This document shows, in pieces, positions 1 through 64,000 of a stretch of 64,000 bases of DNA (positions within the stretch are counted from its first letter, which is position 1; each line of letters starts with the position of its first letter). Below the pieces are notes generated by a model, which ran no database searches, had not been told where the DNA came from, and saw only the letters and a program-made list of their open reading frames with translations. The stretch spans positions 1 to 64,000 of the forward strand of contig NZ_JARUKV010000001.1 in NCBI RefSeq assembly GCF_029688865.1. The letters run 5' to 3'. The position numbers and the translations under genes were made by a program. This stretch comes from Natronococcus sp. A-GB7. GTDB lineage: Archaea > Halobacteriota > Halobacteria > Halobacteriales > Natrialbaceae.

Positions 1-18
1 GATGTTTGGGGGGAAAGA

Positions 19-26
19 TTTATATA
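19..26 (+). promoter_or_regulatory. TATA box of hsp20
   Basis: TTTATATA follows a purine-rich GGAAAGA (BRE-like). It lies about 45 nt before the ATG at 68, giving a leader of roughly 18 nt that carries a Shine-Dalgarno-like GAGGTGA at 55-61. This is one of the few leadered genes of the window, which suits a stress gene. Confidence 0.75.
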
Positions 27-67
27 GAACCGCGAACAATCAACTAATGCACACGAGGTGACCAACC

Positions 68-448
68 ATGGTGCTCCCACCGACGACGAGCACCTGGACG
101 CAGAACCTCGAGATGCCGTCTCGGCTGTTCGGACAGCAGGGAGGCAGCGACTACGAACTGTGCGAGGAAAAGGGCGAGTTCGTCCTCACGATCGACCTAC
201 CGGGGTTCGAAACCGAGGAGATCGATCTATCGTGGGACGACGGCGTCCTGAACGTCGCCGCCGAACACGTCGACGACGATCGCGGACGGAAGAAGACGCA
301 CCACCGTCGATTCCGTTTCCCCGGGATCGTCGACGATGAGGAGATCGCGGCCACGTACACGAACGGCGTCCTCGAGGTGACGCCTCCGACCGCGGGTCCC
401 GAGACCTGCGGCAGGGAGATCGCCCTCGAGGATGAAACCGCCGAGTAA
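68..448 (+). CDS. hsp20: Hsp20/alpha-crystallin family small heat-shock protein
   Basis: Small heat-shock chaperone of 126 residues that should bind unfolding proteins in the cytoplasm. The alpha-crystallin domain spans about residues 27-110. It opens with the LTIDLPGFE strand and ends near residue 98 with NGVLEVTPP, the A-x-x-x-NGVL signature of the family. The N-terminal arm is short, and the C-terminal I-x-I/V anchor is replaced by EVTPP plus an acidic tail, common in haloarchaeal Hsp20. The ATG at 68 was chosen because a GAGGTGA Shine-Dalgarno site sits 6 nt upstream and a strong TATA box at 19-26. The gene stands alone; the next gene begins 119 nt later. Confidence 0.93.
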
Positions 449-567
449 CCCCTGACCGAATCGGCATCCCGAACGACGTCGTACCGATACCCGGCTCCGC
501 CGGCGAACCGACCACTCCGGCCGGACGCGTTCGCGTCGGCCGACAGCGACAGCTATCACTGATACGT

Positions 568-2820
568 ATGCAACTTCGAGTAAAACCACTCAAACGGAAG
601 GACGCGGGCAGCGGTCTGGCATCGATCGACAGAGAAGCGATGGACGAACTCGGCGTCTCGAGCGGCGAGTTCGTCGCCATCGAGGGCGGCGAGAGTCGAG
701 TCATCGCGCGGGTCTGGCCCGGCCGCTCCCAGGACACCGGGAGAGGCATCGTCCGCATCGACGGCCAGCTTCGACAGGCAGCGGGCGCGCGGATCGACGA
801 CGCCGTCTCCGTCGAGGCGGCCAACGTCGAACCCGCCGAGCGGGTTCGAGTCGCCCTCCCAGAGAACGTTCGCATTCAGGGAGATATCGGCTCGTACCTG
901 CGGGGCAAGCTCGCAGACCGGGCCGTCAGCCCCGGCGACACCCTCACGGTGTCGCTCGGCTTCGGCCTGTTGACGAGCCGTTCGGGGCGCCAGCTCCCGA
1001 TCACCGTCGTCGACACCGAGCCCGCCGGCACCGTCGTCGTCGGCAACCGAACCGACGTCGAACTCGTCGACCGCACGCCCGACCAGCTCGAGATCGAGGC
1101 CCAGGGCCCGATCGACGGCGGCGACGGCGAGGACGGCGAGACGCCGACGGTAACCTACGAGGACGTCGGCGGGTTAGACGACGAGCTCGAGCAGGTTCGG
1201 GAGATGATCGAGCTGCCGATGCGCCACCCGGAGCTGTTCCGGACGCTCGGCATCGACCCCCCGAAGGGCGTTCTGCTACACGGTCCGCCGGGCACCGGGA
1301 AAACCCTCATCGCGCGGGCGGTCGCCAACGAGGTCGACGCCCACTTCCACTCGATCTCCGGCCCGGAGATCATGTCGAAGTACTACGGCGAGAGCGAGGA
1401 GCAGCTCCGGGAGGTGTTCGAGGAGGCCGCCGAGAACGAGCCGGCGATCGTCTTCATCGACGAACTGGACTCGATCGCGCCCAAGCGCGAGGACGTCCAG
1501 GGCGACGTCGAACGACGCGTCGTCGCCCAGCTCCTCAGCCTGATGGACGGCCTCGAGGACCGCGGCGAGATCACCGTCATCGGGACCACCAACCGCGTGG
1601 ACGCGATCGACCCCGCGCTTCGCCGGGGCGGCCGATTCGACCGCGAGATCGAAATCGGTGCCCCCGACACGGGCGGGCGCGAGGAGATCCTCCAGATTCA
1701 CACCCGCGGCATGCCCCTGGCCGAGGACGTCGACGTAGCGCGCTTCGCCGAGAACACCCACGGCTTCGTCGGCGCCGACCTCGAGAACTTGGCGAAGGAG
1801 GCGGCGATGACCGCCATGCGGCGACTCCGCCCGGAACTCGACCTCGAGGCCGACGAGATCGACGCCGAGGTCCTCGAGAAGATCGAGGTCACCGGAGGGG
1901 ACTTCCGGAGCGCGCTCCGGGGCGTCGAGCCCTCGGCGATGCGGGAAGTGTTCGTCGAAATCCCGGACGTTACCTGGGAGGACGTCGGCGGGCTCGAGGA
2001 GGCGAAGGGCCGGCTCCGCGAGGCGATCCAGTGGCCGATGGAACACGCCGACGCCTACGCGCAGGTCGATCTCAGCCCCGCAAAGGGCGTGTTGCTCCAC
2101 GGCCCGCCGGGGACCGGGAAGACGCTGCTCTCGAAGGCCGTCGCCAACGAATCGCAGTCGAACTTCATCTCGGTCAAGGGGCCGGAGCTGTTCGACAAGT
2201 ACGTCGGCGAGTCGGAGAAGGGGGTCCGCGAGGTCTTCGAGAAGGCCCGCGCGAACGCCCCGACGATCATCTTCTTCGACGAGATCGACGCCATCGCCTC
2301 CAAACGTGGCAGCGGGGGCGGCGACTCGAACGTCGGCGAACGGGTGGTCTCCCAGCTGCTGACCGAACTCGACGGGCTTGAGGAGCTCGAGGACGTCGTC
2401 GTCGTCGCGGCCTCGAACCGACCGGAGCTGATCGACGACGCCCTGTTGCGACCCGGTCGACTGGATCGCCACGTCGAGGTCGCCGAACCCGACAGGGACG
2501 CCCGCCGCGAGATCTTCCGGATCCACACCCAGAACCGGCCGCTGGCTGCGGACGTCGACCTCGACACGCTGGCCGAGGAGACCGAGGGCTACACCGGTGC
2601 CGACGTCGAGGCCGTCTGCCGCGAGGCCGCGACGATCGCCGTCCGGGAACACGTCGAACGCGAGGCCGCCGGCGAGGACGCCGACGTCGAGGCGATCGAA
2701 CTCACCGCCGACCACTTCGAGCGCGCGCTCGAGGAGATCTCGCCCGACGCGGTCGCCAACCTCGAGTCCGGTCTCGAGACGGGCGGGTTCGACGAGTTCG
2801 AGCCGAGCGACGCGGCCTGA
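568..2820 (+). CDS. cdc48: Cdc48/VCP-type AAA+ ATPase
   Basis: ATP-driven unfoldase/segregase of 750 residues. The N-terminal Cdc48 double-psi-barrel region covers about residues 1-180. The two AAA modules follow: Walker A GPPGTGKT near residue 239 with Walker B VFIDELD near 294, and a second Walker A near 512 with Walker [10 protein letters not shown] near 567. An [16 protein letters not shown] sensor/arginine-finger region is seen in D2. This matches the archaeal VAT/Cdc48 family in length and order. In archaea it feeds substrates to the proteasome and remodels complexes (family knowledge). The C-terminus is acidic, as expected for a halophile. Haloarchaea usually carry several paralogues, so the exact paralogue is uncertain. 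Confidence 0.96.
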
Positions 2821-2916
2821 TCGACGCGACCTGAATCGGTTCGGTTTTTCGTGCTTCGTTCGCGTACCGACGGTTGAAGTCCCGCGAGCCCCTGCTATCT
2901 CGTAGCCGTCCCTGCG

Positions 2917-3429
2917 ATGCTCCACCTTACCTTTCCGACACACCTGGCGATGGGGTATCTGCTCGGCGTCTACACGCGATTTCCGATCGCGTACCTCGTC
3001 GTCGGCTCGGTGCTGCCCGACCTCGTGGATCGACCGCTGTACTGGCTCGGCCTGACGCCGTTTACCCACACCGTCGCGCACTCGGTCGCGGTCGCCGTTC
3101 CCGCCAGTCTCCTCCTCACGTCCCTGTTCGGCCGTCGGGGTGCAGCGCTGTCGCTGGGTTGGCTGGTTCACATCGGGACCGACTTCCTGAACGTGGCGAC
3201 GACCCAGGGGCTCTCCGCGACGCCGTACTACGTGTTCTTCCTCGGGCCACCCCCGGACGAGCAGGCGGCGTTCGAGACGGTGACGATCGTCCTTCCCGTA
3301 ACCGACATCACGCACACGCTCCACCCGGTCGTGCTGGCCCTCGAGGTCGTGGTCCTCGGCTGGGCAGTCGTCGCGATTCTCCGGGAGCGAAGCGTCCTGA
3401 GCAGGGTTCGCGGCGCCAGGGCCGACTGA
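2917..3429 (+). CDS. DUF457/YdjM-like inner-membrane metal-dependent hydrolase
   Basis: Polytopic membrane protein of 170 residues with about four hydrophobic segments. Conserved-looking acidic and histidine residues lie inside or next to them: PDLVD near residue 31, HTVAHS at 51-56, HIGTDFLN at 85-92 and DITHTLHP near 130. That spacing of His/Asp resembles the DUF457 (YdjM, LexA-regulated) family of predicted membrane-bound metal-dependent hydrolases. No substrate can be named. It follows cdc48 by 96 nt on the same strand, with a weak TATA-like stretch only, so it may be read through from cdc48. Confidence 0.7.
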   Translation: MLHLTFPTHLAMGYLLGVYTRFPIAYLVVGSVLPDLVDRPLYWLGLTPFTHTVAHSVAVAVPASLLLTSLFGRRGAALSLGWLVHIGTDFLNVATTQGLSATPYYVFFLGPPPDEQAAFETVTIVLPVTDITHTLHPVVLALEVVVLGWAVVAILRERSVLSRVRGARAD

Positions 3430-3634
3430 TCGACGTCGCCGCGAGTTCGTCCTCGAGAGCGAACCCCGAATCGCGCTTCGGGAGTCCTCGCCGAGCCCGC
3501 GGCTCGACCGGTCCGTTTCGGCGGACAAGAACGATATCCCCTGGGGTGATCGATCTCGTTATGCTTCGCGCGTGGCGCTCGGATCGCGCCCCCTCGAGAC
3601 GAGCCGCGGGTGACCGACCCACGGATGAGCGGCC

Positions 3635-5272
3635 GTGGTGAAACTGACCCGTCGACTAGCGGTGTACGTCGGCTCCCTCATCGCCCTGATCGCGCTGTAC
3701 ACGCTCGCCTACCGGTGGGGGATGGCCGTCTACGAGGGTGAGACCCGGACTTGGTACCAGTCCCTCGAGATCGTCGTCCAGTCGATGACCACGACGGGGT
3801 ACGGCCAGGACGCCCCCTGGGAGACGCTCGAGATGACCGCGCTCGTCCTGCTGGTGCAGGTCACCGGGATCGCCTACATCGCGGTCGCGATCCCGCAGTT
3901 CGTCGTCCCCTGGCTCGAGACGCTCGTCCAGCCGTCTCCGCCCGGGGAGATCGATCGGATCGAGGACCACGTCGTCGTCGTCGGCTACACCGCCCTCTGC
4001 GACACGCTGGTCGACGAACTCGAGGCCGACGGCACGCCGTACGTGATCCTCGAGGACGACAAAGACCGCGCCCAGCGACTCCACGAGGACGGGCTCGTCG
4101 TCCTCCACGGCGAGCCGGCGACCGACGAGGTCCTCGACGCCGCCCAGCTCGAGGACGCGACCGCCGTCGTCGTCGACGCGACCGAACGCGAGTTCGTCGA
4201 CACGGTGCTCGCGATCGAGGACCGGGGTCCAGCCGCCGACCTCTTCGTCCTCGTCACCGACCCTTCGCGAGCACGGTACTTCCGGTACGCCGGCGTCGAC
4301 GAGGTACTCTCGCCGAAACACCGCCTCGGGAAGGCCCTGGGTGACCGGGTCAGGACGATCATCGCGCCGGCGCCCGAGGGGGAGTTCACCCTCGGCGACG
4401 ACATCGACCTCACCGAGTTCTACGTCGACTCCGAAAGCGAACTCTTCGGCGAGACGATGGCCTCGACGCGGGAACTCGAGGACACCGGCGCGACCGTCGT
4501 CGGCGCGTGGGTCCGCGGCGACTTCGTGACCGAACTCTCCGAGCAAGTCCACGTCGACGAGAACACGTCGCTGCTCGTCGCCGGCACCGAGTCGACGCTC
4601 GAGGCGGTCGCCGACCGGACCGGATCGACCGGGAGCCCGTACCGAACGGCCGAGGAACCGGTTGTCGTGGTCGGCGCTGGACTCGTCGGGCGGACCGCCG
4701 CCGGCACCCTCGAGCGAGCCGGCCTCGAGACGACCGTCGTCGACCGCGAGGACGGCGAAATCGTCGACGTCGTCGGCGACGCGACCGAGGAGGAGACGCT
4801 GCTGGCAGCCGGGATCGAGGACGCGGGAACGGTCGTCATCGCGCTCGAACGCGACGAGGACGCGGTGCTGGTAACGCTGACCGCGAACGCCCTCAACGCG
4901 GCCGTCGAGATCGTTGTCGGCGCCGACACCGCGGACAGCCTGCGGGCGTTGCGGACCGCGGGCGCCGATCACGTGCTCGCCCTGCCGAACGTCGCGGGCC
5001 GGATGATCGCGCTGCGGGCGTTCGAACGCGAGGTGATGCCGCTGAGCGAGCAGCTCCAGTTGCGACAGCTCGTCGCCCCGGCGCTCGTCGGCACGGAACT
5101 CGAGCCGGCGACGATCCGCGAGAACACCGACTGTATCGTCATCGGGATCGAGCGGGACGAGGAGTACCGCTCCAACGTCGCGGGGACCCGCCTCGAGCGC
5201 GACGACTCGCTCGTGATCGCCGGCACCGACGGGCAGATCGACCGGTTCCAGGAAACGTACATCGACGGGTGA
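3635..5272 (+). CDS. Potassium channel with two RCK (TrkA-N/TrkA-C) domains
   Basis: Single-chain K+ channel of 545 residues. Two N-terminal transmembrane helices flank a pore loop with the K+ selectivity filter TGYG at about residues 54-57. Two tandem RCK modules follow: nucleotide-binding VVVVGYTAL near 113 and VVVVGAGLVGR near 344, each followed by a TrkA-C-like region. The full double-RCK arrangement is in one polypeptide, as in several haloarchaeal Kch/Pch proteins. RCK domains usually gate the channel by NAD(H), Ca2+ or c-di-AMP (family knowledge). The start is GTG at 3635; an in-frame GTG at 3638 is equally possible. It fits the salt-in osmotic strategy of haloarchaea. Confidence 0.9.
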   Translation: MVKLTRRLAVYVGSLIALIALYTLAYRWGMAVYEGETRTWYQSLEIVVQSMTTTGYGQDAPWETLEMTALVLLVQVTGIAYIAVAIPQFVVPWLETLVQPSPPGEIDRIEDHVVVVGYTALCDTLVDELEADGTPYVILEDDKDRAQRLHEDGLVVLHGEPATDEVLDAAQLEDATAVVVDATEREFVDTVLAIEDRGPAADLFVLVTDPSRARYFRYAGVDEVLSPKHRLGKALGDRVRTIIAPAPEGEFTLGDDIDLTEFYVDSESELFGETMASTRELEDTGATVVGAWVRGDFVTELSEQVHVDENTSLLVAGTESTLEAVADRTGSTGSPYRTAEEPVVVVGAGLVGRTAAGTLERAGLETTVVDREDGEIVDVVGDATEEETLLAAGIEDAGTVVIALERDEDAVLVTLTANALNAAVEIVVGADTADSLRALRTAGADHVLALPNVAGRMIALRAFEREVMPLSEQLQLRQLVAPALVGTELEPATIRENTDCIVIGIERDEEYRSNVAGTRLERDDSLVIAGTDGQIDRFQETYIDG

Positions 5273-5366
5273 CCGGAGAACGGTGGGTCGGTGCTGGCAG
5301 TCGCGCGGACACGTCCGCTCCGAGGACGGTACAAACAGCGATTCGGTTCGGAGTCGTACGGACGGT

Positions 5367-6059
5367 ATGGGAGACTCAGAGTTCGATCCCGAGGATCCGG
5401 AGCAGGCGGAGATCGGCCGGGAGATGGTCGACGAGAGCACCGGTCTCGGCTCCGTCGCGGCCCACCTCTACCGGGGAGAGATGGAGCGGATGGTCGAGTG
5501 GCGTGACCGACTCGACACGACCACTAACTGGGCCGTGACGGTGATGTCGGCAATCGTCGCGTACGCCTTCTCCGGCGAGGTCTCCCACGCGGTGATCCTC
5601 GCCGGGCTCATCATGGGGACGGTGTTCCTATTCATCGAGGCCAGACGGTTTCGCGACTACGACATCTGGCGCTCGCGCGTCCGGGTGCTCCAGGAGAACC
5701 TCTTCGCGAACGCGCTCGACCCCTCCCAGGGCATCGAACACGACGCCTGGCGGGAAGAGCTGAGCCGAGACTACCGCGATCCGGAGCGAAAGATCAGCTA
5801 CCGCGGCGCGTTCAGCCACCGATTGCGGCGGGTGTACCTTCCGTTGATAACCGCGATGCTCGTCGGCTGGGTGTTTCACGTCTGGGCGTTCAATCCCGAC
5901 GAGACGTTCCTCGAGGGCGCCAGCCTGCCGGGTGTCAGCGGCGTCGTCGTCACCGCCGCCGTCGGGATCTACTACGCGATCCTGCTCGTCCTCGCGGTCC
6001 CGCTCTCTTCGAAGGAGCGCGGCGAGTCCGGCGAGGCAGACCACGGCGACATCGACTGA
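5367..6059 (+). CDS. DUF2270 family membrane protein
   Basis: Protein of 230 residues with an acidic N-terminal 30 residues and hydrophobic segments at about 55-92 (a hairpin of two helices), 156-175 and 191-213. The RLDTTTNWAVTVMSAI block before the first helix is the hallmark of DUF2270 proteins. Between helices lies a basic cytoplasmic-type segment (RRFRDYDIWRSRVRVL). The function is unknown. The ATG at 5367 was taken instead of an upstream in-frame start at 5283, which would add a stretch unlike the family. It follows the K+ channel by 94 nt on the same strand. Confidence 0.8.
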   Translation: MGDSEFDPEDPEQAEIGREMVDESTGLGSVAAHLYRGEMERMVEWRDRLDTTTNWAVTVMSAIVAYAFSGEVSHAVILAGLIMGTVFLFIEARRFRDYDIWRSRVRVLQENLFANALDPSQGIEHDAWREELSRDYRDPERKISYRGAFSHRLRRVYLPLITAMLVGWVFHVWAFNPDETFLEGASLPGVSGVVVTAAVGIYYAILLVLAVPLSSKERGESGEADHGDID

Positions 6060-6130
6060 GCCCTCGTGATCCGCGAGGTCGTCCGCCGTCGTTGTGCCCT
6101 CGAGCGGTTCTCGGGCAGTGCTCGAGACGA

Positions 6131-6142
6131 AAGGCCCTTAAG
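6131..6142 (+). promoter_or_regulatory. Promoter of SRP RNA
   Basis: The element CCCTTAAG (6135-6142) follows a CGAAAGG BRE-like run and lies about 27 nt before the inferred 5' end of the 7S RNA near 6165. It is a typical archaeal stable-RNA promoter layout. Confidence 0.6.
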
Positions 6143-6164
6143 TTCCAGCCTCCTACGTAAAGAT

Positions 6165-6472
6165 GGATAGGTCGGGCAGTTTGGCCCTGCTCGTCACCCG
6201 CGCTATGGTCATTAGCGGGGACCGAACGCCGCGGGCGTCCGGTCAGACCGGCCGGGGCCCCGGGAGCCAACAGAGAAGCCTCGTCCGTCGGGGACAGCGG
6301 TCTACGGTGGCCGTCCGCAGGGACGCCCCATCGTGGTTAGTCGGCGACAGCCCATCAGGCGCGGAAGCGAGCAGTGGACCGCCGGACACCTGTCGCTCGA
6401 CGGGTCGCGGGGTGGAGAAGGCAACCGGGATTCCCCCGGCCGGAACGCCGGGCAACCGCGACCCTCCACATT
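6165..6472 (+). ncRNA. ffs: Signal recognition particle RNA (7S RNA)
   Basis: RNA scaffold of the signal recognition particle, about 305 nt as in other haloarchaea. The decisive signature is the apical part of helix 8, CAGG-CGC-GGAA-GCG-AGCAG at 6356-6374, containing the GGAA tetraloop (6363-6366) and the symmetric loop bound by SRP54. The ends pair (GGTCG at 6170-6174 with CGACC at 6459-6463). The long helix 5 is visible as CCGGCCGGGG near 6250 against CCCCCGGCCGG near 6433-6443. The 5' domain (GGGCAGTTTGGCCCTGCTC) gives the Alu-domain hairpins. Ends are approximate. It lies alone between DUF2270 and the convergent mscS gene. Confidence 0.92.
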
Positions 6473-6851
6473 CATAACCACCGAACTTTTCCACGATACT
6501 CATATCTCGCCAGCGACAGCGTCGTTGCCGCATGGCGTGTCGACGTTCGATAAAGGGTTGAGCAAAACCGTTCTCTTTCCCCGACAGCCGCGTACAACGC
6601 GGCTTCCGGGTCGGTCGTCTGCTCGCTTGTCGCTTCACTCGCTCGTGGCGAGTTCGGCGGGACGCCTGCCTTTCGCCGGATTCTCGCGGTGAAGCTGCGA
6701 AGTACGGGAGACCGAAGGTCTCCCGGCACGCGCGGCTCTCGGCCAGTAAATCTGATCTTGGCTTCGATGAGAGTCGGCCTTGGTTCGTGAACCGGTCCGT
6801 ATCGAAGGCGAGTCGGCTCGCAGAGTCGACGAAACCGCGGTCAGTACTGCG
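6473..6851. other. 379-nt gene-free region with short hairpins
   Basis: No credible protein gene is seen between the SRP RNA and the end of mscS; open frames here lack haloarchaeal codon bias and family resemblance. It holds two perfect hairpins, CCGCG-N5-CGCGG at 6589-6603 and GGGAGACC-GAA-GGTCTCCC at 6706-6724. The second could serve as a terminator for either convergent unit, although no T-run follows it. The composition is slightly more A+T-rich at 6473-6600. Confidence 0.6.
6706..6724. repeat. Perfect 8-bp hairpin with GAA loop
   Basis: GGGAGACC-GAA-GGTCTCCC. It shares the three-base GAA loop with hairpins at 16089-16103 and 55448-55462 (both read on the minus strand), suggesting a dispersed small repeat class. 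Confidence 0.6.
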
Positions 6852-7745
6852 CTACTCGGCGGCCTCGGCGACCTGCTGTCGGTCCTCGAGTTCGAGCCCG
6901 CCCTCGAGCGTCCGAACCGGGTAGGGGATGTCGATCCCCTCCTCGTCGAAGCGCTGCTTGACGGCGGTGATGAACTCGCCTTTGGTGCGGACGAAGTCGG
7001 CTCTCGAGGGATTGGAGATCCAGATCCGCGACTGGAGGCCGACGTCGGAGTCGTTGAGTTCGGTCAGTCGGACGGCCGGCTCGGGGTCGTCCATGATCCC
7101 GGGGTGGCGTTTCGCCTCCTCGACGATGATGTCGGTCGCCTGCTGGATGTCGTCGCCGTAGCCGATGCCGAAGACGAACTTCAGCCGGAGCTTGTCGCCG
7201 TCGACGGGGTTCTTGACGACCCCGCCGGTGAGCGCGGAGTTGGGAACGGTCAGCAACTCGTTGTCGAACGTTCGGACCCGCGTCACGCGGAAGCTGATGT
7301 CCTCGACGACCCCAGAATAGTCGCCGCCGTCCCACTCGATCCAGTCGCCGATCCGGAACGGCTTGTCAGCATAAATGAAGATTCCCGCGACGAAGTTCGA
7401 GATGACGTTCTGCATCGCCAGCCCGACCGCGAGCGCCCCGGCCGCGGCGATCCCGGCCAGCGACACGAGGAAGTTCTCGAAGCCGGCGAAGCCGAACGCA
7501 GCTGCGACGGCGACGAAGAGAATGCCGAACCGCGTCAGCATCAACAGCGGGTTCCGGACGTGTTCGTCCAGTTCGCGCCGATCGAACGCGCGGTTGACCA
7601 GCGGCACGAGGACGAGTCGTCCGATCATCACCACGACGGCGAACGCGACGAGGAATCGGAGCCCCGTGATCGCGAGATCCACGAGCGTCGCCGTCTCGAG
7701 CGCGTCGATACCCTCGACCTGGGCGAGCGTTCCTGCGGCGCTCAT
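6852..7745 (-). CDS. mscS: MscS-family mechanosensitive ion channel
   Basis: Small-conductance mechanosensitive channel of 297 residues that releases solutes on hypo-osmotic shock. Three N-terminal transmembrane helices are seen (about 22-45, 68-88 and 95-125), the last being the Gly/Ala-rich pore helix (GIAAAGALAVGLAMQN). The MscS beta domain follows (FRIGDWIEW, then VPNSALTGGVVKN), then the mixed alpha/beta C-terminal domain. Length and order match the family. Its ATG overlaps the stop codon of the upstream YhbY-like gene by 4 nt (ATGA at 7742-7745), so the two are co-transcribed and probably translationally coupled. Confidence 0.93.
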   Translation of the reverse strand: MSAAGTLAQVEGIDALETATLVDLAITGLRFLVAFAVVVMIGRLVLVPLVNRAFDRRELDEHVRNPLLMLTRFGILFVAVAAAFGFAGFENFLVSLAGIAAAGALAVGLAMQNVISNFVAGIFIYADKPFRIGDWIEWDGGDYSGVVEDISFRVTRVRTFDNELLTVPNSALTGGVVKNPVDGDKLRLKFVFGIGYGDDIQQATDIIVEEAKRHPGIMDDPEPAVRLTELNDSDVGLQSRIWISNPSRADFVRTKGEFITAVKQRFDEEGIDIPYPVRTLEGGLELEDRQQVAEAAE

Positions 7746-7990
7746 CGGTACAGAACCGCCGTGTGGCCGCGGACGTCGACGAGTTCGGCGTTAACTCGTT
7801 CGGCGAGGTCGGCTGCCTTGTCGTCAGTGGAGTCTCCGGCTCGAGCGGCTCGCAGGAACTTTACCTTCACGAGGTCCTCGTTCGAGAGCTGATCGTCGAG
7901 TTCGTCGACGACCGCCTCGAGGCCGCTCTTGCCGACCCAGACGGTGACGTCGAGGTCGTGGGCCTTTCGCTTTCGCTCTTCGGTATCCAT
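7742..7990 (-). CDS. YhbY/CRM-domain RNA-binding protein
   Basis: Single CRM (CRS1-YhbY) domain protein of 82 residues. Family members bind pre-50S ribosomes or structured RNA. The signature WVGKSGLE lies near residue 15, followed by a KVKFL strand and the C-terminal VRGHTAVLYR strand. The start was set at the ATG at 7990 (MDTEERKRKAHDLD); an in-frame start at 8029 would add a 13-residue hydrophobic stretch not typical of the family. It is placed between rnp4 and mscS on the same strand, a typical haloarchaeal RNA-processing neighbourhood. Confidence 0.88.
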   Translation of the reverse strand: MDTEERKRKAHDLDVTVWVGKSGLEAVVDELDDQLSNEDLVKVKFLRAARAGDSTDDKAADLAERVNAELVDVRGHTAVLYR

Positions 7991-8044
7991 ACCCCCGCAT
8001 AGCAACGCAAACCGTTTGAATCTTAGCAATATCGGACGGGCGTC

Positions 8045-8323
8045 CTACTCCCCGTAGGGGTATCTCGCCTGGGCGCCACAGTCACACGTGATGACTACGT
8101 GGCCGTCTCGAGTTCTGACGCGGGCGTTTTTCCCCGGTCTGAGGTACGCATCGCAGGCGTCGCAGGTGAACCGGCGAAACTCGCGGGGGAGCGTGAGCCG
8201 GTTTCGCTCCGCGATCCGGCGCGCGAGCGCTACGTAGTATCGGGCCCGCTCCCGGTCGCCGTCGGCGGCCGCCGCTCGAGCCAGTTCGTGAAGGCGATCG
8301 ATCCGCTCGGCGGCGACGCTCAT
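8045..8323 (-). CDS. rnp4: Ribonuclease P protein component 4 (Rpp21/Rpr2)
   Basis: Protein subunit of archaeal RNase P, the tRNA 5'-end maturation enzyme. The 92 residues have an N-terminal pair of helices rich in Arg/Ala and a zinc ribbon with Cys54, Cys57, Cys80 and Cys82 (CDAC, CDC). This arrangement and length match the Rpr2/Rpp21 family, although the last pair is C-x-C rather than C-x-x-C. The start ATG at 8323 lies 20-27 nt from the TATA element at 8343-8350, so translation is probably leaderless. It is first gene of the rnp4-yhbY-mscS run. Confidence 0.88.
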   Translation of the reverse strand: MSVAAERIDRLHELARAAAADGDRERARYYVALARRIAERNRLTLPREFRRFTCDACDAYLRPGKNARVRTRDGHVVITCDCGAQARYPYGE

Positions 8324-8342
8324 GGCTGCGTGTTTCGCGCAT

Positions 8343-8350
8343 CTTTATAT
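8343..8350 (-). promoter_or_regulatory. TATA box of rnp4
   Basis: Read on the minus strand the element is ATATAAAG, centred about 23 nt upstream of the rnp4 ATG, fitting a leaderless transcript. Confidence 0.65.
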
Positions 8351-8482
8351 TGATGTTACGGAACGGGTTGGACTGATGAAACGGAGATTATTGGCCGTAT
8401 ATGTCCTCAGGCATCCCGTTTAGGACGCACATAGAGCACAAAGTTGTTATGTAGCTACACCAAACCGAAGTAGCGAAGCAGA

Positions 8483-10255
8483 ATGAATCGTCAGTCAACT
8501 ACTCGACCGAACGGCGTCGATCGGCGCTCGGTGCTGGCCGCGGGTGCCACCGGACTCGCCCTCGCGACCAGCGGCTGTATCGATCGCGTCGAGAGCGCCG
8601 TCGGACAGGAGACGGACCGCCTTGCCCTCTCTATCACGACCGTCCCCGCGGACGGCGACAGAGAGGCCGTCCGGATCGCCCGCCAGCTCGAGGCGAACCT
8701 CGAGGCGGTCGGAATCGACGCCTCGCTCGACATGCGCTCGCGCTCGGAGTTCCTCGAGGCGGTGTTGATCGACCACGACTTCGACCTCTACGTCGGGCGC
8801 CACCCCGCCGACTTTGACCCCGATTTCCTCTACGAGATGCTACACTCGGCGTACGCGAACGAGTCGGGCTGGCAGAACCCGTTCGGGTTCGCCAACATCC
8901 CCTTCGACGACCACCTCGAGGCCCAGCGGCGGGTCGACGGGGAGCCACGCCGGGAGCGGGTCGCAACCCTGCTCGAGGCACTGGCCGAGGAGAACCCCTT
9001 CGACCCGATCTGTTTCCCCGAAGAACACCGCGTGGCACGAACCGACCGCTTCGAGGGCTGGAGTGCCGACCACCCCGAGAGCCGTCACGGCTACCTCGAA
9101 CTCGAACCCGACGAGGACGTCGACCGACTGCGCGTGCTGGTCACCGACTCCCGGATCTCGCGGAACCTGAACCCGCTGTCGGCGACGCTTCGCGAGCGCG
9201 GCTCGACGATCGACCTCGTCTACGACTCGCTCGCGACCGAACACGACGGCGACCTCGTCCCCTGGCTGGCAGAGGACGTGGAGTTGCGGAGTGCCGACGG
9301 GGACGACGACCACGTCGCCGAGGCGACGATAACGCTCCGCGAGGACTGCCGCTTTCACGACGACGAGCCCCTCGACGCCGACGACGTCGCCTTCACCTAT
9401 CGGTTCCTCGAGGACACCGCACTGGGTCGGTCCGAATTCCCGTCGCCGGCCCCGCGCTACCGAAGTCACGTCTCGACGCTCGAGGGCGTCACCGTCGAGA
9501 GCGACCGCGAACTCCGTCTCGAGTTCGCGACAGGTCTCGAGGCCGCGAGACGCGCGCTCACCGTCCCGATCCTCCCCGAACACCGGTGGCGCGAACAGGT
9601 CGAGGCTCGCGTCGGGAACGCCGAGGCGTTCACCGCGACCCAGGGCCAGTGGGGGCTCGTGACGATGGACAACGTGCCGGCGATCGGGAGCGGTCCGTTC
9701 CGCTTCGAGAGCCGGAGCGAACGTGAACACCTCACTCTCGAGCGCTACGACGACCACTTCACCGGGCGCGAGGACGTGGACCTGCCCGCGGTCGACGTCG
9801 AACGGCTGCAGTTCGGTATCGATCCGGGCAGCGCGTCCTCGATCGAGCGCGTCGCGAACGACGGCGCCGACGTGACGGCGTCGATGCTCGAGGCTCACGC
9901 GCTCGAGACGATCCCCGACGATCCAGCGGTCGACCACCTCGAGTCGCCGTCACGGTCGTTCTATCACGTCGGGTTCAACGCGCGAATCGAGCCGTTCAGC
10001 AACCCCCACGTTCGTCGACTGGTCGCCGGACTGCTCGACAAGTCGTGGATCGTCGACGAGATCTTCGACGGCCACGCGACCCCCACCGCGACGCCGCTGC
10101 CCGAGGAGTGGGAGCCCGAGGAGCTGATCTGGGAGGGGACGGATCCGGTGACACCGTTTTTCGGCGCTGACGGCGAGCTCGATGCCGAGGCCGCCAGGGC
10201 GGCGCTGGAGGACGCGGGATACCGATACGACGAGCAGGGGCGGCTCCACCAGTAG
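8483..10255 (+). CDS. Tat lipoprotein, SBP_bac_5-like substrate-binding protein, circularly permuted (copy 1)
   Basis: Extracytoplasmic, lipid-anchored binding protein of 590 residues. The signal has twin arginines at 14-15 and a lipobox ATSGC with Cys32. Residues 46-192 look like the part that normally ends SBP_bac_5 proteins: a helix before GIDASLDM, then HDFDLYVGRHPADFDPDFLY, then LLEALAEENPFDPICFPE. Only afterwards come the usual N-terminal elements (residues 215-310: NLNPL, VYDSLAT, LREDCRFHDDEPLDADDVAF). The middle follows (GSGPFRFES), and the protein stops at the helix pair AARAALEDAGYRYDEQGRLH, where normal members would continue. The order is thus a circular permutation. A PAP2 gene starts 4 nt downstream; no permease or ATPase is near. 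The ligand is unknown. Confidence 0.85.
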   Translation: MNRQSTTRPNGVDRRSVLAAGATGLALATSGCIDRVESAVGQETDRLALSITTVPADGDREAVRIARQLEANLEAVGIDASLDMRSRSEFLEAVLIDHDFDLYVGRHPADFDPDFLYEMLHSAYANESGWQNPFGFANIPFDDHLEAQRRVDGEPRRERVATLLEALAEENPFDPICFPEEHRVARTDRFEGWSADHPESRHGYLELEPDEDVDRLRVLVTDSRISRNLNPLSATLRERGSTIDLVYDSLATEHDGDLVPWLAEDVELRSADGDDDHVAEATITLREDCRFHDDEPLDADDVAFTYRFLEDTALGRSEFPSPAPRYRSHVSTLEGVTVESDRELRLEFATGLEAARRALTVPILPEHRWREQVEARVGNAEAFTATQGQWGLVTMDNVPAIGSGPFRFESRSEREHLTLERYDDHFTGREDVDLPAVDVERLQFGIDPGSASSIERVANDGADVTASMLEAHALETIPDDPAVDHLESPSRSFYHVGFNARIEPFSNPHVRRLVAGLLDKSWIVDEIFDGHATPTATPLPEEWEPEELIWEGTDPVTPFFGADGELDAEAARAALEDAGYRYDEQGRLHQ

Positions 10256-10259
10256 TCCG

Positions 10260-11123
10260 ATGGACGGCGAGGTCCTCACGCGAGTCCTGACGCAGGTCGC
10301 CGTCGTCGTCGGACTCCTACTGGCGGTCTCGATTGCGGCGTTTGTCGGTCGCGACCGCCTCGTCGCGACGGCCCGCGAGTGGCGACCCCGTATCCGGGCG
10401 TCGGCGCCCGCGTTCGCGGTGCTCGTCGTCGTGCTGTGGCTCAATCGGGTCATGCGACAGGCCGGACCGGGGATCTCGGAACGCATCGGGCTCCACATGA
10501 CGGAGACGTTCTACGACCTCGAGGGGGAGTTCGTCCTCGTCTTCCAGTCGATCGCGACCGGAGAGCTGACGGCGTACTTCTCGTTTATCTACGTCTACGG
10601 CTATGCCTTCCTGCTGATCTTCCCCGGAGTCGCGTACTTCGCGCTGTCAGAGACCCGGACCTTCCGCCGGCTGCTGACGGCGTACTCGCTGAACTACGTG
10701 ATCGGGCTGGCGTTTTACCTGCTGATCATCGCCTACGGGCCACGAAACGTGATGCCCGAGGAGCTGACGGTGACGATGCTGTACGACAACAGCCCCGAGT
10801 ACCAACACCTCACCCGCGAGGTCAACCGCAACACCAACGTCTTCCCCTCGCTGCACACCTCGCTCGCCGCCACCGTCGGCATCTTCGCCTACGAGACGCG
10901 CTCGAGCTACCCCTACTGGTTCCCCGTCGCGGCCGTCCTCGCGGCAAGCGTCGCGATCTCGACGATGTATCTGGGGATCCACTGGGCGATCGACGTCGTC
11001 GCCGGGCTGGTACTCGCCGGCGTCTGCGTCCGGCTCTCGGGGACCCTCGTCGGCCGACGACCGATCGCCCGACTCCGTCGGTACCTCGATCGACGGCCGG
11101 CCTCGCCGGACGACCGCGAGTGA
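10260..11123 (+). CDS. PAP2-superfamily membrane phosphatase/transferase (copy 1)
   Basis: Polytopic membrane protein of 287 residues with about six helices. PAP2 motif C2 is NVFPSLHTSLAATV at about 192-206 and motif C3 is YLGIHWAIDVVAG at 237-249, giving the two catalytic histidines and the aspartate. A GPRN motif at about 160-163 stands where classical PAP2 enzymes carry the K-x6-RP motif. This places it near the inositol-phosphotransferase-like (Aur1/PAP2_3) branch, which acts on lipid-linked phosphates (family knowledge). Active residues would face outside. The ATG at 10260 is 4 nt after the stop of the permuted binding protein, so both are one operon. The substrate is unknown. Confidence 0.85.
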   Translation: MDGEVLTRVLTQVAVVVGLLLAVSIAAFVGRDRLVATAREWRPRIRASAPAFAVLVVVLWLNRVMRQAGPGISERIGLHMTETFYDLEGEFVLVFQSIATGELTAYFSFIYVYGYAFLLIFPGVAYFALSETRTFRRLLTAYSLNYVIGLAFYLLIIAYGPRNVMPEELTVTMLYDNSPEYQHLTREVNRNTNVFPSLHTSLAATVGIFAYETRSSYPYWFPVAAVLAASVAISTMYLGIHWAIDVVAGLVLAGVCVRLSGTLVGRRPIARLRRYLDRRPASPDDRE

Positions 11124-11177
11124 GCCCGAACGCAATACTGTTATACCGACACTGGCTGAACTGAAGGTATCCACCGA

Positions 11178-12926
11178 ATGACCGACGGAACGCCGGCACC
11201 GTCCGAACGCCCCCGAAGTCGGCGCGCGGTTCTCGCCGGGACGGCCGGGCTCGCCGTCGCGACCAGCGGCTGCGTTCGCCAGGTTCGGACCGTCGTCAAC
11301 CGCGAGGCGGTCGACCAGCTCTCCGTGACCATCGTCACCCTGCCGGCCGACGGCGACCGCGAGGGGATCCGCCTCGCGCGTGAGGTCGCCGCCGTCCTCG
11401 AGGCCGTCGGGGTCGATGTCTCGATCGACATGCGTTCGAACGAGGAGTTCCTGCGGGCGGTCCTGATCAACCACGAGTTCGACCTCTACGTCGGTCGCCA
11501 CCCCGGGAGCACCGACCCGGACTTCCTCTACGAGGCGCTGCACTCGGTCTACGCCGAGGAGTCCGGCTGGCAGAACCCCTTCGGTTACGCGAACCTGCAA
11601 CTGGACGACCTCCTCGAGGCCCAGCGTCGGGCCGACGGCGAGGAGCGCGAGGCGATCCTCGCCGAGCTGCTCGAGGAGCTGGCCCGCGAACAGCCGTTCG
11701 CTCCGATCTGCGTGCCCGAAGAGCACCGCTTCGTCAGGACCGACCGCTTCGACGGCTGGGGCGAGGCCCATCCGTCGACCCGACTGGGCTATCTCGACCT
11801 CGAGCCCGGCGACGACGTCGATCGGCTGCGGACGGCCCACACCGACGCGCGCATCTCCGAGAACTTGAACCCGCTCACGGCCGAGTACCGCGACTACGAG
11901 CCGTTCCTCGAGCTGGTGTACGACTCGCTGGCGACCGAGCGTGACGGCGAGATCGAGCCCTGGCTTGCCGAGGACTGGGCCTACGACGACGGCACCCTTC
12001 GAGTCCGGCTCCGCGAGGACTGCCGGTTCCACGACGACGAACCGCTCGACTCCGGCGACGTCGAGTTCACCTACCGGTTGCTGCAGGATAGTGAACTTGG
12101 GGGAGGAGAGTCGTCGTCGCCCCCGCCGCGGTACAGGGGGCTGGCGGCGGCCGTCGAGGCGATCGACGTCGACGGCGACCTCGACCTCGAGTTCGAACTC
12201 GAGGCGGGCGAGGCCGTCGCCGAGCGCGTCCTCACCGTGCCGATCCTCCCTGAACACGTCTGGAGCGAGCGAGCCGCGCCCGCCACCGTTCGCGGCGTCA
12301 GCGTCGCCCAGGGTGCCACCGAGGCGGTGACAACGGACAACGTCCCACCGATCGGCAGCGGTCCGTTCCGCTTCGGAAGCCGGACCGAACGGGAACACGT
12401 GACCCTCGAGCGGTTCGACGACCACTTCACCCGTCGCGAGGGCGTCGATCTCCCCGAGGCAAGCGTCGAGGAGCTTCGGGTGGGGATCGATCCGCGGAGC
12501 ACGTCGGCGATCGAGCTCGTCAACACTGACGGCGCCGATATCACGAGCGCGATCCTCGAGACGTACGTTCTCGACGACCTCGAGCCGGCCCAGGAGACGA
12601 TGTCCCTCGAGTCGCCGTCGTGGACGTTCTACCACCTCGGGTTCAACACCCGTCGGGCGCCGTTCGCCAACGCCCGATTCCGACGCGCGGTTGCGGGGCT
12701 GCTCGACAAGGACTGGCTCGTCGACGACGTCTTCCACGGCTACGCCGAACCGACCGCGACGCCGGTCACCGAGGAGTGGACGCCCGAGGGACTCGCCTGG
12801 AACGGCGAGGATCCGGCGACGCCGTTTTTCGGTTCCGACGGCGACCTCGACGTCGAGGCCGCCAGGGAGGCCTTCGAGGACGCCGGCTTCAGCTACGACG
12901 ACGGCGCACTTCGGGTGAGACGCTAA
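11178..12926 (+). CDS. Tat lipoprotein, SBP_bac_5-like substrate-binding protein, circularly permuted (copy 2)
   Basis: Paralogue of the 8483-10255 protein; 582 residues with twin arginines at 15-16 and lipobox Cys32. It has the same permuted order: the FDLYVGRHPGSTDPDFLYEA region near residues 95-120 precedes the canonical start (NLNPLTAEY, VYDSLATERDG, LREDCRFHDDEPLDSGDVEF). The protein then ends with AAREAFEDAGFSYDDGALR, where ordinary members would continue into their second lobe. The similarity to copy 1 runs from the signal to the last residues, so the cassette was duplicated after the permutation arose. A TGTTATACC element about 35 nt upstream may be its own promoter. Its stop overlaps the next ATG. 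Confidence 0.85.
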   Translation: MTDGTPAPSERPRSRRAVLAGTAGLAVATSGCVRQVRTVVNREAVDQLSVTIVTLPADGDREGIRLAREVAAVLEAVGVDVSIDMRSNEEFLRAVLINHEFDLYVGRHPGSTDPDFLYEALHSVYAEESGWQNPFGYANLQLDDLLEAQRRADGEEREAILAELLEELAREQPFAPICVPEEHRFVRTDRFDGWGEAHPSTRLGYLDLEPGDDVDRLRTAHTDARISENLNPLTAEYRDYEPFLELVYDSLATERDGEIEPWLAEDWAYDDGTLRVRLREDCRFHDDEPLDSGDVEFTYRLLQDSELGGGESSSPPPRYRGLAAAVEAIDVDGDLDLEFELEAGEAVAERVLTVPILPEHVWSERAAPATVRGVSVAQGATEAVTTDNVPPIGSGPFRFGSRTEREHVTLERFDDHFTRREGVDLPEASVEELRVGIDPRSTSAIELVNTDGADITSAILETYVLDDLEPAQETMSLESPSWTFYHLGFNTRRAPFANARFRRAVAGLLDKDWLVDDVFHGYAEPTATPVTEEWTPEGLAWNGEDPATPFFGSDGDLDVEAAREAFEDAGFSYDDGALRVRR

Positions 12927-13762
12927 TGTTGGTCCAGGTGTTGCTCCAGCTGGCCGTCGTCGTCTCCCTGTTGACGCTCGCGGGGATCGCCGTCGTCGTC
13001 GGTCGCTATCGGCTCCGAGACACGCGCCGCGAGTGGGCGTCCCGACTCCGCGCGGCCACGCCGATCACGGTCGTCCTCGCCGTCGTCCTTCTCGCCAACA
13101 GCGTCGCCAGGCAGGTCGTTCCCGACCTCTCGTGGATGATCGGCTGGAACCTCACGTGGGCGATCTACGATCTCGAGGGCCAGTTCATCCTCTGGCTACA
13201 GTCCTTCGAGACGCCGGCGCTGACGGCTTTCTTCTCGTTCGTCTACATCTACGGCTACGTCTTCCTGCTCGTCTTCCCCGTGGTCGCGTACTTCGCGCTG
13301 TCGAACACGCGACCGCTGCGGGAGCTGCTGACCGCCTACACGCTCAACTACGTGCTGGGGCTGGTGTTGTACACGTTCGTCATCGCCTACGGCCCCCGAA
13401 ACATGATGCCAGAGCTGGTCGACGCGCTGATGTACGACACTTACCCGCGCTACCAGCACCTCACCCGGCAGGTCAACCGCAACACCAACGTCTTCCCGTC
13501 GCTACACACCTCGCTGGCCGCCACCGTCGGCGTCCTCGCCTACCAGACCCGGGAGGTCTACCCGCGGTGGGCGATCGTCGCGGTCCCGCTCGCGATCAGC
13601 GTCGCGATCTCGACGATGTACCTGGGGATCCACTGGGCGATCGATGTCGTCGCGGGGATCGTCCTCGCGTACGTCTGCGTCAAGCTCGCGGGCGTCCTCG
13701 TCGGTCGGTGGGCGATCAGCGACCGATTCGACGTCGGAAACCCGCTCTCCCGGCTGCGCTGA
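12926..13762 (+). CDS. PAP2-superfamily membrane phosphatase/transferase (copy 2)
   Basis: Membrane protein of 278 residues, paralogous to 10260-11123. It has the same GPRN motif, motif C2 (NVFPSLHTSLAATV from about residue 187) and motif C3 (YLGIHWAIDVVAG near 232-244), with a YIYGYVFLLVFPVVAYF helix between. The ATG overlaps the TAA of the preceding binding protein by one base (TAATG), so the pair is tightly coupled. The overlapping longer frame starting at 12620 lies inside the binding-protein gene and was rejected as start. The repeated pairing with a permuted binding protein implies a shared function at the outer face of the membrane (inference). Confidence 0.85.
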   Translation: MLVQVLLQLAVVVSLLTLAGIAVVVGRYRLRDTRREWASRLRAATPITVVLAVVLLANSVARQVVPDLSWMIGWNLTWAIYDLEGQFILWLQSFETPALTAFFSFVYIYGYVFLLVFPVVAYFALSNTRPLRELLTAYTLNYVLGLVLYTFVIAYGPRNMMPELVDALMYDTYPRYQHLTRQVNRNTNVFPSLHTSLAATVGVLAYQTREVYPRWAIVAVPLAISVAISTMYLGIHWAIDVVAGIVLAYVCVKLAGVLVGRWAISDRFDVGNPLSRLR

Positions 13763-13846
13763 ACGCTCGAGCGATCTGGGGGTCTCGCTCCGGAGAAACC
13801 GGCCGCGTCGCTACGGGAACGGAAAGAACGCCGAAAAGACGGGTCG

Positions 13847-14206
13847 TTACTGGTCCTCGAGCGCGTCGGCGATGCGCTTGAGCGCGCGGGTCTGGTCGCG
13901 CATCTCGTCGCGGAGTTGTCGGACCTCACGGACGAGTTCCTCGTTGCCCTCGTCCTGACCGCCGGGGCCGCCCGGGCCGCCGCCGGGGCCGCCGCCCATC
14001 ATGCCGCCCATCATCTGTGCGAACGGGTTGCCGCCGCCACCGCCCATGCCGCCGGGGCCGCCACCGCCGCCGCCGAACGGGCTCTCGGGCGGCTCGCCCT
14101 CGCCTTCGCCCTCCTCGGCGCGCTTCTCGCGGATCTCCTCGACTCGCTCTCGGAACGACTTCTCCTCGCCCTCGTCGCCGGCGTCGGGTTCGTTTTCGTC
14201 AGCCAT
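13847..14206 (-). CDS. Small Gly/Met-rich coiled-coil protein, haloarchaeal
   Basis: Protein of 119 residues in three parts: an acidic charged N-terminal region (about 1-45, with a helical RERVEEIREKRAEE), a Gly/Met/Pro-rich middle (about 50-85; runs such as GGGGGGPGGMGG and MMGGMMGGG), and a C-terminal coiled coil (about 90-119, VREVRQLRDEMRDQTRALKR). No known enzyme domain. The ATG at 14206 (MADENEP) was chosen over an upstream in-frame start at 14338, which reads through non-coding-looking sequence. The gene converges with the PAP2 copy 2 gene. A scaffold or condensate-like role would be speculation. Confidence 0.75.
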   Translation of the reverse strand: MADENEPDAGDEGEEKSFRERVEEIREKRAEEGEGEGEPPESPFGGGGGGPGGMGGGGGNPFAQMMGGMMGGGPGGGPGGPGGQDEGNEELVREVRQLRDEMRDQTRALKRIADALEDQ

Positions 14207-14440
14207 ACCTTCGGGTTCCGTAGCACAGCGGAAAAGGATTGCCATGTTACCGATCGCCGACGCGTTTATCGGGCTCCTCGAGCCCGGGTAGCCGGCACGA
14301 CGGCGCAGACGCCGTCTCACCGAGGCGTCCACGAACACTCAAGCCGAACGCTTCTTTGGAACCTCGCCGAACGGCCGAGAGTGCAACCGAACGTCGATCC
14401 CAAGACCGACGCGGTCGACACGGAGCGCCGGTGATCACCC

Positions 14441-15073
14441 GTGGACCGAAACCCCACCAGACGGCAGACGATCGCGGGGATCGGAAGCGCGGTCGCCGTC
14501 GGCACCGCCGCGAGTGCGAGCGCGAGCGCGCAGCCGACCGACGCGGTCGTCGACGCCGACCGCGAGGCTGAGAACGACTACCCGCTGTGTCTGTACAAAC
14601 CGAACGATAACGGCGAGTGGCACCCCGCGTTGCCGATCAACGTCCACGCCCGCGCCGACGGCTCCGAGTCGGCGCTCGAGGCCGTCGAGGACGGCTTCAC
14701 CGGACTGGGCAACCTCGAGTGGACGCCCGCCCTCCCCGACGCAACGGCGAAGGCGTGGGATCCCGAAACGGAGGAACTCGTCCCGCCGGAGGCCTCCTAC
14801 CGGCGGCCGAAGGCGGGCGACGAGTGGGACCACGTCCACGTCTGGCGCGTCGACGACGACCGGGCCGCGATCCACGCCCACCTCGACGTGTTCGATCTGA
14901 CCTCCTCACACTTCCATCGGGGTGCCCAGTACGGCGAGGCGGCTGCGGACGTCGTGGCCCACCTGACCGGCGAGGGATGGAGCGAGCGAACGCCCTACGA
15001 CATCGACTACGGCGTCGAGGACGCCCGCCTCGAGCGCTGGGGCGAGACGGGCGACGCGAAACTGAAGTACTGA
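14441..15073 (+). CDS. Tat-exported histidine-rich protein of unknown function
   Basis: Secreted protein of 210 residues with twin arginines at 7-8, a hydrophobic Ala/Gly core and an ASA-QP cleavage-like site near residue 30. The mature part is acidic with clusters of His (WDHVHVW, IHAHLDVF, SSHFHRGAQYG) that could hold a metal. No family recognised. The start is GTG at 14441; a perfect 10-bp palindrome GGTGATCACC (14430-14439) sits immediately in front of it, leaving no room for a Shine-Dalgarno site, so translation is probably leaderless or the site is an operator. Divergent from the Gly/Met-rich gene. Confidence 0.7.
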   Translation: MDRNPTRRQTIAGIGSAVAVGTAASASASAQPTDAVVDADREAENDYPLCLYKPNDNGEWHPALPINVHARADGSESALEAVEDGFTGLGNLEWTPALPDATAKAWDPETEELVPPEASYRRPKAGDEWDHVHVWRVDDDRAAIHAHLDVFDLTSSHFHRGAQYGEAAADVVAHLTGEGWSERTPYDIDYGVEDARLERWGETGDAKLKY

Positions 15074-15155
15074 CCGCCCACGGAGACGTTTCGCGGGACG
15101 AGGAGTTCTCGACGGAGGAGATGGGTCGTCGGGGAGGTGCGATCGTAGAACTCGA

Positions 15156-15908
15156 TCAGCCGAACGAACCGAGCGACGACTGGAGGTTCCGGCTCGTCTC
15201 TCCCTCCGCGATCTCGTAGCCCACGAGGTCGCGCATGTCGACGGCGTAGGTCGTCCCGCCCATCTCGAGGACCAGCAGCCGTCCCTTCACCCCGCGGACC
15301 GTCCCTGAAGCGATCGTCTCCCGAACCGGTCGGCTCTCGAGTGCGAGCCCGTACTCGAGGTCGAACCGATCGATAACGTCGAACTCCGCGAGGACGGCCT
15401 CCCAGGCCGCCTCGTCGACGGTATCGGCCAGCGAGGCGACCTTCGAACCCGTTCGGACGCGGTCGACCAGCCAGTCGGCGATCTCGGCCTCGAGTTCGCG
15501 GGCGATCCGGCCGTTCGAGACCGTGTGGACGTGGGCCGCCCGGTCGGCGCCCTGCTCGCGGAGGCGGGTCTCGAGGCGTCGGGACTTGGTGACGCCGACC
15601 TTGAACGTGTCCGGGGCGAACGCGGCGAGGTAGACGGCGTGTTCCTGGTAGCAGTCCATCTCCGGTTTGAGACAGTCCCCGGTACAGCGGGCACAGACCC
15701 ACGTACTCGTGTGGTACTCGCAGTAGGGCGCCCTCGAGCGGTCGCAGGAGACGTGTTCGCCGTCGGTGATCGTCCCGGCACAGCGCCGCGAGCCGAGGGC
15801 GTACGAGAGCTCCGTGCCGGGCTCGAGCGGAACGGGCTCGACGGCGTCGGCGTCGCTAACCAGCAGCGCCGACCCGCGTCCGCTCGGCTCGTAGCCGACG
15901 AATTGCAC
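15156..15908 (-). CDS. DUF2797 domain protein
   Basis: Protein of 250 residues. A Cys-rich region in the first third (CAGTITDGEHVSC, CEYHTSTWVCARCTGDC) probably binds zinc. It is followed by the DUF2797 hallmark AVYLAAFAPDTFKVGVTKS, which resembles a GIY-YIG-like strand pattern, and then an RELEAEIADWL helix. The function is unknown. It runs convergent to the Tat protein gene and is followed on the same strand, upstream, by a methyltransferase gene 48 nt away. Confidence 0.85.
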   Translation of the reverse strand: MQFVGYEPSGRGSALLVSDADAVEPVPLEPGTELSYALGSRRCAGTITDGEHVSCDRSRAPYCEYHTSTWVCARCTGDCLKPEMDCYQEHAVYLAAFAPDTFKVGVTKSRRLETRLREQGADRAAHVHTVSNGRIARELEAEIADWLVDRVRTGSKVASLADTVDEAAWEAVLAEFDVIDRFDLEYGLALESRPVRETIASGTVRGVKGRLLVLEMGGTTYAVDMRDLVGYEIAEGETSRNLQSSLGSFG

Positions 15909-15956
15909 GCGACGGGGTTGGCGCCGGGCGCGGATAGGCGTACCGTTCCCGGGTCC

Positions 15957-16553
15957 TCACTCGCGTTCGAAGACCAGCCCGTAGTGGTACGGCGGAAGCT
16001 CGAGCGCGCGGTCGACGGCGAACGCGCCGTGTTCGAGGACCGTCTCGCGGGTCTCGTCGGGACTCACCCGAAGCTCGGTGGGCGGCCCGCGGGCTTCGCC
16101 CGCGACGGTCGTCGCCTCGCGCGGGCGGCCGGCCCAGTTGACGACGACGAACGAGCCGCCGGATCGAAGCGAGTTCGCGACGGCCTCGAGCAGCCGGTCG
16201 CGGTCGTCGACGCCGTGGAAGGCGTTCGCGAGCAACACTGTCTCGACCGGTTCGGGGAGGATCCCGTCCAGGTCGCGGGCGTCGCCGCGGACCGTGCGGA
16301 CGTTCTCGATCCCCTGCGCGGAAGCGACGTCGTCGAGGGCCGCGAGCAGGTCGGGCTCGAGGTCGACGGCGTACACCGGCGCGGGCTCGACGATCCGGGC
16401 GGCCGGCAGCGCGAAGTAGCCGTCGCCGGAGCCGACCTCGGCGAGGGTCGTCCCGCGGTCGATCCCGAGTTCGCGAAGCGTCGCCCCCGGCGTCGGCCAG
16501 AGTTTCCCCCACCAGTCCCAGTCGGGCTGGCCCGTGTTCCGGAACGGATCCAT
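15957..16553 (-). CDS. Class I SAM-dependent methyltransferase
   Basis: Cytoplasmic methyltransferase of 198 residues. SAM-binding motif I is LAEVGSGDGYFALPAA near residue 38, followed by an acidic YAVDLEPDLL strand, VRGDARDLD, and motif IV VLLANAFHGV. The WWGKLWPTPGATLRELGI N-terminus resembles UbiE-like haloarchaeal enzymes of unknown substrate. A GCGGGC-GAA-GCCCGC hairpin (16089-16103) lies in frame and encodes the AGEARG stretch between two strands. The start ATG at 16553 gives MDPFRNTG. Confidence 0.85.
   Translation of the reverse strand: MDPFRNTGQPDWDWWGKLWPTPGATLRELGIDRGTTLAEVGSGDGYFALPAARIVEPAPVYAVDLEPDLLAALDDVASAQGIENVRTVRGDARDLDGILPEPVETVLLANAFHGVDDRDRLLEAVANSLRSGGSFVVVNWAGRPREATTVAGEARGPPTELRVSPDETRETVLEHGAFAVDRALELPPYHYGLVFERE
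16089..16103 (-). repeat. Perfect 6-bp hairpin with GAA loop inside a gene
   Basis: Minus-strand GCGGGC-GAA-GCCCGC, in frame within the methyltransferase gene and coding for part of AGEARG. Same GAA-loop design as 6706-6724 and 55448-55462. Confidence 0.5.
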
Positions 16554-16660
16554 ACGGGAGGTCGCACCCGGCAGTTCGTATGCGTTCCGTTCGCGCGTCG
16601 ATTACGCGAACGGTCGGTGCTGGCTGAAGAACTATACGGTGAGCCGGCACAGGTCCGAGT

Positions 16661-17008
16661 ATGGCACTCGAGGGACGACTCGAGGCGGACGTATCGTCGA
16701 ACGGGGGAGCCAATGCGGTTCGGTTCGAGTTCGCCGTGACGAACGCGGGCACCGACCCCGTCGAGCTTCGGTTCTCCAACGCCTGCAAGGCCGAGTTCGT
16801 CGTCGAGGACGAGGGTCGGGAGGTGTGGCGGTACACCGACGGTCGGATGTTCGCCCAGATGATCAGCTCCGAGCGGATCGCTCCGGACGAGACCGCGACC
16901 TACGAGACCGAGTGGGAGGAGCCCCGCTCCGGCGAGTACACCGCGGTCGCGGAGCTGCGCGCCCAGGAAGGGAGTTGCGAGGCACGCACCGAGTTCTCGG
17001 TCCCGTAG
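16661..17008 (+). CDS. BsuPI-like (intracellular proteinase inhibitor) domain protein
   Basis: Single beta-sandwich domain protein of 115 residues. The pattern FEFAVTNAGTDPVELRFSN, then EVWRYTDGRMFAQ, APDETATYETEW and the last strand pair YTAVAEL match the BsuPI fold family. That family was named after an intracellular proteinase inhibitor, but in archaea its role is unproven. No signal peptide is visible, so it is probably cytoplasmic. Alone between divergent and co-directional neighbours; ATG at 16661. Confidence 0.82.
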   Translation: MALEGRLEADVSSNGGANAVRFEFAVTNAGTDPVELRFSNACKAEFVVEDEGREVWRYTDGRMFAQMISSERIAPDETATYETEWEEPRSGEYTAVAELRAQEGSCEARTEFSVP

Positions 17009-17118
17009 CCGACCGCCGACGGCTCGCGGTCGACGGGCCGTCGCTCGCGTCGTCGGGAACGTCAGCGACCCGCGCCCCCAGCGAAGTCCATAAACGGCAC
17101 CCCTCCTAACGGCCGCGT

Positions 17119-18021
17119 ATGCAAGCGCTGGTCGTCGCGGCACACGGGTCGCACCTGAATCCGGACGCCTCGGATCCGACCTACGCCCACGCCGACACCG
17201 TCCGCGAGACGGGGGCGTTCGACGAGGTCCGCGAGGCGTTCTGGAAGGAGGAACCGCACTTCCGCGAGGTGATCCGCACCCTCGAGTCCGACGAGGTGTT
17301 CGTCGTTCCCCTCTTTATCAGCGAGGGGTACTTCACCGAACAGGTGATCCCCCGCGAGCTTCGCCTCGAGGACTGGGATCCCGAGAAGTGGGATTCTGAT
17401 GGGACCGACGCCTCGCAGGTAACCCTCGAGGCGACCGACGTCGGGAAGACGATCCACTACTGCGGTCCGGTCGGTACCCACGACGCGATGACCGACGTAA
17501 TCGTCCAGCGCGCCGAGAGCGTCACCGAGGACCCCGACGTCGGCGACGGTGTCGGCCTCGCGGTTGTCGGCCACGGCACCGAGCGAAACGAGAACTCGGC
17601 GAAAGCCATCGAGTACCACGCCGACCGAATCCGCGAGCGCGAGCGCTTCGACGAGGTGAAGGCCCTGTTCATGGACGAGGAGCCGGAGGTCGACGACGTC
17701 ACCGACTTTTTCGAAAGCGACGACGTCGTGGTGGTCCCGCTGTTCGTCGCCGACGGCTACCACACCCAGGAGGACATCCCCGAGGACATGGGGCTGACCG
17801 AGGACTACCGCCTGGGGTGGGACGTCCCAGCGGAGGTCGACGGCCACCGGATCTGGTACGCCGGTGCCGTCGGCACCGAGGGACTGATGGCCGACGTCCT
17901 CCTCGAGCGGGCGGCCGACGCCGGCGCGGAGCTGGGCGACGCCGTCGAGCGCGTTCGCGCGATGACGGCCGGAAGCGACGGCGCGGCGACCGACGAGTCG
18001 GAGCCGAAGGCGGGGGACTGA
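17119..18021 (+). CDS. cbiX: Sirohydrochlorin cobaltochelatase-like protein, duplicated CbiX domains
   Basis: Metal chelatase of 300 residues for cobalamin (anaerobic route) or related tetrapyrroles. Two CbiX halves are present. The first begins ALVVAAHGSHLNPD with the catalytic His near residue 9 and the VPLFISEGYFTEQ block. The second begins GLAVVGHGTERNENS near residue 150 with VPLFVADGYHTQED. Each half carries one active-site His in the HG motif, as in long-form CbiX. The acidic Ala/Glu tail is dispensable-looking. The stop codon at 18021 is followed two bases later by the GTG of a DR2241-type gene, so the two form an operon. Confidence 0.9.
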   Translation: MQALVVAAHGSHLNPDASDPTYAHADTVRETGAFDEVREAFWKEEPHFREVIRTLESDEVFVVPLFISEGYFTEQVIPRELRLEDWDPEKWDSDGTDASQVTLEATDVGKTIHYCGPVGTHDAMTDVIVQRAESVTEDPDVGDGVGLAVVGHGTERNENSAKAIEYHADRIRERERFDEVKALFMDEEPEVDDVTDFFESDDVVVVPLFVADGYHTQEDIPEDMGLTEDYRLGWDVPAEVDGHRIWYAGAVGTEGLMADVLLERAADAGAELGDAVERVRAMTAGSDGAATDESEPKAGD

Positions 18022-18023
18022 TC

Positions 18024-19148
18024 GTGGCCGACTCGCTCCCCGACCACGAGTCCCTGCTCGCCGCCGCAGAGGAGGGAGTCGACTTCGACGGCTTCGTCCT
18101 CGAGCGAACCGACGACGGGACGTACGCTCTCGAGACGCCCGAGGCTCGCGAAACCACCCTCGAGGAGGGGGAGCTCGAGCGCGCCCTCGAGTCGATCCCG
18201 GCGTTCGTCTCGAACTGGCGCTACTGGGACGCGATCGGCGGCGAGGGAACGGCCCGGCGGACCTTCCTCCGGTGGTGCGAGCGGGCGCCGATCGCCGACG
18301 CGACGACCGAGGGGCAAACACTCGGGGACGAACCCCTCGAGGTGCCCGAGCGCCACGACGCCCTCGAGGAAGGCATCGTCCGGGAGTGGGGCCAGCTCCG
18401 GATCGCCGTCCGGCTGGCCGACGGGGGCGAGGGCGAACGCCGGTACGAGCTCCGCCACGTCGACGACGCCGACCGCGCCCGCGAGGAGCTCGAGCGTCGG
18501 GAGGATCCCCGCGACGCCCGTGAGCTCTCGACGTACGACGAGGAGGGGCGCTACCGCCCGCTAAAGACCGCACCGACGCTTCGGTCGGGGTGGGTCCTCC
18601 CGGATCTCACGGGCCGAGCGCTCGTCGAGGCGGTCGACTTCTTCTACCCGGCGACGATCGCCAACTGGCACCGCGAGCGACGCGGCGAGCTCGACGTCGA
18701 CCACTGGCTCGAGACCGCCGAGCGCCAGACGGGGATCTACGACGTGATCGACGAGCTGCCCCGCGAGGCCGTCGACTGGATGGCCGAGGCCTGCTGTGTC
18801 GACTCGCAGTGTCTCCGCCGTCGGGAGTGGGAGTACGACGATGACGACGCCCTCGAGGCGCCGGGCGGCGACGGCCCGTTCCCCTGTCGGGAACCCTGTT
18901 CGCTCGTCGTCGCGGCCGCGCGCAAGTGGGCGATCCTCGAGTCGGAAGCCGAGCGCACGTACGAACTCGAGCTCACGACGAGCGAACTCAACCAGCTCGC
19001 CGAGCTGATCGACGCGGTCGCGGACGGCCGGACCGACGAGATCCGCGAGGCCGACGTCAACGACGGGGCGAACCGCTACCGGGCGCGGTATCTCCGGGCG
19101 AAGCGGTTCGACGAGAACGGCGGGCTCGAGGCGACGAAACGGGAGTAA
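18024..19148 (+). CDS. DR2241-type Fe-S-binding partner of CbiX
   Basis: Protein of 374 residues resembling the non-CbiX parts of Deinococcus DR2241: an N-terminal stabilising region (about 1-130) and a C-terminal Fe-S-type domain. The latter has four cysteines in the pattern CC-x4-C and CREPC within about residues 256-302, then the VVAAARKWAILE helix. In Deinococcus the CbiX and DR2241 domains occur in one protein (family knowledge, recalled not searched); here they are two genes two bases apart. The start is the GTG at 18024, just after the cbiX stop. A role in cobalt chelation or cofactor handling is inferred from this coupling. Confidence 0.8.
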   Translation: MADSLPDHESLLAAAEEGVDFDGFVLERTDDGTYALETPEARETTLEEGELERALESIPAFVSNWRYWDAIGGEGTARRTFLRWCERAPIADATTEGQTLGDEPLEVPERHDALEEGIVREWGQLRIAVRLADGGEGERRYELRHVDDADRAREELERREDPRDARELSTYDEEGRYRPLKTAPTLRSGWVLPDLTGRALVEAVDFFYPATIANWHRERRGELDVDHWLETAERQTGIYDVIDELPREAVDWMAEACCVDSQCLRRREWEYDDDDALEAPGGDGPFPCREPCSLVVAAARKWAILESEAERTYELELTTSELNQLAELIDAVADGRTDEIREADVNDGANRYRARYLRAKRFDENGGLEATKRE

Positions 19149-19150
19149 AA

Positions 19151-19756
19151 CTACGGTCGGAATCGCAACCCGACCGCGGCGACGACGGCCACCGCGACGA
19201 TGGCGAAGACGGCGACTGCGGCCGTTCCGCCGGCCACGGCGGCGACGGCAAGCGCGGACGCGAGCGCGACGACGACGGCCCCGAACGCGATCGCGGCGAG
19301 GGCTACCGGTCCCACATCGCCGAGAAGGTCAAGATCGCCAAACAGCGGCTCGGACGGCGACGGCGACTGATCGATCGAGGACTGTTTCGGCTTCGAGAGC
19401 GATTCGTCGATCTCGACCCGATCGGGCCCGGGCTCGACGGTGATGGCGATCGCGGCCGACTCGGCGCCGTACCCCGTCGAGACCTCGAGATACCCCTGAA
19501 CCGACTCCTCGAGACCGCCCGCGTCGACGTCGATCGGAACCGGGGTTCGCGCGTCGGTCTCGACGTAGTAGTTCGACTGGGGGAGCGAGGCGACGCGGGC
19601 GAGTTCGTCGTCGAGTCGGCAGTGGACGTGAGTCGGGGAGTCGTGGCCCTCGAGAAGCAGGGTGAACGACTCGGCGGTCTCGAACGTGGCGGTCGCTGCC
19701 TCGAGGCGCTCGGGCGAGTCGCGGTTGACGTGGACGGTGACCGCTGGGGTGAACAC
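19151..19756 (-). CDS. Haloarchaeal protein with C-terminal membrane anchor
   Basis: Protein of 201 residues. The N-terminal about 115 residues are beta-rich and acidic (VTVHVNRDSPERLEAATATF, FTLLLEGHDSPTHVHCRL, AIAITVEPGPDRVEID), followed by a Ser/Pro linker and two very hydrophobic Ala/Val segments at the C-terminus (about 148-198). This looks like a membrane-anchored domain of unknown function; no family is named with confidence. Its stop is 3 nt from the stop of the DR2241-type gene (tail to tail). The next gene upstream on the same strand is the Trm112-like gene, 15 nt away. Confidence 0.7.
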   Translation of the reverse strand: MFTPAVTVHVNRDSPERLEAATATFETAESFTLLLEGHDSPTHVHCRLDDELARVASLPQSNYYVETDARTPVPIDVDAGGLEESVQGYLEVSTGYGAESAAIAITVEPGPDRVEIDESLSKPKQSSIDQSPSPSEPLFGDLDLLGDVGPVALAAIAFGAVVVALASALAVAAVAGGTAAVAVFAIVAVAVVAAVGLRFRP

Positions 19757-19771
19757 GGTTCAGTGAGGCGT

Positions 19772-19966
19772 TCAGGCGGGGGATTTGTCGCGCATGTCCG
19801 GCGGCAGCAGGTTCGGGATCCCGTCCTCGACGGGGTATCGCTCGCCACACTCGGTACAGACGAGAGTTCCGTCGATGACCTCGTCGCCCTCGTATTCGGC
19901 GTCTTCGAGCTCCAGTTCGTGTTTATCGAGTGGACAGCAGAGGATCTCCAGCAGCGACTCCTTCAT
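19772..19966 (-). CDS. trm112: Trm112-family methyltransferase activator
   Basis: Zinc-finger cofactor protein of 64 residues that stabilises and activates class I methyltransferases acting on tRNA, rRNA or release factors (family knowledge). The family start [20 protein letters not shown] and the second Cys pair [20 protein letters not shown] are complete. The ATG at 19966 was chosen because it gives the canonical start; an upstream in-frame ATG at 19993 would add nine residues. It is probably co-transcribed with the downstream membrane-anchored protein. A Trm9-like partner candidate lies at 26257-26928. Confidence 0.9.
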
Positions 19967-20069
19967 ACTACGACAGGCGAACGCATACAGCAAAAGGCTT
20001 CGGGAACGCCTCGGTGGCGGCCGGATTCCCTCGAGCGCGCCGCCCGCCGAACCGAGACGCCGAGCGGCT

Positions 20070-21449
20070 CTACTCGTAGGGTTTCTCGACGACGACGGTC
20101 TCCTCGCGGCCGGGACCGACGCCGACCGCGTAGATATCGGCCTCGAGCTCGTCGGCGACGTACTCGAGGTAGGTGCGGGCGTTTTCGGGAATCGCCTCGT
20201 ACCCCTCGTCGGCGACCGCGCTCCAGTCGACGTCGTCCCAGCCGTCGAACGAGCGCAGGTTCGCCTCGCAGCGACCCCACTCCTCGGTCGTCGGTGGCAT
20301 TGCGAGCAGTTCCTCGCCGTCGAGTTCGTAGCTGTGGCCGACCTTCACCTCATCGAGACCGGCGAGCACGTCGATGTGGTTGATCGCGAGGCCGGTGAAG
20401 CCGTTGACGCGCGCGGAGTGGCGCAACATCGGCATGTCGAGCCAGCCGACGCGGCGCGGGCGACCGGTAACGGTCCCGTACTCGCCGCCCTCCTCGCGGA
20501 TGTACGTCGCGAGCTCCTCGTTCTCGCCGTCGCCCTGTTCGTCGTAGTCGGGCGTATCGCCGACGACGCCGCCGAGTTCGGTCGGCAGCGGGCCGCTCCC
20601 GACGCGCGTGAGGTAACCCTTGACGATGCCGATGATCTCGCCGTCTGCGATGACGTTGGGGCTAACTCCCGTGCCGACCGCTGCGCCGCCCGCGGTCGGA
20701 TTCGAGGAGGTGACGTAGGGGTAGTTCCCGTGGTCGATATCGATGATGGTTCCCTGTGCACCCTCGAACATGACGGTCTCGCCGTCGGCCATCGCGTCCG
20801 TGAGGAACGCGCTCGCGTTGACGGTCATGTTCCCCTCGGCGAGGCGCTCACCGATCTCGCGGAACTCCTCGAAGAGCGCGTCGATATCGAACGCGTCCGG
20901 GTTCTCGAGGTCCGAGATGTCGGCGCCGTAGACGTCCTCGACGAGCGCGCGCTTCTGTGGCACGACGTACTCGAGTCGATCCCGGAGCACGTCGGGGTCG
21001 AGCAGGTCACCGACGCGGACGCCGCGGCGACCGGCTTTGTCCTCGTAGGTCGGGCCGATGCCGCGACCGGTCGTGCCGACTTCCTGATCGTCCTCGCTCT
21101 TGACGTCCTCCTCGATACCGTCGAGGACGCGGTGGAACGGCAGGATGACGTGGGCGCGTTCTGCGACCCGAACATCGGGATCGAGGCCCTTCTCACGGAG
21201 CGTCTCGATTTCGTCGAACAGCGTCCGTGGGTTGACGACGCAGCCGTTACCCAGCACGCCGACTTTCCCCCGGACGGCGCCGGAGGGAACGAGCGACAGC
21301 TTGTACTTCTCGCCGCCGTGAACGACGGTGTGGCCTGCGTTGTCGCCTCCCTGATAGCGGGCGACGACGTCGGCGGCGTCCCCGTAGAGGTCGACGACCC
21401 CGCCTTTGCCTTCGTCGCCGAGTTGAGACCCGACGATTGTGACGGTCAT
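20070..21449 (-). CDS. purA: Adenylosuccinate synthetase
   Basis: Catalyses IMP + aspartate + GTP to adenylosuccinate, the first committed step to AMP. It has 459 residues, slightly longer than bacterial PurA (about 430). GDEGKGG (Asp13-type catalytic loop) lies at about 11-17 and [13 protein letters not shown] (catalytic His) at about 34-46. [12 protein letters not shown] and the C-terminal NTP/base region ([14 protein letters not shown]) are also present. The start ATG at 21449 is 25-30 nt from a GTTTATCG TATA element at 21474-21481, so the mRNA is leaderless. Works with purE and purK at 54.4-56.3 kb in the same pathway. Confidence 0.96.
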
Positions 21450-21778
21450 AACAGCGGCGGATTCTTGCCCGGTCGATAAACAGATTACGGTCTGTGCGGA
21501 CGATCAACGGGAACGATATCCACGAACGCGAATAGGCATCGCGACCGAGCGGCTCGAGCGCCGATCGTCCTCCCATCTCCGTGCAACGGCCGCGCGCCCG
21601 CCGCCGCTCCCCCGCCGAACCGGTTCAGCGGACCGAACGGGTTCGTGACGGCGACCGCCTGCGGGCACGTGCGACCGGAAGCGTTAACTACTGACAGGAA
21701 TTGACACACTGTTGAGAGTGGTCGTTTCACTCGCAGAGAGTAACTTTTAAAGGCCCCAAAGACAAGTTAACAAATGCC
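21450..21778. other. 329-nt intergenic region between divergent purA and HTH gene
   Basis: No protein gene is seen. The region carries the purA TATA box (minus strand, 21474-21481) and the TATA box of the HTH gene (21743-21750). The sequence between them is G+C-rich and featureless, apart from a CTGACAGGAATTGACA stretch at about 21694-21709 containing a short repeated TGACA. Confidence 0.5.
21743..21750 (+). promoter_or_regulatory. TATA box of the HTH regulator gene
   Basis: ACTTTTAA lies about 32 nt before the ATG at 21779, predicting a leader of only a few bases. The surroundings (21690-21778) are unusually A+T-rich for this genome. Confidence 0.65.
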
Positions 21779-22084
21779 ATGATAGACCGACTAGAGAAGG
21801 AAGTCGATATGTTGGAACGACATCTGCAGGTCCTGAAGATGGTTATCGAGAACGAGCCGATCGGGATCGTCAAGATGTCGAACGAGACGGGCTACCCCCA
21901 CCACAAGGTCCGCTACTCGCTGCGAGTCCTCGAGGAGGAAAACCTCATCGAGCCCTCGAGCCAGGGCGCGATCAAGACCGAGCGCACCGCCGAGTTCGTC
22001 GACGACCTCGACGGCAAGATCGACGACATCGTCGACAAGCTCGATGGGATGAAGATCGAAGACGTCGCCGAGATCGAAGGGTAG
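21779..22084 (+). CDS. Small winged-helix transcriptional regulator
   Basis: Predicted DNA-binding protein of 101 residues. After a helical start (about 1-25) the winged helix reads IGIVKMSNETGYPHHKVRYS (recognition helix near residues 38-52) and LRVLEEENLIEPSSQGAIKT (wing). The C-terminal third (FVDDLDGKIDDIVDKLDG) is an amphipathic helix suited to dimerisation. It resembles a conserved haloarchaeal regulator family of unknown targets. It has its own strong TATA box, a short or absent leader, and converges on the 602-residue gene. Confidence 0.8.
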   Translation: MIDRLEKEVDMLERHLQVLKMVIENEPIGIVKMSNETGYPHHKVRYSLRVLEEENLIEPSSQGAIKTERTAEFVDDLDGKIDDIVDKLDGMKIEDVAEIEG

Positions 22085-22157
22085 TCTCTCTTTTCTCGTC
22101 GTTTTGTTCGCAGCGTCGGTAGCGTCGCGGACGGTTGCTGGCAAGCGACGACCCGAC

Positions 22158-23966
22158 TTACAGCTCGGGGACGGTCACGTGGAACCCCTCCGATCGCGAC
22201 TCGGCGAGACAGAGGTGATACCCCGCGTTGTTGACGTAGCTCAGCCGCGAGCCGCGGCTGAGAAAGCCGCTCTTGGTCGCCTCCTCGACGACCTCGAGCG
22301 CGCCGGGCTCGAAGTAGCTCCGGGTGACGACGAGCGCGGCCGCCAGCTCCGGGTGGTGGTCGGCGACAGCCGCGGCGTCGGCCGCGACCGCCTCGAGTCG
22401 GTCCCGCGAGACTGGCTCCCGGGAGTCGTTCAGTTCAGCCACGAGCAACGGGTGGCCCATCTTGTCGTAGGCGACGACGTCGAACGCGACCGTTTCGGCG
22501 CCGTCCTCGGTGCCGGTTCCGGTCGGAACCTCGCTTCGAAGTTCGACGCGGTCGATCCGCGCGAGTCCCTCGTAGAGGTCGCCGAGGGCGTCCGCGCGAC
22601 CCGTGTCCCGGATCTCGAAGAACAGCTCCGTCGTGAGCCACTCGAGGAACCGAAACTCCATCGAATCGGTCAGTGCCTCGGCGAAGGGGACGCCGTCGAC
22701 GGTGGCGCCGACGTCGTCGAACCGCGTGTGGTACTCGAGTCGCAGGTTCGCATCCACCTCGCTGCGGTCGACGCGGTCCTCGTGGGCCGTCCCGAGGGTG
22801 GGCTGGCTCCGCGAGTCGTACCGGACGAAGAGGTTCGTCTGCGAGAGCGCCTCGTCGATCCCGAGGTCGAGTCCGGACGAGGGTGACTGGCCGCCGCGGG
22901 CCTCCTCGAGTTCCGCCTCGAGGCGCTCGATCCGCGTTCGAAGTTCGTCGACGGTCGCCGACAGCTCCTGATTTCGCGCGCGAAGTCGCTCGCGTTCGGC
23001 CTCGAGGCGCTCGACAGGGGCCTCGACGTCGCGTTCGGCACCGGGAGCGGACGCCTCCGCGGGCGTCGCCGTCTCGGCCGCGGACGGCTCCTCGGAGTCG
23101 GACGGAACGTCGGCGTCCGGTTCCGGCGTCTCCTCGGCGGCGACGGCCTCCGTATCCGGGGCGTCCGCGACGTCACTGGCCCCTTCCGGATCAACCGAGG
23201 GAACGGTTCGCGACTCCTGCCATCGCGTCTCGTCCTCCTCGAGGTCGTCCGTCCCGGCCGGTTCGTCGTCGGTCGCACTCTGTGTCCTCGCAGCGGCTGT
23301 CGCAGTCGATCCAGCCGGCTCCGGGCCGACGGTCGCCCGCTGCTCGCGATCGGGTTCCGGAGCCGACTCGTCGACCTGCGTATGGGTTTCCAGGGCGCCG
23401 GCGTCTCCGGTGTCGGCCGCCGACGGCGCATCGACTGCGTCGGCGACGTCCGTGACCTCGACCTCGACGTCGATCACGTCGTAGATGCCGACCTCGTCGA
23501 CCGCTCGCTCGTAGGCCTCCTCGCCGACGAGCAGCCGTTCGGCGTTGCCGATGTACGCGATCGCCATCCGTCGGCCGCCGTAGTAGACCAGGTAGTAGTC
23601 CCCGCTGAGGACGTTCTCGCTCAGTTCGACGTAACCGGTGAACCCTCCCTCCTGAAGGGTGTCGTCGACCTCCTCGAGAGGCGTCTCGTTCGTGTAGTAC
23701 TGGCCCCGCGGCGCGCCGCGCTGGGCCTCCATCGAACAGAGCAACGGGAGCGCCCGGTGGGGTGCCTCGTAGACGGTTCCGGAGCCGCCCGCAACCCCCT
23801 CGAGTTCGCCGCCGATAACGCCGACGATACGCCCCCCGAGCAGGAATAGCCAGGTGTCGCCGGCGACGACGGCGCCGGAGAAATCGGCGCCGGCCAGCGC
23901 GTGAAGATCCCCGTCGAACGGGCGAGAATCCCAGCGCTCGACGCGCTCTTGCGTGCGCGAATCCAT
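22158..23966 (-). CDS. Haloarchaeal multi-region protein with acidic linker, coiled coil and nuclease-like C-terminus
   Basis: Protein of 602 residues with no firmly recognised family. Residues 1-185 form a globular, beta-rich domain (WLFLLGGRIVGVIGG, YYLVYYGGRRMAIAYIG). About 186-320 is an acidic, Ala/Asp/Glu/Pro-rich linker of low complexity. About 325-375 is a coiled coil (VERLEAERERLRARNQELSA). About 380-602 is a second globular domain ending with a strand pattern GHPLLVAELNDSREPVS, then ALVVTRSYFEPGALEVV, resembling restriction-like nuclease cores (inference only). The ATG at 23966 (MDSRTQERVERW) was preferred over 23993. It converges with the HTH gene. Confidence 0.7.
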   Translation of the reverse strand: MDSRTQERVERWDSRPFDGDLHALAGADFSGAVVAGDTWLFLLGGRIVGVIGGELEGVAGGSGTVYEAPHRALPLLCSMEAQRGAPRGQYYTNETPLEEVDDTLQEGGFTGYVELSENVLSGDYYLVYYGGRRMAIAYIGNAERLLVGEEAYERAVDEVGIYDVIDVEVEVTDVADAVDAPSAADTGDAGALETHTQVDESAPEPDREQRATVGPEPAGSTATAAARTQSATDDEPAGTDDLEEDETRWQESRTVPSVDPEGASDVADAPDTEAVAAEETPEPDADVPSDSEEPSAAETATPAEASAPGAERDVEAPVERLEAERERLRARNQELSATVDELRTRIERLEAELEEARGGQSPSSGLDLGIDEALSQTNLFVRYDSRSQPTLGTAHEDRVDRSEVDANLRLEYHTRFDDVGATVDGVPFAEALTDSMEFRFLEWLTTELFFEIRDTGRADALGDLYEGLARIDRVELRSEVPTGTGTEDGAETVAFDVVAYDKMGHPLLVAELNDSREPVSRDRLEAVAADAAAVADHHPELAAALVVTRSYFEPGALEVVEEATKSGFLSRGSRLSYVNNAGYHLCLAESRSEGFHVTVPEL

Positions 23967-24004
23967 ACCGCCAACAACCAGGATACGGGACAAATACGTT
24001 TCGT

Positions 24005-24283
24005 CTATATCTTCGACTCGGCGTCCTCGGCGAGTTCCTTCATCCGTTTGCCGATCCGACCGGCGCTCGAGAACTCGTCCTCGCTCATCGCCTTCGCCAG
24101 GGCGTTGCCCAGCACGAAGACGGCGTGTTTGTGCTCGCTCTTCGATTTGTGGACGTGTGAGGGATCGACATCGAGCTGGCGGTACGGATCGAACAACTCC
24201 TCGTCGACCTCCTCGCGCTCCGAGAAGTACTCCATAATGACGACGAGTTCTTCGTGGAGTTCGAGGAGTTCGTCCTTGTGCAT
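24005..24283 (-). CDS. UPF0058 family protein
   Basis: All-helical protein of 92 residues matching the UPF0058 family of archaea: MHKDELLELHEELVVIMEYF at the start, VDPSHVHKSKSEHKHAVFVLG in the middle and AGRIGKRMKELAEDAE at the end. The conserved His/Lys block suggests nucleic-acid or metal contact, but no function is known. The ATG at 24283 gives the family start; an in-frame start at 24316 adds 11 unlike residues. It lies 79 nt downstream of the iron-type ABC ATPase gene on the same strand. Confidence 0.88.
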   Translation of the reverse strand: MHKDELLELHEELVVIMEYFSEREEVDEELFDPYRQLDVDPSHVHKSKSEHKHAVFVLGNALAKAMSEDEFSSAGRIGKRMKELAEDAESKI

Positions 24284-24362
24284 ACCCACCTGTAGGGAGG
24301 GTTTTGGTTTAAGCATTGTGTGGCGACGCGTCGCAAAACCGTCGCGTCGGACGGAGAGGGGC

Positions 24363-25535
24363 TCAGTCGGCCGCGACCGAGGGCATGCGCTCGCGCTGGC
24401 CGGCGGGGAACCAGGCGAGTTCGTGGTCCGCGGTGACCCGCACCGCGACGCGCTCGTCGAGGTTGATCCGATCGGAGTGGTTGTGCATACACTCGATCGT
24501 CTCGCCGGTGTCGAGTTCGACCCGGTAGAGCACGGTCGGCCCGAGATACCGGCGGTAGACCACGGTGCCGTCGGCGGGGGCGTCGGTGTCGGCGGCCGGG
24601 TAGGCCGTCACGTCGTCCGGGCGAACGAGTAGATCGACCGAGGTTCCGTTGTACTGCTCGGCGAGGCCGTTGACGTTATCGCGTAACACTCGTCCGAGCG
24701 CGGTATCGACGTGGTCTCCCCGTACGTCCCCCGAAAGGAAGCTCGCGTGGCCGAGAAAGCCCGCAACGAAGCGCGACTCGGGCTGCTGGAAGACCTGTTC
24801 TGGCGTGTCGATCTGCTCGATGTCGCCCTCGTTCATTACGGCGACCCGGTCGGAGATCGACAGCGCCTCCTCCTGATCGTGGGTGACCGAGACGGCGGTG
24901 ACGCCGGCGGCCTTGATGATCCGGCGAACCTCCTCGCGCATCTCGACGCGCAGGTCGACGTCCAGGTTCGAGAACGGCTCGTCCAGCAGCAACATCTCGG
25001 GTTCGGGCGCCAGCGATCGGGCGAGCGCGATCCGCTGCTGTTGTCCCCCCGAGAGCTCCTCCGGGTAGTCCTCGCCGTGGGCCTCGAGACCGACCAGCTC
25101 GAGCAGTTCGTCGACCCGCGCCTCGCGGTCGGGTTCCTCCCACTCCTGCAGTCCGAACGCGACGTTCTCGCGGGCGGTGAGGTGTGGAAACAGCGCGAAC
25201 TCCTGAAAGACGACTCCCGTTCCGCGTTCCTCTGGCGGGACGAACCGACCCTCGCCTGCGACCGGGGTCTCCTGGAGTCGGACGGTGCCCGCGTTCGGTC
25301 GCTCCAGCCCTGCGATCAGGCGCAGTGTCGTCGTTTTCCCGCAGCCGGAGGGACCGAGCAGGGTGAGGATTTCGCCGTCGCGAACGGACAGCGAGAGGTC
25401 CGAGATCACGTCCTCGGTACCGTACCGTTTCGCGACGCCATTGAGCTCGAGCACGACGTCTTCGACGGAGTCCGGAGATGGGGTTCTCGACTGTCTTGCG
25501 TCGGTCGCCGACGTGAGTTGTTGTCCGTTCGCCAT
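24363..25535 (-). CDS. ABC transporter ATP-binding protein, Fe3+/polyamine (FbpC/PotA) type
   Basis: Importer ATPase of 390 residues. Walker A GPSGCGKTT lies near residue 58, then FQEFALFPHLTARENVAFGL (Q-loop), signature LSGGQQQRIALARSLA, Walker B MLLLDEPFSNLD and the H-loop in VSVTHDQEEAL. A TOBE domain follows (about 280-385; VDLLVRPDDV). The N-terminal 27 residues are an acidic, low-conservation extension. No permease or binding-protein gene is nearby. The promoter carries a perfect palindrome TTTAGGCGTGCCTAAA (25569-25584) between TATA box and start, typical of DtxR/IdeR-type iron control, supporting an iron(III) substrate. Confidence 0.9.
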   Translation of the reverse strand: MANGQQLTSATDARQSRTPSPDSVEDVVLELNGVAKRYGTEDVISDLSLSVRDGEILTLLGPSGCGKTTTLRLIAGLERPNAGTVRLQETPVAGEGRFVPPEERGTGVVFQEFALFPHLTARENVAFGLQEWEEPDREARVDELLELVGLEAHGEDYPEELSGGQQQRIALARSLAPEPEMLLLDEPFSNLDVDLRVEMREEVRRIIKAAGVTAVSVTHDQEEALSISDRVAVMNEGDIEQIDTPEQVFQQPESRFVAGFLGHASFLSGDVRGDHVDTALGRVLRDNVNGLAEQYNGTSVDLLVRPDDVTAYPAADTDAPADGTVVYRRYLGPTVLYRVELDTGETIECMHNHSDRINLDERVAVRVTADHELAWFPAGQRERMPSVAAD

Positions 25536-25568
25536 ATCGATTTCCGGCGTCTGCCGGCGTACATTCGA

Positions 25569-25584
25569 TTTAGGCGTGCCTAAA
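25569..25584. promoter_or_regulatory. Palindromic iron box (DtxR/IdeR/Idr-type operator)
   Basis: TTTAGGCGTGCCTAAA is a perfect 8+8 palindrome. It matches the TTAGG-N4-CCTAA core bound by DtxR-family metal regulators, including haloarchaeal Idr proteins (family knowledge). It lies just downstream of the TATA element and would overlap the start of transcription, so a bound repressor would block initiation. Confidence 0.8.
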
Positions 25585-25587
25585 ACA

Positions 25588-25594
25588 CTTATAA
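25588..25594 (-). promoter_or_regulatory. TATA box of the iron-type ABC ATPase gene
   Basis: Minus-strand TTATAAG. It predicts transcription from about 25565, a leader of about 30 nt, and overlap with the iron box. Confidence 0.7.
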
Positions 25595-25620
25595 TTGCCG
25601 GTCGATTCCCGCGGTCCGGG

Positions 25621-26088
25621 TTAGAGTTCGACGCCGCTGGGGATGAGACTGTGCTGGCGAAGGAGGTTGCCGTCCTCGTCGTAGACCAGGAACGTTCCCT
25701 TGTCGTAGCTGACGAACTCCTCGCCGTCGAACAGGATCTCGATCTCGTACCGACCGTCGCCGCTTCCGTTCTCGCCGTAGCCGCGTGCGGCCCGAATGAA
25801 CCGCAGGACGTTGTCGGCGTCCTCGTTGAGTTCCAGCAGGAACTCGCCTGTGGTTCGGTTGGCGACGCTCACGACGCCGTCGGTTTCCTCTCCGAGCGGG
25901 CCCTGGAGACGGAGGGCGGCGTCGGTCTCGCTCGCCTCGAGGACGTCCCCGTCGGGAGCGGTAAGGCGCTCACGGAGTGCCGTCGCTGGACCGGTGAAGT
26001 CGATCGATACCGACGGTTTCGCCGGTTCGCCGTCGGTCTCGACCCAGTCGACATTGCTAACGTCCAGTGTGAAGTGCTCGCGCCTCAT
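25621..26088 (-). CDS. DUF5793 family protein
   Basis: Haloarchaeal protein of 155 residues beginning MRREHFTLDVSNVDWVE, with a beta-strand-rich body (PSVSIDFTGPATAL, DAALRLQGPLGEETDGVVSV) and a C-terminal half (YEIEILFDGEEFVSYDKGTF, LVYDEDGNLLRQHSLIP) that looks like an OB- or PH-like sheet. The start opening is typical of DUF5793. The function is unknown. The much longer open frame that extends to 26793 overlaps the methyltransferase gene antisense; the ATG at 26088 fits the family. Stop TAG just at 25621, upstream of the iron-box promoter. Confidence 0.82.
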   Translation of the reverse strand: MRREHFTLDVSNVDWVETDGEPAKPSVSIDFTGPATALRERLTAPDGDVLEASETDAALRLQGPLGEETDGVVSVANRTTGEFLLELNEDADNVLRFIRAARGYGENGSGDGRYEIEILFDGEEFVSYDKGTFLVYDEDGNLLRQHSLIPSGVEL

Positions 26089-26256
26089 TCCGTACCCTCG
26101 CTTGGTACTCCCGCCGTATGAACGTAACGCAAGACTACTCGGGCCTTCGACAGATCCGTCGACGGAACCGGTTCGCGTGGGCAAACGTAGTTGCAGACGG
26201 CGAACGCTCGGCTCATCGAACGCTTTTTGCGCGCTCGCGCTCTCCGTGCGACCGAG

Positions 26257-26928
26257 ATGGACCACCGGCGGGCCGTCCGCGACACGTACGATCGAATCGC
26301 GACCCACTTCGCCTCGACCCGCGAGTACGCCTGGCCCGAGGTCGAATCCTTCCTCGAGGAACCCGCTCCGATGGGGGCCGTCGGGCTCGACCTGGGCTGT
26401 GGCAACTGCCGCCACGCTCAGCTGCTGGCCGACACCGACGGGATCGACCGCGCGATCGGCCTCGACGTCAGCCGCGGCCTGCTCGAGACCGGGCGCGAAC
26501 GGGCCCGCGAGCGCGAGTTCGACGTCTCGCTGATCCAGGGCGACGCCTCGAGCCTGCCGCTGGCCGACGACAGCGTCGACGTCGCCGTCTACGTCGCGAC
26601 TCTGCATCACCTCCCGACGCGAGCGAGCCGACTGGCGAGCCTCGACGAGCTCGCGTGCGTCCTCGCTCCCGGCGGCCGCGCGCTCGTCAGCGCCTGGTCG
26701 ACCGCCCACGACCGATTCGACGAGACCGAGGGGTTCGACACGACCGTCGAGTGGACCCTCCCCGGCGGCGAGGCCGTCGACCGCTTCTACCACATCTACG
26801 ACCCCGCGGAGTTCGAGCGCGACCTCGAGGACAGCGACCTCGAGATCGTGGAGTGGGAGCTCTCGAGCGGGAACTGCTACGCGACGGTCGCGAGCGGAGA
26901 CCGCGTTTCTCGAGCCGAAACGGAATAG
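26257..26928 (+). CDS. Trm9-like class I SAM methyltransferase
   Basis: Methyltransferase of 223 residues. The start MDHRRAVRDTYDRIATHF with AWPEVESFL, motif I GLDLGCGNCRHAQLLA, SRGLLETGRERA, QGDASSLPLADDSVD and the LHHLPTRASRLASL region are the typical sequence of Trm9/ABH8-like tRNA wobble-uridine methyltransferases. In eukaryotes and Haloferax such enzymes depend on Trm112 (family knowledge); a Trm112 gene is at 19772-19966. The ATG at 26257 was chosen because it gives the family start and has a CTTTTTGC element about 28 nt upstream. The gene ends 31 nt before tRNA-Gly. Confidence 0.85.
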   Translation: MDHRRAVRDTYDRIATHFASTREYAWPEVESFLEEPAPMGAVGLDLGCGNCRHAQLLADTDGIDRAIGLDVSRGLLETGRERAREREFDVSLIQGDASSLPLADDSVDVAVYVATLHHLPTRASRLASLDELACVLAPGGRALVSAWSTAHDRFDETEGFDTTVEWTLPGGEAVDRFYHIYDPAEFERDLEDSDLEIVEWELSSGNCYATVASGDRVSRAETE

Positions 26929-26936
26929 CCTTAAAC
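26929..26936 (+). promoter_or_regulatory. TATA box of tRNA-Gly
   Basis: CCTTAAAC begins one base after the stop of the Trm9-like gene and is about 27 nt before the tRNA, so the tRNA has its own promoter. Confidence 0.6.
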
Positions 26937-26959
26937 GAGGAACGAAAACGAAAGAGTGC

Positions 26960-27030
26960 GCGCGGATGGTCTAGTGGTAGGACCTGAGCCTTCCAAGCTC
27001 ATGGCCCGGGTTCAAATCCCGGTCCGCGCA
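26960..27030 (+). tRNA. tRNA-Gly (anticodon TCC)
   Basis: A complete 71-nt cloverleaf. The acceptor arm GCGCGGA pairs with TCCGCGC, discriminator A27030. The anticodon loop CTTCCAA lies between TGAGC and GCTCA and reads TCC. The T-arm GGGTTCAAATCCC is perfect. No CCA is encoded. It decodes GGA. A 16-nt piece of its 3' half (GTTCAAATCCCGGTCC) recurs at 27133-27148. Confidence 0.95.
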
Positions 27031-27148
27031 TTTCTGCTGCGAGCAATTCCGCGAGCAGCAGAAATCGCACGAGGGATTTGAAGTAGAGAAGACGCAGCGC
27101 GCGAGCGAAGCGAGCGCGACCGTCTTCGCGTAGTTCAAATCCCGGTCC
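27010..27148. repeat. tRNA-Gly 3' fragment duplicated around inverted repeats
   Basis: GTTCAAATCCCGGTCC occurs at 27010-27025 (inside the tRNA) and again at 27133-27148. Between them are TTTCTGCTGC (27031-27040) inverted as GCAGCAGAAA (27055-27064), and GGGATTTGAA (27073-27082), the inverse of TTCAAATCCC in both direct copies. This looks like the scar of an element that used the tRNA 3' end as attachment site. No integrase gene is present. Confidence 0.6.
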
Positions 27149-27272
27149 ACCTCCTCCAAAAGACGACACCTCGAGCGATCGAACGACCGCTCCTGACTCG
27201 AGCACTCTCCCGAATCCACCCCTTGCAGCTCCCGGCACCGCCACTACTGAAACGGCCGTCGGAGGACCGAGT

Positions 27273-27743
27273 ATGGGCACCAGATACGAGGAAGGCGACG
27301 TCGTCGCGACGCCCGACGGACGCGGCGTCGTCGCGGCCGTCCTGGCCGAATCGTTCGAGTTCCCACAGAACGGGGACGAGCTCGCCGATGTCTCGGCGAA
27401 CGACGACCAGCCGGCGTACGTCGTCGGCCTCGAGGCCGTCGGCTCGGCGGTCTACCGGGCGTCGGCCCTCGAGGCGAGCGACCTCGAGGACGAGGACGCA
27501 ACCCAGGAGACCGACGACGAGGCGCTGACCGAGGTCGTCGACGAGGACGTCAACGGACTCGACGACCTGCCCGAGGGCTGGGATCGGGACAGCGTCCTCG
27601 AGTTCTGGTCGTCGATCGGCGGCTCCTGGGAGTCCTGCGTCGACGACGTGACCGACGAGTTCGGGGAGGAACGCGCGAAGGAACACTGCTCGGCGATGAA
27701 AGACGAAGTGATTCGAAGCGAGCGCTGGCGAAACCGGTTCTGA
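27273..27743 (+). CDS. Acidic hypothetical protein next to tRNA-Gly
   Basis: Protein of 156 residues, strongly acidic in the middle (about 75-95). The N-terminus (YEEGDVVATPDGRGVVAAVL) reads like a small beta barrel. The C-terminus (LPEGWDRDSVLEFWSSIGGS, then WESCVDDV and AKEHCSAMKDEV) is helical with two Cys and several Trp. No family is recognised. Its position directly after a tRNA gene flanked by att-like repeats, without an operon, would fit a cargo gene, but its base composition is like the surroundings. ATG at 27273. Confidence 0.65.
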   Translation: MGTRYEEGDVVATPDGRGVVAAVLAESFEFPQNGDELADVSANDDQPAYVVGLEAVGSAVYRASALEASDLEDEDATQETDDEALTEVVDEDVNGLDDLPEGWDRDSVLEFWSSIGGSWESCVDDVTDEFGEERAKEHCSAMKDEVIRSERWRNRF

Positions 27744-28004
27744 GCCGCCCCTCTCGCGGACGGCCGAAGCGGACCCAATCTGTTTTGGGGCCAGGGATAT
27801 CCGGGAACGTCCCCTCGTACCGAGTGTGGAGTAGCGAGCTCCCACTCTTCATAACCACCTTCAGTATCCGACAGCCGGGGCTATCGCGTTCGGTACCGAA
27901 TCACGGGGCGACCGACGGACCCGCGGCTGTCGTCTCGAACCAACGTGTCGAAAAAACGGTCATTGCTGTAGACGGTGCCACGGCGGTCCGGGCGGACCGG
28001 TCCG

Positions 28005-28292
28005 TTACTCCTCGTCGGCGTCCGAACTCGGGACGAGCCACTCGAGTTCGATCTCGAGTTCGATCTCGTCGTGGTCGTCGTCCTCGGGTTCGCGCTCGAG
28101 TTCGACCTCGAACTCGAGGTTGTCCTCGGGTAACGCGACCGTTACGGAGTCGTCGTCGGTCGAGACCGTCAGCTCCTCGCCGTCCTCGAGTTCGTCCGCG
28201 AGGTTGCGCAGCCAGTCGGCGGCCTGTTCGGGTGACTGTTCGAGCTCCGCCTCGAGAAGTTCCTCCTCGTGATCTTCTTCTTCGTCCGTCAT
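28005..28292 (-). CDS. amphi-Trp domain protein
   Basis: Very acidic protein of 95 residues. The body ADWLRNLADELEDGEELTVS, then SVTVALPEDNLEFEVELERE and EIELEIELEW matches the amphi-Trp domain family: an N-terminal helix and amphipathic strands ending in Trp. Function unknown; the family is frequent in haloarchaea. The ATG at 28292 is used; an in-frame GTG directly before it (28295) is possible. Flanked by a 261-nt gene-free stretch (27744-28004) with nothing notable. Confidence 0.82.
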   Translation of the reverse strand: MTDEEEDHEEELLEAELEQSPEQAADWLRNLADELEDGEELTVSTDDDSVTVALPEDNLEFEVELEREPEDDDHDEIELEIELEWLVPSSDADEE

Positions 28293-28456
28293 CACCCGTA
28301 CCGAGGCGCCGAGATCGGAAAAATCCGCCCGTTGAATTCGCCACCGTTAGAATCCGAGGCGACGGCAGCCGTGTGGGTACTCCGGTCGTCTCGATCGAGA
28401 CCGCGTGGGTGGAGGCAGGCGTGACCCTTAGGAGTCGCGTGGACGAACGGTCACCC

Positions 28457-29023
28457 GTGGAGTACGAACTGTTGGGTTGGCCGCCGGACGGGCCGAAGCT
28501 GCGCCTCGACCACGAGTGGTTCAGCTACGCCGGGAAGTTCGTCATGACGAACACCGGCAAGGCCGTCGCGCGCGAGGACGGCGAGGTCGTCGCAGCGATC
28601 GCGTTCAACGAGGACCGTACGGACGAGGCGACCCTCTGGCTGCGGTACGTGACGGTCGCCGGCGACCGCCGCGGCGAGGGGATCGGCCCCGAACTCGTCG
28701 GGCTGGTTCGGGACCGCGCGACGGAGCGCGGGTACGACCGCCTGCGGATCGCCGTCAACAACCCCTTCGCCTACGAAGCGCTGTACCGAGCGGGCTTCGG
28801 TTACACCAGCGAGACGACCGGAATCGCGGAGCTAATCCTCGAGTACCCCGCTCCCGTCGACGATACGGGCAATGAGGGCGCAAACGGCGGACACGCGAGC
28901 CGCAAGCGCTACCAGGCGGGACTCGAGGAGTTCCGCGAGCGCGACCTCTCGACCGAGGAGGAGGCGTTCCTCGAGGCCCGTCGGGACCGTGACCCGCCCG
29001 ATTCGGGCGCTCGCGACGGGTGA
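28457..29023 (+). CDS. GNAT family N-acetyltransferase
   Basis: Acetyltransferase of 188 residues. The GNAT core is at about 25-130: strands ATLWLRYVTV, acetyl-CoA loop RRGEGIGPEL (the R/Q-x-x-G-x-G/A pattern) and FAYEALYRAGFGYTSETTG for the last strand. The acidic/basic C-terminal tail (about 140-188) is specific to this protein. The substrate is unknown. The start GTG at 28457 (VEYELLGWPPDGP) was chosen because the protein-like sequence begins there; the open frame upstream to 27785 lacks any coding signal. Confidence 0.8.
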   Translation: MEYELLGWPPDGPKLRLDHEWFSYAGKFVMTNTGKAVAREDGEVVAAIAFNEDRTDEATLWLRYVTVAGDRRGEGIGPELVGLVRDRATERGYDRLRIAVNNPFAYEALYRAGFGYTSETTGIAELILEYPAPVDDTGNEGANGGHASRKRYQAGLEEFRERDLSTEEEAFLEARRDRDPPDSGARDG

Positions 29024-29326
29024 GCGGCCCCGCGAGGCAGTCCTCGACCGACCCGGTGGCTGCGGCCGACGGACCACCCGTTCGCTGGCGCGCAGCGGCG
29101 CGGCGAGCGCAGCGAGACGCGCCGCGAACCGCGAGGGGCGAGCGAGCCGGCTGGGGAGGGCGCGGCCGTCTCCCCGTGCCCGTGCGAGGCGGTCTCGTCC
29201 GCGTCCGTCCTCCCTCCGCGCTCGTGAGGGGGCGTGTGACTCGAGGGACCGGTTCGAGACGTTCGTCGTCGACGGCCACGATACGGAAGCCAACGATTCA
29301 AACCCCGACGCGCCCAACGACCACCA
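29024..29326. other. 303-nt region of G+C-rich short repeats between GNAT and fen
   Basis: No gene is seen. Around 29085-29165 the sequence is built of repeated GCGAGC/GCGCAGC blocks ending in GAGCCGGCTGGGGAGGGC, a composition also seen near 6620-6670 and 27100, and common in haloarchaeal intergenic repeats (recalled, not searched). The last 50 nt would contain the fen promoter; no clear TATA box is visible. Confidence 0.45.
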
Positions 29327-30304
29327 ATGGGTAACGCTGCACTGCGGGACATCGCGGTCATCGAGGACGTGCCGTTCGACGAGGTCGAGGGGACGATCGC
29401 CGTCGACGCCCACAACTGGCTCTACCGCTACCTGACGACGACGGTCAAGTGGACCGCCAGCGAGAAGTACACGACGCCCGACGGCACCGAGGTCGCGAAC
29501 CTCATCGGCATCGTCCAGGGCGTCGCGCGCTTTTTCGAACACGACGTCACTCCCATCATGGTGTTCGACGGCGGTCCCTCCCAGCTCAAGGAAGACGAGA
29601 TCGAGTCCCGCCGGGAGCAACGCCGAACGTACGAAGAACAGCTCGAGACCGCCCGCGAGGAGGGCGACGAGGTCGCCATCGCCCAGCTCGAGTCCCGGAC
29701 CCAGCGGCTGACGCCGACGATTCAGGAGACCAGCCGCGAGCTCCTCGAGCTGCTCGACGTCCCCGTCGTCGAGGCCCCCGCGGAGGGCGAGGCCCAGGCC
29801 GCCCACATGGCCAAACGCGGCGACGCCGACTACGTCGGTTCGGAGGACTACGACGCCCTGCTGTTCGGCGCGCCGCTGACGCTGCGCCAGCTGACGAGCA
29901 AGGGCGACCCCGAGCTGATGGACCTCGACGCGACCCTCGAACGCCACGACCTCACGCTGGAGCAGCTGATCGATGCGGCGATCCTGATCGGGACGGACTT
30001 CAACGAGGGCGTCTCGGGCATCGGCCCGAAGACGGCGATCAGCGAGATCACCGAGCACGGCGACCTCTGGAGCGTCCTGGAGGCCCGCGGGGATACCGTC
30101 GAGTACGGCGATCGGGTTCGCCAACTGTTTCGGGAGCCGAACGTCACCGACGACTACAGCCTCGAGACGACGCTCGAGCCGGACCTCGAGGCCGCCCGTG
30201 CGTACGTCACCGACGAGTGGGGCGTCGCAGCCGACGAGGTCGAGCGCAGCTTCGAACGCATCGAGGAGCAGGCCACTCAGACGGGACTGGATCGCTGGAC
30301 GTGA
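29327..30304 (+). CDS. fen: Flap endonuclease 1
   Basis: Structure-specific 5' nuclease of 325 residues that removes RNA-primed flaps in lagging-strand replication and repair. The N region begins [35 protein letters not shown] carries the first catalytic Asp (DAHN), and [17 protein letters not shown] the second. The I region has [23 protein letters not shown] with catalytic Glu/Asp, and the helix-hairpin-helix is [17 protein letters not shown]. Unlike longer eukaryotic FEN1, no clear PCNA-binding Q-x-x-hh-x-x-FF box is seen at the C-terminus (ends QTGLDRWT), although LDRW resembles a shortened one. Confidence 0.95.
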
Positions 30305-30563
30305 GTCGACGCGGCATCGGGGTCGACGGAGCCGTCCGTCCCTCGTCGGCGACTGTTTCGATGATCGAACGACCGGTTTCGAACGAAACGTGCCGGACAT
30401 ACACAGGTGTCCGCGCCAATCATCAGGAACAATCATCCCATAGTTTCGCCGATCGGATCGCCGTTAGCAGTCGGATAGGTCGCTCGAGACGGCTCGGGGG
30501 GATCGCCTTACCTGCGACATAATAATCCGTGGCGTGGCGGTATCCCTGGTCGGGTGAACGCCT

Positions 30564-30869
30564 ATGTCCGAACAGACCGAACGCGGTGGCTCCGAGTCGA
30601 ACGAGAGTCGTCCGCCGGAGGAACAGCCGCGCGGCTCCCGGTTTGCTCCCGGGGCGTGGATGGCCTCGACCGCCGTCCAGACGGTCGTCATCCTCGTCGG
30701 TCTCGCAGTCGTCCTGTTCGCCGTAGGGCAGGCGGTCGGCGCCGACCTCCTCGGTATGATCGGTGACGCGCTCGCCACCCACACCGGACAGTGGCTCGCG
30801 GTGGCGGTGCTCGCGTTGATCCTCGTCATCGCGGCGCTGCGAGCGATGAGCTTCGCGCGGCCTCGGTAG
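30564..30869 (+). CDS. Small two-helix membrane protein, haloarchaeal
   Basis: Protein of 101 residues: a charged, Ser/Glu-rich N-terminus (1-32) and two hydrophobic segments (about 36-60 and 72-95), with a short basic end (FARPR). No family is recognised. An ACATAATAATC element at about 30518-30528 could be its promoter, with a leader of about 10 nt. The 259-nt region before it (30305-30563) shows nothing else. Confidence 0.65.
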   Translation: MSEQTERGGSESNESRPPEEQPRGSRFAPGAWMASTAVQTVVILVGLAVVLFAVGQAVGADLLGMIGDALATHTGQWLAVAVLALILVIAALRAMSFARPR

Positions 30870-30984
30870 CGCGCCGAGTCTAATCCGATCGACGTAGTCG
30901 TCGCTCACCCATTCTTTACACGAACGATCCCGAGAAGCGGCGTCTCCGACCGTCGAACAGCCGAGTTTCGATCCGAGCGCTCGC

Positions 30985-31962
30985 TCAGAACAGGTGGTCG
31001 TCGACAGTCCGCGCCGGGCCGCCGACGTCCCAGACCATCGTCTCGACTCCGCAGTCGCTCACTTCGTCCTCGATGCGGTCGACGTACTCTTCGGTAGTGT
31101 TGACGTAGACGCTCGCACCGGTGTCCGTCGAGAAGTAGACCGGCACGTCCTCCTCCTCGCGAAGCTGGCGCACCCGGTTGAAGATCTCGAGGGTGGCCGG
31201 CTGCCAGTAGACCCATCCCGACGGGCCGGTCATGGTTGTCGCGGCCAGGGACAGCGAGTCGTGCTCGGCGAGTTCGAAGACCCGATCGAACTCGTTACTA
31301 CGGAGTGCGTCGCGCATCTCCGCGATCTGGCCGTGAATGTGGGCGTTGCGGGCCTGGAACATGTGGCTGTCGGCGGCCTCGTCGTGGGCGTCCTCGGTCT
31401 CCTTGTGGTAGGGGACGAGTCCGACCACGATCTTGACGTCCTCGTCGAGGTCACTCGGAATTTCCTTGGAGCGACAGTCCTCGTCGTTCAGCCCGGTGTG
31501 AAGCTGGGAGAACGAGCCCGTCACCGCACGCGAGGCCGAGGCCGACCCCACGCGGGCGATCGTCGATACCGTCTCCAGGTCGGCCTCGAGGCCCGCGGCC
31601 TCGGAGAGCGCCATCGCCGCGGCCGCAAAGCCCGACGACGAGGAGCCCAGCCCGACGTTCGTCGGGAAGCTGTTCTCGCTCTCGAGCCGAACGGGATCGT
31701 CGGCGTGGTCGGCGTCAGCCTGCTCTCGAACCTTCGCGACGACGCTGTCGACCCGCTCGGCGGCCCGACCCTCGAGAGTCTCGCCGTCGACGACGAACGT
31801 GTCGGCGTCGAACTCGCTCGAGAACTCGACGGTCGTCTTCGTGTGACTGGGCGCCGTACAGAGGCTGATGCTGTCGTGGTACGGCAGGCGCTTCTCGTCG
31901 TCGCGCATCCCGTGGTACTTGACGAGTCCCTGGATGGGGTGGGCGATCGCGGTCGCTTTCAT
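30985..31962 (-). CDS. mvaD: Phosphomevalonate/diphosphomevalonate decarboxylase (GHMP family)
   Basis: Isoprenoid enzyme of 325 residues. The GHMP signature is NVGLGSSSSGFAAAAMAL near 105-125, with the N-terminal KATAIAHPIQGLVKYHGM matching the decarboxylase opening. The C-terminal FSTDTGASVYVNTTEE block carries the catalytic Asp region. In Haloferax the orthologous protein was shown to decarboxylate mevalonate 5-phosphate rather than the diphosphate, followed by isopentenyl phosphate kinase (family knowledge). Thus a phosphomevalonate decarboxylase is more likely here. The transcript is leaderless: GTTTTAAG (31986-31993) lies about 27 nt before ATG 31962. It supplies the prenyl synthase at 35530. 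Confidence 0.88.
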   Translation of the reverse strand: MKATAIAHPIQGLVKYHGMRDDEKRLPYHDSISLCTAPSHTKTTVEFSSEFDADTFVVDGETLEGRAAERVDSVVAKVREQADADHADDPVRLESENSFPTNVGLGSSSSGFAAAAMALSEAAGLEADLETVSTIARVGSASASRAVTGSFSQLHTGLNDEDCRSKEIPSDLDEDVKIVVGLVPYHKETEDAHDEAADSHMFQARNAHIHGQIAEMRDALRSNEFDRVFELAEHDSLSLAATTMTGPSGWVYWQPATLEIFNRVRQLREEEDVPVYFSTDTGASVYVNTTEEYVDRIEDEVSDCGVETMVWDVGGPARTVDDHLF

Positions 31963-31985
31963 ACCGGATAGCTGGCCGAAGCGCG

Positions 31986-31993
31986 CTTAAAAC
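31986..31993 (-). promoter_or_regulatory. TATA box of the decarboxylase gene
   Basis: Minus-strand GTTTTAAG, 24-31 nt from the ATG at 31962, so transcription should begin at or next to the start codon. Confidence 0.65.
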
Positions 31994-32025
31994 CCACGGC
32001 ATCCGGGTGCTCGCCGAGTCGGGTG

Positions 32026-32041
32026 GCGAGCCGAGGCTCGC
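32026..32041. repeat. Perfect 7-bp hairpin upstream of nth
   Basis: GCGAGCC-GA-GGCTCGC, 42 nt before the nth start, between the divergent decarboxylase and nth genes; possibly an operator or small repeat. Confidence 0.45.
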
Positions 32042-32082
32042 GGAACCGAACCCCTGAAATGGACGCCATCGAAAGACGGCCC

Positions 32083-32766
32083 ATGGGAACCCCGCTCGAG
32101 ACCCCCGAGGAGCAGGCCGTCGAGGTCGTCGATCGGCTCGAGGCCGAGTACCCCGACTCGACGATCTCGCTGCGGTACTCGAACCGACTCGAACTGCTGA
32201 TCGCCGTGATCCTCTCGGCGCAGTGTACCGACGAGCGCGTCAACAGCGAGACCGAGCACCTCTTCGAGAAGTACGACGGCGCCGAGGACTACGTCGCCGT
32301 CGACGAGGAGGAACTCGCCGAAGACCTGAACTCGATTACCTACTACAACAGCAAGGCCGGCTACATCAAGAGCTCCTGCGAGACGATCCTCGAGGAACAC
32401 GACGGCGAGGTGCCCGACACGATGGACGAGCTGACCGAGCTGTCGGGGGTCGGTCGGAAGACCGCGAACGTCGTGCTCCAGCACGGCCACGACGTCGTCG
32501 AGGGGATCGTCGTCGACACCCACGTCCAGCGGCTCTCTCGCCGACTCGGGCTCACGGAGGAGGAGCGCCCGGAGGCGATCGAGCAGGAGCTGATAGAGCT
32601 CGTTCCGGAGGGGTACTGGCAGCAGTTTACGCACCTCTGTATCGATCACGGGCGAGCGACCTGTACAGCCCGGAATCCCGACTGTAGCGACTGCGTGCTC
32701 GCGGATATCTGTCCCTCAGAAAAGGGTGACAGCGAGGTCGACCTCGCCTCGGGCGAGCCCTGGTAG
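32083..32766 (+). CDS. nth: Endonuclease III (DNA glycosylase/AP lyase)
   Basis: Base-excision repair enzyme of 227 residues for oxidised pyrimidines. The helix-hairpin-helix ELSGVGRKTANVVL contains the catalytic Lys, and IVVDTHVQRLSRRL the catalytic Asp. The C-terminal [4Fe-4S] site is C-x6-C-x2-C-x5-C (CTARNPDCSDCVLADIC). ILSAQCTDERVN is the typical N-terminal motif. The ATG at 32083 (MGTPLETPEEQ) is preferred; in-frame starts at 32059 and 32023 exist but extend into the hairpin region. Divergent from the isoprenoid gene. Confidence 0.95.
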   Translation: MGTPLETPEEQAVEVVDRLEAEYPDSTISLRYSNRLELLIAVILSAQCTDERVNSETEHLFEKYDGAEDYVAVDEEELAEDLNSITYYNSKAGYIKSSCETILEEHDGEVPDTMDELTELSGVGRKTANVVLQHGHDVVEGIVVDTHVQRLSRRLGLTEEERPEAIEQELIELVPEGYWQQFTHLCIDHGRATCTARNPDCSDCVLADICPSEKGDSEVDLASGEPW

Positions 32767-32854
32767 CCGCGCCGATCGGAGCCGTCGATCGCAGCCGTCC
32801 GTTGCAAGCCCAACGTCTTTTCGCCGTCCGCGTGAATCCACGCCCGAGATCACT

Positions 32855-33100
32855 ATGTCCGACAACGACGAAACCGGTAAGGACGAGCACGGACGGGACG
32901 TCGAGTTGACCCACGAGGACGCGGACGCCGAGGGCGAGAACGAGGAGGAACTGACCGAGGAGGAGAAGGAAGCTCGCGAACGACAGGACGAGGAGCAGCG
33001 CCGTCAGGACATCGAGCACAAGTCCGACGACCGCGAGGACGACGCTCTCGAGCACCAGAACCCGGACAACCACCGCGACGAGGAACCCTTCGAGAGCTAA
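32855..33100 (+). CDS. Highly charged 81-residue protein
   Basis: A very hydrophilic protein made mostly of Glu, Asp, Lys, Arg, Gln and His, with an uninterrupted helical stretch ELTEEEKEARERQDEEQRRQ. No hydrophobic core is visible, so it is probably an extended helix or disordered. The downstream half (HKSDDREDDALEHQNPDNH) is His/Asn-rich. No family is known. ATG at 32855. It resembles small acidic proteins common in haloarchaea, but the function is unknown. Confidence 0.6.
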   Translation: MSDNDETGKDEHGRDVELTHEDADAEGENEEELTEEEKEARERQDEEQRRQDIEHKSDDREDDALEHQNPDNHRDEEPFES

Positions 33101-33236
33101 CGTTCGTTTCCGCCGTCTCGCACGTTTGCCTTCTTTTGTCCTCTCGGCCGGAATCGGTTGTTCGACAAATTATTCGTATCCCTGACTACCTCGAGCAGTC
33201 GGATCCGGGACCGGCGCTCGAGGCGGTTGAGCCGAG

Positions 33237-34007
33237 CTATCGCCGGCAGTCCGCCGGCGGAACCAGCGTTCGGAGTTCGTCCTCGAACGTCAGTCCGACC
33301 GGCGAGCCCACGGGAACGGACCGAACCGAGCGGTCGTCGACGACTAGCGTGACGGGACCTTCGTCGCGTTCGACCCGCCACTCGAGTTCGGGCGGGAGCA
33401 CCCACTGGCGAGCGTGCGTCGCGAACGGCGCGATCGGGGCGACAGCGACGGCCTCGAGCGCGGGCGAGAGTTCGGGCGCGTCGACGGCGCTCGCGTAGCC
33501 GTGAGTACCGGCGGGCGTCGCCGCGACGACGCCGTCCGCACGGAACGAGCCGATGAGTTCGTCGCCCGATCGGACGCTGTACTCCGAAATCTTGGCCGGC
33601 TCCGCGGTCACCAGCGTGACGTCGAACAGTCCGCGGTAGCGCTCGCCCTCGAGGGCGACCTCGAAGATCGGATGCGAGCGAACGCGGGCGGTAGCCGAGA
33701 GGATCGTCTCGAGTGCGTCCGAGACCCGCTCGGTTGCGACCGACTCGAGGCCGAGGTCCTCCCCGACCGGGAGTACCGGAGCGTCGGGACGCTCGCGGGC
33801 GAGTGCCGACAGCGCGCGCTCGCCGACGGCGACCAGCACCGAGGCGTCGGCCTCCGTCAGCGTCGCCGCCGATCCTTCGACGACGGTCGACCCCGTGCGC
33901 CCGAGGGCGCCACTCAGCGAGTCGGCGATTGCGCTCCGACGGGCGGCTTCCTCGGCGACGATCCCGACGACGGCATCGTCCTCGGGCGGTTCCCACGCGA
34001 CGTCCAT
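33237..34007 (-). CDS. NAD-kinase-like protein lacking the GGDG motif
   Basis: Protein of 256 residues. The C-terminal half has the NAD kinase fold signature: GSFRADGVVAATPAGTHGYA (nucleotide-binding loop), then APELSPALEAVAVAPIAPFA and RQWVLPPELEW. The N-terminal half should carry GGDGT for ATP/NAD phosphate contact, but instead reads VLVAVGERALSAL, and the first domain is short. It may be a diverged kinase using another donor, or a non-catalytic paralogue. The ATG at 34007 (MDVAWEPPEDD) was chosen over 34073. Its start is 44 nt from the stop of the M28 peptidase gene upstream on the same strand. Confidence 0.72.
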   Translation of the reverse strand: MDVAWEPPEDDAVVGIVAEEAARRSAIADSLSGALGRTGSTVVEGSAATLTEADASVLVAVGERALSALARERPDAPVLPVGEDLGLESVATERVSDALETILSATARVRSHPIFEVALEGERYRGLFDVTLVTAEPAKISEYSVRSGDELIGSFRADGVVAATPAGTHGYASAVDAPELSPALEAVAVAPIAPFATHARQWVLPPELEWRVERDEGPVTLVVDDRSVRSVPVGSPVGLTFEDELRTLVPPADCRR

Positions 34008-34050
34008 GGCTCGGCGTTCGCGCGGCCGATCCAAAAGGATACGGTTCCCG

Positions 34051-35361
34051 CTACTCGTCGTACGGCCAGTCACCGGTCACCCGCATCCCCTCGGCGAGAT
34101 CCTGTGCCTCGAGGTCGGCGGCGATCTCCTCGGGCGAGCGGCGCTCGACGGTTCGGTCCTCGCTCGCCAGATCGACCACGAGATCCGTCAGGAGGATCGC
34201 CTGCTCGCGCAGGTCGCGCTTCTCGAGCTTGTCGAGCGTGTCGGCGAACGTGTGGCCCCAGCCGCGGCCCACGTCGCCGGAGGTGGACATGACGTGGTAG
34301 CCCGGAACGCCCCACTGGACGAACGGCCAGTGGTCGCTGTGTGGGCCGAGTCGCGGGACGACGTCGACGGGGTGATCGTACCGATCGGCGACCGTCTCGA
34401 CGGCGTCCTCGAGCCCGTCGAAGCCGTGGGTCGTGAACTCGAGCGTTCGAGCGCGGACGACGCCGTCGTTGTTGACGATCGCCGCGATCGAGTCGTGGTC
34501 GGCCGTCTCGGCGTGGTAGTTCGAACCGACCAGTCCGACCTCCTCGGCGCCGTAGGCGACGAACTCGATACGAGTCTCGAGTTCGTCCTCCCGGTCGGCG
34601 AGCGCGTTCGCGAGTTCGACGACCATCGCGGTGCCCGCACCGTTGTCCAGCGCCCCCTCGGCGATGTCGTGAGCGTCGACGTGGCTCGTCACGAGCACGC
34701 GCTCGTCGGTGTCGGGGCCGAGTTCGGCGTGGACGTTCTGGCTCTCCGCATCGTAGACGCCGGCCTCGACCGAGACCTCGATCGGTTCGCCGTCGAATCG
34801 GCGGGCCAGGCGCGCCCCGACCTCGCTCGAGACGCCGACGGCGGGAATCTCGCCGATCGGGTCCTCTTCCGTTCCAACGCTGCCCGTCGGCGGGAGACAG
34901 CCCTCGACGTGATTCCGGTAGACGAAGCCGACGGCGCCGTTCTCGACGGCGTGGTAGTACTTCTCCCGGCGGTGGACGTACCGATCCGCGTAGCTGGGAA
35001 TGTCGCTGCGGACCATGACGACTTTTCCCTCGAGGTCGGCGTCCTCGAAGTCCTCGGGGAGGCCGTACCCCAGATCGACCAGCGGCGCCTCGACGCCGTT
35101 GGAAGGGCTGCGCGGCAGCGCGATACAGTCCTGAGTCGTCTCGCCGGCGGCGATCGAACTCTCGCCGCGGCTCCAGCCCTGGATCTCGAAGGGCTCGAGC
35201 CTGGCGTTTTCGGCGCCGGCCTCGGCGAGGGCGTCGCGGGTCAGCTCGGCGGCCTCGCGCTCGCCCGCGCTGCCGGCCATCCGATTCCCGATGTCGACCA
35301 GGTCCTCGAGGTGATTCCATCCGACATCGCTTCGAAACAGCTCGCCGATCCACGTACTCAT
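34051..35361 (-). CDS. M28-family metallopeptidase (PA-domain aminopeptidase)
   Basis: Zinc peptidase of 436 residues. A PA-like insert is at about 95-190 (PEDFEDADLEGKVVMVRSDI, then AVENGAVGFVYRNH). The M28 catalytic domain has VTSHVDAHDIAEGALDNGAG (His and bridging Asp), VAYGAEEVGLVGSNYH (catalytic Glu plus Glu ligand), NNDGVV (Asp ligand) and HSDHWPF with the C-terminal His in GWGHTFADT. No signal peptide, so it is probably a cytoplasmic exo-peptidase. The ATG at 35361 gives MSTWIGELF; a longer upstream frame exists but runs into the promoter of the divergent prenyl synthase. Confidence 0.9.
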   Translation of the reverse strand: MSTWIGELFRSDVGWNHLEDLVDIGNRMAGSAGEREAAELTRDALAEAGAENARLEPFEIQGWSRGESSIAAGETTQDCIALPRSPSNGVEAPLVDLGYGLPEDFEDADLEGKVVMVRSDIPSYADRYVHRREKYYHAVENGAVGFVYRNHVEGCLPPTGSVGTEEDPIGEIPAVGVSSEVGARLARRFDGEPIEVSVEAGVYDAESQNVHAELGPDTDERVLVTSHVDAHDIAEGALDNGAGTAMVVELANALADREDELETRIEFVAYGAEEVGLVGSNYHAETADHDSIAAIVNNDGVVRARTLEFTTHGFDGLEDAVETVADRYDHPVDVVPRLGPHSDHWPFVQWGVPGYHVMSTSGDVGRGWGHTFADTLDKLEKRDLREQAILLTDLVVDLASEDRTVERRSPEEIAADLEAQDLAEGMRVTGDWPYDE

Positions 35362-35498
35362 GCTCGCATCGTCTCCCCGCCGCCGTGTAACGGTATCGGC
35401 TTCGACGACCGCGAGTACGCTAGTTGACATTTCGTCACGGCGTGGCACTCCCACGAGCGCGACCGTTCGCGAGTGTGGGGAGACACGAGGAACTGAAT

Positions 35499-35506
35499 CT
35501 TTTTTA
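35499..35506 (+). promoter_or_regulatory. TATA box of the prenyl synthase gene
   Basis: CTTTTTTA, about 27 nt before the ATG at 35530, giving a leaderless transcript. Confidence 0.65.
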
Positions 35507-35529
35507 CCTCGCTCCCACTCGGGGGTGGT

Positions 35530-36594
35530 ATGCGGGAGACGCTTGCCGAGTGGCAGCCGGCTATCGACGAGGCGATCGCCGATCTCGTACCGCGCGAGGT
35601 CGAGGGGGAGTACCTCGAGGACTTCTTCGGCGAGCCGACCTACGAGTACGACCCGGAGGGGATCCAGCGGGCGCTGTCCGACCCGCTCTGGGAGCTGCTC
35701 GATCGGGGCGGCAAACGCTGGCGAGCCGTACTGTTTCTGGTCTTCATCGACGCGTTCGGCGAGGATCCCGAGGAGTACCTGCGCTACGCCTGCATTCCGG
35801 AGATTCTGCACAACGGGACGATCATCGTCGACGACGTCGAGGACGAGGCCGCGATGCGTCGGGGGGAGCCCGCCTTGCACCATGTCTTCGACGAGGATAT
35901 CGCGCTCAACGCGGGTAACGCGATGTACTTCCTGCCGCTGAAGATCCTGACCAGAGAGCAGGCGGAGCTGCCGGCCGAGCAGCGGCTGGCCGCCTACGAG
36001 ATGCTGATGGACGAACTCAACCGGACCCACCTCGGCCAGGGGATGGACATCTGCTGGCACAACGAGAGCGAGGTGCGAGTTACGCCGGAGCAGTATCTCG
36101 AGATGTGCGCCTGCAAGACCGGCTGTCTGGGGCGGATCGTCGCCCGGCTGGCGGCGATCCTCACCGACCAGCCCGCCGACGTCGAGGAGGCCGTCGCCAG
36201 CTACGCCGAGTTGACCGCCGTCGCCTTCCAGATCGGCGACGACATCTTAGACGTCGAGAACTCGCTTGGCCGGGCCGGGGAGTTCGGCAAGGAGTTCGGT
36301 AACGACGTCCGCGAGGGGAAGAAGACGCTGCTGGTGATCCACGCTGTCGAGGAGAGCGACCCCGAAACCGCCGCACGGCTCGAAGCGATCCTCGAGGCCG
36401 ACGAGAACACCGACGAGGAGATCGGCGAGGCGCTGTCGATCTTAGAGGAGGCCGGCAGCATCGAGTACGCCCGCGAGCACGCCCTCGAGCTGGCGGCCGA
36501 GGCTCGCGCGGCGATCGACGGGCTCGAGTTCGATCCCGAAAACGAGCGAAAGCTCCGCGAGTTTACGGAGTTCGTCATCGATCGGGACGTCTGA
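35530..36594 (+). CDS. Polyprenyl (geranylgeranyl/farnesyl) diphosphate synthase family protein
   Basis: Trans-prenyltransferase of 354 residues for isoprenoid chain building. The first Asp-rich motif is DDVEDEAAMRRG near 97-108 (DDxxD), preceded by EILHNGTIIV. The second is FQIGDDILDVENSLGRAGEFGKEFGNDVREGKKTLL, with DDILD. GGKRWRAVLFLV is the IPP-binding start. The length and FARM type (bulky residue at -5) do not let me decide C15, C20 or longer. It lies divergent to the M28 peptidase and about 3.6 kb from the decarboxylase gene. Confidence 0.88.
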   Translation: MRETLAEWQPAIDEAIADLVPREVEGEYLEDFFGEPTYEYDPEGIQRALSDPLWELLDRGGKRWRAVLFLVFIDAFGEDPEEYLRYACIPEILHNGTIIVDDVEDEAAMRRGEPALHHVFDEDIALNAGNAMYFLPLKILTREQAELPAEQRLAAYEMLMDELNRTHLGQGMDICWHNESEVRVTPEQYLEMCACKTGCLGRIVARLAAILTDQPADVEEAVASYAELTAVAFQIGDDILDVENSLGRAGEFGKEFGNDVREGKKTLLVIHAVEESDPETAARLEAILEADENTDEEIGEALSILEEAGSIEYAREHALELAAEARAAIDGLEFDPENERKLREFTEFVIDRDV

Positions 36595-36692
36595 GGAAGC
36601 GAGCCCCGTCCGTCAGCACCGAACTCGGCCAGCTACCACCGACCCGTTTTCGGTCGAGCTCACCAGTCCCGATCACGATAGCCCAACAGAAG

Positions 36693-36699
36693 CATATTT
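36693..36699 (+). promoter_or_regulatory. TATA box of a 39-residue microprotein gene
   Basis: CATATTT, about 27 nt before ATG 36723. It suggests that the very small reading frame is expressed without leader. Confidence 0.5.
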
Positions 36700-36722
36700 G
36701 ACCAGTTCGCAACTCGACCGGT

Positions 36723-36842
36723 ATGCCCGTTTTCGAGTGGACGGACGGCGTACTCTCCACGGGATTCGCCCCCGGACTCTTCGCACTGACCGCGTACAGT
36801 TCGTACAAGGGCGACACGAACGAGAACTCGGTCGGAACGTAG
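36723..36842 (+). CDS. Microprotein of 39 residues
   Basis: Short frame ATG...TAG with sequence MPVFEWTDGVLSTGFAPGLF at its start, followed by ALTAYSSYKGDTNENSVGT. The acidic/aromatic start, a hydrophobic middle (about 10-25) and a hydrophilic end look like a genuine small protein, perhaps membrane-associated. Support comes from the TATA box at 36693-36699, correctly placed for leaderless translation, and from haloarchaeal codon use. An antisense frame covers the same bases but has no promoter. Too short for routine gene finders. Confidence 0.5.
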   Translation: MPVFEWTDGVLSTGFAPGLFALTAYSSYKGDTNENSVGT

Positions 36843-36940
36843 CTCGGAGGGACGTCTCGGGCGACGACGACGCGCCCACGGCATCGGTCCGTTCGGATCG
36901 GTTCGGGTAGATACTACACGCAGGAGGTCGTACGACCGAT

Positions 36941-37321
36941 GTGACCGATCGTTCGATCGAAACCGAACAGCCGCCCACTTCGAGCCCCTGGCCTGTTCTG
37001 ATCGCGACCGGACTCGTCCTCTCGGAGGTCGGCATCCTCGTCGATCTCCTTCCGATCGCGATCGGCGGCCTCGTGCTCTTCGCGTCGAGCGTCACCGGCT
37101 TCATCACGGAGTCGGACCACGTCTCGAGCCCATGGCCGCTCGCGATCGGCTTCGGCGCCCTCTTCGTCGTGCTGGGGGCGGGGCTGTACGCTGCCGGCAC
37201 GGAGCAGGTCGCCGCCGGCAGCGACGACCCGTTCGGCCTCGCGACCCGCGGCGTCGCGATCGTGGCTGCCGGCCTCGTGACGATCGTCGGCGCCGCCGTC
37301 TTGCGGTACCGTCGCGGCTAG
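36941..37321 (+). CDS. Four-helix small membrane protein (cox-cluster-like)
   Basis: Membrane protein of 126 residues with four hydrophobic segments at about 18-35, 38-58, 65-86 and 100-122. The opening WPVLIATGLVLSEVGILVDL with repeated PWP before segments resembles small proteins annotated in haloarchaea beside cytochrome oxidase genes (recall, not searched). Start GTG at 36941 with a strong Shine-Dalgarno AGGAGGT at 36922-36928 about 12 nt upstream, a rare case of leadered initiation in the window. Confidence 0.65.
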   Translation: MTDRSIETEQPPTSSPWPVLIATGLVLSEVGILVDLLPIAIGGLVLFASSVTGFITESDHVSSPWPLAIGFGALFVVLGAGLYAAGTEQVAAGSDDPFGLATRGVAIVAAGLVTIVGAAVLRYRRG

Positions 37322-37403
37322 CCGTCCACGACGAACGCGGCCTACCCGTGTGTCCACACGAGAAACCGACAAAAGTCTATAGTCCGCCGTCGAACCGCCG
37401 GGC

Positions 37404-37685
37404 GTGGCTACCGACTCCGACCGACGCGGCGGCCGACCGCTCGAAGGACCGCGTCTCGTCGTCGGCCTCGGACTCGCGCTCATCGCCGCATCGGCCGTCG
37501 TCGGTGCGCTCGTCGGCTACGCGCTGGCGGCGTGGCGAGGTCTCGAGGCGGTGACCGTCCTCGAGATCACGTTCGTCGTCTCGCCGACGATGGGAGCGCT
37601 GTACGCCGGCGTTGCCGTCGGGGTCTTTCTGGTGACCCTGGCGTTCGTGTTCGCGTCGATCGCACACCTCGAGGACGGCGACTGA
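37404..37685 (+). CDS. Small two-helix membrane protein
   Basis: Protein of 93 residues with hydrophobic segments at about 18-43 and 52-86 and a charged N-terminus (SDRRGGRPLEG). The start GTG at 37404 gives MATDSDRRGG. The stop codon is at 37683-37685 and the CDF gene converges directly behind it. No family is recognised. Confidence 0.6.
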   Translation: MATDSDRRGGRPLEGPRLVVGLGLALIAASAVVGALVGYALAAWRGLEAVTVLEITFVVSPTMGALYAGVAVGVFLVTLAFVFASIAHLEDGD

Positions 37686-38600
37686 TCAGGCCGACTCGGC
37701 CTCGACGTAGATCCGGTCGGCCTCGGGGACCTGCTCCCTGATCGCGTCCTCGACGGCGTCGACCGTTCGCTCGAGGTCGGCCGTCTCCAGATCCGACCGG
37801 AACCGGACGTCACACGCTACGAGTACCGACTCCGGACCCAGATGCATCGTCCGCAGATCGAGCAGTTCCTCGACGTCCTCGACCGCGCGGATCGCGTCGA
37901 CGATCGCGATCCGCTCGCGGCGGGTCACGCCCTCGCCGACGATGAGGCTGCGGCTCTCCCAGGCCAGCGCCAGCGCCAGTCCCATCAACAGGAGCCCGAT
38001 GACGATACTCGCTGCCGCGTCGTAGACGACCGCGCCGGTGCGGTCGGTGAGGTAGATCCCGAGAATCGCGACACTCACGCCGACGACTGCGACGAAGTTC
38101 TCCGTGGCCGCGGTCAGCAGCGAGGGGTCCTTGGAGCGACGGAACGTCTCGAACATGGAGCCGAACCCCTTCGCCTCGCGCTCGGACTGCATGCCGCCGT
38201 AGGAGGTGTACAGCGCGTAGGACTCGAACAGAAGCGCTACGCCGAGAACGATGTAGTTGATCGTCACGTCGACGTCGGCGGCGGATCCGCCGGCCTCGAG
38301 CGCGGCGTACCCCTCCCGGACCGAGGCGAAGCCGGCGATCCCGAACAGGAGCACGGTGACGACGAACGCGAAGAAGTACTGCTCCTTCCCGCGGCCGAAC
38401 GGGTGTTTGCGGCTCGCGCCCTCCTCGCTGAGCCGAAAGCCGAGCAACAACAGCCCCTGGTTGGCCACGTCGGCGAGCGAGTAGTACGTCTGGCTCAGCA
38501 TGCTCACGTTGCCCGTCAGCAGGTAGGCGACGAACTTCGCGATCGCGATCGCGGTACTCGCGACCAGCGAGACGAGGACGACGAAACGCGTCGAGACCAT
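37686..38600 (-). CDS. Cation diffusion facilitator (SLC30A9/ZnT9-like)
   Basis: Metal/proton antiporter of 304 residues with six transmembrane segments (first 215 residues) and a C-terminal cytoplasmic CDF dimerisation domain (TMHLGPESVLVACDVRFRSD). The metal site in TM2 reads YYSLADVANQGLLLLG, i.e. D-x-x-N instead of H-x-x-x-D, and TM5 reads YDAAASIVIGLLL. HPFGRGKEQYFFAFVV is typical of the ZnT9-like branch. The metal cannot be assigned. Starts at 38600 and faces the methylmalonyl-CoA mutase gene in the same direction 71 nt upstream. Confidence 0.85.
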   Translation of the reverse strand: MVSTRFVVLVSLVASTAIAIAKFVAYLLTGNVSMLSQTYYSLADVANQGLLLLGFRLSEEGASRKHPFGRGKEQYFFAFVVTVLLFGIAGFASVREGYAALEAGGSAADVDVTINYIVLGVALLFESYALYTSYGGMQSEREAKGFGSMFETFRRSKDPSLLTAATENFVAVVGVSVAILGIYLTDRTGAVVYDAAASIVIGLLLMGLALALAWESRSLIVGEGVTRRERIAIVDAIRAVEDVEELLDLRTMHLGPESVLVACDVRFRSDLETADLERTVDAVEDAIREQVPEADRIYVEAESA

Positions 38601-38671
38601 CCGGTAGCCACCTCTCGGCGCATCACTAAGAACGCAGGGAATCGTCGAGCGGGCGGGCGGCCGAACGGCGC

Positions 38672-40372
38672 TCAGGCCAGGCCGATCTGCTCGCTGTAGG
38701 CGCCGTGCTCGGCCTCGAAGACGTCCATGATTTCGCCCATCGTCGCGTACGCCTTCACCGCGTCGACGATGTACGGCATCGTGTTCTCGCCGCGGTCGAT
38801 CGCTCCCTCGAGGGCCTCGAGCGTCGCCTCGACTTCGCTGTCGTCACGCTCGCTCTTGACCTCCTCGAGTCGACCCAGCTGGCGGTCGGCCGTCCCCTCG
38901 TCGACCTGGAGGATATCCGGGCTGGTGTCCTCCTCGATCGTGTACTGGTTGACGCCGACGACGACCTCCTCGCCGCGTTCGACACGTTCCTGGTACTCGT
39001 AGGAGGCCTCCTGGATCTCCCGCAGGAAGTAGCCCTGATCGATCCCCTCGAGGATGCCGTCCCGGACCGAGCCCTCGCCCATCTCGCGGATCTCCTCGAT
39101 GTACTCCATCGCGCGCCGCTCGGTCTCGTCGGTCAGCGCCTCGACGGCGAAGCTCCCGCCCAGCGGATCGACGATGTCGGCGGCGCCGGACTCCTCGGCG
39201 ATGATCTGCTGGGTGCGAAGCGCTACCCGCACCGCCTTCTCGCCGGGCAGGGCCAGCGCCTCGTCGAAGCTGTTGGTGTGCAGCGACTGGGTCCCCCCGA
39301 GGACGCCCGCAAGCGCCTGGATCGTCACGCGGGCGACGTTGTTCAGCGGCTGCTGGGCGGTCAGGGACTGACCCGCCGTCTGCGTGTGGAATTTGAGCCG
39401 CTTGGATTCGGCCTTCTCGGCGTCGTACCAGTCGTCCATCACGCGGGCGTAGATCCGGCGTGCGGCGCGGTACTTCGCGATCTCCTCGAAGAAGGAGTTG
39501 TGGCAGTTGAAGAAAAAGGAGAGGCGAGGGGCAAAGTCGTCGACCTCGAGGCCCCGATCGATCGCGTCCTCGACGTAGCCGAACCCGTCGGCCAGCGTAA
39601 AGGCAAGCTCCTGGACCGCGGTCGAGCCGGCCTCGCGGATGTGATACCCCGAGATCGAGACGGGGTGGAACTTCGGCGTCTGTTCGGTCGAGAACTCGAT
39701 CGTGTCGGTCACGAGATCCAGCGAGGGCTCGGGCGGGATCACCCACTCCTTCTGGGCGATGAACTCCTTGAACATGTCGTTCTGAAGGGTGCCGCGGATC
39801 TTCTCGCGGGGGACGCCCTGATCGTCGGCCAGCGCGATGTACATCGCGTAGATCACCGGCGCGGAAGGGTTGATCGTAAACGACGTCGAAATCTCCTCCA
39901 GGTCGATCCCGTCGAAGAGGATCTCCATGTCCCGCAGCGTGTCGACCGCGACGCCCTCCTTGCCGATCTCGCCCTCGCTCATCGGGTCGTCCGAGTCCAG
40001 CCCCATCAGCGTCGGCATGTCGAACGCCGTCGACAGCCCGGTCTGACCCTCGTCGATCAGGTAGTGAAAGCGTTCGTTGGTCTCCTCGGCGGTCCCGAAG
40101 CCGGCGAACTGGCGCATCGTCCAGGTGCGCCCGCGGTACATCGTCGGGTACGGTCCTCGAGTGTAGGGCTCCTCGCCCGGAAACCCGAGATCCTCGAGGT
40201 AGTCCAGATCGCTCACGTCCTCGGGCGTGTAGAGCCGATCGACCTCGAGGTTCGAGACGGTCGCGAACCGGTCCTGGCGCTCGCCGTGGGCCTCGAGCGT
40301 CGCCTCGAGGGTTTCTTCTTCCCACTCCTCGCCGGCCTGGCGGATCGACTCGAGATCCTCATCGTCGTACAT
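38672..40372 (-). CDS. Methylmalonyl-CoA mutase, large (catalytic) subunit
   Basis: B12-dependent isomerase (methylmalonyl-CoA to succinyl-CoA) of 566 residues. The substrate TIM barrel is visible from PYTRGPYPTMYRGRTWTMRQ, TGLSTAFDMPTLMGLDSDDP to FNCHNSFFEEIAKYRAARR, RLKFHTQTAGQSLTAQQPLNN and LALPGEKAVRVALRTQQI. No C-terminal B12-binding domain (DxHxxG) follows, so the small subunit must be encoded elsewhere, as in other haloarchaea. ATG at 40372 (MYDDEDLESIRQ) chosen; another at 40399 would add nine residues. Likely in propionate/methylaspartate or 3-hydroxypropionyl routes. Confidence 0.92.
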   Translation of the reverse strand: MYDDEDLESIRQAGEEWEEETLEATLEAHGERQDRFATVSNLEVDRLYTPEDVSDLDYLEDLGFPGEEPYTRGPYPTMYRGRTWTMRQFAGFGTAEETNERFHYLIDEGQTGLSTAFDMPTLMGLDSDDPMSEGEIGKEGVAVDTLRDMEILFDGIDLEEISTSFTINPSAPVIYAMYIALADDQGVPREKIRGTLQNDMFKEFIAQKEWVIPPEPSLDLVTDTIEFSTEQTPKFHPVSISGYHIREAGSTAVQELAFTLADGFGYVEDAIDRGLEVDDFAPRLSFFFNCHNSFFEEIAKYRAARRIYARVMDDWYDAEKAESKRLKFHTQTAGQSLTAQQPLNNVARVTIQALAGVLGGTQSLHTNSFDEALALPGEKAVRVALRTQQIIAEESGAADIVDPLGGSFAVEALTDETERRAMEYIEEIREMGEGSVRDGILEGIDQGYFLREIQEASYEYQERVERGEEVVVGVNQYTIEEDTSPDILQVDEGTADRQLGRLEEVKSERDDSEVEATLEALEGAIDRGENTMPYIVDAVKAYATMGEIMDVFEAEHGAYSEQIGLA

Positions 40373-40418
40373 GATCGTAATTTTTGCCGGACGATCCATT
40401 AAGGATTCCGGGTGCTCC

Positions 40419-41156
40419 CTACAGGCGCATCCGATCGCGGTCGGCCTCGACGCGGTCGAACGCCCAGTCGACCTCGACGACGCGCTTCGGCGGACCGGAG
40501 AGCCCATCGCGGCTGACGATCTCGAGGGTCCGATTTCGCGCGTCCGGAGTGAACGGCGCGGCGGCCATGACGCGAGCGACGTCGGCCCGCGAAATGGATC
40601 CCACGACGGAGTCGCCGCCCTCGCCGACGACGATTTCGGCGCTCGGCGGCTCGTTCGTGAGCCGCCCGGGCCGAACGATCGTGTAGTCGATCCCAGACCG
40701 ACGGATCGCGGTCTCGGCGTCGGCCTTGGCCTTCAGCGAGCCCCGGATGAGGAGTCTGGCCGGCAGCGGGAGTCCCGCCTTCGAGCTGTCGACCCCGATC
40801 GCGCTCTGGTGGACGAAGTGAGATACCCCTTCGCTCACGGCGGCCGTCAGGAGGTTGCTGACGCCGGTTCGATCGACCAGCTTGCCGCCGACGGTGTGGC
40901 GGTAGCTGGGCGGCGTCCCGAGCGCACAGCAGACGACGTCACAGCCCTCGACGGCCGCAACTGCGTCGCCGGGTTCGAAGAAGTCCGCGACGAGGACCTC
41001 GTCGGCGCCGAGTCGCTCGAGGTGATCGACGTTCGTGTACGACCGGGTCGTCGCGCGAACCGTAAGCTCCGTCGGTCGGAGGACGGCGAGCAGTTCCGTC
41101 CCGGTGTCGCCGCTCGCTCCCGCGATGAGTACGCTCGCTGAACTGTCATCGGTCAT
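40419..41156 (-). CDS. Atypical SDR / NAD(P)-binding protein
   Basis: Rossmann protein of 245 residues: VLIAGASGDTGTELL (GASGxTG dinucleotide motif) at about 9-23, FFEPGDAVAAVEGCDVVCCA, HFVHQSAIGVDSS and YTIVRPGRLTNEPPS. The active-site YxxxK of classical SDRs is absent, as in NmrA/atypical SDR_a5 proteins that are regulators or NAD(P)-dependent reductases. Stop at 40419 is 19-46 nt from the mutase gene start, so the two may be co-transcribed. Confidence 0.82.
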   Translation of the reverse strand: MTDDSSASVLIAGASGDTGTELLAVLRPTELTVRATTRSYTNVDHLERLGADEVLVADFFEPGDAVAAVEGCDVVCCALGTPPSYRHTVGGKLVDRTGVSNLLTAAVSEGVSHFVHQSAIGVDSSKAGLPLPARLLIRGSLKAKADAETAIRRSGIDYTIVRPGRLTNEPPSAEIVVGEGGDSVVGSISRADVARVMAAAPFTPDARNRTLEIVSRDGLSGPPKRVVEVDWAFDRVEADRDRMRL

Positions 41157-41220
41157 CGAACCGCGTACTCGCCGGAGCGGGAAAACCCTGACCAGTGATC
41201 AACGGAGCGAAACGTTCGGA

Positions 41221-42027
41221 TTACTCTTCGCCCTGGAGCCGTTCAGTCGTCTGGACCAGCGGATGGCGCGCGTAGTCGACGACCTCGATGTCGCTGATTC
41301 GCTCGAGGCCCTCCTTTTTGGCGGTGCGGGCCATCCCGAGGTCGATCGGGTCGTCGATGACGATGATGTAGGCGTCCATCTCGTCGATCGAGAGGCGGTC
41401 GGCCGCGAGCACGCGGTGGTGGCCGTCGGCCAGCAACAGGGTGCCGGCGTTGTCGATGACGACCAGCGGTTCGGCCAGCCCGTTCTCGAGTTCGTAGCGC
41501 CGGCCCTCGAGTTCGTCGGCGTACACCCGCCCCTGTGTCGGGGTGAGCTCCCCGAGGGGAACCGTTCGACGCTCCTGGCGCAGGTCGACGCCGTGGATCT
41601 GTTCTAAGGTGTTGACGAGCTTGCCGACCTTCTGTGGGGTTGCGCGCTCGATCTGGCTGCGAATCACGTCGGCGTTCGAGATGATACCGACGAGGTTGCC
41701 CGCGTCGTCGACGACCGGTAACTTCTGGATCCCCGATCGAAGTATCACCCTGGCGGCGTCGGTGACTTTCATCTCGGGGTGGGCGACCAGCAGGTCCGTC
41801 GTCATCACCTTGAAAATCGGGTCGCCCTCGTCGGCCAGCAACAGATCGCGGGCGCTAATAAAGCCCTCCACGCGCCGGCGCTCGCAGACGGGAAAGCCGC
41901 TGTGGTTGTCGGTCTCGGCGATTCGGTTCGCGACCGCGCCGACGGTGGTGTCGGGCGAGACCGTCGCCACGTCGCGGGTCATGTAGTCTTTGACCTGAGG
42001 TTTGGTCCGGTCCGACGCTACGTCCAT
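41221..42027 (-). CDS. CBS-pair protein fused to ParB-like domain
   Basis: Protein of 268 residues. Two CBS motifs form the N-terminal Bateman module (about 10-135: VKDYMTRDVATVSPDTTVGA, VMTTDLLVAHPEMKVTDAAR, LPVVDDAGNLVGIISNADVI). A ParB/Srx-like domain follows (about 150-240) with TVPLGELTPTQGRVYADELE and the DGHHRVLAADRL nucleotide-pocket motif. CBS modules sense adenosyl ligands such as AMP, ATP or c-di-AMP (family knowledge). It lies 43 nt from the TrkA_N-DHH gene upstream on the same strand. Start ATG at 42027. Confidence 0.85.
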   Translation of the reverse strand: MDVASDRTKPQVKDYMTRDVATVSPDTTVGAVANRIAETDNHSGFPVCERRRVEGFISARDLLLADEGDPIFKVMTTDLLVAHPEMKVTDAARVILRSGIQKLPVVDDAGNLVGIISNADVIRSQIERATPQKVGKLVNTLEQIHGVDLRQERRTVPLGELTPTQGRVYADELEGRRYELENGLAEPLVVIDNAGTLLLADGHHRVLAADRLSIDEMDAYIIVIDDPIDLGMARTAKKEGLERISDIEVVDYARHPLVQTTERLQGEE

Positions 42028-42070
42028 ACCGTCCCAACGCAACCCCGGTGCAAAAGCGCTGTCGTCGCCG

Positions 42071-43552
42071 CTACTCGGCGTCGGGCTCCTCGAGCGAGAA
42101 CAGCACCTCGCTGGTCTGGGTGTAGGAGCCGACCGGCGTGCCTGGCTGGCTCTCGATCGCCTCGAAGAAGCGGTCCGTGATGACCTCCTCGACGACGCTG
42201 ACGATCGAGTCGACCTGCTCGTCGTCGGCGGTGCCGAGGATTCCGATCTCGAGCTGGGCGCCCGCCATGTCGGCGTGGCCGCCCGCGCTGCCGATCCGAT
42301 CGAAGGCGTCCCGCAGGGTTTCGCCGAGATCGACATCTGCGGCCCGGGATCGGGCGGAGACGAACACCATCTCCTCCATGAAGCCGAACACGAGCGACGT
42401 GTCGACGCCCTCCATGGTGAGCAGCCGGTCTGCCGCCTGCGGGAGCGCGTCGCGGTCGCCGATTCGGCCCGCGCTCGCGGCCGCGACCGATCCCCGTTGT
42501 TCCCGGTTTTTGATCGCGCGGGCGATCGTCTCCAGGGTCTCGCCCTCGAGGGAGGGCTGTTCGATTCGGCGGAGCACGTCGGTGTCGACGTGGGGCCACA
42601 GCGTCGCTGCAGCCTCGAAGTCGGCCGCAGAAATCTCCCGGGTGAACTCGTCGGTGTCGACGCGGATCCCGTACAGAAGCGCCGTCGCGACCGCTCGGTC
42701 GAACGCCGGTTCGAACCGCTCCAAGTACTCGGTCAGCACCGTGCTCGTCGCGCCGGCGTGTTCCCGGAGGTCGACGTAGTCGCTCGGCACCGGGCCCCGC
42801 GGCGGGTGGTGGTCGATGACGATGTCGACGTGGAGGTCCTCCGGAAGCTGGTCGTTGACACCCGGCCGGGAGTGGTCGACCAGCGCGAAGGCGCCGTACT
42901 CCTCGAGAGAGGCGTCTGGCTCGAGGTTCCGCAGGTCCAGGTCGAGGACGTTGACCATCGCCCTGTTTTCCTGGTGGGAGATCTGTCCGAAGTAACAGGG
43001 ATCTGCCGAGACGCCGACCGACTCGGCGATTCCGGCCAGCGCGACCGCGCTTGCGATCGCGTCGGGGTCGGGGTTGTCGTGCATCACGACCGCGAGCGGA
43101 CCGTCGAGTCCCTGGAGGTGCCGTCGGAGCCGGATCGCGGCGTCGGCGGCCGAACTCGTCGTCTCCTCGAGGACGGCGTCGCCGATCGCTCGTTCGGGGT
43201 CGACGACCCGATCCGCGAGCTCGTCGAACGCCGCCCGGTCCTCATCCGTCGGCTTCCCGCCGAGGTAGGCGACGATCGACGCGGTCGGGAACCGTTCCCG
43301 AGCACGCTCGAGCGCGAGCCGGTTGCAATCGGTTCGATCCCCGGCGACGAAGACGACGTCGGGCGTCTCGACGCCCTCGAGGAGGTCGGGATCGGTCGGG
43401 TCGGCCGCTCGAGCCGGGATGCTCTCGTCGCGTAACGTCTCGACCGTCTGTCCGTCCTCGGTGACGACGAGCAGCCGGCCGTCGCACTCGGGCAGCCGTG
43501 CGATCGTCTGACGACCGACGGTGCCACACCCGAGTACGAGCCGAAAAACCAT
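42071..43552 (-). CDS. DHH-DHHA1 phosphoesterase with N-terminal TrkA_N domain
   Basis: Protein of 493 residues. Residues 1-125 form a Rossmann TrkA_N-like domain (VLGCGTVGRQTIARL; VVFVAGDRTDCNRLALE). The DHH domain follows (about 150-320): VVMHDNPDPDAIASAVAL with catalytic Asp pair, FALVDHSRPGVND and IVIDHHPPRGPV. The DHHA1 domain is at about 350-455 with GSAGGHADMAGAQLEIG (GGHxxAAG variant). DHH-DHHA1 enzymes cleave linear or cyclic (di)nucleotides or short RNA (family knowledge). Domain order and the CBS neighbour suggest nucleotide second-messenger turnover, but the substrate is not visible. Confidence 0.88.
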   Translation of the reverse strand: MVFRLVLGCGTVGRQTIARLPECDGRLLVVTEDGQTVETLRDESIPARAADPTDPDLLEGVETPDVVFVAGDRTDCNRLALERARERFPTASIVAYLGGKPTDEDRAAFDELADRVVDPERAIGDAVLEETTSSAADAAIRLRRHLQGLDGPLAVVMHDNPDPDAIASAVALAGIAESVGVSADPCYFGQISHQENRAMVNVLDLDLRNLEPDASLEEYGAFALVDHSRPGVNDQLPEDLHVDIVIDHHPPRGPVPSDYVDLREHAGATSTVLTEYLERFEPAFDRAVATALLYGIRVDTDEFTREISAADFEAAATLWPHVDTDVLRRIEQPSLEGETLETIARAIKNREQRGSVAAASAGRIGDRDALPQAADRLLTMEGVDTSLVFGFMEEMVFVSARSRAADVDLGETLRDAFDRIGSAGGHADMAGAQLEIGILGTADDEQVDSIVSVVEEVITDRFFEAIESQPGTPVGSYTQTSEVLFSLEEPDAE

Positions 43553-43643
43553 ACGTCGGTGCTTGCAACCCCGTCGGGTAAAAGCTACCGGCTCGGACGA
43601 CGGCGAACGGGGCCGAGAGAACGAGACGCCGGCGCGGCCGAGG

Positions 43644-45173
43644 TTAGCTGATCGCGACGGTTGCCGCCTCGAGCGCGGCGTCGGCGATCGGGCCGAACAC
43701 CGGCAGCGCGACGACGGTCAGCACGGCGGCGAAGATGATCGCCGCGTACAGACCCGTCGGCTGGGAGAGCGTGTCGCGCCCGGAGACCGGATCCTCGATC
43801 CAGACGGCCTTCACCAGCCGCGCGTAGTAGTACAGCGAGATCGCGCTGTTGACTACGAGCGCCGCGGCGACGATCAACATCGCGCTGTTTGCCGTCGCCG
43901 CTTCGATCGCGCCGGTAAAGAGGAAGTACTTGCTCCAGAAGCCGCCCAGCGGCGGAATCCCCGCGAGGCTGAACATGAAGATCCCGAGCGCGAAACAGGC
44001 GACCGGCGCCTGGTTCGAGAGCCCGTTGTAGTCCTCGAACGTGCGACCGACGCCCCAGTACTCCGCGAGCGCGACGAACAGGAACGCGCCGGTGTTCATG
44101 AAGCCGTAGACGAGCAGGTGCATCATCGCCGCGCCCATCACGATCTCGCCGCCGTCGGCCGAGAGCCCGGCGAGCCCGATCAGGGCGTAGCCGGCGTGGC
44201 CGATCGAGGAGTACGCGAGCATCCGCTTGACGTTGTCCTGGGTCGCCGCGGCGAAGTTCCCCAGCGTCATCGTGACGATCGCGAGGATGATGAAGGCGAG
44301 CGTCCAGTCGACGCCGATCACCGCGGTCGTCGGCTCGAGCGGGAACGCCGTCGTGAACACGCGGAAGGCGATCACGAAGCCCGCCGCCTTGGAGGCCGAG
44401 GAGAGGAACGCGGCCACCGGTGCGGGCGCGCCCTCGTAGGCATCGGGCGCCCAGAAGTGGAAGGGGACGCTGGCGGTCTTGAACGCGAAGCCGCCGATCA
44501 ACATCAGGATCCCCAGCCCGAGCAGGCCGCCGTACTCGCCGGCACCCTGGAGGTTGTCGGCGATCGCCTCGAGCTGGAGGTGACCGGTCGCGCCGTAGAC
44601 CAGCGAGATCCCGTAGACGAAGATCGCCGAGGAGAGCGCCCCGATCAGGAAGTACTTCAGGCCCCCCTCGACGCTGCCGCGGTTGTCCTTGAGGATCGAA
44701 ACGAGCGCGTAGGATGGCAGACTCGCCAGCTCGAGGGCGATGAAGATCGTGACCAGGCTGTTCGCGGCGGCCATCGTGGCCATCCCGGTCGCCGCGAGCA
44801 TCATCAGCGAGTAGTACTCGGACTGGTAGGCGTGGTCGCCCATGTAGTCGTAGCTCGCCACGGCGACGAGCGCGGTGACGACCGAGACGACGGTCATGAA
44901 GAACAGCGCCATCTGGTCGACCACGAGCTGGCCGCCGAACAGCTCGACGACGCCACGACCGCCAGCGGCGGTGGGCGTGCCGACGCCGGCGACCATGAAC
45001 CAGACTGCGACGCCGAGTGCCGCGAGCGAGCCGACCGCAGTCGTCCCTGCGAGCAGCGATCGGTTCTTCGTGTGCGGGTTGATGCTGTCGATGACGAACA
45101 GCAGGAGCGCTGTCGTCACGAGGATCAACGCCGGGGCGAGCGCGGCCCAGTCGGGGAGCTCGAACACCGCCAT
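43644..45173 (-). CDS. nuoN: NADH dehydrogenase-like complex, subunit N
   Basis: Antiporter-like proton-pumping subunit of 509 residues with about 14 transmembrane helices. It carries the proton-conducting family core (KYFLIGALSSAIFVYGIS with a Lys, VPFHFWAPDAYEGAPAPVAA with the typical HxWxPDAYxGAP motif, and MLAYSSIGHAGYALIGL). Last gene of the nuoA-N operon. Start ATG at 45173 overlaps the nuoM stop (45173 shared), so translation is coupled. Located 91 nt upstream of the DHH gene on the same strand. Confidence 0.95.
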   Translation of the reverse strand: MAVFELPDWAALAPALILVTTALLLFVIDSINPHTKNRSLLAGTTAVGSLAALGVAVWFMVAGVGTPTAAGGRGVVELFGGQLVVDQMALFFMTVVSVVTALVAVASYDYMGDHAYQSEYYSLMMLAATGMATMAAANSLVTIFIALELASLPSYALVSILKDNRGSVEGGLKYFLIGALSSAIFVYGISLVYGATGHLQLEAIADNLQGAGEYGGLLGLGILMLIGGFAFKTASVPFHFWAPDAYEGAPAPVAAFLSSASKAAGFVIAFRVFTTAFPLEPTTAVIGVDWTLAFIILAIVTMTLGNFAAATQDNVKRMLAYSSIGHAGYALIGLAGLSADGGEIVMGAAMMHLLVYGFMNTGAFLFVALAEYWGVGRTFEDYNGLSNQAPVACFALGIFMFSLAGIPPLGGFWSKYFLFTGAIEAATANSAMLIVAAALVVNSAISLYYYARLVKAVWIEDPVSGRDTLSQPTGLYAAIIFAAVLTVVALPVFGPIADAALEAATVAIS

Positions 45174-46699
45174 CAGGCGTCACCTCCGTTCTCTAAGATC
45201 GGATCGACCGCGTCGGTAATCATGTCGAAGATCAGTTCGGGCGCGACGCCGAGGGCGATGATGATGCCGAGCAGCACGAACATCGGTGCGACGTCGTGCA
45301 GCGGCGCGCGGCCCACGTCGTAGTCGGTTTCGAGGTGGTACGGTCCGAAGACGGTTCGCTGGAGGGCAAACAGCAGGTAGCCCGCCACGATGACGATGCC
45401 GAACATCGCCAGCGAGGTGAAGATCTGCGAGTACGCCAGCAGCCCGGAGCCGAAGGCACCGAAGAAGATGGCGAACTCGCCGAAGAAGCCGCTCATCAGC
45501 GGCAGTCCCATGTAGCCGAAGGCGCCGGCGACGAGGATGCCGACGGCGACTGGCATCCGATCGGCCATCCCTGACATATCGGTGACCATCCGAGTGTGAG
45601 TCGCGTTGTAGATGACGCCGACGGCCATGAACATCAGCCCGGAGATCAGGCCGTGGGACACCATCTGGAAGGTGGCGCCACCGACTCCGAACTGGGTGTA
45701 GGCGATCAGGCCGAGGATGACGTAGCCCATCGACGACACGGAGGAGTAGGCGACGATCCGCTTGAGGTCGGTCTGAGCCAGCGCGAGCATCGCGCCGTAG
45801 ATGACGCTGATGACCGCGATCGCGGCGATCGGCACCGCGTAGGCCTCGACCTGTTCCGGGAACATCGTGAAGTTGAACCGCAGCAGGGCGTACGTCCCCA
45901 TCTTCAGCAGGACGCCCGCCAGCAGCACCGACGCAGGAGTCGGCGCCTCGACGTGAGCGTCGGGCAGCCAGGTGTGGAACGGCACGATGGGCACCTTCAC
46001 CGCGAACCCGAGGAACATCGCGACGAACACGACCGAGGCGAGCGCCGAGCCACCGAGGCCGGCGAAGCCGTCGGGACCGCCGTCGAGCATCGCCGTGGCG
46101 ACCTCGGGTAGCGCAAAGCTGGTGACGTCACCGAGGCCGAACACGAGCGTGATGAACGCACCGAACATCAGCAGCGAGGCGACGTTCGTGTAGACGAAGA
46201 ACTTGATCGCCGCGTACTTTCGGCGCGGGCCGCCCCAGACGCCGATCAGCAGGTACATCGGGATCAACACGGCCTCCCAGAAGATGAACCAGACGAAGAA
46301 GTCCAGCGCCGTGAAGACGCCGATCAGGTTGGCCTCGATAAAGAGCACGAGCCCGTAGAACTGCGACTCGCGCTCGTCGATCGGCGTCCACGAGCTCATG
46401 ATCGCGAGCGAGGTGAGCACCGTCGTCAACACGACCAGCGGCAGGCTGATCCCGTCGAGACCGACGAGCCACGAGATGGTGTAGTCGCCCAGCTGAATCC
46501 ACTCGTACTGGGATTCGAAGGCGAGTTCGCCGTCGAGCAAGGCGTTGCCGCTGCCGTCGAACGCCGTGAACATCCACAGGCTGAGTGCAGCCGGGATCAG
46601 GCTGATACCGAAGGCCAGTTTGCCGGCGATACGATTCGGCGCGACAAACGTCGCCAGCGCGCCGATCAGTGTAACCGCGAGTAGCGCTTCAATCATCAT
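45173..46699 (-). CDS. nuoM: NADH dehydrogenase-like complex, subunit M
   Basis: Antiporter-like subunit of 508 residues. GLDGISLPLVVLTTVLTSLA, EAVLIPMYLLIGVWGGPRRK, VPIVPFHTWLPDAHVEAPTP and RIVAYSSVSSMGYVILGL are family-typical blocks. The Glu in helix 5 (WEAVL) and Lys/His of discontinuous helices serve the proton channel (family knowledge). Its start overlaps the nuoL stop by 4 nt. Confidence 0.95.
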   Translation of the reverse strand: MMIEALLAVTLIGALATFVAPNRIAGKLAFGISLIPAALSLWMFTAFDGSGNALLDGELAFESQYEWIQLGDYTISWLVGLDGISLPLVVLTTVLTSLAIMSSWTPIDERESQFYGLVLFIEANLIGVFTALDFFVWFIFWEAVLIPMYLLIGVWGGPRRKYAAIKFFVYTNVASLLMFGAFITLVFGLGDVTSFALPEVATAMLDGGPDGFAGLGGSALASVVFVAMFLGFAVKVPIVPFHTWLPDAHVEAPTPASVLLAGVLLKMGTYALLRFNFTMFPEQVEAYAVPIAAIAVISVIYGAMLALAQTDLKRIVAYSSVSSMGYVILGLIAYTQFGVGGATFQMVSHGLISGLMFMAVGVIYNATHTRMVTDMSGMADRMPVAVGILVAGAFGYMGLPLMSGFFGEFAIFFGAFGSGLLAYSQIFTSLAMFGIVIVAGYLLFALQRTVFGPYHLETDYDVGRAPLHDVAPMFVLLGIIIALGVAPELIFDMITDAVDPILENGGDA

Positions 46700-48732
46700 A
46701 GGAACCAGCCTCCGAGAACGCCGAGCACGATAACCAGGGCGATAAACCCGGTTACGATCAGCGCCGCGTAGTTAGTCACGATCCCCGTCTGGACCCGTTT
46801 GACCCGATCGCTACCGAACAGGCTCACCGACGAGACGCCGTTGACGGTGCCGTCGATGACGGTCTGGTCGAACCGGTCCGCGGCTCGAGCCAGCGGCAGG
46901 GTCAGTCCCTCCGCGAGCCAGACCTGGTACTCGTCCTGGTAGTAGTTGGACTCGATCGTCTCGCGAACGCTCCCGAGACGCTCCTTGTGTGCGACCGGTT
47001 CCGGAACGTTGTACAGCTTCCAGGCCAGGCCGGCACCCGAGAAGGCGAGCAGCAGGGAGAGCCCCGCCGCGATCAGCACGGTCGTCGACTCGGTGCCGAT
47101 GTAGCCGGTGTCGTACACCGCCGCGAGCGCGTCGGTGTAGGCGGCGTAGGTCGTCCCCTCGGCGCCGCCGCTGAGCCACTCGTTGAGGAACTCGATCTCG
47201 AGTCCGGTCAGCTTCGCGACCGGAGCGAGGTTGGCGATGCCCGCGACGACCGCGAGGACGCCGAGTGCGATCAGTGGGAACTTCACCGCCCAGCCGACCG
47301 GGTGGGGGTCCTCGGCGACGTCCGAACGTGGCTCGCCGTGGAACGTCAGGAACACCATCCGGAAGGTGTAGAAGCCGGTGAAGAAGACGGCGAGCAGTCC
47401 CATCGCGTACGCTGCCATGATCAGGGGCTGCTCGGTCCCGACGATCAGGGCGTCGTAGAGGATCTCGTCTTTCGACCAGAAGCCCGAGAACGGAATGATC
47501 CCGGCGAGCGCGAGCGCGCCCGCGAGGAACGTGTAGTAGGTGACGGGTGCCTTGTTCTTCAGGCCACCCATCTTCCACATGTCCTGTTCGTGGTGCATGA
47601 GGATGATGACGGCGCCGGCACCGAGGAACAGCAGGGCCTTGAAGAAGGCGTGGTTCATCAGGTGGAAGACCCCGGCGACGTAGCCGCCGACGCCCAGGCC
47701 GAGCATCATGTAGCCGTACTGAGAGATCGTCGAGTACGCCAGCACCTGCTTGATGTCGTCTTTGACGACGCCCATCGTCGCCGCGAACAGTGCGGTGAAG
47801 CCGCCGACGAAGGCGATGATCGCCAGCGCCGTCGGCGAGAGGGCATAGTAACCGAACATCCGGGCGACCAGGTAGACCCCGGCCGCGACCATCGTCGCCG
47901 CGTGAATCAGCGCGGAGACGGTGGTGGGACCCTCCATCGCGTCGGGCAACCAGGTGTGAAGCGGGAACTGAGCGGATTTCCCGATGACGCCACCGAGCAC
48001 GAGCAGGCCGGTGATCGTCACCCAGGTCTCGGCGTCGAAGCCGAACAGCTGGCCGCCGTCGTCGATCGCCGTCTCGGCCGCGGCGACGAAGGAATCGTCG
48101 CCGGCGAACTGGAGCGTGCCGAACGTCGCGGCGATGGCGACGACCCCGATCAGGAAGAAGTAGTCACCGAAACGGGTGACCAGGAACGCCTTCTTCGCGG
48201 CCGAGGGTGCCGATCGGGTGCGGAACCAGAAGCCGATCAGCAGGAACGAACACAGCCCCACCAGCTCGAAGAACATGAACGCCATCAGCAGGTTGTCCGC
48301 GTAGACGAACGCGAGCATGCTGAACGTAAACAGGCCGAGCCCGGCGTAGTACCGCGGGAGGCCGGTCTCGCCCTCGGCGTTCATGTACTCGAGGCTGAAG
48401 ACGTGAACGAGGAAGGCGATCAGCGAGACGATCACGAGCATCAGCGCGGCGAGCGGATCGATCAGGATGCCGAACGTGAACTCGATCCCTTCACCGACCT
48501 CGCCGGCGGCGTCGCCGGCCGCCCACGTGAACAGCGTCTCGTGATAGTACCCTTCTTCGCCGCCCGCGACGGCCGCAAGCATCACAAGCGAGAGCAGCAG
48601 CGAGCCACCCGTCGCGACGATGCCCGGGATCGCCCCCTTCTTCGGGAGTTTCGGCCCGAAGGCGAGGGCGATAACGAACGCCGCAAGCGGGAACAGCGCG
48701 ATCGCCGGTGCGTAGTCGAATAACCCTTCCAT
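46696..48732 (-). CDS. nuoL: NADH dehydrogenase-like complex, subunit L
   Basis: Largest antiporter subunit, 678 residues, with about 16 transmembrane helices and the long lateral amphipathic helix region at the C-terminus. The core motifs are SLEYMNAEGETGLPRYYAGL, FMFFELVGLCSFLLIGFW, AQFPLHTWLPDAMEGPTTVS, and KQVLAYSTISQYGYMMLGLG. Stop overlaps nuoM start; start ATG at 48732 is 1 nt from the nuoK stop. Confidence 0.95.
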   Translation of the reverse strand: MEGLFDYAPAIALFPLAAFVIALAFGPKLPKKGAIPGIVATGGSLLLSLVMLAAVAGGEEGYYHETLFTWAAGDAAGEVGEGIEFTFGILIDPLAALMLVIVSLIAFLVHVFSLEYMNAEGETGLPRYYAGLGLFTFSMLAFVYADNLLMAFMFFELVGLCSFLLIGFWFRTRSAPSAAKKAFLVTRFGDYFFLIGVVAIAATFGTLQFAGDDSFVAAAETAIDDGGQLFGFDAETWVTITGLLVLGGVIGKSAQFPLHTWLPDAMEGPTTVSALIHAATMVAAGVYLVARMFGYYALSPTALAIIAFVGGFTALFAATMGVVKDDIKQVLAYSTISQYGYMMLGLGVGGYVAGVFHLMNHAFFKALLFLGAGAVIILMHHEQDMWKMGGLKNKAPVTYYTFLAGALALAGIIPFSGFWSKDEILYDALIVGTEQPLIMAAYAMGLLAVFFTGFYTFRMVFLTFHGEPRSDVAEDPHPVGWAVKFPLIALGVLAVVAGIANLAPVAKLTGLEIEFLNEWLSGGAEGTTYAAYTDALAAVYDTGYIGTESTTVLIAAGLSLLLAFSGAGLAWKLYNVPEPVAHKERLGSVRETIESNYYQDEYQVWLAEGLTLPLARAADRFDQTVIDGTVNGVSSVSLFGSDRVKRVQTGIVTNYAALIVTGFIALVIVLGVLGGWFL

Positions 48733-48733
48733 C

Positions 48734-49039
48734 TTACCACCTCATCGTCGTCGGAACCGTGACGTCGACGTCACGGAAGTTGCGGTACAACACCAGGATG
48801 ATCCCGAGTCCGATCGCGACCTCCGCGGCCGCAAGCGCCATCACGAACAGCGCGAACACCTGTCCCGTGAGGTTGCCGTGATAGAGCGCGAACGCGATCA
48901 GATTGATGTTCGCCGCGTTGACCATGATCTCGACGGACATCAGGAACATCAGTGCGTTTCGGCGCGTCAGGATCCCGAAGAGACCGATGGAGAACAGCGC
49001 CATCGACAGCAACACGAAGTACTCGATGGGAACGTTCAC
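48734..49039 (-). CDS. nuoK: NADH dehydrogenase-like complex, subunit K
   Basis: Three-helix membrane subunit of 101 residues. The helix NALMFLMSVEIMVNAANINL holds the conserved Glu (VEIM), and the last block is ALAAAEVAIGLGIILVLYRN with the second Glu (AAAEVAIGL), both needed for proton transfer. Overlaps its neighbour nuoJ2 by 4 nt. Confidence 0.95.
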   Translation of the reverse strand: MNVPIEYFVLLSMALFSIGLFGILTRRNALMFLMSVEIMVNAANINLIAFALYHGNLTGQVFALFVMALAAAEVAIGLGIILVLYRNFRDVDVTVPTTMRW

Positions 49040-49464
49040 CGCTGCTCACCTCCGTCCGACCGGGACGACACACCCTCGGCGCCGCCATCGGTCGCCGCGG
49101 GTTGTGTGCTCGCCGAGTCGCCGGTCGAAACGCTCGAGAGCGCCGCGATCGGTTCGCCCTCGGTCTCGCGTTTCGCGAGCACGAGCGCGGCGTCCAGCGC
49201 GGCGTCGAGGACGACTGCGATCAGCAGGAACGAGACGAGGAACGGCTCGGTGTTACCGATCGACCCCTCCGTCGACTGCAGTGCCGTGAAGTCGAACAGC
49301 GCGTAGCCGATCTCGGAGGTAACCGAGATCCCCTCGGGGAAGCCGACCATCTCGTCGGCGAAGCCGGTGTTGAGCGCGATCATCGCCATCACGCCGAACA
49401 GCGCGACGGCGAGGATGCCGGGCAACAGCGACTCGCCGAGCCGGAGTTGCGGCCCGTTGGTCAT
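49036..49464 (-). CDS. nuoJ2: NADH dehydrogenase-like complex, subunit J, C-terminal half
   Basis: Membrane protein of 142 residues corresponding to the second half of bacterial NuoJ: two helices (SLLPGILAVALFGVMAMIAL and PFLVSFLLIAVVLDAALDAA), with IGYALFDFTALQ between, then a long hydrophilic Ser/Gly/Glu tail (about 95-142) not present in bacterial NuoJ. The ATG at 49464 overlaps the stop of nuoJ1 by 4 nt. The split of NuoJ into two genes is typical of haloarchaea. Confidence 0.85.
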   Translation of the reverse strand: MTNGPQLRLGESLLPGILAVALFGVMAMIALNTGFADEMVGFPEGISVTSEIGYALFDFTALQSTEGSIGNTEPFLVSFLLIAVVLDAALDAALVLAKRETEGEPIAALSSVSTGDSASTQPAATDGGAEGVSSRSDGGEQR

Positions 49465-49742
49465 GTCTGTACCACCTCGTCGGTCTCGTCTACGCCCGCG
49501 TCGTCGCGCTGGGTGAGCATCACGGCGAACGTGATGAGGATGAGCACCCCGCCCACGTAGACGAGGATCTGCATCATGGCGACGAACTCCGCCGCCAGCA
49601 TCACGTAGTAGACCGCGACGCTGACCAGCGTCACGCCGAGCATCAGTGCCGAGTGCCACGGGTCGGCAAGCAACACGACGCCGAGCGCGCTGGCGAGCGT
49701 GACGAACGCGAACAGCGCGAACGCGATCAGCTCATATGTCAT
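49461..49742 (-). CDS. nuoJ1: NADH dehydrogenase-like complex, subunit J, N-terminal half
   Basis: Protein of 93 residues with three helices: ELIAFALFAFVTLASALGVV, SALMLGVTLVSVAVYYVMLA, EFVAMMQILVYVGGVLILIT (the last includes the pi-bulge-like VYVGGVLIL motif of NuoJ). It ends in a short acidic tail. The ATG at 49742 was chosen because MTYELIAFAL is the family start; the open frame extends to 49814 but overlaps the intergenic/Nuo I end. Confidence 0.9.
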   Translation of the reverse strand: MTYELIAFALFAFVTLASALGVVLLADPWHSALMLGVTLVSVAVYYVMLAAEFVAMMQILVYVGGVLILITFAVMLTQRDDAGVDETDEVVQT

Positions 49743-49782
49743 TGTTGTGAGTGTCTGCCCGTTCTCGGGACGGGCGGCCCGA

Positions 49783-50244
49783 TTACTGATAATCGACCTC
49801 TCCGTCACCCTCACCGATCCACGCGCCCCGGTCGGGTTCGCGCGACTCGAGCGGGTCGATGTCCTTGTACCACGGGACGGCCTTCAGCTGCTCCTTGTTG
49901 TACACCAGGTCGTGTTTGGTGTCGCCCGTGAACTCGAAGTTCTGGGTGAGCAGGATCGCGTCGACGGGACAGACCTCCTCGCAGAGCCGGCAGTAGATAC
50001 ACTGGCCGATGTGGAGGTTGTACTGTTCGCCGTTTCGCTGGTCGTCCATCACGATCTGGATGGTGTCGTTCGGACAGACGTTCTCACACTGGCGACACCA
50101 GATACAGCGTTCCTGGCTGAACTTGTGGACGCCCCGAAACCGCGGGGAGACGTCCGGTGCGGTCTCCGGATACTCGACAGTGAACGTCGAGCCGTCCAGT
50201 GCGTGCTTCATCGTCGTTGCCATCGATTTGAGTAGCCCGATCAT
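49783..50244 (-). CDS. nuoI: NADH dehydrogenase-like complex, Fe-S subunit I
   Basis: Peripheral-arm ferredoxin-like subunit of 153 residues. Two [4Fe-4S] motifs, CIWCRQCENVCP near 47-58 and CIYCRLCEEVCPV near 86-98, hold clusters N6a and N6b. The N-terminal FRGVHKFSQER links to the membrane arm. Start ATG at 50244 overlaps the nuoH stop by 4 nt. Confidence 0.95.
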   Translation of the reverse strand: MIGLLKSMATTMKHALDGSTFTVEYPETAPDVSPRFRGVHKFSQERCIWCRQCENVCPNDTIQIVMDDQRNGEQYNLHIGQCIYCRLCEEVCPVDAILLTQNFEFTGDTKHDLVYNKEQLKAVPWYKDIDPLESREPDRGAWIGEGDGEVDYQ

Positions 50245-51326
50245 TGGATGATCCCTACGATTATCGCAGTCAGGATGAGATTCGCAAACGAAAGGACGAG
50301 CAGTCCCTTCCAGCCGATCTCTATCAGCTGGTCGACTCGAACTCGCGGCACCGCCGACCGCATCCACTGGGTCAGCAGGAAGACGCCCCAGATTTTGATG
50401 ATAAACCAGACGATCCCGATCGACTCGGGACCAGGTCCGGCGGGGCCGCCGAGGAAGATCGTTGCGATGATCGCCCCGCCGAGGAAGATGTGGAGGAACT
50501 CGCCGAGGTAGATCAGCACGAAATACACCGAGGAGTACTCGGTCTGGTAGCCGGCGACGATCTCTGTCGGCGCCTCCGGCGTGTCGAACGGGTTGCGGCC
50601 GACCTCTGCGAAGTTCGCGAGCAGGAAGAGGACGAACGCGAACGGGTTGACGATCGCGAACCAGGCCGGAATCGCGAACAGTCCGAAGTCGACCAGCGGC
50701 TGGTTCTGGACGGCGACGATCTCGCTCATCTGCAGGCTGCCGGTGAAGATAACGACCGACATCCCGGTGACGACGAGCGGGATCTCGTAGGCGACGTTCT
50801 GTGCCACGGCACGGAGACCGCCGAGCATCGAGTACTTGTTCGCCGACGAGTAGCCGGCCATCACCAGGCCGAGACTCGCGATGCCGGCGACCGCAAAGAC
50901 GAACACCAGGCCGACCTCGGGGTCGGCGAGGTGGATTCCGCTTCCCATCGGAATAACCGCAAAGCCGAGCAGCGCCGAGGAGGCGACGACGATCGGCGCG
51001 AGGTCGTAGGCCGGTCGGTCGGCGTTCTCCGGGATGATGTTCTCCTTCGAGAGCAGTCGAACCGAGTCGGCGACGATGATCAGCAACCCGGCGGGTCCGA
51101 GCCGATTGACGGCGATCCGGTCCGTGAACGCGGCGGTGATCTTCCGTTTCGCCCACGGGCCGGCGACGCCGGTCATCGCCAGCATCAGGTTGCCGATGAT
51201 AAAGGCCGCAATGAACGCCGCGAGCAGCTCTCCGGCGAGCCCGAACTGGTCGAGTCCGGTCAGGTCGCCGATCCGCTCGGGGAGCAAGACCGTATCACCG
51301 GCCTGGAGGAGCGTCCCCTCGATCAT
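50241..51326 (-). CDS. nuoH: NADH dehydrogenase-like complex, subunit H
   Basis: Membrane subunit of 361 residues forming the quinone tunnel. The conserved loop [20 protein letters not shown], then [18 protein letters not shown] (Glu in EIPLV), [20 protein letters not shown] and [20 protein letters not shown] are the family hallmarks. ATG at 51326 overlaps the nuoCD stop by 4 nt. Confidence 0.95.
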
Positions 51327-52987
51327 CGATCCACCTCTCCGAGCACGATGTCCAGGCTGCCCAGCGAGGCGATCAGGTCGGGAATGAAGTCACCCTCACT
51401 GATCTCCCCGAGCGCCGAGAGGTTGTGGAAACACGGGCTGCGGATCTTGAACCGGGCGGGTTTGTCGGTCCCGTCCGAGCGAATGTAGATACCGAGTTCG
51501 CCCTTCGCACCCTCGACGGCCCGGTAAACCTCCGTGTCCGGATCGGGCTTGAGCGTCCGGGGGACGTTGGCCTGGATCTCGCGGTCGTCCTCGGGCCAGT
51601 CCTCGAGCAGGTCGAGACACTGGTCGATGATCTTCGCGGACTCCTCGACCTCCTCCATCCGACAGAGGACACGGGCGTAGTTGTCACAGCCCTGTCGGGT
51701 GATGACGTCCCACTCCAGGTTCTCGTAGTAGCCGTAGGGGTCGTCCCGCCGGAGGTCGTAGTCGATCCCCGAAGCGCGGGCGACCGGTCCCGTACAGCCG
51801 TAGTCCTTGGCGACGTCGGGCTGGAGGACGCCCGTGTCGTTACACCGAACCTGGAAGATCTCGTTGCCGGTGACCAGGTTGTTGTACTCGGTGATCTTCG
51901 CCGGAAGCTCGTCGAGGAAGTCCCGGGTCTTCTCGATGAACTCGTCACGGGGTTCGGGCAGGTCCCAGGCGACCCCGCCGAGCCGGAAGTAGTTGAACAT
52001 CAGCCGCTGGCCGGTCAGGTCCTCGAGGATGTCCTGGACGACCTCCCGGTCGCGGAACGAGTACTGGAAGACGGCGTTGAAGTCGCCGTAAACGTCCAGA
52101 CAGAAGGTTCCGAGCGCCAGGAAGTGCGAGGCGATCCGGCAGAGTTCCGCGCCCATCGTCCGGATGATCTGGGCGTACTCGGGAACCTCGATGTCGGCCA
52201 GATCCTCCGCGGTCCGGGCGTAGGCCCACTCGTTTAACAGGCCGGCGGAGACGTAGTCCCACCGGTCCGGGTAGGGCATGATCTGGTGGCGGTAGGTGCC
52301 CTGCTGGCACATCTGTTCCTCGCAGCGGTGGAGGTAGCCGACGTCGGGGTCGATGTCGACGACGGTCTCGCCGTCGAGCACCGTCTTGACGTGGAGCACG
52401 CCGTGGGTTGCCGGGTGGTGTGGGCCGATGTTGAGGAACATCGTATCCGACTCCTCGTCGTGGTGGTCCGGCTGGATCGGGTTGGCGTGCTCGGCGAGGG
52501 TGACGACCTGTGGCTGCTCCTGATCGTAGTCCTTCGAGAGGGGGTGGCCCTGCCAGGTTTCCGGCAGGAGGATCCGACGCGGATCCGGGTGGCCCTCGTA
52601 GTCGATACCCACCAGGTCGAACGCCTCCCGCTCGTGCCAGTCGGCCGTGCGGAAGGCGGGTTCGGCCGACTGACTGACCGGGTCGTCGACCGACGTCGGA
52701 ACGACGACCGACACCTCCTGGGTCGGGTCGGCGTACTTCTTCAGGTGGTAGATCGACTCGTAGCGGTCCTCGTACTGCTGTGCGGTCAGACAGGAGAGGT
52801 GGTCGAACCCTCCTTCGTCCCGGAGATCGAACAGGACGTCCTGAACGGCGTCCGGCCGGATGACGAACCCCGGCGCGTTGAGGTGATCGTCGCGTCTGAG
52901 CGCGCGGTCACCGATCAGCGCCTCGAGTTCGTCCTCGGTGACCTCGACGCCGGTCTCCTGCTGGTCTCGTTCGAGTTCCGTGCTCAT
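51323..52987 (-). CDS. nuoCD: NADH dehydrogenase-like complex, fused subunits C and D
   Basis: Fusion of 554 residues. NuoC covers about 1-150 with [20 protein letters not shown] and [17 protein letters not shown]. NuoD follows from about 180 with [20 protein letters not shown] (quinone-site His), [14 protein letters not shown], and the final [11 protein letters not shown]. In many bacteria these are separate; the fusion also occurs in other haloarchaea and in E. coli. ATG at 52987 overlaps the nuoB stop by 4 nt. Confidence 0.95.
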
Positions 52988-53691
52988 GGCGAATCAGCCC
53001 AGTTGTACCGCATGACGAGGTCCTCCTCGTCGATGTCGTCGGCGAGTTTCTGTACGAGTTCGTCCTTCGGCAGGTCGCCGAACTGCTCGAGTTCGTACGG
53101 TTTGACCACGACGGGCGAGGTCTCGCCGTTGCGGATCCGCTCCTGTAGTTTGGCGACGCCGTAGATCAGCGCCTCCGGGCGGGGCGGGCAGCCGGGGACG
53201 TGGATGTCGACGGGGATGATCTCCTCGGCGCCCTTGACGACGTTGTACCCCTCCTGGAACGGGCCGCCGGAGATCGTACACGATCCCATCCCGACGACGA
53301 ACTTGGGCTCGGGCATCTGGTCGTAGACCCGCTTCATCCGCGGGCCGAACTTCGAGACGATCGTTCCCGGAACGATCATCACGTCGGCCTGTCGCGGCGA
53401 CGCTCGAGGGACGCCCGCACCGAAGCGGTCCAGGTCGTGTTTGATCGCGTACGTGTGGATCATCTCGATGCTACAGCAGGCGATCCCGAACTGCAGCATG
53501 AACATCGAGTTCCCCCGAACCCAGTTCATGAACTGGTCGAACTTCGTGAGGATAAACGGCGACGCGCCGAACGCCTCCCGAAGCTTCGAGTTGAATCGGT
53601 CGTCGGGGCCGGCACCCATCCGCGCCTCGCGAGTGTCGGTCGACGGGGCGGTACTGTCGTAGATATCTTGGCGTGGTTTGTCACTACTCAT
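52984..53691 (-). CDS. nuoB: NADH dehydrogenase-like complex, Fe-S subunit B
   Basis: Subunit of 235 residues binding terminal cluster N2. The ligand cysteines are seen in [26 protein letters not shown] and [14 protein letters not shown]. The N-terminus (about 1-60) is longer and acidic. The C-terminal 50 residues extend beyond bacterial NuoB. ATG at 53691 overlaps the nuoA stop by 4 nt. Confidence 0.95.
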
Positions 53692-54101
53692 GATCGATCA
53701 GCTCCGGCTTCGACCTGCTCTGGCGTCCGTGCCCACTGAACGGCGCCGGTGCGCCACGCCCAGGCGAACCCGATCAGCAGGATGAAGACGAACGCCAGCA
53801 TCGGACCGAGGGCGTGGACGAGACCGTACTCCTCGGCCGCGAGCGCATCCTGGTAGACGACCGCCCACGGAAACAGCAGGACGGTTTCGATGTCGAAGAC
53901 GAGAAACAGAAGCGCAACCATGTAGTACTGGATGTTGAATCGGATGCGCGTCCCGCCGGTCGGCACCTCGCCACTCTCGTAGGTGGCACGTTTGCTCGTT
54001 TCGGGGACGCTCGGTCGCAGGAGGTACGATACCGCCATCATCCCGAACGGTATCAGCAGTCCGACGAGCGCGAGCGCGCCGATAGCGATCCAGTCATTCA
54101 T
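53688..54101 (-). CDS. nuoA: NADH dehydrogenase-like complex, subunit A
   Basis: Three-helix membrane subunit of 137 residues: the first helix at about 4-25, then KRATYESGEVPTGGTRIRFN, IQYYMVALLFLVFDIETVLL (conserved Asp/Glu FDIE) and GPMLAFVFILLIGFAWAWRT. The ATG at 54101 (MNDWIAIGALAL) was chosen over an upstream in-frame GTG at 54131, which lies only 2 nt from the TATA box and cannot be in the mRNA. First gene of the nuo operon. Confidence 0.93.
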   Translation of the reverse strand: MNDWIAIGALALVGLLIPFGMMAVSYLLRPSVPETSKRATYESGEVPTGGTRIRFNIQYYMVALLFLVFDIETVLLFPWAVVYQDALAAEEYGLVHALGPMLAFVFILLIGFAWAWRTGAVQWARTPEQVEAGADRS

Positions 54102-54407
54102 CTCGGTAACGTCCGAAGCTTCTGACCCCACGCATATAAGGGTTGATTCTCGCCGTTTCGGCCGGTAGGAGCATCAGCATCCGTTTTCGCCGCTCGGAAA
54201 CTCGGCCGAACGATCTTCGAGCCCGATCGGCGGTCGATCTGTCCGTAAAGAACAGGTTACCGTTCAGTTACGTTCCGGAAGAAATCCGGGGAATGGACAC
54301 CCGTATGCGAGATACAGCTCGTTGAGTGTAGACTACCGATATTTCGAATGACTTGTTGTACCCTCGATACGAACGGGCGAGAGCGGAGCCGTCTGCCCCC
54401 GAGAATG
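54102..54407. other. 306-nt intergenic region upstream of nuoA and downstream of purE
   Basis: No protein gene is seen. It holds the nuo promoter; the remaining part is relatively A+T-rich, with CCGGAAGAAATCCGG (54275-54289), an imperfect inverted repeat that may end purE transcription. The purE gene ends at 54408 on the same strand. Confidence 0.5.
54133..54140 (-). promoter_or_regulatory. TATA box of the nuo operon
   Basis: Minus-strand CTTATATG, 32-39 nt before the nuoA ATG at 54101, predicting a leader of about 8-10 nt. It is the only clear promoter for the eleven nuo genes. Confidence 0.7.
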
Positions 54408-55040
54408 TCACTCGCTCGAGAAGCGCGCAGTCCCGCCGTCGTGGAGCCGGCGGGAGACCTCGCCGACCTCCCCCCGAAGCTCCTCGTGGTACTCGAGGAG
54501 TCGCTCCCGAACCGGCTCGTGCTGTCGGGCGAGGATCTGTGCAGCTGACAACGCGGCGTTGAACGATTTGCCAGCGTCGACCGCGACCAGCGGCGCTCCC
54601 GTAGGCATCCCGATGACGCTGTCGACGGACTTCTCCTGGACCGGAACGCCGATCACCGGTAGCGGGTAGGCGATCGACGCAGTCATGTTCGGCAGGTCGG
54701 CGGACTTGCCGCCCGCGCCCGCGATCAGCACCTCGAGCCCACGGTCCTCGGCCGTCTCGGCGTAGGCGGTCATCAGCTCCGGCGTGCGGTGAGCCGAGGT
54801 GACGTACGTCTCGAACGTAAAGCGCGCCTCGGGCGGGTTCTCGTAGTCGGTTTGCTCTTCGAAACCGAGTTCGTCGACGAGAGCGTCGTAGGCGCCGCGG
54901 CGCCGTCCGCCCGTAGACATCACCTCGAGATCCGAGTCACTCCCCATCACGATGCCGACGTCGGGCGTCTCGGCGTCCGGGCGATCCTGGTCGGCTTCGC
55001 GGTGCAGGCGGTCGATCAGCTCCTCGACGGTGTCGCTCAT
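54408..55040 (-). CDS. purE: N5-carboxyaminoimidazole ribonucleotide mutase
   Basis: Converts N5-CAIR to CAIR in purine synthesis; 210 residues. VGIVMGSDSDLEVMS at about 28-42 (phosphate-binding), then VTSAHRTPELMTAYAE with the catalytic His, VLIAGAGGKSADLPNMTAS, and PVIGVPVQEKSVDSVIG are the complete signatures. The N-terminal 25 residues and the C-terminal about 45 residues are haloarchaeal extensions. ATG at 55040 is 15 nt after the purK stop, so the genes form a purK-purE operon. Confidence 0.95.
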   Translation of the reverse strand: MSDTVEELIDRLHREADQDRPDAETPDVGIVMGSDSDLEVMSTGGRRRGAYDALVDELGFEEQTDYENPPEARFTFETYVTSAHRTPELMTAYAETAEDRGLEVLIAGAGGKSADLPNMTASIAYPLPVIGVPVQEKSVDSVIGMPTGAPLVAVDAGKSFNAALSAAQILARQHEPVRERLLEYHEELRGEVGEVSRRLHDGGTARFSSE

Positions 55041-55055
55041 GGTAGGCAGTGTTGC

Positions 55056-56270
55056 TTACTCCGATGTGAACGTGACGGCACGCTCGAGTTCCCGGGCCGT
55101 CTCGAGCAGGTCGTCGGTCGTCTCTCCCTCGCGGCCGGCGATCGTGACGTGGCCCATCTTCCGTAGCGGCCGAACCTGTCGCTTCCCGTACCAGTGGAGG
55201 TTCGCCGCGGGCGTCTCGAGGACGCGGTCGAGGTTTCGAAGTTCGGCGTCCCGCGGCTCGTCGACGTCGCCGAGCAGGTTCACCGACACCGTCGGCGAGC
55301 GCAGGTCGGTCGCCGCCAGCGGCCAGCCCAGTACTGCCCGGGCGTGCTGTTCGAACTGCGAACTCTGGGCGCCTTCGATCGTCCAGTGGCCCGAGTTGTG
55401 CGGGCGGGGAGCGATCTCGTTGAGCAGGACGTCGCCGTCGCGCTCTCGCGGACTTCGTCCGCTCGAATCCTCCGAGGCGCGTAGCGCCTCGCTCGTCTCG
55501 AACAGCTCGATTCCGTAAACCCCTCGCCCGTCCATCACTTCGAGGACGTCCTCGGCGACCTCGAGGGCCCGCTCCTCGACGGCCTCGTCGGAGCCCGCGG
55601 GAACGATCGTCTCCCGGAGTATCTCGTCCTCGTGAACGTTCTCTCCGATCGGGAACGCCGCGGTCTCGCCGTCGCCCTTGACCGCGATCACCGAGATCTC
55701 CCGTTCGAAGTCGACGAACGACTCGACCATCGCCGGCCCGGCGACGGACTCGAGTGCGTCCTCCGCGTCCGCCTTCGACTCGACGGGGACGTTGCCGCGG
55801 CCGTCGTAGCCGCCCGTCCGGGCCTTCAGCATGACAGGGGCGCCGTAGTCGTCGATCGCCTCGCGGACGTCGTCGGCGTCCTCGACCCCCCGGAACGGCG
55901 GAACGGGTACGCCGGCGTCCTCCAGCGCTCGCTTCTGGACGAGCTTGTCGTGGATCGTCTCGAGGGTCGCGGGGTCGGGGTGGACGGGCGTCCCCGAGTC
56001 CTCGCTGACCCGCCCGAGGACGTCCTGGTCGGCCAGTTCGATCTCGAAGGTCAGAACGTCGGCCCGCGCGGCGAGCTCCCGAATGCCGGCCTCGTCGTCG
56101 AACTCGGCGACGATCTGGTCGCGCGCGACGGGTGCGGCCGGACAGTCCGGCGTCGGATCGAGCACGACGACCTCGACGCCAAGCGGCGCGGCCGCCTCCG
56201 CGAGCATCCGTCCGAGCTGTCCGCCACCGACCACGCCGAGGGTCGGCCCCGGCGTCCGTAGCGTCGTCAT
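55056..56270 (-). CDS. purK: N5-carboxyaminoimidazole ribonucleotide synthase
   Basis: ATP-grasp ligase (AIR + bicarbonate + ATP to N5-CAIR) of 404 residues. LGVVGGGQLGRMLAEAAAPL at the start, PVMLKARTGGYDGRGNVPV (ATP-grasp glycine loop), and LLNEIAPRPHNSGHWTIEGA (metal-binding) are typical. An insertion of about 20 residues (EALRASEDSSGRSPRERDG, near residue 265-285) precedes LLNEIAPR. Its DNA holds two perfect hairpins, 55448-55462 and 55474-55490. The start ATG at 56270 lies about 29 nt from TATA element TACTTAAG, so it is leaderless. Confidence 0.93.
   Translation of the reverse strand: MTTLRTPGPTLGVVGGGQLGRMLAEAAAPLGVEVVVLDPTPDCPAAPVARDQIVAEFDDEAGIRELAARADVLTFEIELADQDVLGRVSEDSGTPVHPDPATLETIHDKLVQKRALEDAGVPVPPFRGVEDADDVREAIDDYGAPVMLKARTGGYDGRGNVPVESKADAEDALESVAGPAMVESFVDFEREISVIAVKGDGETAAFPIGENVHEDEILRETIVPAGSDEAVEERALEVAEDVLEVMDGRGVYGIELFETSEALRASEDSSGRSPRERDGDVLLNEIAPRPHNSGHWTIEGAQSSQFEQHARAVLGWPLAATDLRSPTVSVNLLGDVDEPRDAELRNLDRVLETPAANLHWYGKRQVRPLRKMGHVTIAGREGETTDDLLETARELERAVTFTSE
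55448..55490 (-). repeat. Pair of perfect hairpins inserted in frame in purK
   Basis: Minus strand: GAGGCGC-TAC-GCGCCTC (55474-55490) and GCGGAC-GAA-GTCCGC (55448-55462), 11 nt apart. They encode ALRASEDSSGRSPRE, a stretch absent from ordinary PurK proteins. The second hairpin has the GAA loop seen elsewhere in the window. Confidence 0.65.
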
Positions 56271-56295
56271 CGGGCGTGGGTTGGACGGGCCCTCG

Positions 56296-56303
56296 CTTAA
56301 GTA
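56296..56303 (-). promoter_or_regulatory. TATA box of purK-purE
   Basis: Minus-strand TACTTAAG, about 29 nt before the purK ATG at 56270. Confidence 0.65.
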
Positions 56304-56505
56304 TTCTCAATGCTGCTGATTTCCTCGCTCGTGGTCCGCCGACATCTCCACGTTCGTGCCTACCACCGTCGAGGCGAACCGACGGTCGGCGACGGATAGT
56401 TCCGGCGACCAACCGGTGGCCGACGGGTCGAACTCGGGCGACGCGAGGGGGACATCATCCGCCGAGAACGGTACCTCTTTGAACTCCCCACCCGACCGCT
56501 CGAGT

Positions 56506-56925
56506 ATGACCACGCTCGGACTGGTGGTCGCGGAGTTCAACCGAGAGATCACCGAGCAGATGGAAGCCGCCGCCCGCGAGGCCGCCGACGACGGCGGCGC
56601 CGAGGTGTACGAGACGGTTCGCGTCCCCGGGGTCTACGACGCCCCGCTGGCAGCCGACCGACTCGCCCGCCTGGAGGCCGTCGACGCCGTCGCCGTGATC
56701 GGCACCGTCATCACCGGCGACACGGACCACGATCAGGTGATCACCGACGCGGCCGCACAGCGACTCTCCGACGTCAGTCTCGAGCGTGACACTCCCGTAA
56801 CGCTCGGCGTCACCGGCCCCGGCATGTCCGCCGCGGAGGCGCGCGAACGCGTCGACAACGCGGCGAAGGCCGTCGACGGCGCGCTCGATCTCGTCGCCGA
56901 GCTACCCGACCCAGATCAACGATGA
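56506..56925 (+). CDS. ribH: 6,7-dimethyl-8-ribityllumazine synthase
   Basis: Last-but-one enzyme of riboflavin synthesis, 139 residues. LGLVVAEFNREITEQMEAAA at the start (substrate Phe/Asn), VRVPGVYDAPLAADRL (the PGxxEhP-type pocket) and VAVIGTVITGDTDHDQVITD with the catalytic His near residue 73 (DTDHD) match short archaeal RibH. The ATG at 56506 gives MTTLGLVVAEF; the open frame upstream to 56356 is not coding-like. Its TGA overlaps the following aminotransferase ATG (ATGA at 56922-56925). Confidence 0.92.
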   Translation: MTTLGLVVAEFNREITEQMEAAAREAADDGGAEVYETVRVPGVYDAPLAADRLARLEAVDAVAVIGTVITGDTDHDQVITDAAAQRLSDVSLERDTPVTLGVTGPGMSAAEARERVDNAAKAVDGALDLVAELPDPDQR

Positions 56926-58070
56926 CGATGGAATTCACCGACCGTCTGACCCGAGTCGAACCGTCCGCAACGCTCGCCATCTCCGCGCTCGCAACCGAAC
57001 TCGAGAACGAGGGGGCCGACATCGTCGACCTCTCGGTCGGCGAGCCCGACTTCCCGACCCCCGAGAACGTCGTCGAGGCCGGGAAGGACGCGATGGACGC
57101 CGGCCACACCGGCTACACCACCTCTGCGGGAATCCTCGAGCTTCGCGAGGCGATCTCCGAGAAGCTCGCCGAGGACGGCCTCGAGCACGGCACCGACGAG
57201 ATCATCGTCACGCCCGGGGCAAAGCAAGCGCTGTACGAGATCGTCCAGGCGCTGATCGCCGAGGACGACGAGGTCGCCCTGCTCGACCCCGCCTGGGTCT
57301 CCTACGAGGCGATGGTCAAGATGGCCGGCGGCTCGCTGTCGCGGGTCGACCTCTCCGAACACGAGTTCCAGCTCGAGCCCGCCCTCGAGGACCTCGAGGC
57401 CGCGGTGTCGGACGACACCGAGCTACTGATCGTCAACTCGCCGTCGAACCCAACCGGCGCCGTCTACTCCGACGAAGCGCTCGAGGGCGTCCGCGACCTC
57501 GCCGTCGAGCACGATATTACCGTGATCTCGGACGAGATCTACAAGGAGATCACCTACGGCGTCGAGCAGACCAGCCTCGGCACCCTGGAGGGAATGGCCG
57601 ACCGCACCGTCACCGTCAACGGCTTCTCGAAGGCCTACTCGATGACCGGCTGGCGGCTGGGCTACTTCGCCGGCCCGGAGGAGCTGATCGACCAGGCCGG
57701 GAAACTCCACAGCCACTCCGTGTCCTCGGCCGTCAACTTCGTCCAGCACGCCGGCGTCGAAGCGCTCGAGAACACCGACGAGGCCGTCGACGAGATGGTC
57801 GCCGCCTTCGCCGAGCGCCGAGATCTGGTCGTCGACCTGCTCGAGGGCCACGGCGTCGACGTCGCGGTCCCCGACGGCGCGTTCTACATGATGCTCCCCG
57901 TCGCCGAGGACGACCAAGAGTGGTGCGAGGGCGCGCTCGAGGACGCCCACGTCGCCACGGTCCCCGGCAGCGCGTTCGGCACGCCGGGGTACGCCCGCAT
58001 CTCCTACGCCGCGAGCGAGGAGCGCCTGCAGGAAGGTATCGAGCGACTGGCCGACGAGGGCTACCTGTAA
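56922..58070 (+). CDS. Aspartate/aromatic-type PLP-dependent aminotransferase (class I)
   Basis: Fold-type I aminotransferase of 382 residues. IVDLSVGEPDFPTPENVVEA, GYTTSAGILELREAISEKL, VNSPSNPTGAVYSDEAL (Asn/Asp of the PLP site), VNGFSKAYSMTGWRLGYFAG (PLP-Lys in GFSKAYSMTGWR) and the C-terminal TVPGSAFGTPGYARISYA (Arg binding the carboxylate) are all present. This resembles AspB/aspartate aminotransferase of archaea; substrate range (Asp, aromatic) cannot be decided. It shares a 4-nt overlap with ribH and so is co-translated, although the pathways are different. Confidence 0.9.
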   Translation: MTMEFTDRLTRVEPSATLAISALATELENEGADIVDLSVGEPDFPTPENVVEAGKDAMDAGHTGYTTSAGILELREAISEKLAEDGLEHGTDEIIVTPGAKQALYEIVQALIAEDDEVALLDPAWVSYEAMVKMAGGSLSRVDLSEHEFQLEPALEDLEAAVSDDTELLIVNSPSNPTGAVYSDEALEGVRDLAVEHDITVISDEIYKEITYGVEQTSLGTLEGMADRTVTVNGFSKAYSMTGWRLGYFAGPEELIDQAGKLHSHSVSSAVNFVQHAGVEALENTDEAVDEMVAAFAERRDLVVDLLEGHGVDVAVPDGAFYMMLPVAEDDQEWCEGALEDAHVATVPGSAFGTPGYARISYAASEERLQEGIERLADEGYL

Positions 58071-58156
58071 CGCCGTCGGCAACCCCGATTTTCGCGGAGT
58101 CAGTCGATTTTGTCTGTTGGCCTATCTTTACGTACGATAGCGAGGCCATCGACCGC

Positions 58157-58906
58157 ATGGACTGTCCCACGTGTGGCAAGTCCCTCCAGTCGGAGCGCGG
58201 AATGCGACAGCACCACACGAAAATACACGGAGAGCCGCTGCCGAACCGGACCTGCAGCGGCTGTGAGACGGAGTTTTACGATCCGAAGGCGCGCCGCGAG
58301 TTCTGTGACAACTGTAACCCGAACGCCGGAGAGCACAACGGGAACTGGAGGGATGCGACCGAGACTACATCGTGTGCATCCTGCGGAACGACGTTCTCGT
58401 ACTACCCGTCTAACAAGCAGGGACGGTACTGTCCGGACTGCGTCGAAGCCGCCGATGGATTGCTTCCGGAGAACCCATCCGAAAAGGGCGAACGAGTCGA
58501 GACAGCGTGCCTGTCGTGCGGAGCGGACCTCGAGGTGCGTCCCGCTCGTCTCGAACGGCGAAAGCGGGGTGTCTTCTGTACGCTCGAGTGCTACGGAGAG
58601 TGGCTCTCCGAGAACGTCGTCGGCTCGGAGCACCACCAGTGGGAGGGTGGACCGATCGAATACGGTAGAGAATGGTGGCGCGTACGGCGACAGGCGCTCG
58701 AGCGGGACGAGTACGAGTGTCAGCACTGCGGCGCGGACGCCGAGGAGCTCGATCGAAACCCGGACGTACACCACGTTCGACCGGTCCGATCGTTCGAGAC
58801 CGTCGAAGATGCGCACACCCTGAACAACGTCGTAACGCTGTGTCGGAGCTGTCACCGTCGCGCGGAAGCGGGCTCGATATCGGTACCCTCTCGTCGTGAA
58901 AAGTAA
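58157..58906 (+). CDS. HNH endonuclease with N-terminal C2H2 and several zinc ribbons
   Basis: Protein of 249 residues. A C2H2-like finger CPTCGKSLQSERGMRQHH begins at residue 3. Cys-pair ribbons follow (CSGCE...CDNC, CASCG...CPDC, CLSCG...CTLEC). The C-terminal HNH nuclease covers about 185-236: EYECQHCGADAEEL, DVHHVRPVRSF (HH of HNH) and NNVVTLCRSCHRRAE. Stand-alone HNH proteins are often homing or phage/restriction-type nucleases (family knowledge). It ends 35 nt before the intron-containing tRNA-Gln. ATG at 58157; base composition is somewhat lower in G+C than the neighbouring genes, a sign of possible acquisition. Confidence 0.82.
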   Translation: MDCPTCGKSLQSERGMRQHHTKIHGEPLPNRTCSGCETEFYDPKARREFCDNCNPNAGEHNGNWRDATETTSCASCGTTFSYYPSNKQGRYCPDCVEAADGLLPENPSEKGERVETACLSCGADLEVRPARLERRKRGVFCTLECYGEWLSENVVGSEHHQWEGGPIEYGREWWRVRRQALERDEYECQHCGADAEELDRNPDVHHVRPVRSFETVEDAHTLNNVVTLCRSCHRRAEAGSISVPSRREK

Positions 58907-58941
58907 CACTATTGTGCGGCGGGAGTCTATCCCGCGAGTGA

Positions 58942-59044
58942 AGTCCCGTGGTGTAGTGGCCAATCATATGGGCCTTTGGACGTGTTCGGTTCAGTCCGTC
59001 ACGGAAGACAGCCCATGACGGCGGTTCGAATCCGCCCGGGACTA
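58942..59044 (+). tRNA. tRNA-Gln (anticodon TTG) with an intron of about 31 nt
   Basis: Acceptor arm AGTCCCG (58942-58948) pairs with CGGGACT (59037-59043), discriminator A59044. The anticodon stem TGGGC (58969-58973) pairs with GCCCA (59011-59015); the loop CTTTGGA gives TTG. The T-arm GGCGGTTCGAATCCGCC is intact. About 30-31 extra nt between positions 37 and 38 (roughly 58980-59010, with CGTG/CACG pairing) fit a canonical archaeal intron cut by the tRNA endonuclease; the same tRNA carries a 31-nt intron in Haloferax (family knowledge). Confidence 0.93.
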
Positions 59045-59436
59045 TATTTCACTTATTATGGCGTGGAATAAACTGGTCGGGCACTAGGTGCCGTTCTTAG
59101 CAGTAGATAGTAGGGTGATTTCTTTATTTAGAGTCGGGAGCGAAACTCGCGGTCAGTACAGGCGGAGGCGGTATCACTGCGGTAGCGCCACAAGCGCAGC
59201 ACCCGCGAGCGACCAGCGGGAGCGAGCGGCCTTTTTAGCGTAGATTTTTGGAGGAGTGGTGAGCGAGCAACGCGAGCGAACCCGACGAGAAAAAGTACGT
59301 GGGCACGCTCTATGTGACGGTTTGACCGATTCAAATTCACAATCCAGACTGAGTAAAGAAACCGTGTTACCAACTACTGTTAGATATCTTTCGGCGGAAG
59401 CAACCTCGAGCTATCCGACCCTAACTTCCGAACAGC
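59045..59436. other. 392-nt gene-free region after tRNA-Gln, probable element remnant
   Basis: The sequence is markedly richer in A+T than the surroundings (e.g. 59045-59135 and 59330-59400). Around 59225-59300 it contains TTTTTGGAGGAGTGGTGAGC, followed by GAGCGAACCCGACGAGAAAA, phrases that recur in haloarchaeal tRNA-flanking repeats (recalled, not searched). No credible reading frame or integrase is seen. Confidence 0.5.
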
Positions 59437-60483
59437 CTACGACGGCAGTTCCTCGAACGTCGCCGACGCGTGGACCCGGTTCCCCTCGAGGACGATCTCG
59501 TGGGGGACGTCCTCGCCGACGAGGTGGTCCCGGATCATGCTCTCGGCGGGGACCGAATCCTCGGGATAGAGCCCCGAGAACCGGGCTTCCGTCTCGAGGA
59601 GCTCGCCGTCCTCGGCGGAGACGACGAGAGTGGAGACGAACCCCTCGAGATCGTCGAGAACGGGGTTGCCGCCCGCGTCCAGATCGACTCGTGGCTCGTC
59701 GCCGGCGTCGATCTCCTCGGCCGGCTCGAGCGCGTCGTCGAACTCCTCGACGTTCCAGACGCCGAACGTCATCGCGGCGTCGCCCGTCGTCTCGAAGAGC
59801 CAGCGGCCGTCGTCGGTGTCGACGACCCGGTCGGCCTCGTCGAGGGTTCGCTCGAGCGCGTCGTCGACGACGGCTTCGGGCCGATAACCGTCGTCATCAT
59901 CGGGCTGGGTCGCGACGACCACCGCGTCCTCGGAGACGGCGTAGGCCAGCTCCTCGGGGGCGACGTAGACGGTGTACCCACCCCGTTCGTCGGCCTGCTC
60001 GAACCCCTCGGAGTACTGCGCGACGAAGAGTTCGGGGTCGTACGTCCCGTGGAACACGAGCGCGTTCTCGGTCCAGGTCACCGAGTCGGTCGCGATCCCG
60101 TCGATCTCCCGGCCGTCCTCGGGAAGGATATCGCTGGAGAAGGGGTAGAACATGATCCCGAACACCGCGAACGGAGCGACCAGCCCGCCGTACATCGGGA
60201 GTCCGAGGATCAGTGCCTCCTCGAGGAGCCTCTCGGTTTCGTCGTCGGTTCTCGGTTCGTCCTCCCGCTCGAGTTCCTGGAGGGCCGTCCAGTCGAGGTG
60301 GGCGAAAAACGTGTCCGCCTCCGTTCCTCGGCCCGCCTCGGGGACCCATCCGGCGTAGCCGGGGACGTCGCGGGACGGGAACCGACCGTCGTCGCCATCG
60401 AGATCGTCGGTGCCGGAACACCCGGCGACCGTCGCGACACCCGTCGCGGCGAGAGTCGTCGAGAGAAACTGGCGGCGTTCCAT
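59437..60483 (-). CDS. Tat lipoprotein of unknown function
   Basis: Exported, probably lipid-anchored protein of 348 residues. The start MERRQFLSTTLAATGVATVA has twin Arg at 3-4 and the lipobox VAGC with Cys22. The mature part is acidic, with one hydrophobic stretch in its middle (LVAPFAVFGIMFYPF) and a region YTVYVAPEELAYAVSEDAVVVAT followed by a conserved-looking WNVEEFDDALEP. The C-terminal ends VHASATFEELPS. No family is recognised; haloarchaea encode many such surface lipoproteins. The ATG at 60483 was chosen over 60594. Confidence 0.7.
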   Translation of the reverse strand: MERRQFLSTTLAATGVATVAGCSGTDDLDGDDGRFPSRDVPGYAGWVPEAGRGTEADTFFAHLDWTALQELEREDEPRTDDETERLLEEALILGLPMYGGLVAPFAVFGIMFYPFSSDILPEDGREIDGIATDSVTWTENALVFHGTYDPELFVAQYSEGFEQADERGGYTVYVAPEELAYAVSEDAVVVATQPDDDDGYRPEAVVDDALERTLDEADRVVDTDDGRWLFETTGDAAMTFGVWNVEEFDDALEPAEEIDAGDEPRVDLDAGGNPVLDDLEGFVSTLVVSAEDGELLETEARFSGLYPEDSVPAESMIRDHLVGEDVPHEIVLEGNRVHASATFEELPS

Positions 60484-60641
60484 ACGGAAGCGCTTCGGTC
60501 CGGACGGGGAAAACCGTGACGCGCTCGTCCCGCAGAGACGTGCGGTACCGCCCCTCTCGACCGAAACGGCGGATGCTCGCTCGCTCCCAGCCACTGGGAA
60601 CCCGGGACAGGCTTAGGAACGTCCGTCACTGAGTAGACCAC

Positions 60642-61148
60642 ATGACCCTCCCGCCCGATCAGCGACCGCAGTTCCCGCGTCCGCCGACGACGGCCGACGA
60701 TCACGAGGGCCGGACGATAACGGTCGTCGAGTACGACGACGGCACCGACCCCCTCGTCGAGATGTACGGCCACTTCGACGAGGAGTCGCGGTCGCAGGGG
60801 CTCCCGCCCAGATCCGACGATCGGACCCGCGAGTGGCTCGAGGGGCTGCTCGAGGACGGGTACAACACCGTCGCGTACCACGGCGACGACGCGGTCGGCC
60901 ACGCGGTGTTGGTCCCCTCCGGCGAGCTGTTCGAGCTCGCGATCTTCGTTCGTCCGGAGTACCAGGCCGCGGGGATCGGGACGCAGCTCATCCGCGGGCT
61001 GCTCGGACAGGGACAGGACCGCGGCGTCGAGCACGTCTGGCTCACCGTCTCCCGCTCGAACCGGATCGCGATGAACCTCTACTGGTCGGCCGGCTTCGAG
61101 ACGACGGCGAGCGGGCGCGGAGAACACGAGATGGAACTCTTCCTGTAA
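60642..61148 (+). CDS. GNAT family N-acetyltransferase
   Basis: Acetyltransferase of 168 residues. The motif A stretch is PEYQAAGIGTQLIRGLLGQG (Q-x-x-G-x-G), after ELFELAIFV, and motif B is RSNRIAMNLYWSAGF. The N-terminal (about 1-60) region is specific to this family member. The substrate is unknown. ATG at 60642, preceded by the divergent Tat lipoprotein gene. Confidence 0.85.
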   Translation: MTLPPDQRPQFPRPPTTADDHEGRTITVVEYDDGTDPLVEMYGHFDEESRSQGLPPRSDDRTREWLEGLLEDGYNTVAYHGDDAVGHAVLVPSGELFELAIFVRPEYQAAGIGTQLIRGLLGQGQDRGVEHVWLTVSRSNRIAMNLYWSAGFETTASGRGEHEMELFL

Positions 61149-61253
61149 GGTATCGGAAGCGTTCTGGAAGAGGGAGCGACGGGAGTCGTTCCGGGAGCGA
61201 ACTCGAAGAGGGCGGAACCTGTCGGTCGCTCGACGGTCGCAGAAGCCACACCG

Positions 61254-61631
61254 CTAGTCCGAGAGCGCACTCGAGCCCTGTCCCGGGGCGTCGATCGAAA
61301 TCCCCTCCGTGCCCGTCACGGAGACCGTGATCTCGTCGAAACACTGGCAGTACTCGCTAGCGTGTTTGCCGCCCATCTGGATCCGAACCCGTTCTTCGAG
61401 CAGTCCCGCGTCGGTCAACAGCTCGAGCTTGCGGTACACCGTCGAAGAGGGAACCTCGCACCGATCGGCGACCTCGGAGGCGGTCAGCGCCTCGTCGGTC
61501 GTCGCCTCGAGGATCGTCCGGCAGTCGCCGTCCTCGAGGGCCGTGAGGACGGAGTCGACGTCGACGTCGTCTTCGGTCGAGAGAGGCGATGCGGAGTCGG
61601 TGGGATCGCGGTCGTAGTTCGTCACGGACAT
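61254..61631 (-). CDS. Winged-helix (ArsR-like) transcriptional regulator
   Basis: DNA-binding protein of 125 residues. The helix-turn-helix is EALTASEVADRCEVPSSTVY with RKLELLTDAGLLEERVRI for the wing; the C-terminal (IQMGGKHASEYCQCFDEITV) has two Cys in YCQC that could bind metal or sense redox. It starts at 61631 (MSVTNYDRD). Upstream, TATA-like elements lie at 61680-61688 and 61695-61702 (minus strand), with an imperfect palindrome TTGG-CGC-CCAA (61671-61681) between. It stands directly downstream of the molybdoenzyme operon on the same strand and may control it (inference). Confidence 0.8.
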   Translation of the reverse strand: MSVTNYDRDPTDSASPLSTEDDVDVDSVLTALEDGDCRTILEATTDEALTASEVADRCEVPSSTVYRKLELLTDAGLLEERVRIQMGGKHASEYCQCFDEITVSVTGTEGISIDAPGQGSSALSD

Positions 61632-61812
61632 CGTCGTTCTACTCCCTTCTTTTGGCGGGATTCGTACCAATTGGCGCCCAAAATATACGGGGGCGTTTAT
61701 AACAGGGCAGATACCCGAACGTGGCCAGGACACGTTCGAGCGCGAGTCGAACTCGAGCGATCACTCGGACGAAAAGCGACTGAAGATCGGATACGGAACG
61801 AACGGGAACGGG

Positions 61813-62616
61813 TCAGTAAGGCCCCTCTCGGTTCCCCATCGGCATCTCGGCACTCGGTCCCGAAGGCGTCGAACCCGAGGGCGTCGTCCCGCAGGTTCCA
61901 CACCGGAAGTCGCCCTCACCCTCGTTGAGCCCGTCGAGGGGTGACGGCGGGGTCTCCTCGAACTTTTTCGGTTCGACGCCGAACCGATCGGTGTCGTCGG
62001 CGACGAGGCTGTCGACCAGCGCGGCGAGCGCGCGGTAGAACTCGACGTCGGCTTCCTCCGCGAGCGTCTCGCGGAACCGTCCGGTCCAGCGACCGAGGTG
62101 GTCCTCGAGGAAGCTACCCTGCGCGTCGGTCACGACCTCGACGCCGGTGTCGTCGTCCTCGTTCTCCAGGTAGGCCGTCTGTAGGGCCAGATGGGAGAGG
62201 AACTCGAGCTGGATGCAGAGGTGATCGGCACGCTCGCGGTTGCCGTCCTCCATCGACAGCCCGAACGCCTTGTAGAACCCCGACAGGTCCGCCAGCGTGT
62301 CAGTACTGGTCACGATCGTGCCCGGGCTGTACTCGATCTGGTACTGCTGGATGTTACCGCCGGCCTCGAAACCGAACAGCGCGGACCAGTTCGAGTAGTA
62401 CTCGTCGAACTCGTCCGCGTCGGTCGGCGACGCCTCGGCGACCGCCGCCGCATGTTCTTCGAGCGCCTCGTTGTCGAGGGCCCCTGCGGACTCGAGGAGC
62501 TGCTTCTCGAACGTACCCGAGAGTAACGCGTCCTCGAGTTCGTCGTCGGGGCGGTCGAACGCGAGTGAGGCGAGCTTGTACAGTCGTGCGCGGTGAACGT
62601 GTCGAAGTTTAGTCAT
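61813..62616 (-). CDS. TorD/DmsD-like molybdoenzyme maturation chaperone
   Basis: Cytoplasmic redox-enzyme maturation protein of 267 residues. The start RARLYKLASLAFDRPDDELE, then FDEYYSNWSALFGFEAGG and the GTIVTSTDTLADLSGFYKAFGLSM with HLCIQLEFLSHLALQT follow the TorD/NarJ-type all-helical family. The C-terminus (about 240-267) has a CGTCG pair and a Ser/Gly/Pro tail not found in most chaperones. It lies 3 nt downstream of the Fe-S subunit gene, so it serves this molybdoenzyme. Confidence 0.87.
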   Translation of the reverse strand: MTKLRHVHRARLYKLASLAFDRPDDELEDALLSGTFEKQLLESAGALDNEALEEHAAAVAEASPTDADEFDEYYSNWSALFGFEAGGNIQQYQIEYSPGTIVTSTDTLADLSGFYKAFGLSMEDGNRERADHLCIQLEFLSHLALQTAYLENEDDDTGVEVVTDAQGSFLEDHLGRWTGRFRETLAEEADVEFYRALAALVDSLVADDTDRFGVEPKKFEETPPSPLDGLNEGEGDFRCGTCGTTPSGSTPSGPSAEMPMGNREGPY

Positions 62617-62618
62617 TG

Positions 62619-63827
62619 TTACGTGATGTCGAGCCGGTAGGCGTCGTTCTCCTCGTCGTAGAGGTCGCGTTCGTACTGCGGTTCCTCCATCGGGACGCGA
62701 GCGACCGTCGAGCCGTCCTCGTCGTAGCCGATCGCCTCCTCGTCGGTGACCTCGAACTCCTCGACGCGCCACTCGGTCGACCCCATCAGGTGGAGCAGAC
62801 CGCGGAGCTTGCGGTACTCCTCGTCGCCGCGACGGGCGGCCTGGTAGGTCTCCTTGGCCTCCTCGACGCGGGGGCCGAACATCTGGACGAGGTAATCCGT
62901 CGGCACGTTGATCGGCGGGATGTAGTAGACGTTGGGCTCGAGGCCGAGCTGGGGGTACAGCGGCAGCGCAACCTCGGCGTCGTGGACCAGGTAATCGATC
63001 GGGTTCGAGGAGTCGGCCTCCTCGGGTGGATTGATCCAGCCGTGCTGGCGGATCTTGCCCAGACAGTTCTCGAAACACTGCGGAACGAGCCCTTCCTCGA
63101 CTTTCGGATAGCAGCCGACGCACTTCTGGGAGACGCCCTCCTGGGGGTTGTAGACGGACTTCCCGTACGGGCAGGCCCGCACGCACTCCTGGAACGCCTC
63201 GCAGTTCTCCTCGTCGATCAGGACGATTCCGTCCTCCTCGCGCTTGTAGACGGCCTGGATCGGACAGCCACCGGCACAGCCGGCGAACGTACAGTGGTTG
63301 CACAGCCGCGGGAGGTAGAAGAACCACATCGGGTGGGTTTCCTGGTCCTCCGAGATGTGCGTATCCGCCTGGAACTCCTCGCCGGCCGGCTCGTCCTCGC
63401 CGAGGTTGGGGTGGGCCCAGTCCTCGCTGTCGGGGCGGTAGCCCTCGATCCCCTCGCCGTGCATGTTCTCTGGATCGTCGTCGGGCTCCATGTCTTCCCA
63501 GTCGATGTCGTTGGCCTCGAAGATGGTGTCGCCGTCGTAGACGTACTCGCCGTCCTCCTGGGTCCACTCGCCAACGCCGAGTTCCTCGAGGATCTCCTTG
63601 TCCCAGCCGATGGGATGGGAGCCGTACGGTTTGGTCTCGACGTTGTTCCAGAACATGTGCTCCTGGCCCTCGCCATGGGTCCAGGTCGTCTTACACGACA
63701 GCGTACATGTCTGGCACGCGATACACTTGTTGATATCGAACACTGCCCCCCACTGTTTTTCCGGTCGGGACTCGCCGTAGGGGTACTCCATCTCGCGTCC
63801 GATCTGCCAGTTGTATACTTCAGCCAT
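62619..63827 (-). CDS. Fe-S electron-transfer (beta) subunit of a type II DMSO-reductase-family molybdoenzyme
   Basis: Protein of 402 residues with four ferredoxin-type cysteine motifs: CIACQTCTLSCKTTW near 35-49, CNHCTFAGCAGGCPI, CEAFQECVRACPYGKSVY and CVGCYP...CFENC. FWNNVETKPYGSHPIGWDKE and MWFFYLPRLCNHC are characteristic of NarH/DdhB/EbdB/ClrB-like subunits. Thus nitrate, DMS, ethylbenzene or (per)chlorate type enzymes are all possible; the substrate cannot be decided here. An AGGTGAT site about 7 nt before ATG 63827 serves as Shine-Dalgarno sequence. Confidence 0.85.
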   Translation of the reverse strand: MAEVYNWQIGREMEYPYGESRPEKQWGAVFDINKCIACQTCTLSCKTTWTHGEGQEHMFWNNVETKPYGSHPIGWDKEILEELGVGEWTQEDGEYVYDGDTIFEANDIDWEDMEPDDDPENMHGEGIEGYRPDSEDWAHPNLGEDEPAGEEFQADTHISEDQETHPMWFFYLPRLCNHCTFAGCAGGCPIQAVYKREEDGIVLIDEENCEAFQECVRACPYGKSVYNPQEGVSQKCVGCYPKVEEGLVPQCFENCLGKIRQHGWINPPEEADSSNPIDYLVHDAEVALPLYPQLGLEPNVYYIPPINVPTDYLVQMFGPRVEEAKETYQAARRGDEEYRKLRGLLHLMGSTEWRVEEFEVTDEEAIGYDEDGSTVARVPMEEPQYERDLYDEENDAYRLDIT

Positions 63828-63842
63828 TGGTAATCACCTGTG

Positions 63843-64000
63843 TTAGTCGTCGGAGGTCGTCACGAAGTTGCCGCTGAGGTACTCCTCCATCGATTCGTCT
63901 TCGGCGGACGGGCGGATGCCTTTCTCGACGGGCTCCCACTCGCCCTCGCCGTCCATGCCGCCATCTTCGGCCTTGTCGATCTTGACGAACGCCTCCTTGG
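63843..64000 (-). CDS. C-terminus of the molybdopterin catalytic subunit (partial)
   Basis: The last 51 codons of a gene that runs into the window edge. The visible residues KEAFVKIDKAEDGG ... EEYLSGNFVTTSDD are followed by a TAA at 63845-63843, then 15 nt to the beta-subunit ATG. Position in front of a NarH-like gene and TorD-like chaperone identifies it as the catalytic (alpha) subunit of a type II DMSO-reductase-family enzyme, by context only; none of the cofactor-binding part is in the window. Confidence 0.7.
   Translation of the reverse strand, partial: KEAFVKIDKAEDGGMDGEGEWEPVEKGIRPSAEDESMEEYLSGNFVTTSDD

Follow-up and report, generated by a model that had tools for sequence, protein, structure and literature searches.

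Engineered circularly permuted biosensors made from substrate-binding proteins (SBPs) of ABC transporters indicate that the bilobal fold tolerates permutation; those proteins are designed, whereas the permuted ones described here are natural. Among the cluster C SBPs (PF00496), to which DppA, OppA, NikA, and AppA belong, the arrangement of the chain is illustrated by AliD, in which lobe 2 is the contiguous domain III (residues 297–582) and both ends of the chain contribute to lobe 1 (PMC11192437), and by EppA, where domain III is also contiguous (residues 303–530; PMC7312458). The nearest precedent for another chain order is the cluster B protein TpMglB-2 (Tp0684, "Type Ic / Cluster Bc"), for which the available text describes a natural, family-maintained circular permutation of a bilobal ABC binding lipoprotein (PMC4990184).

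The window (the whole stretch of 64,000 nucleotides from Natronococcus sp. A-GB7 analysed here) encodes two proteins, copy 1 and copy 2, which share with DppA, OppA, NikA, and AppA the profile family, the complete set of blocks, and the predicted two-lobe fold, and many of their permuted relatives also share the type of operon. They differ from them in that the blocks are exchanged, the ends lie in lobe 2, and the old ends are joined in lobe 1. With respect to TpMglB-2, as far as the available text describes it, that protein has a cluster B sugar-binding fold with the break in the N lobe and a fourth hinge crossing, and recurrence is not seen there (PMC4990184), whereas here the break is in lobe 2 of a cluster C protein and is recurrent. 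The window copies are PF00496 proteins of cluster C and do not have the cluster B fold of the TpMglB-2 type (cluster Bc). No report of a permuted cluster C SBP was found in the open literature searched, and natural circular permutation within cluster C is new as a variant. It is a major topology in a very large and well-studied protein family.

Order of the sequence blocks in the two copies

Both ORFs were found where the initial annotation had placed them (Table 1). The two proteins are 59% identical from signal to end, and both carry an export signal with an RR motif and a lipobox TSGC at Cys32, as read by eye. PF00496 was detected with 142.6 and 162.7 bits, against a curated cut-off of 32.4, and in each copy the match fell into two separate stretches. 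When the pieces were searched separately, residues 46–192 of copy 1 matched profile positions 290–362/368 (E = 1.2e-4), and residues 215–590 matched positions 2–282 (E = 1.7e-35); for copy 2, the N-terminal piece matched 290–360 (E = 0.004) and the C-terminal piece 1–283 (E = 1.9e-43). The closing segment alone scores below the Pfam gathering score in the window copies, and the case there relies on family profiles. Because the Pfam model ends before the C-terminus of the family, a profile of 532 positions was built from 42 canonical proteins only. This profile matched both copies in two blocks of exchanged order (Table 1), the closing segment with iE values of 3e-19 and 2e-19 and the start block with 2e-48 and 1e-51 in copies 1 and 2, respectively. 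In copy 1, each block was present once, with about four positions absent at the break.

Table 1. Location of the permuted binding proteins, their blocks, and the coupled genes within the window
Feature	Position	Strand	Basis
Copy 1, permuted SBP_bac_5 protein, 590 aa	8483..10255	+	
Copy 1, twin-arginine signal peptide and lipobox TSGC (Cys32)	8483..8578	+	direct sequence reading
Copy 1, residues 45–201, canonical closing segment, first moved block	8615..9085	+	canonical profile 370–521, hhalign, PF00496
Copy 1, residues 202–217, linker of old C-end to old N-end in lobe 1	9086..9133	+	gap separating the two profile matches
Copy 1, residues 218–586, canonical start block to AGY helix, second block	9134..10240	+	canonical profile 44–365, PF00496
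PAP2_3 membrane phosphatase-like gene coupled to copy 1; start 4 bases past the copy 1 stop	10260..11123	+	
Copy 2, permuted SBP_bac_5 protein, 582 aa	11178..12926	+	
Copy 2, residues 58–199, canonical closing segment	11349..11774	+	canonical profile 382–518
Copy 2, residues 227–576, canonical start block to AGF helix	11856..12905	+	canonical profile 52–365
PAP2_3 gene coupled to copy 2; stop/start overlap TAATG	12926..13762	+	

A reciprocal comparison with hhalign gave the same assignment: the N-terminal part of the permuted proteins aligned to the canonical closing part (99.2%, E = 1e-19) and not to the start part (0.2%), while the C-terminal part aligned to the canonical start part (100%, E = 7e-57) and not to the closing part (0.2%). 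A canonical closing segment still standing at the C-terminus was also looked for, and the C-terminal part was found to be without one. The window copies thus do not have the canonical linear block order; theirs is rotated. The proposal that both are SBP_bac_5 proteins in circularly permuted order, with the closing segment after the lipobox, then the start block, and the end at the AGY helix, was thus confirmed by the Pfam split, the canonical-only profile, and the two-by-two hhalign comparison. We regard it as highly likely that each copy is a membrane-anchored extracellular cluster C protein with a complete two-lobe fold, naturally circularly permuted. Proteins of this kind give partial matches in profile searches and are annotated plainly as "ABC transporter substrate-binding protein", so that domain boundaries, alignments, and trees which include them can go wrong.

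Predicted fold and position of the break

AlphaFold2, given copy 1 and an alignment restricted to permuted proteins, folded the whole chain as one protein (mean pLDDT 90, pTM 0.88), and a permuted protein from an Archaeoglobi-like genome, also modelled from permuted sequences only, reached a pLDDT of 86 and a pTM of 0.83; plasmid-derived rows were left out of one AlphaFold2 alignment. Sequential Foldseek searches with the copy 1 model gave members of the family (NikZ, AppA, and DppA) as best matches, with a TM of about 0.45 across some 400 columns, as expected because only one block can align in order. Among the PDB chains found by sequence, none of those with a displayed alignment matched in permuted order; nearly all of the matches listed cover the start-block half in canonical position, and every two-block alignment displayed is rotated relative to the query.

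The break maps between the "..LLEEAGY" helix and the strand that follows it, a position occupied in canonical proteins by a variable loop, often of the type "DxDGDGxRE..G". Mapped on E. coli DppA, it corresponds to "ALLKEAGLEK|GFSIDLW", around residue 372 of the precursor. The initial annotation had located the new ends where the normal chain crosses between lobes, and this did not hold, as the break falls within lobe 2 (domain III), in a mid-lobe loop. As domain III is contiguous in AliD and EppA, this position places the new ends halfway through lobe 2 and leaves the old ends, now joined, in lobe 1. In the model of copy 1, the return strand would be residues 173–186 and the outgoing one 441–446, as assigned from chain order, and over 120 residues separate the crossings assigned in this way from each of the new ends. 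Residues 45–201 of copy 1 are half of lobe 2 plus the hinge return strand, the latter assigned by chain order.

In structural terms, a linker of about 16 residues would connect the old C-end with the old N-end, both in lobe 1, and the chain would be reopened in the mid-lobe 2 loop, so that both chain ends would contribute to lobe 2, from which, and not from lobe 1, the lipid anchor would exit. The permuted protein should still close around its ligand in Venus-flytrap style. The natural break loops offer ready-made permutation sites for biosensor design.

Distribution and recent replacement

A whole-genome search with PF00496 combined with frame reading revealed nine family members in the host genome, three of them canonical (C40, C23, and C41) and six permuted. 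The six permuted proteins aligned collinearly from end to end, with identities to copy 1 down to 22%. Three of them (contigs 9, 27, and C1:290k) adjoin Opp/Dpp permeases and ATPases in operons.

The order test was applied to 151 ORFs, near-copies included, of which 102 were permuted, 47 canonical, and two partial, with none ambiguous; DppA, OppA, and NikA of E. coli came out as canonical. An order common to 102 ORFs supports the earlier suggestion that the permutation is old and maintained, and a sequencing or assembly error was rejected, since the rotated order is conserved across many genera and occurs in six copies in the host genome. In a survey of 194 Halobacteria genomes, at least 93 had a permuted member, counted as distinct genomes with a full-length collinear hit among the best matches listed. 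The initial annotation treated the order as a feature of two copies, whereas it is a widespread and recurrent topology.

Permuted relatives were also present in alphaproteobacteria (Neorhizobium, Nitratireductor, Ketogulonicigenium, Roseomonas), and the genome scan followed by the order test added Trueperaceae (Deinococcota), Brevibacillus, Dethiosulfatibacter, and Anoxynatronum (Bacillota), Spirochaetota, Thermodesulfobacteriota, a Micromonosporaceae bacterium (Actinomycetota), Burkholderiaceae and Acidiferrobacteraceae bacteria (Pseudomonadota), and a Desulfurococcaceae archaeon (Thermoproteota), several of these genomes being metagenome-assembled. A Cytobacillus protein retrieved by tblastn with 92% coverage was canonical, the search tool having joined its two pieces, and coverage by itself is therefore no test of order. 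Permuted relatives often head Opp/Dpp operons, for instance in Nitratireductor, Ketogulonicigenium, Roseomonas, and Halalkalicoccus, and, as judged from this context, their most likely role is to supply Opp/Dpp transporters with peptides or similar solutes. Since the neighbours in bacterial operons include M20/M28 peptidases and hydantoinases, the ligands are probably peptide-like. The general function, solute binding for uptake, would be ordinary; the topology and its recurrence are not.

One Archaeoglobi-like genus captured what seems a recent exchange. Three of its genomes had the permuted gene only, and four had the canonical gene only, two of the latter four being 79–89% complete. Both blocks are 84–88% identical between the permuted and canonical orthologues and are exchanged in order. 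At the junction, the canonical end "...RYYLIYEV" (followed by the stop) corresponds to "...RYYLVYSEEQKDTITIGVTDK" in the permuted protein, whose own chain ends in "...YLKKAGYSE" before the stop; past the lipobox, the permuted protein starts with EEAKKLKIELWW, and the canonical one has AGYSEDNKLKLELWW at that place. The same permease operon, about 91–97% identical, is present in both sets of genomes, and the permuted gene adjoins it divergently, whereas the canonical gene is unlinked. This either-or occurrence indicates that the rotated protein has replaced the ordinary one, and it presumably works with the same transporter. Orthologues about 85% identical that differ in chain order, together with the repeated origin described below, provide a natural experiment on the importance of chain order for the folding, export, anchoring, or docking of a binding protein.

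Number of origins, possible causes, and the PAP2 partner genes

For the phylogenetic analysis, the canonical sequences were rotated in silico and joined with the permuted ones. The main permuted clade comprised 56 rows, among them the two window copies together with alphaproteobacteria, spirochaetes, clostridia, and Thermoproteota, with an SH-aLRT support of 83 (97/96 in a smaller, more careful tree), and four further permuted groups were placed among canonical proteins. In addition, another Archaeoglobi-like family of 706–715 aa, read in three genomes, showed the profile order 449–521, 39–162, 183–441 and has a different cut, at 441|449. The permuted order most likely arose by tandem duplication, fusion, and trimming, although no tandem in-frame fusion intermediate came to light.

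With somewhat better than balanced probability, the permutation is selectively near-neutral, so that duplication, fusion, and trimming are tolerated and lineages drift into the permuted order. Tolerance would be expected from the location of both old ends in lobe 1 and from the variability of the lobe 2 loop, and it agrees with the recurrence at one variable loop, with the retention of operon context and the replacement of the canonical orthologue in one genus, and with the occurrence of both soluble and anchored forms. However, the wide presence in Halobacteria and the long conservation of the topology may hint at a benefit.

Another reading takes the permutation as an adaptation to membrane tethering that moved the anchor away from the ligand-binding N-terminus, as proposed by the authors of TpMglB-2 for that protein (PMC4990184). 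A lipobox was indeed present in 30 of 34 sampled haloarchaeal permuted members of one group and in nine of ten of another; in the same sample, however, only eight of 30 bacterial permuted members carried one, compared with 24 of 33 bacterial canonical ones, and most bacterial permuted members have cleavable Sec or Tat signals. These counts weaken tethering as a general cause, which we consider doubtful.

Descent of all permuted proteins from one event, by vertical inheritance and transfer, would fit the fact that most of the spread belongs to one lineage, the 56-row clade with both bacteria and archaea. Against it, five order changes were needed in all the bootstrap trees, one more group has its cut in another loop, and the AU test rejected the grouping of all permuted rows as one clade (p = 1.9e-89), the group having been defined before the tree and part of the sampling guided by earlier trees. 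In a first quick tree, the long-branch permuted rows L005 and L008 fell among canonical proteins; when relatives were added, L008 moved into the main clade, and L005 stayed separate. The haloarchaeal L005-type proteins are sister to the canonical L158 and L159, with which they share a family-specific insertion, and the Archaeoglobi-like L148, L150, and L151 nest inside canonical proteins with which they share about 85% identity. Reversion to canonical order could in principle account for some of the five changes; short of accepting several such reversions, however, a single origin is rejected, and we hold it to be very improbable. Hardly credible at all is the reading in which an extra, independent domain of 150 N-terminal residues precedes a truncated canonical SBP, which the weak Pfam matches of the closing segment might suggest, as it is rejected by the split test, hhalign, and the canonical-only profile, by the pTM of the whole chain of copy 1, and by the recent Archaeoglobi-like closing block, about 85% identical to the C-terminus of its canonical orthologue itself.

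With the circular permutation as the preferred reading for both copies, the PAP2_3 genes next to them deserve separate mention. Three host permuted members (copy 1, copy 2, and the one on contig 14) stand directly upstream of such a gene. No permease gene was found adjacent to the pair in the window or in the syntenic block of Natronorubrum bangense; permeases are encoded elsewhere in the host genome and could serve in trans. From gene content, the window pair probably either serves a distant permease or passes its ligand to the PAP2 protein, neither of which would exceed an even chance. A broader proposal, that the NikA/DppA/OppA family is a permutation hot spot, its order having changed independently about five times at one loop and once more at a second across archaea and bacteria, and that the window-type pair has left ABC transport and delivers its ligand to a membrane phosphatase of the PAP2 type, with the anchored lobe turned toward this partner by the rotated topology, is speculative and, taken as a whole, unlikely. 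The SBP–PAP2 partnership is a genomic association: the pair was present in all PAP2-type loci examined, also in Haladaptatus, and Natronorubrum bangense retains the whole SBP-PAP2-SBP-PAP2 unit together with its flanks.

Further changes of chain order

The binding proteins of loci L212, L213, and L214 (706–715 aa) align to the canonical profile in the order 449–521, 39–162, 183–441, and are thus circularly permuted at a second site, distinct from the main one. Within one Archaeoglobi-like genus, permuted (L195) and canonical (L193) orthologues, ~85% identical, substitute for one another, a replacement that represents a natural experiment on the effect of chain order. Among members of a haloarchaeal SBP subfamily sharing a long insertion, both orders were found (L013 versus L158 and L159), which is a second independent order switch inside Halobacteria.

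Neighbouring genes and anchor

In the subfamily of the window pair, a PAP2_3 gene was coupled to the permuted protein in all loci read; some genomes (e.g., L108) showed an SBP-PAP2-SBP arrangement, with one PAP2 for two binding proteins. In the L149 protein, the anchored end is the new C-end, not the N-end.

Coordinates of the SBP_bac_5-type binding proteins (SBP) and PAP2_3 genes
Feature	Locus	Position	Strand
Permuted SBP, C-terminal PGF-type transmembrane anchor	L149	5236-6972	-
Archaeoglobi-like SBP, second-site permutation	L212	3828-5945	-
Same	L213	3368-5512	-
Same	L214	4006-6135	-
SBP, Archaeoglobi-like permuted/canonical orthologue pair	L195	7139-8710	+
Same	L193	8000-9553	+
PAP2_3 membrane phosphatase-like gene	window	10260-11123	
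Same	window	12926-13762	
Same	L015	6931-7857	
Haloarchaeal SBP, long shared insertion	L013	6733-8667	-
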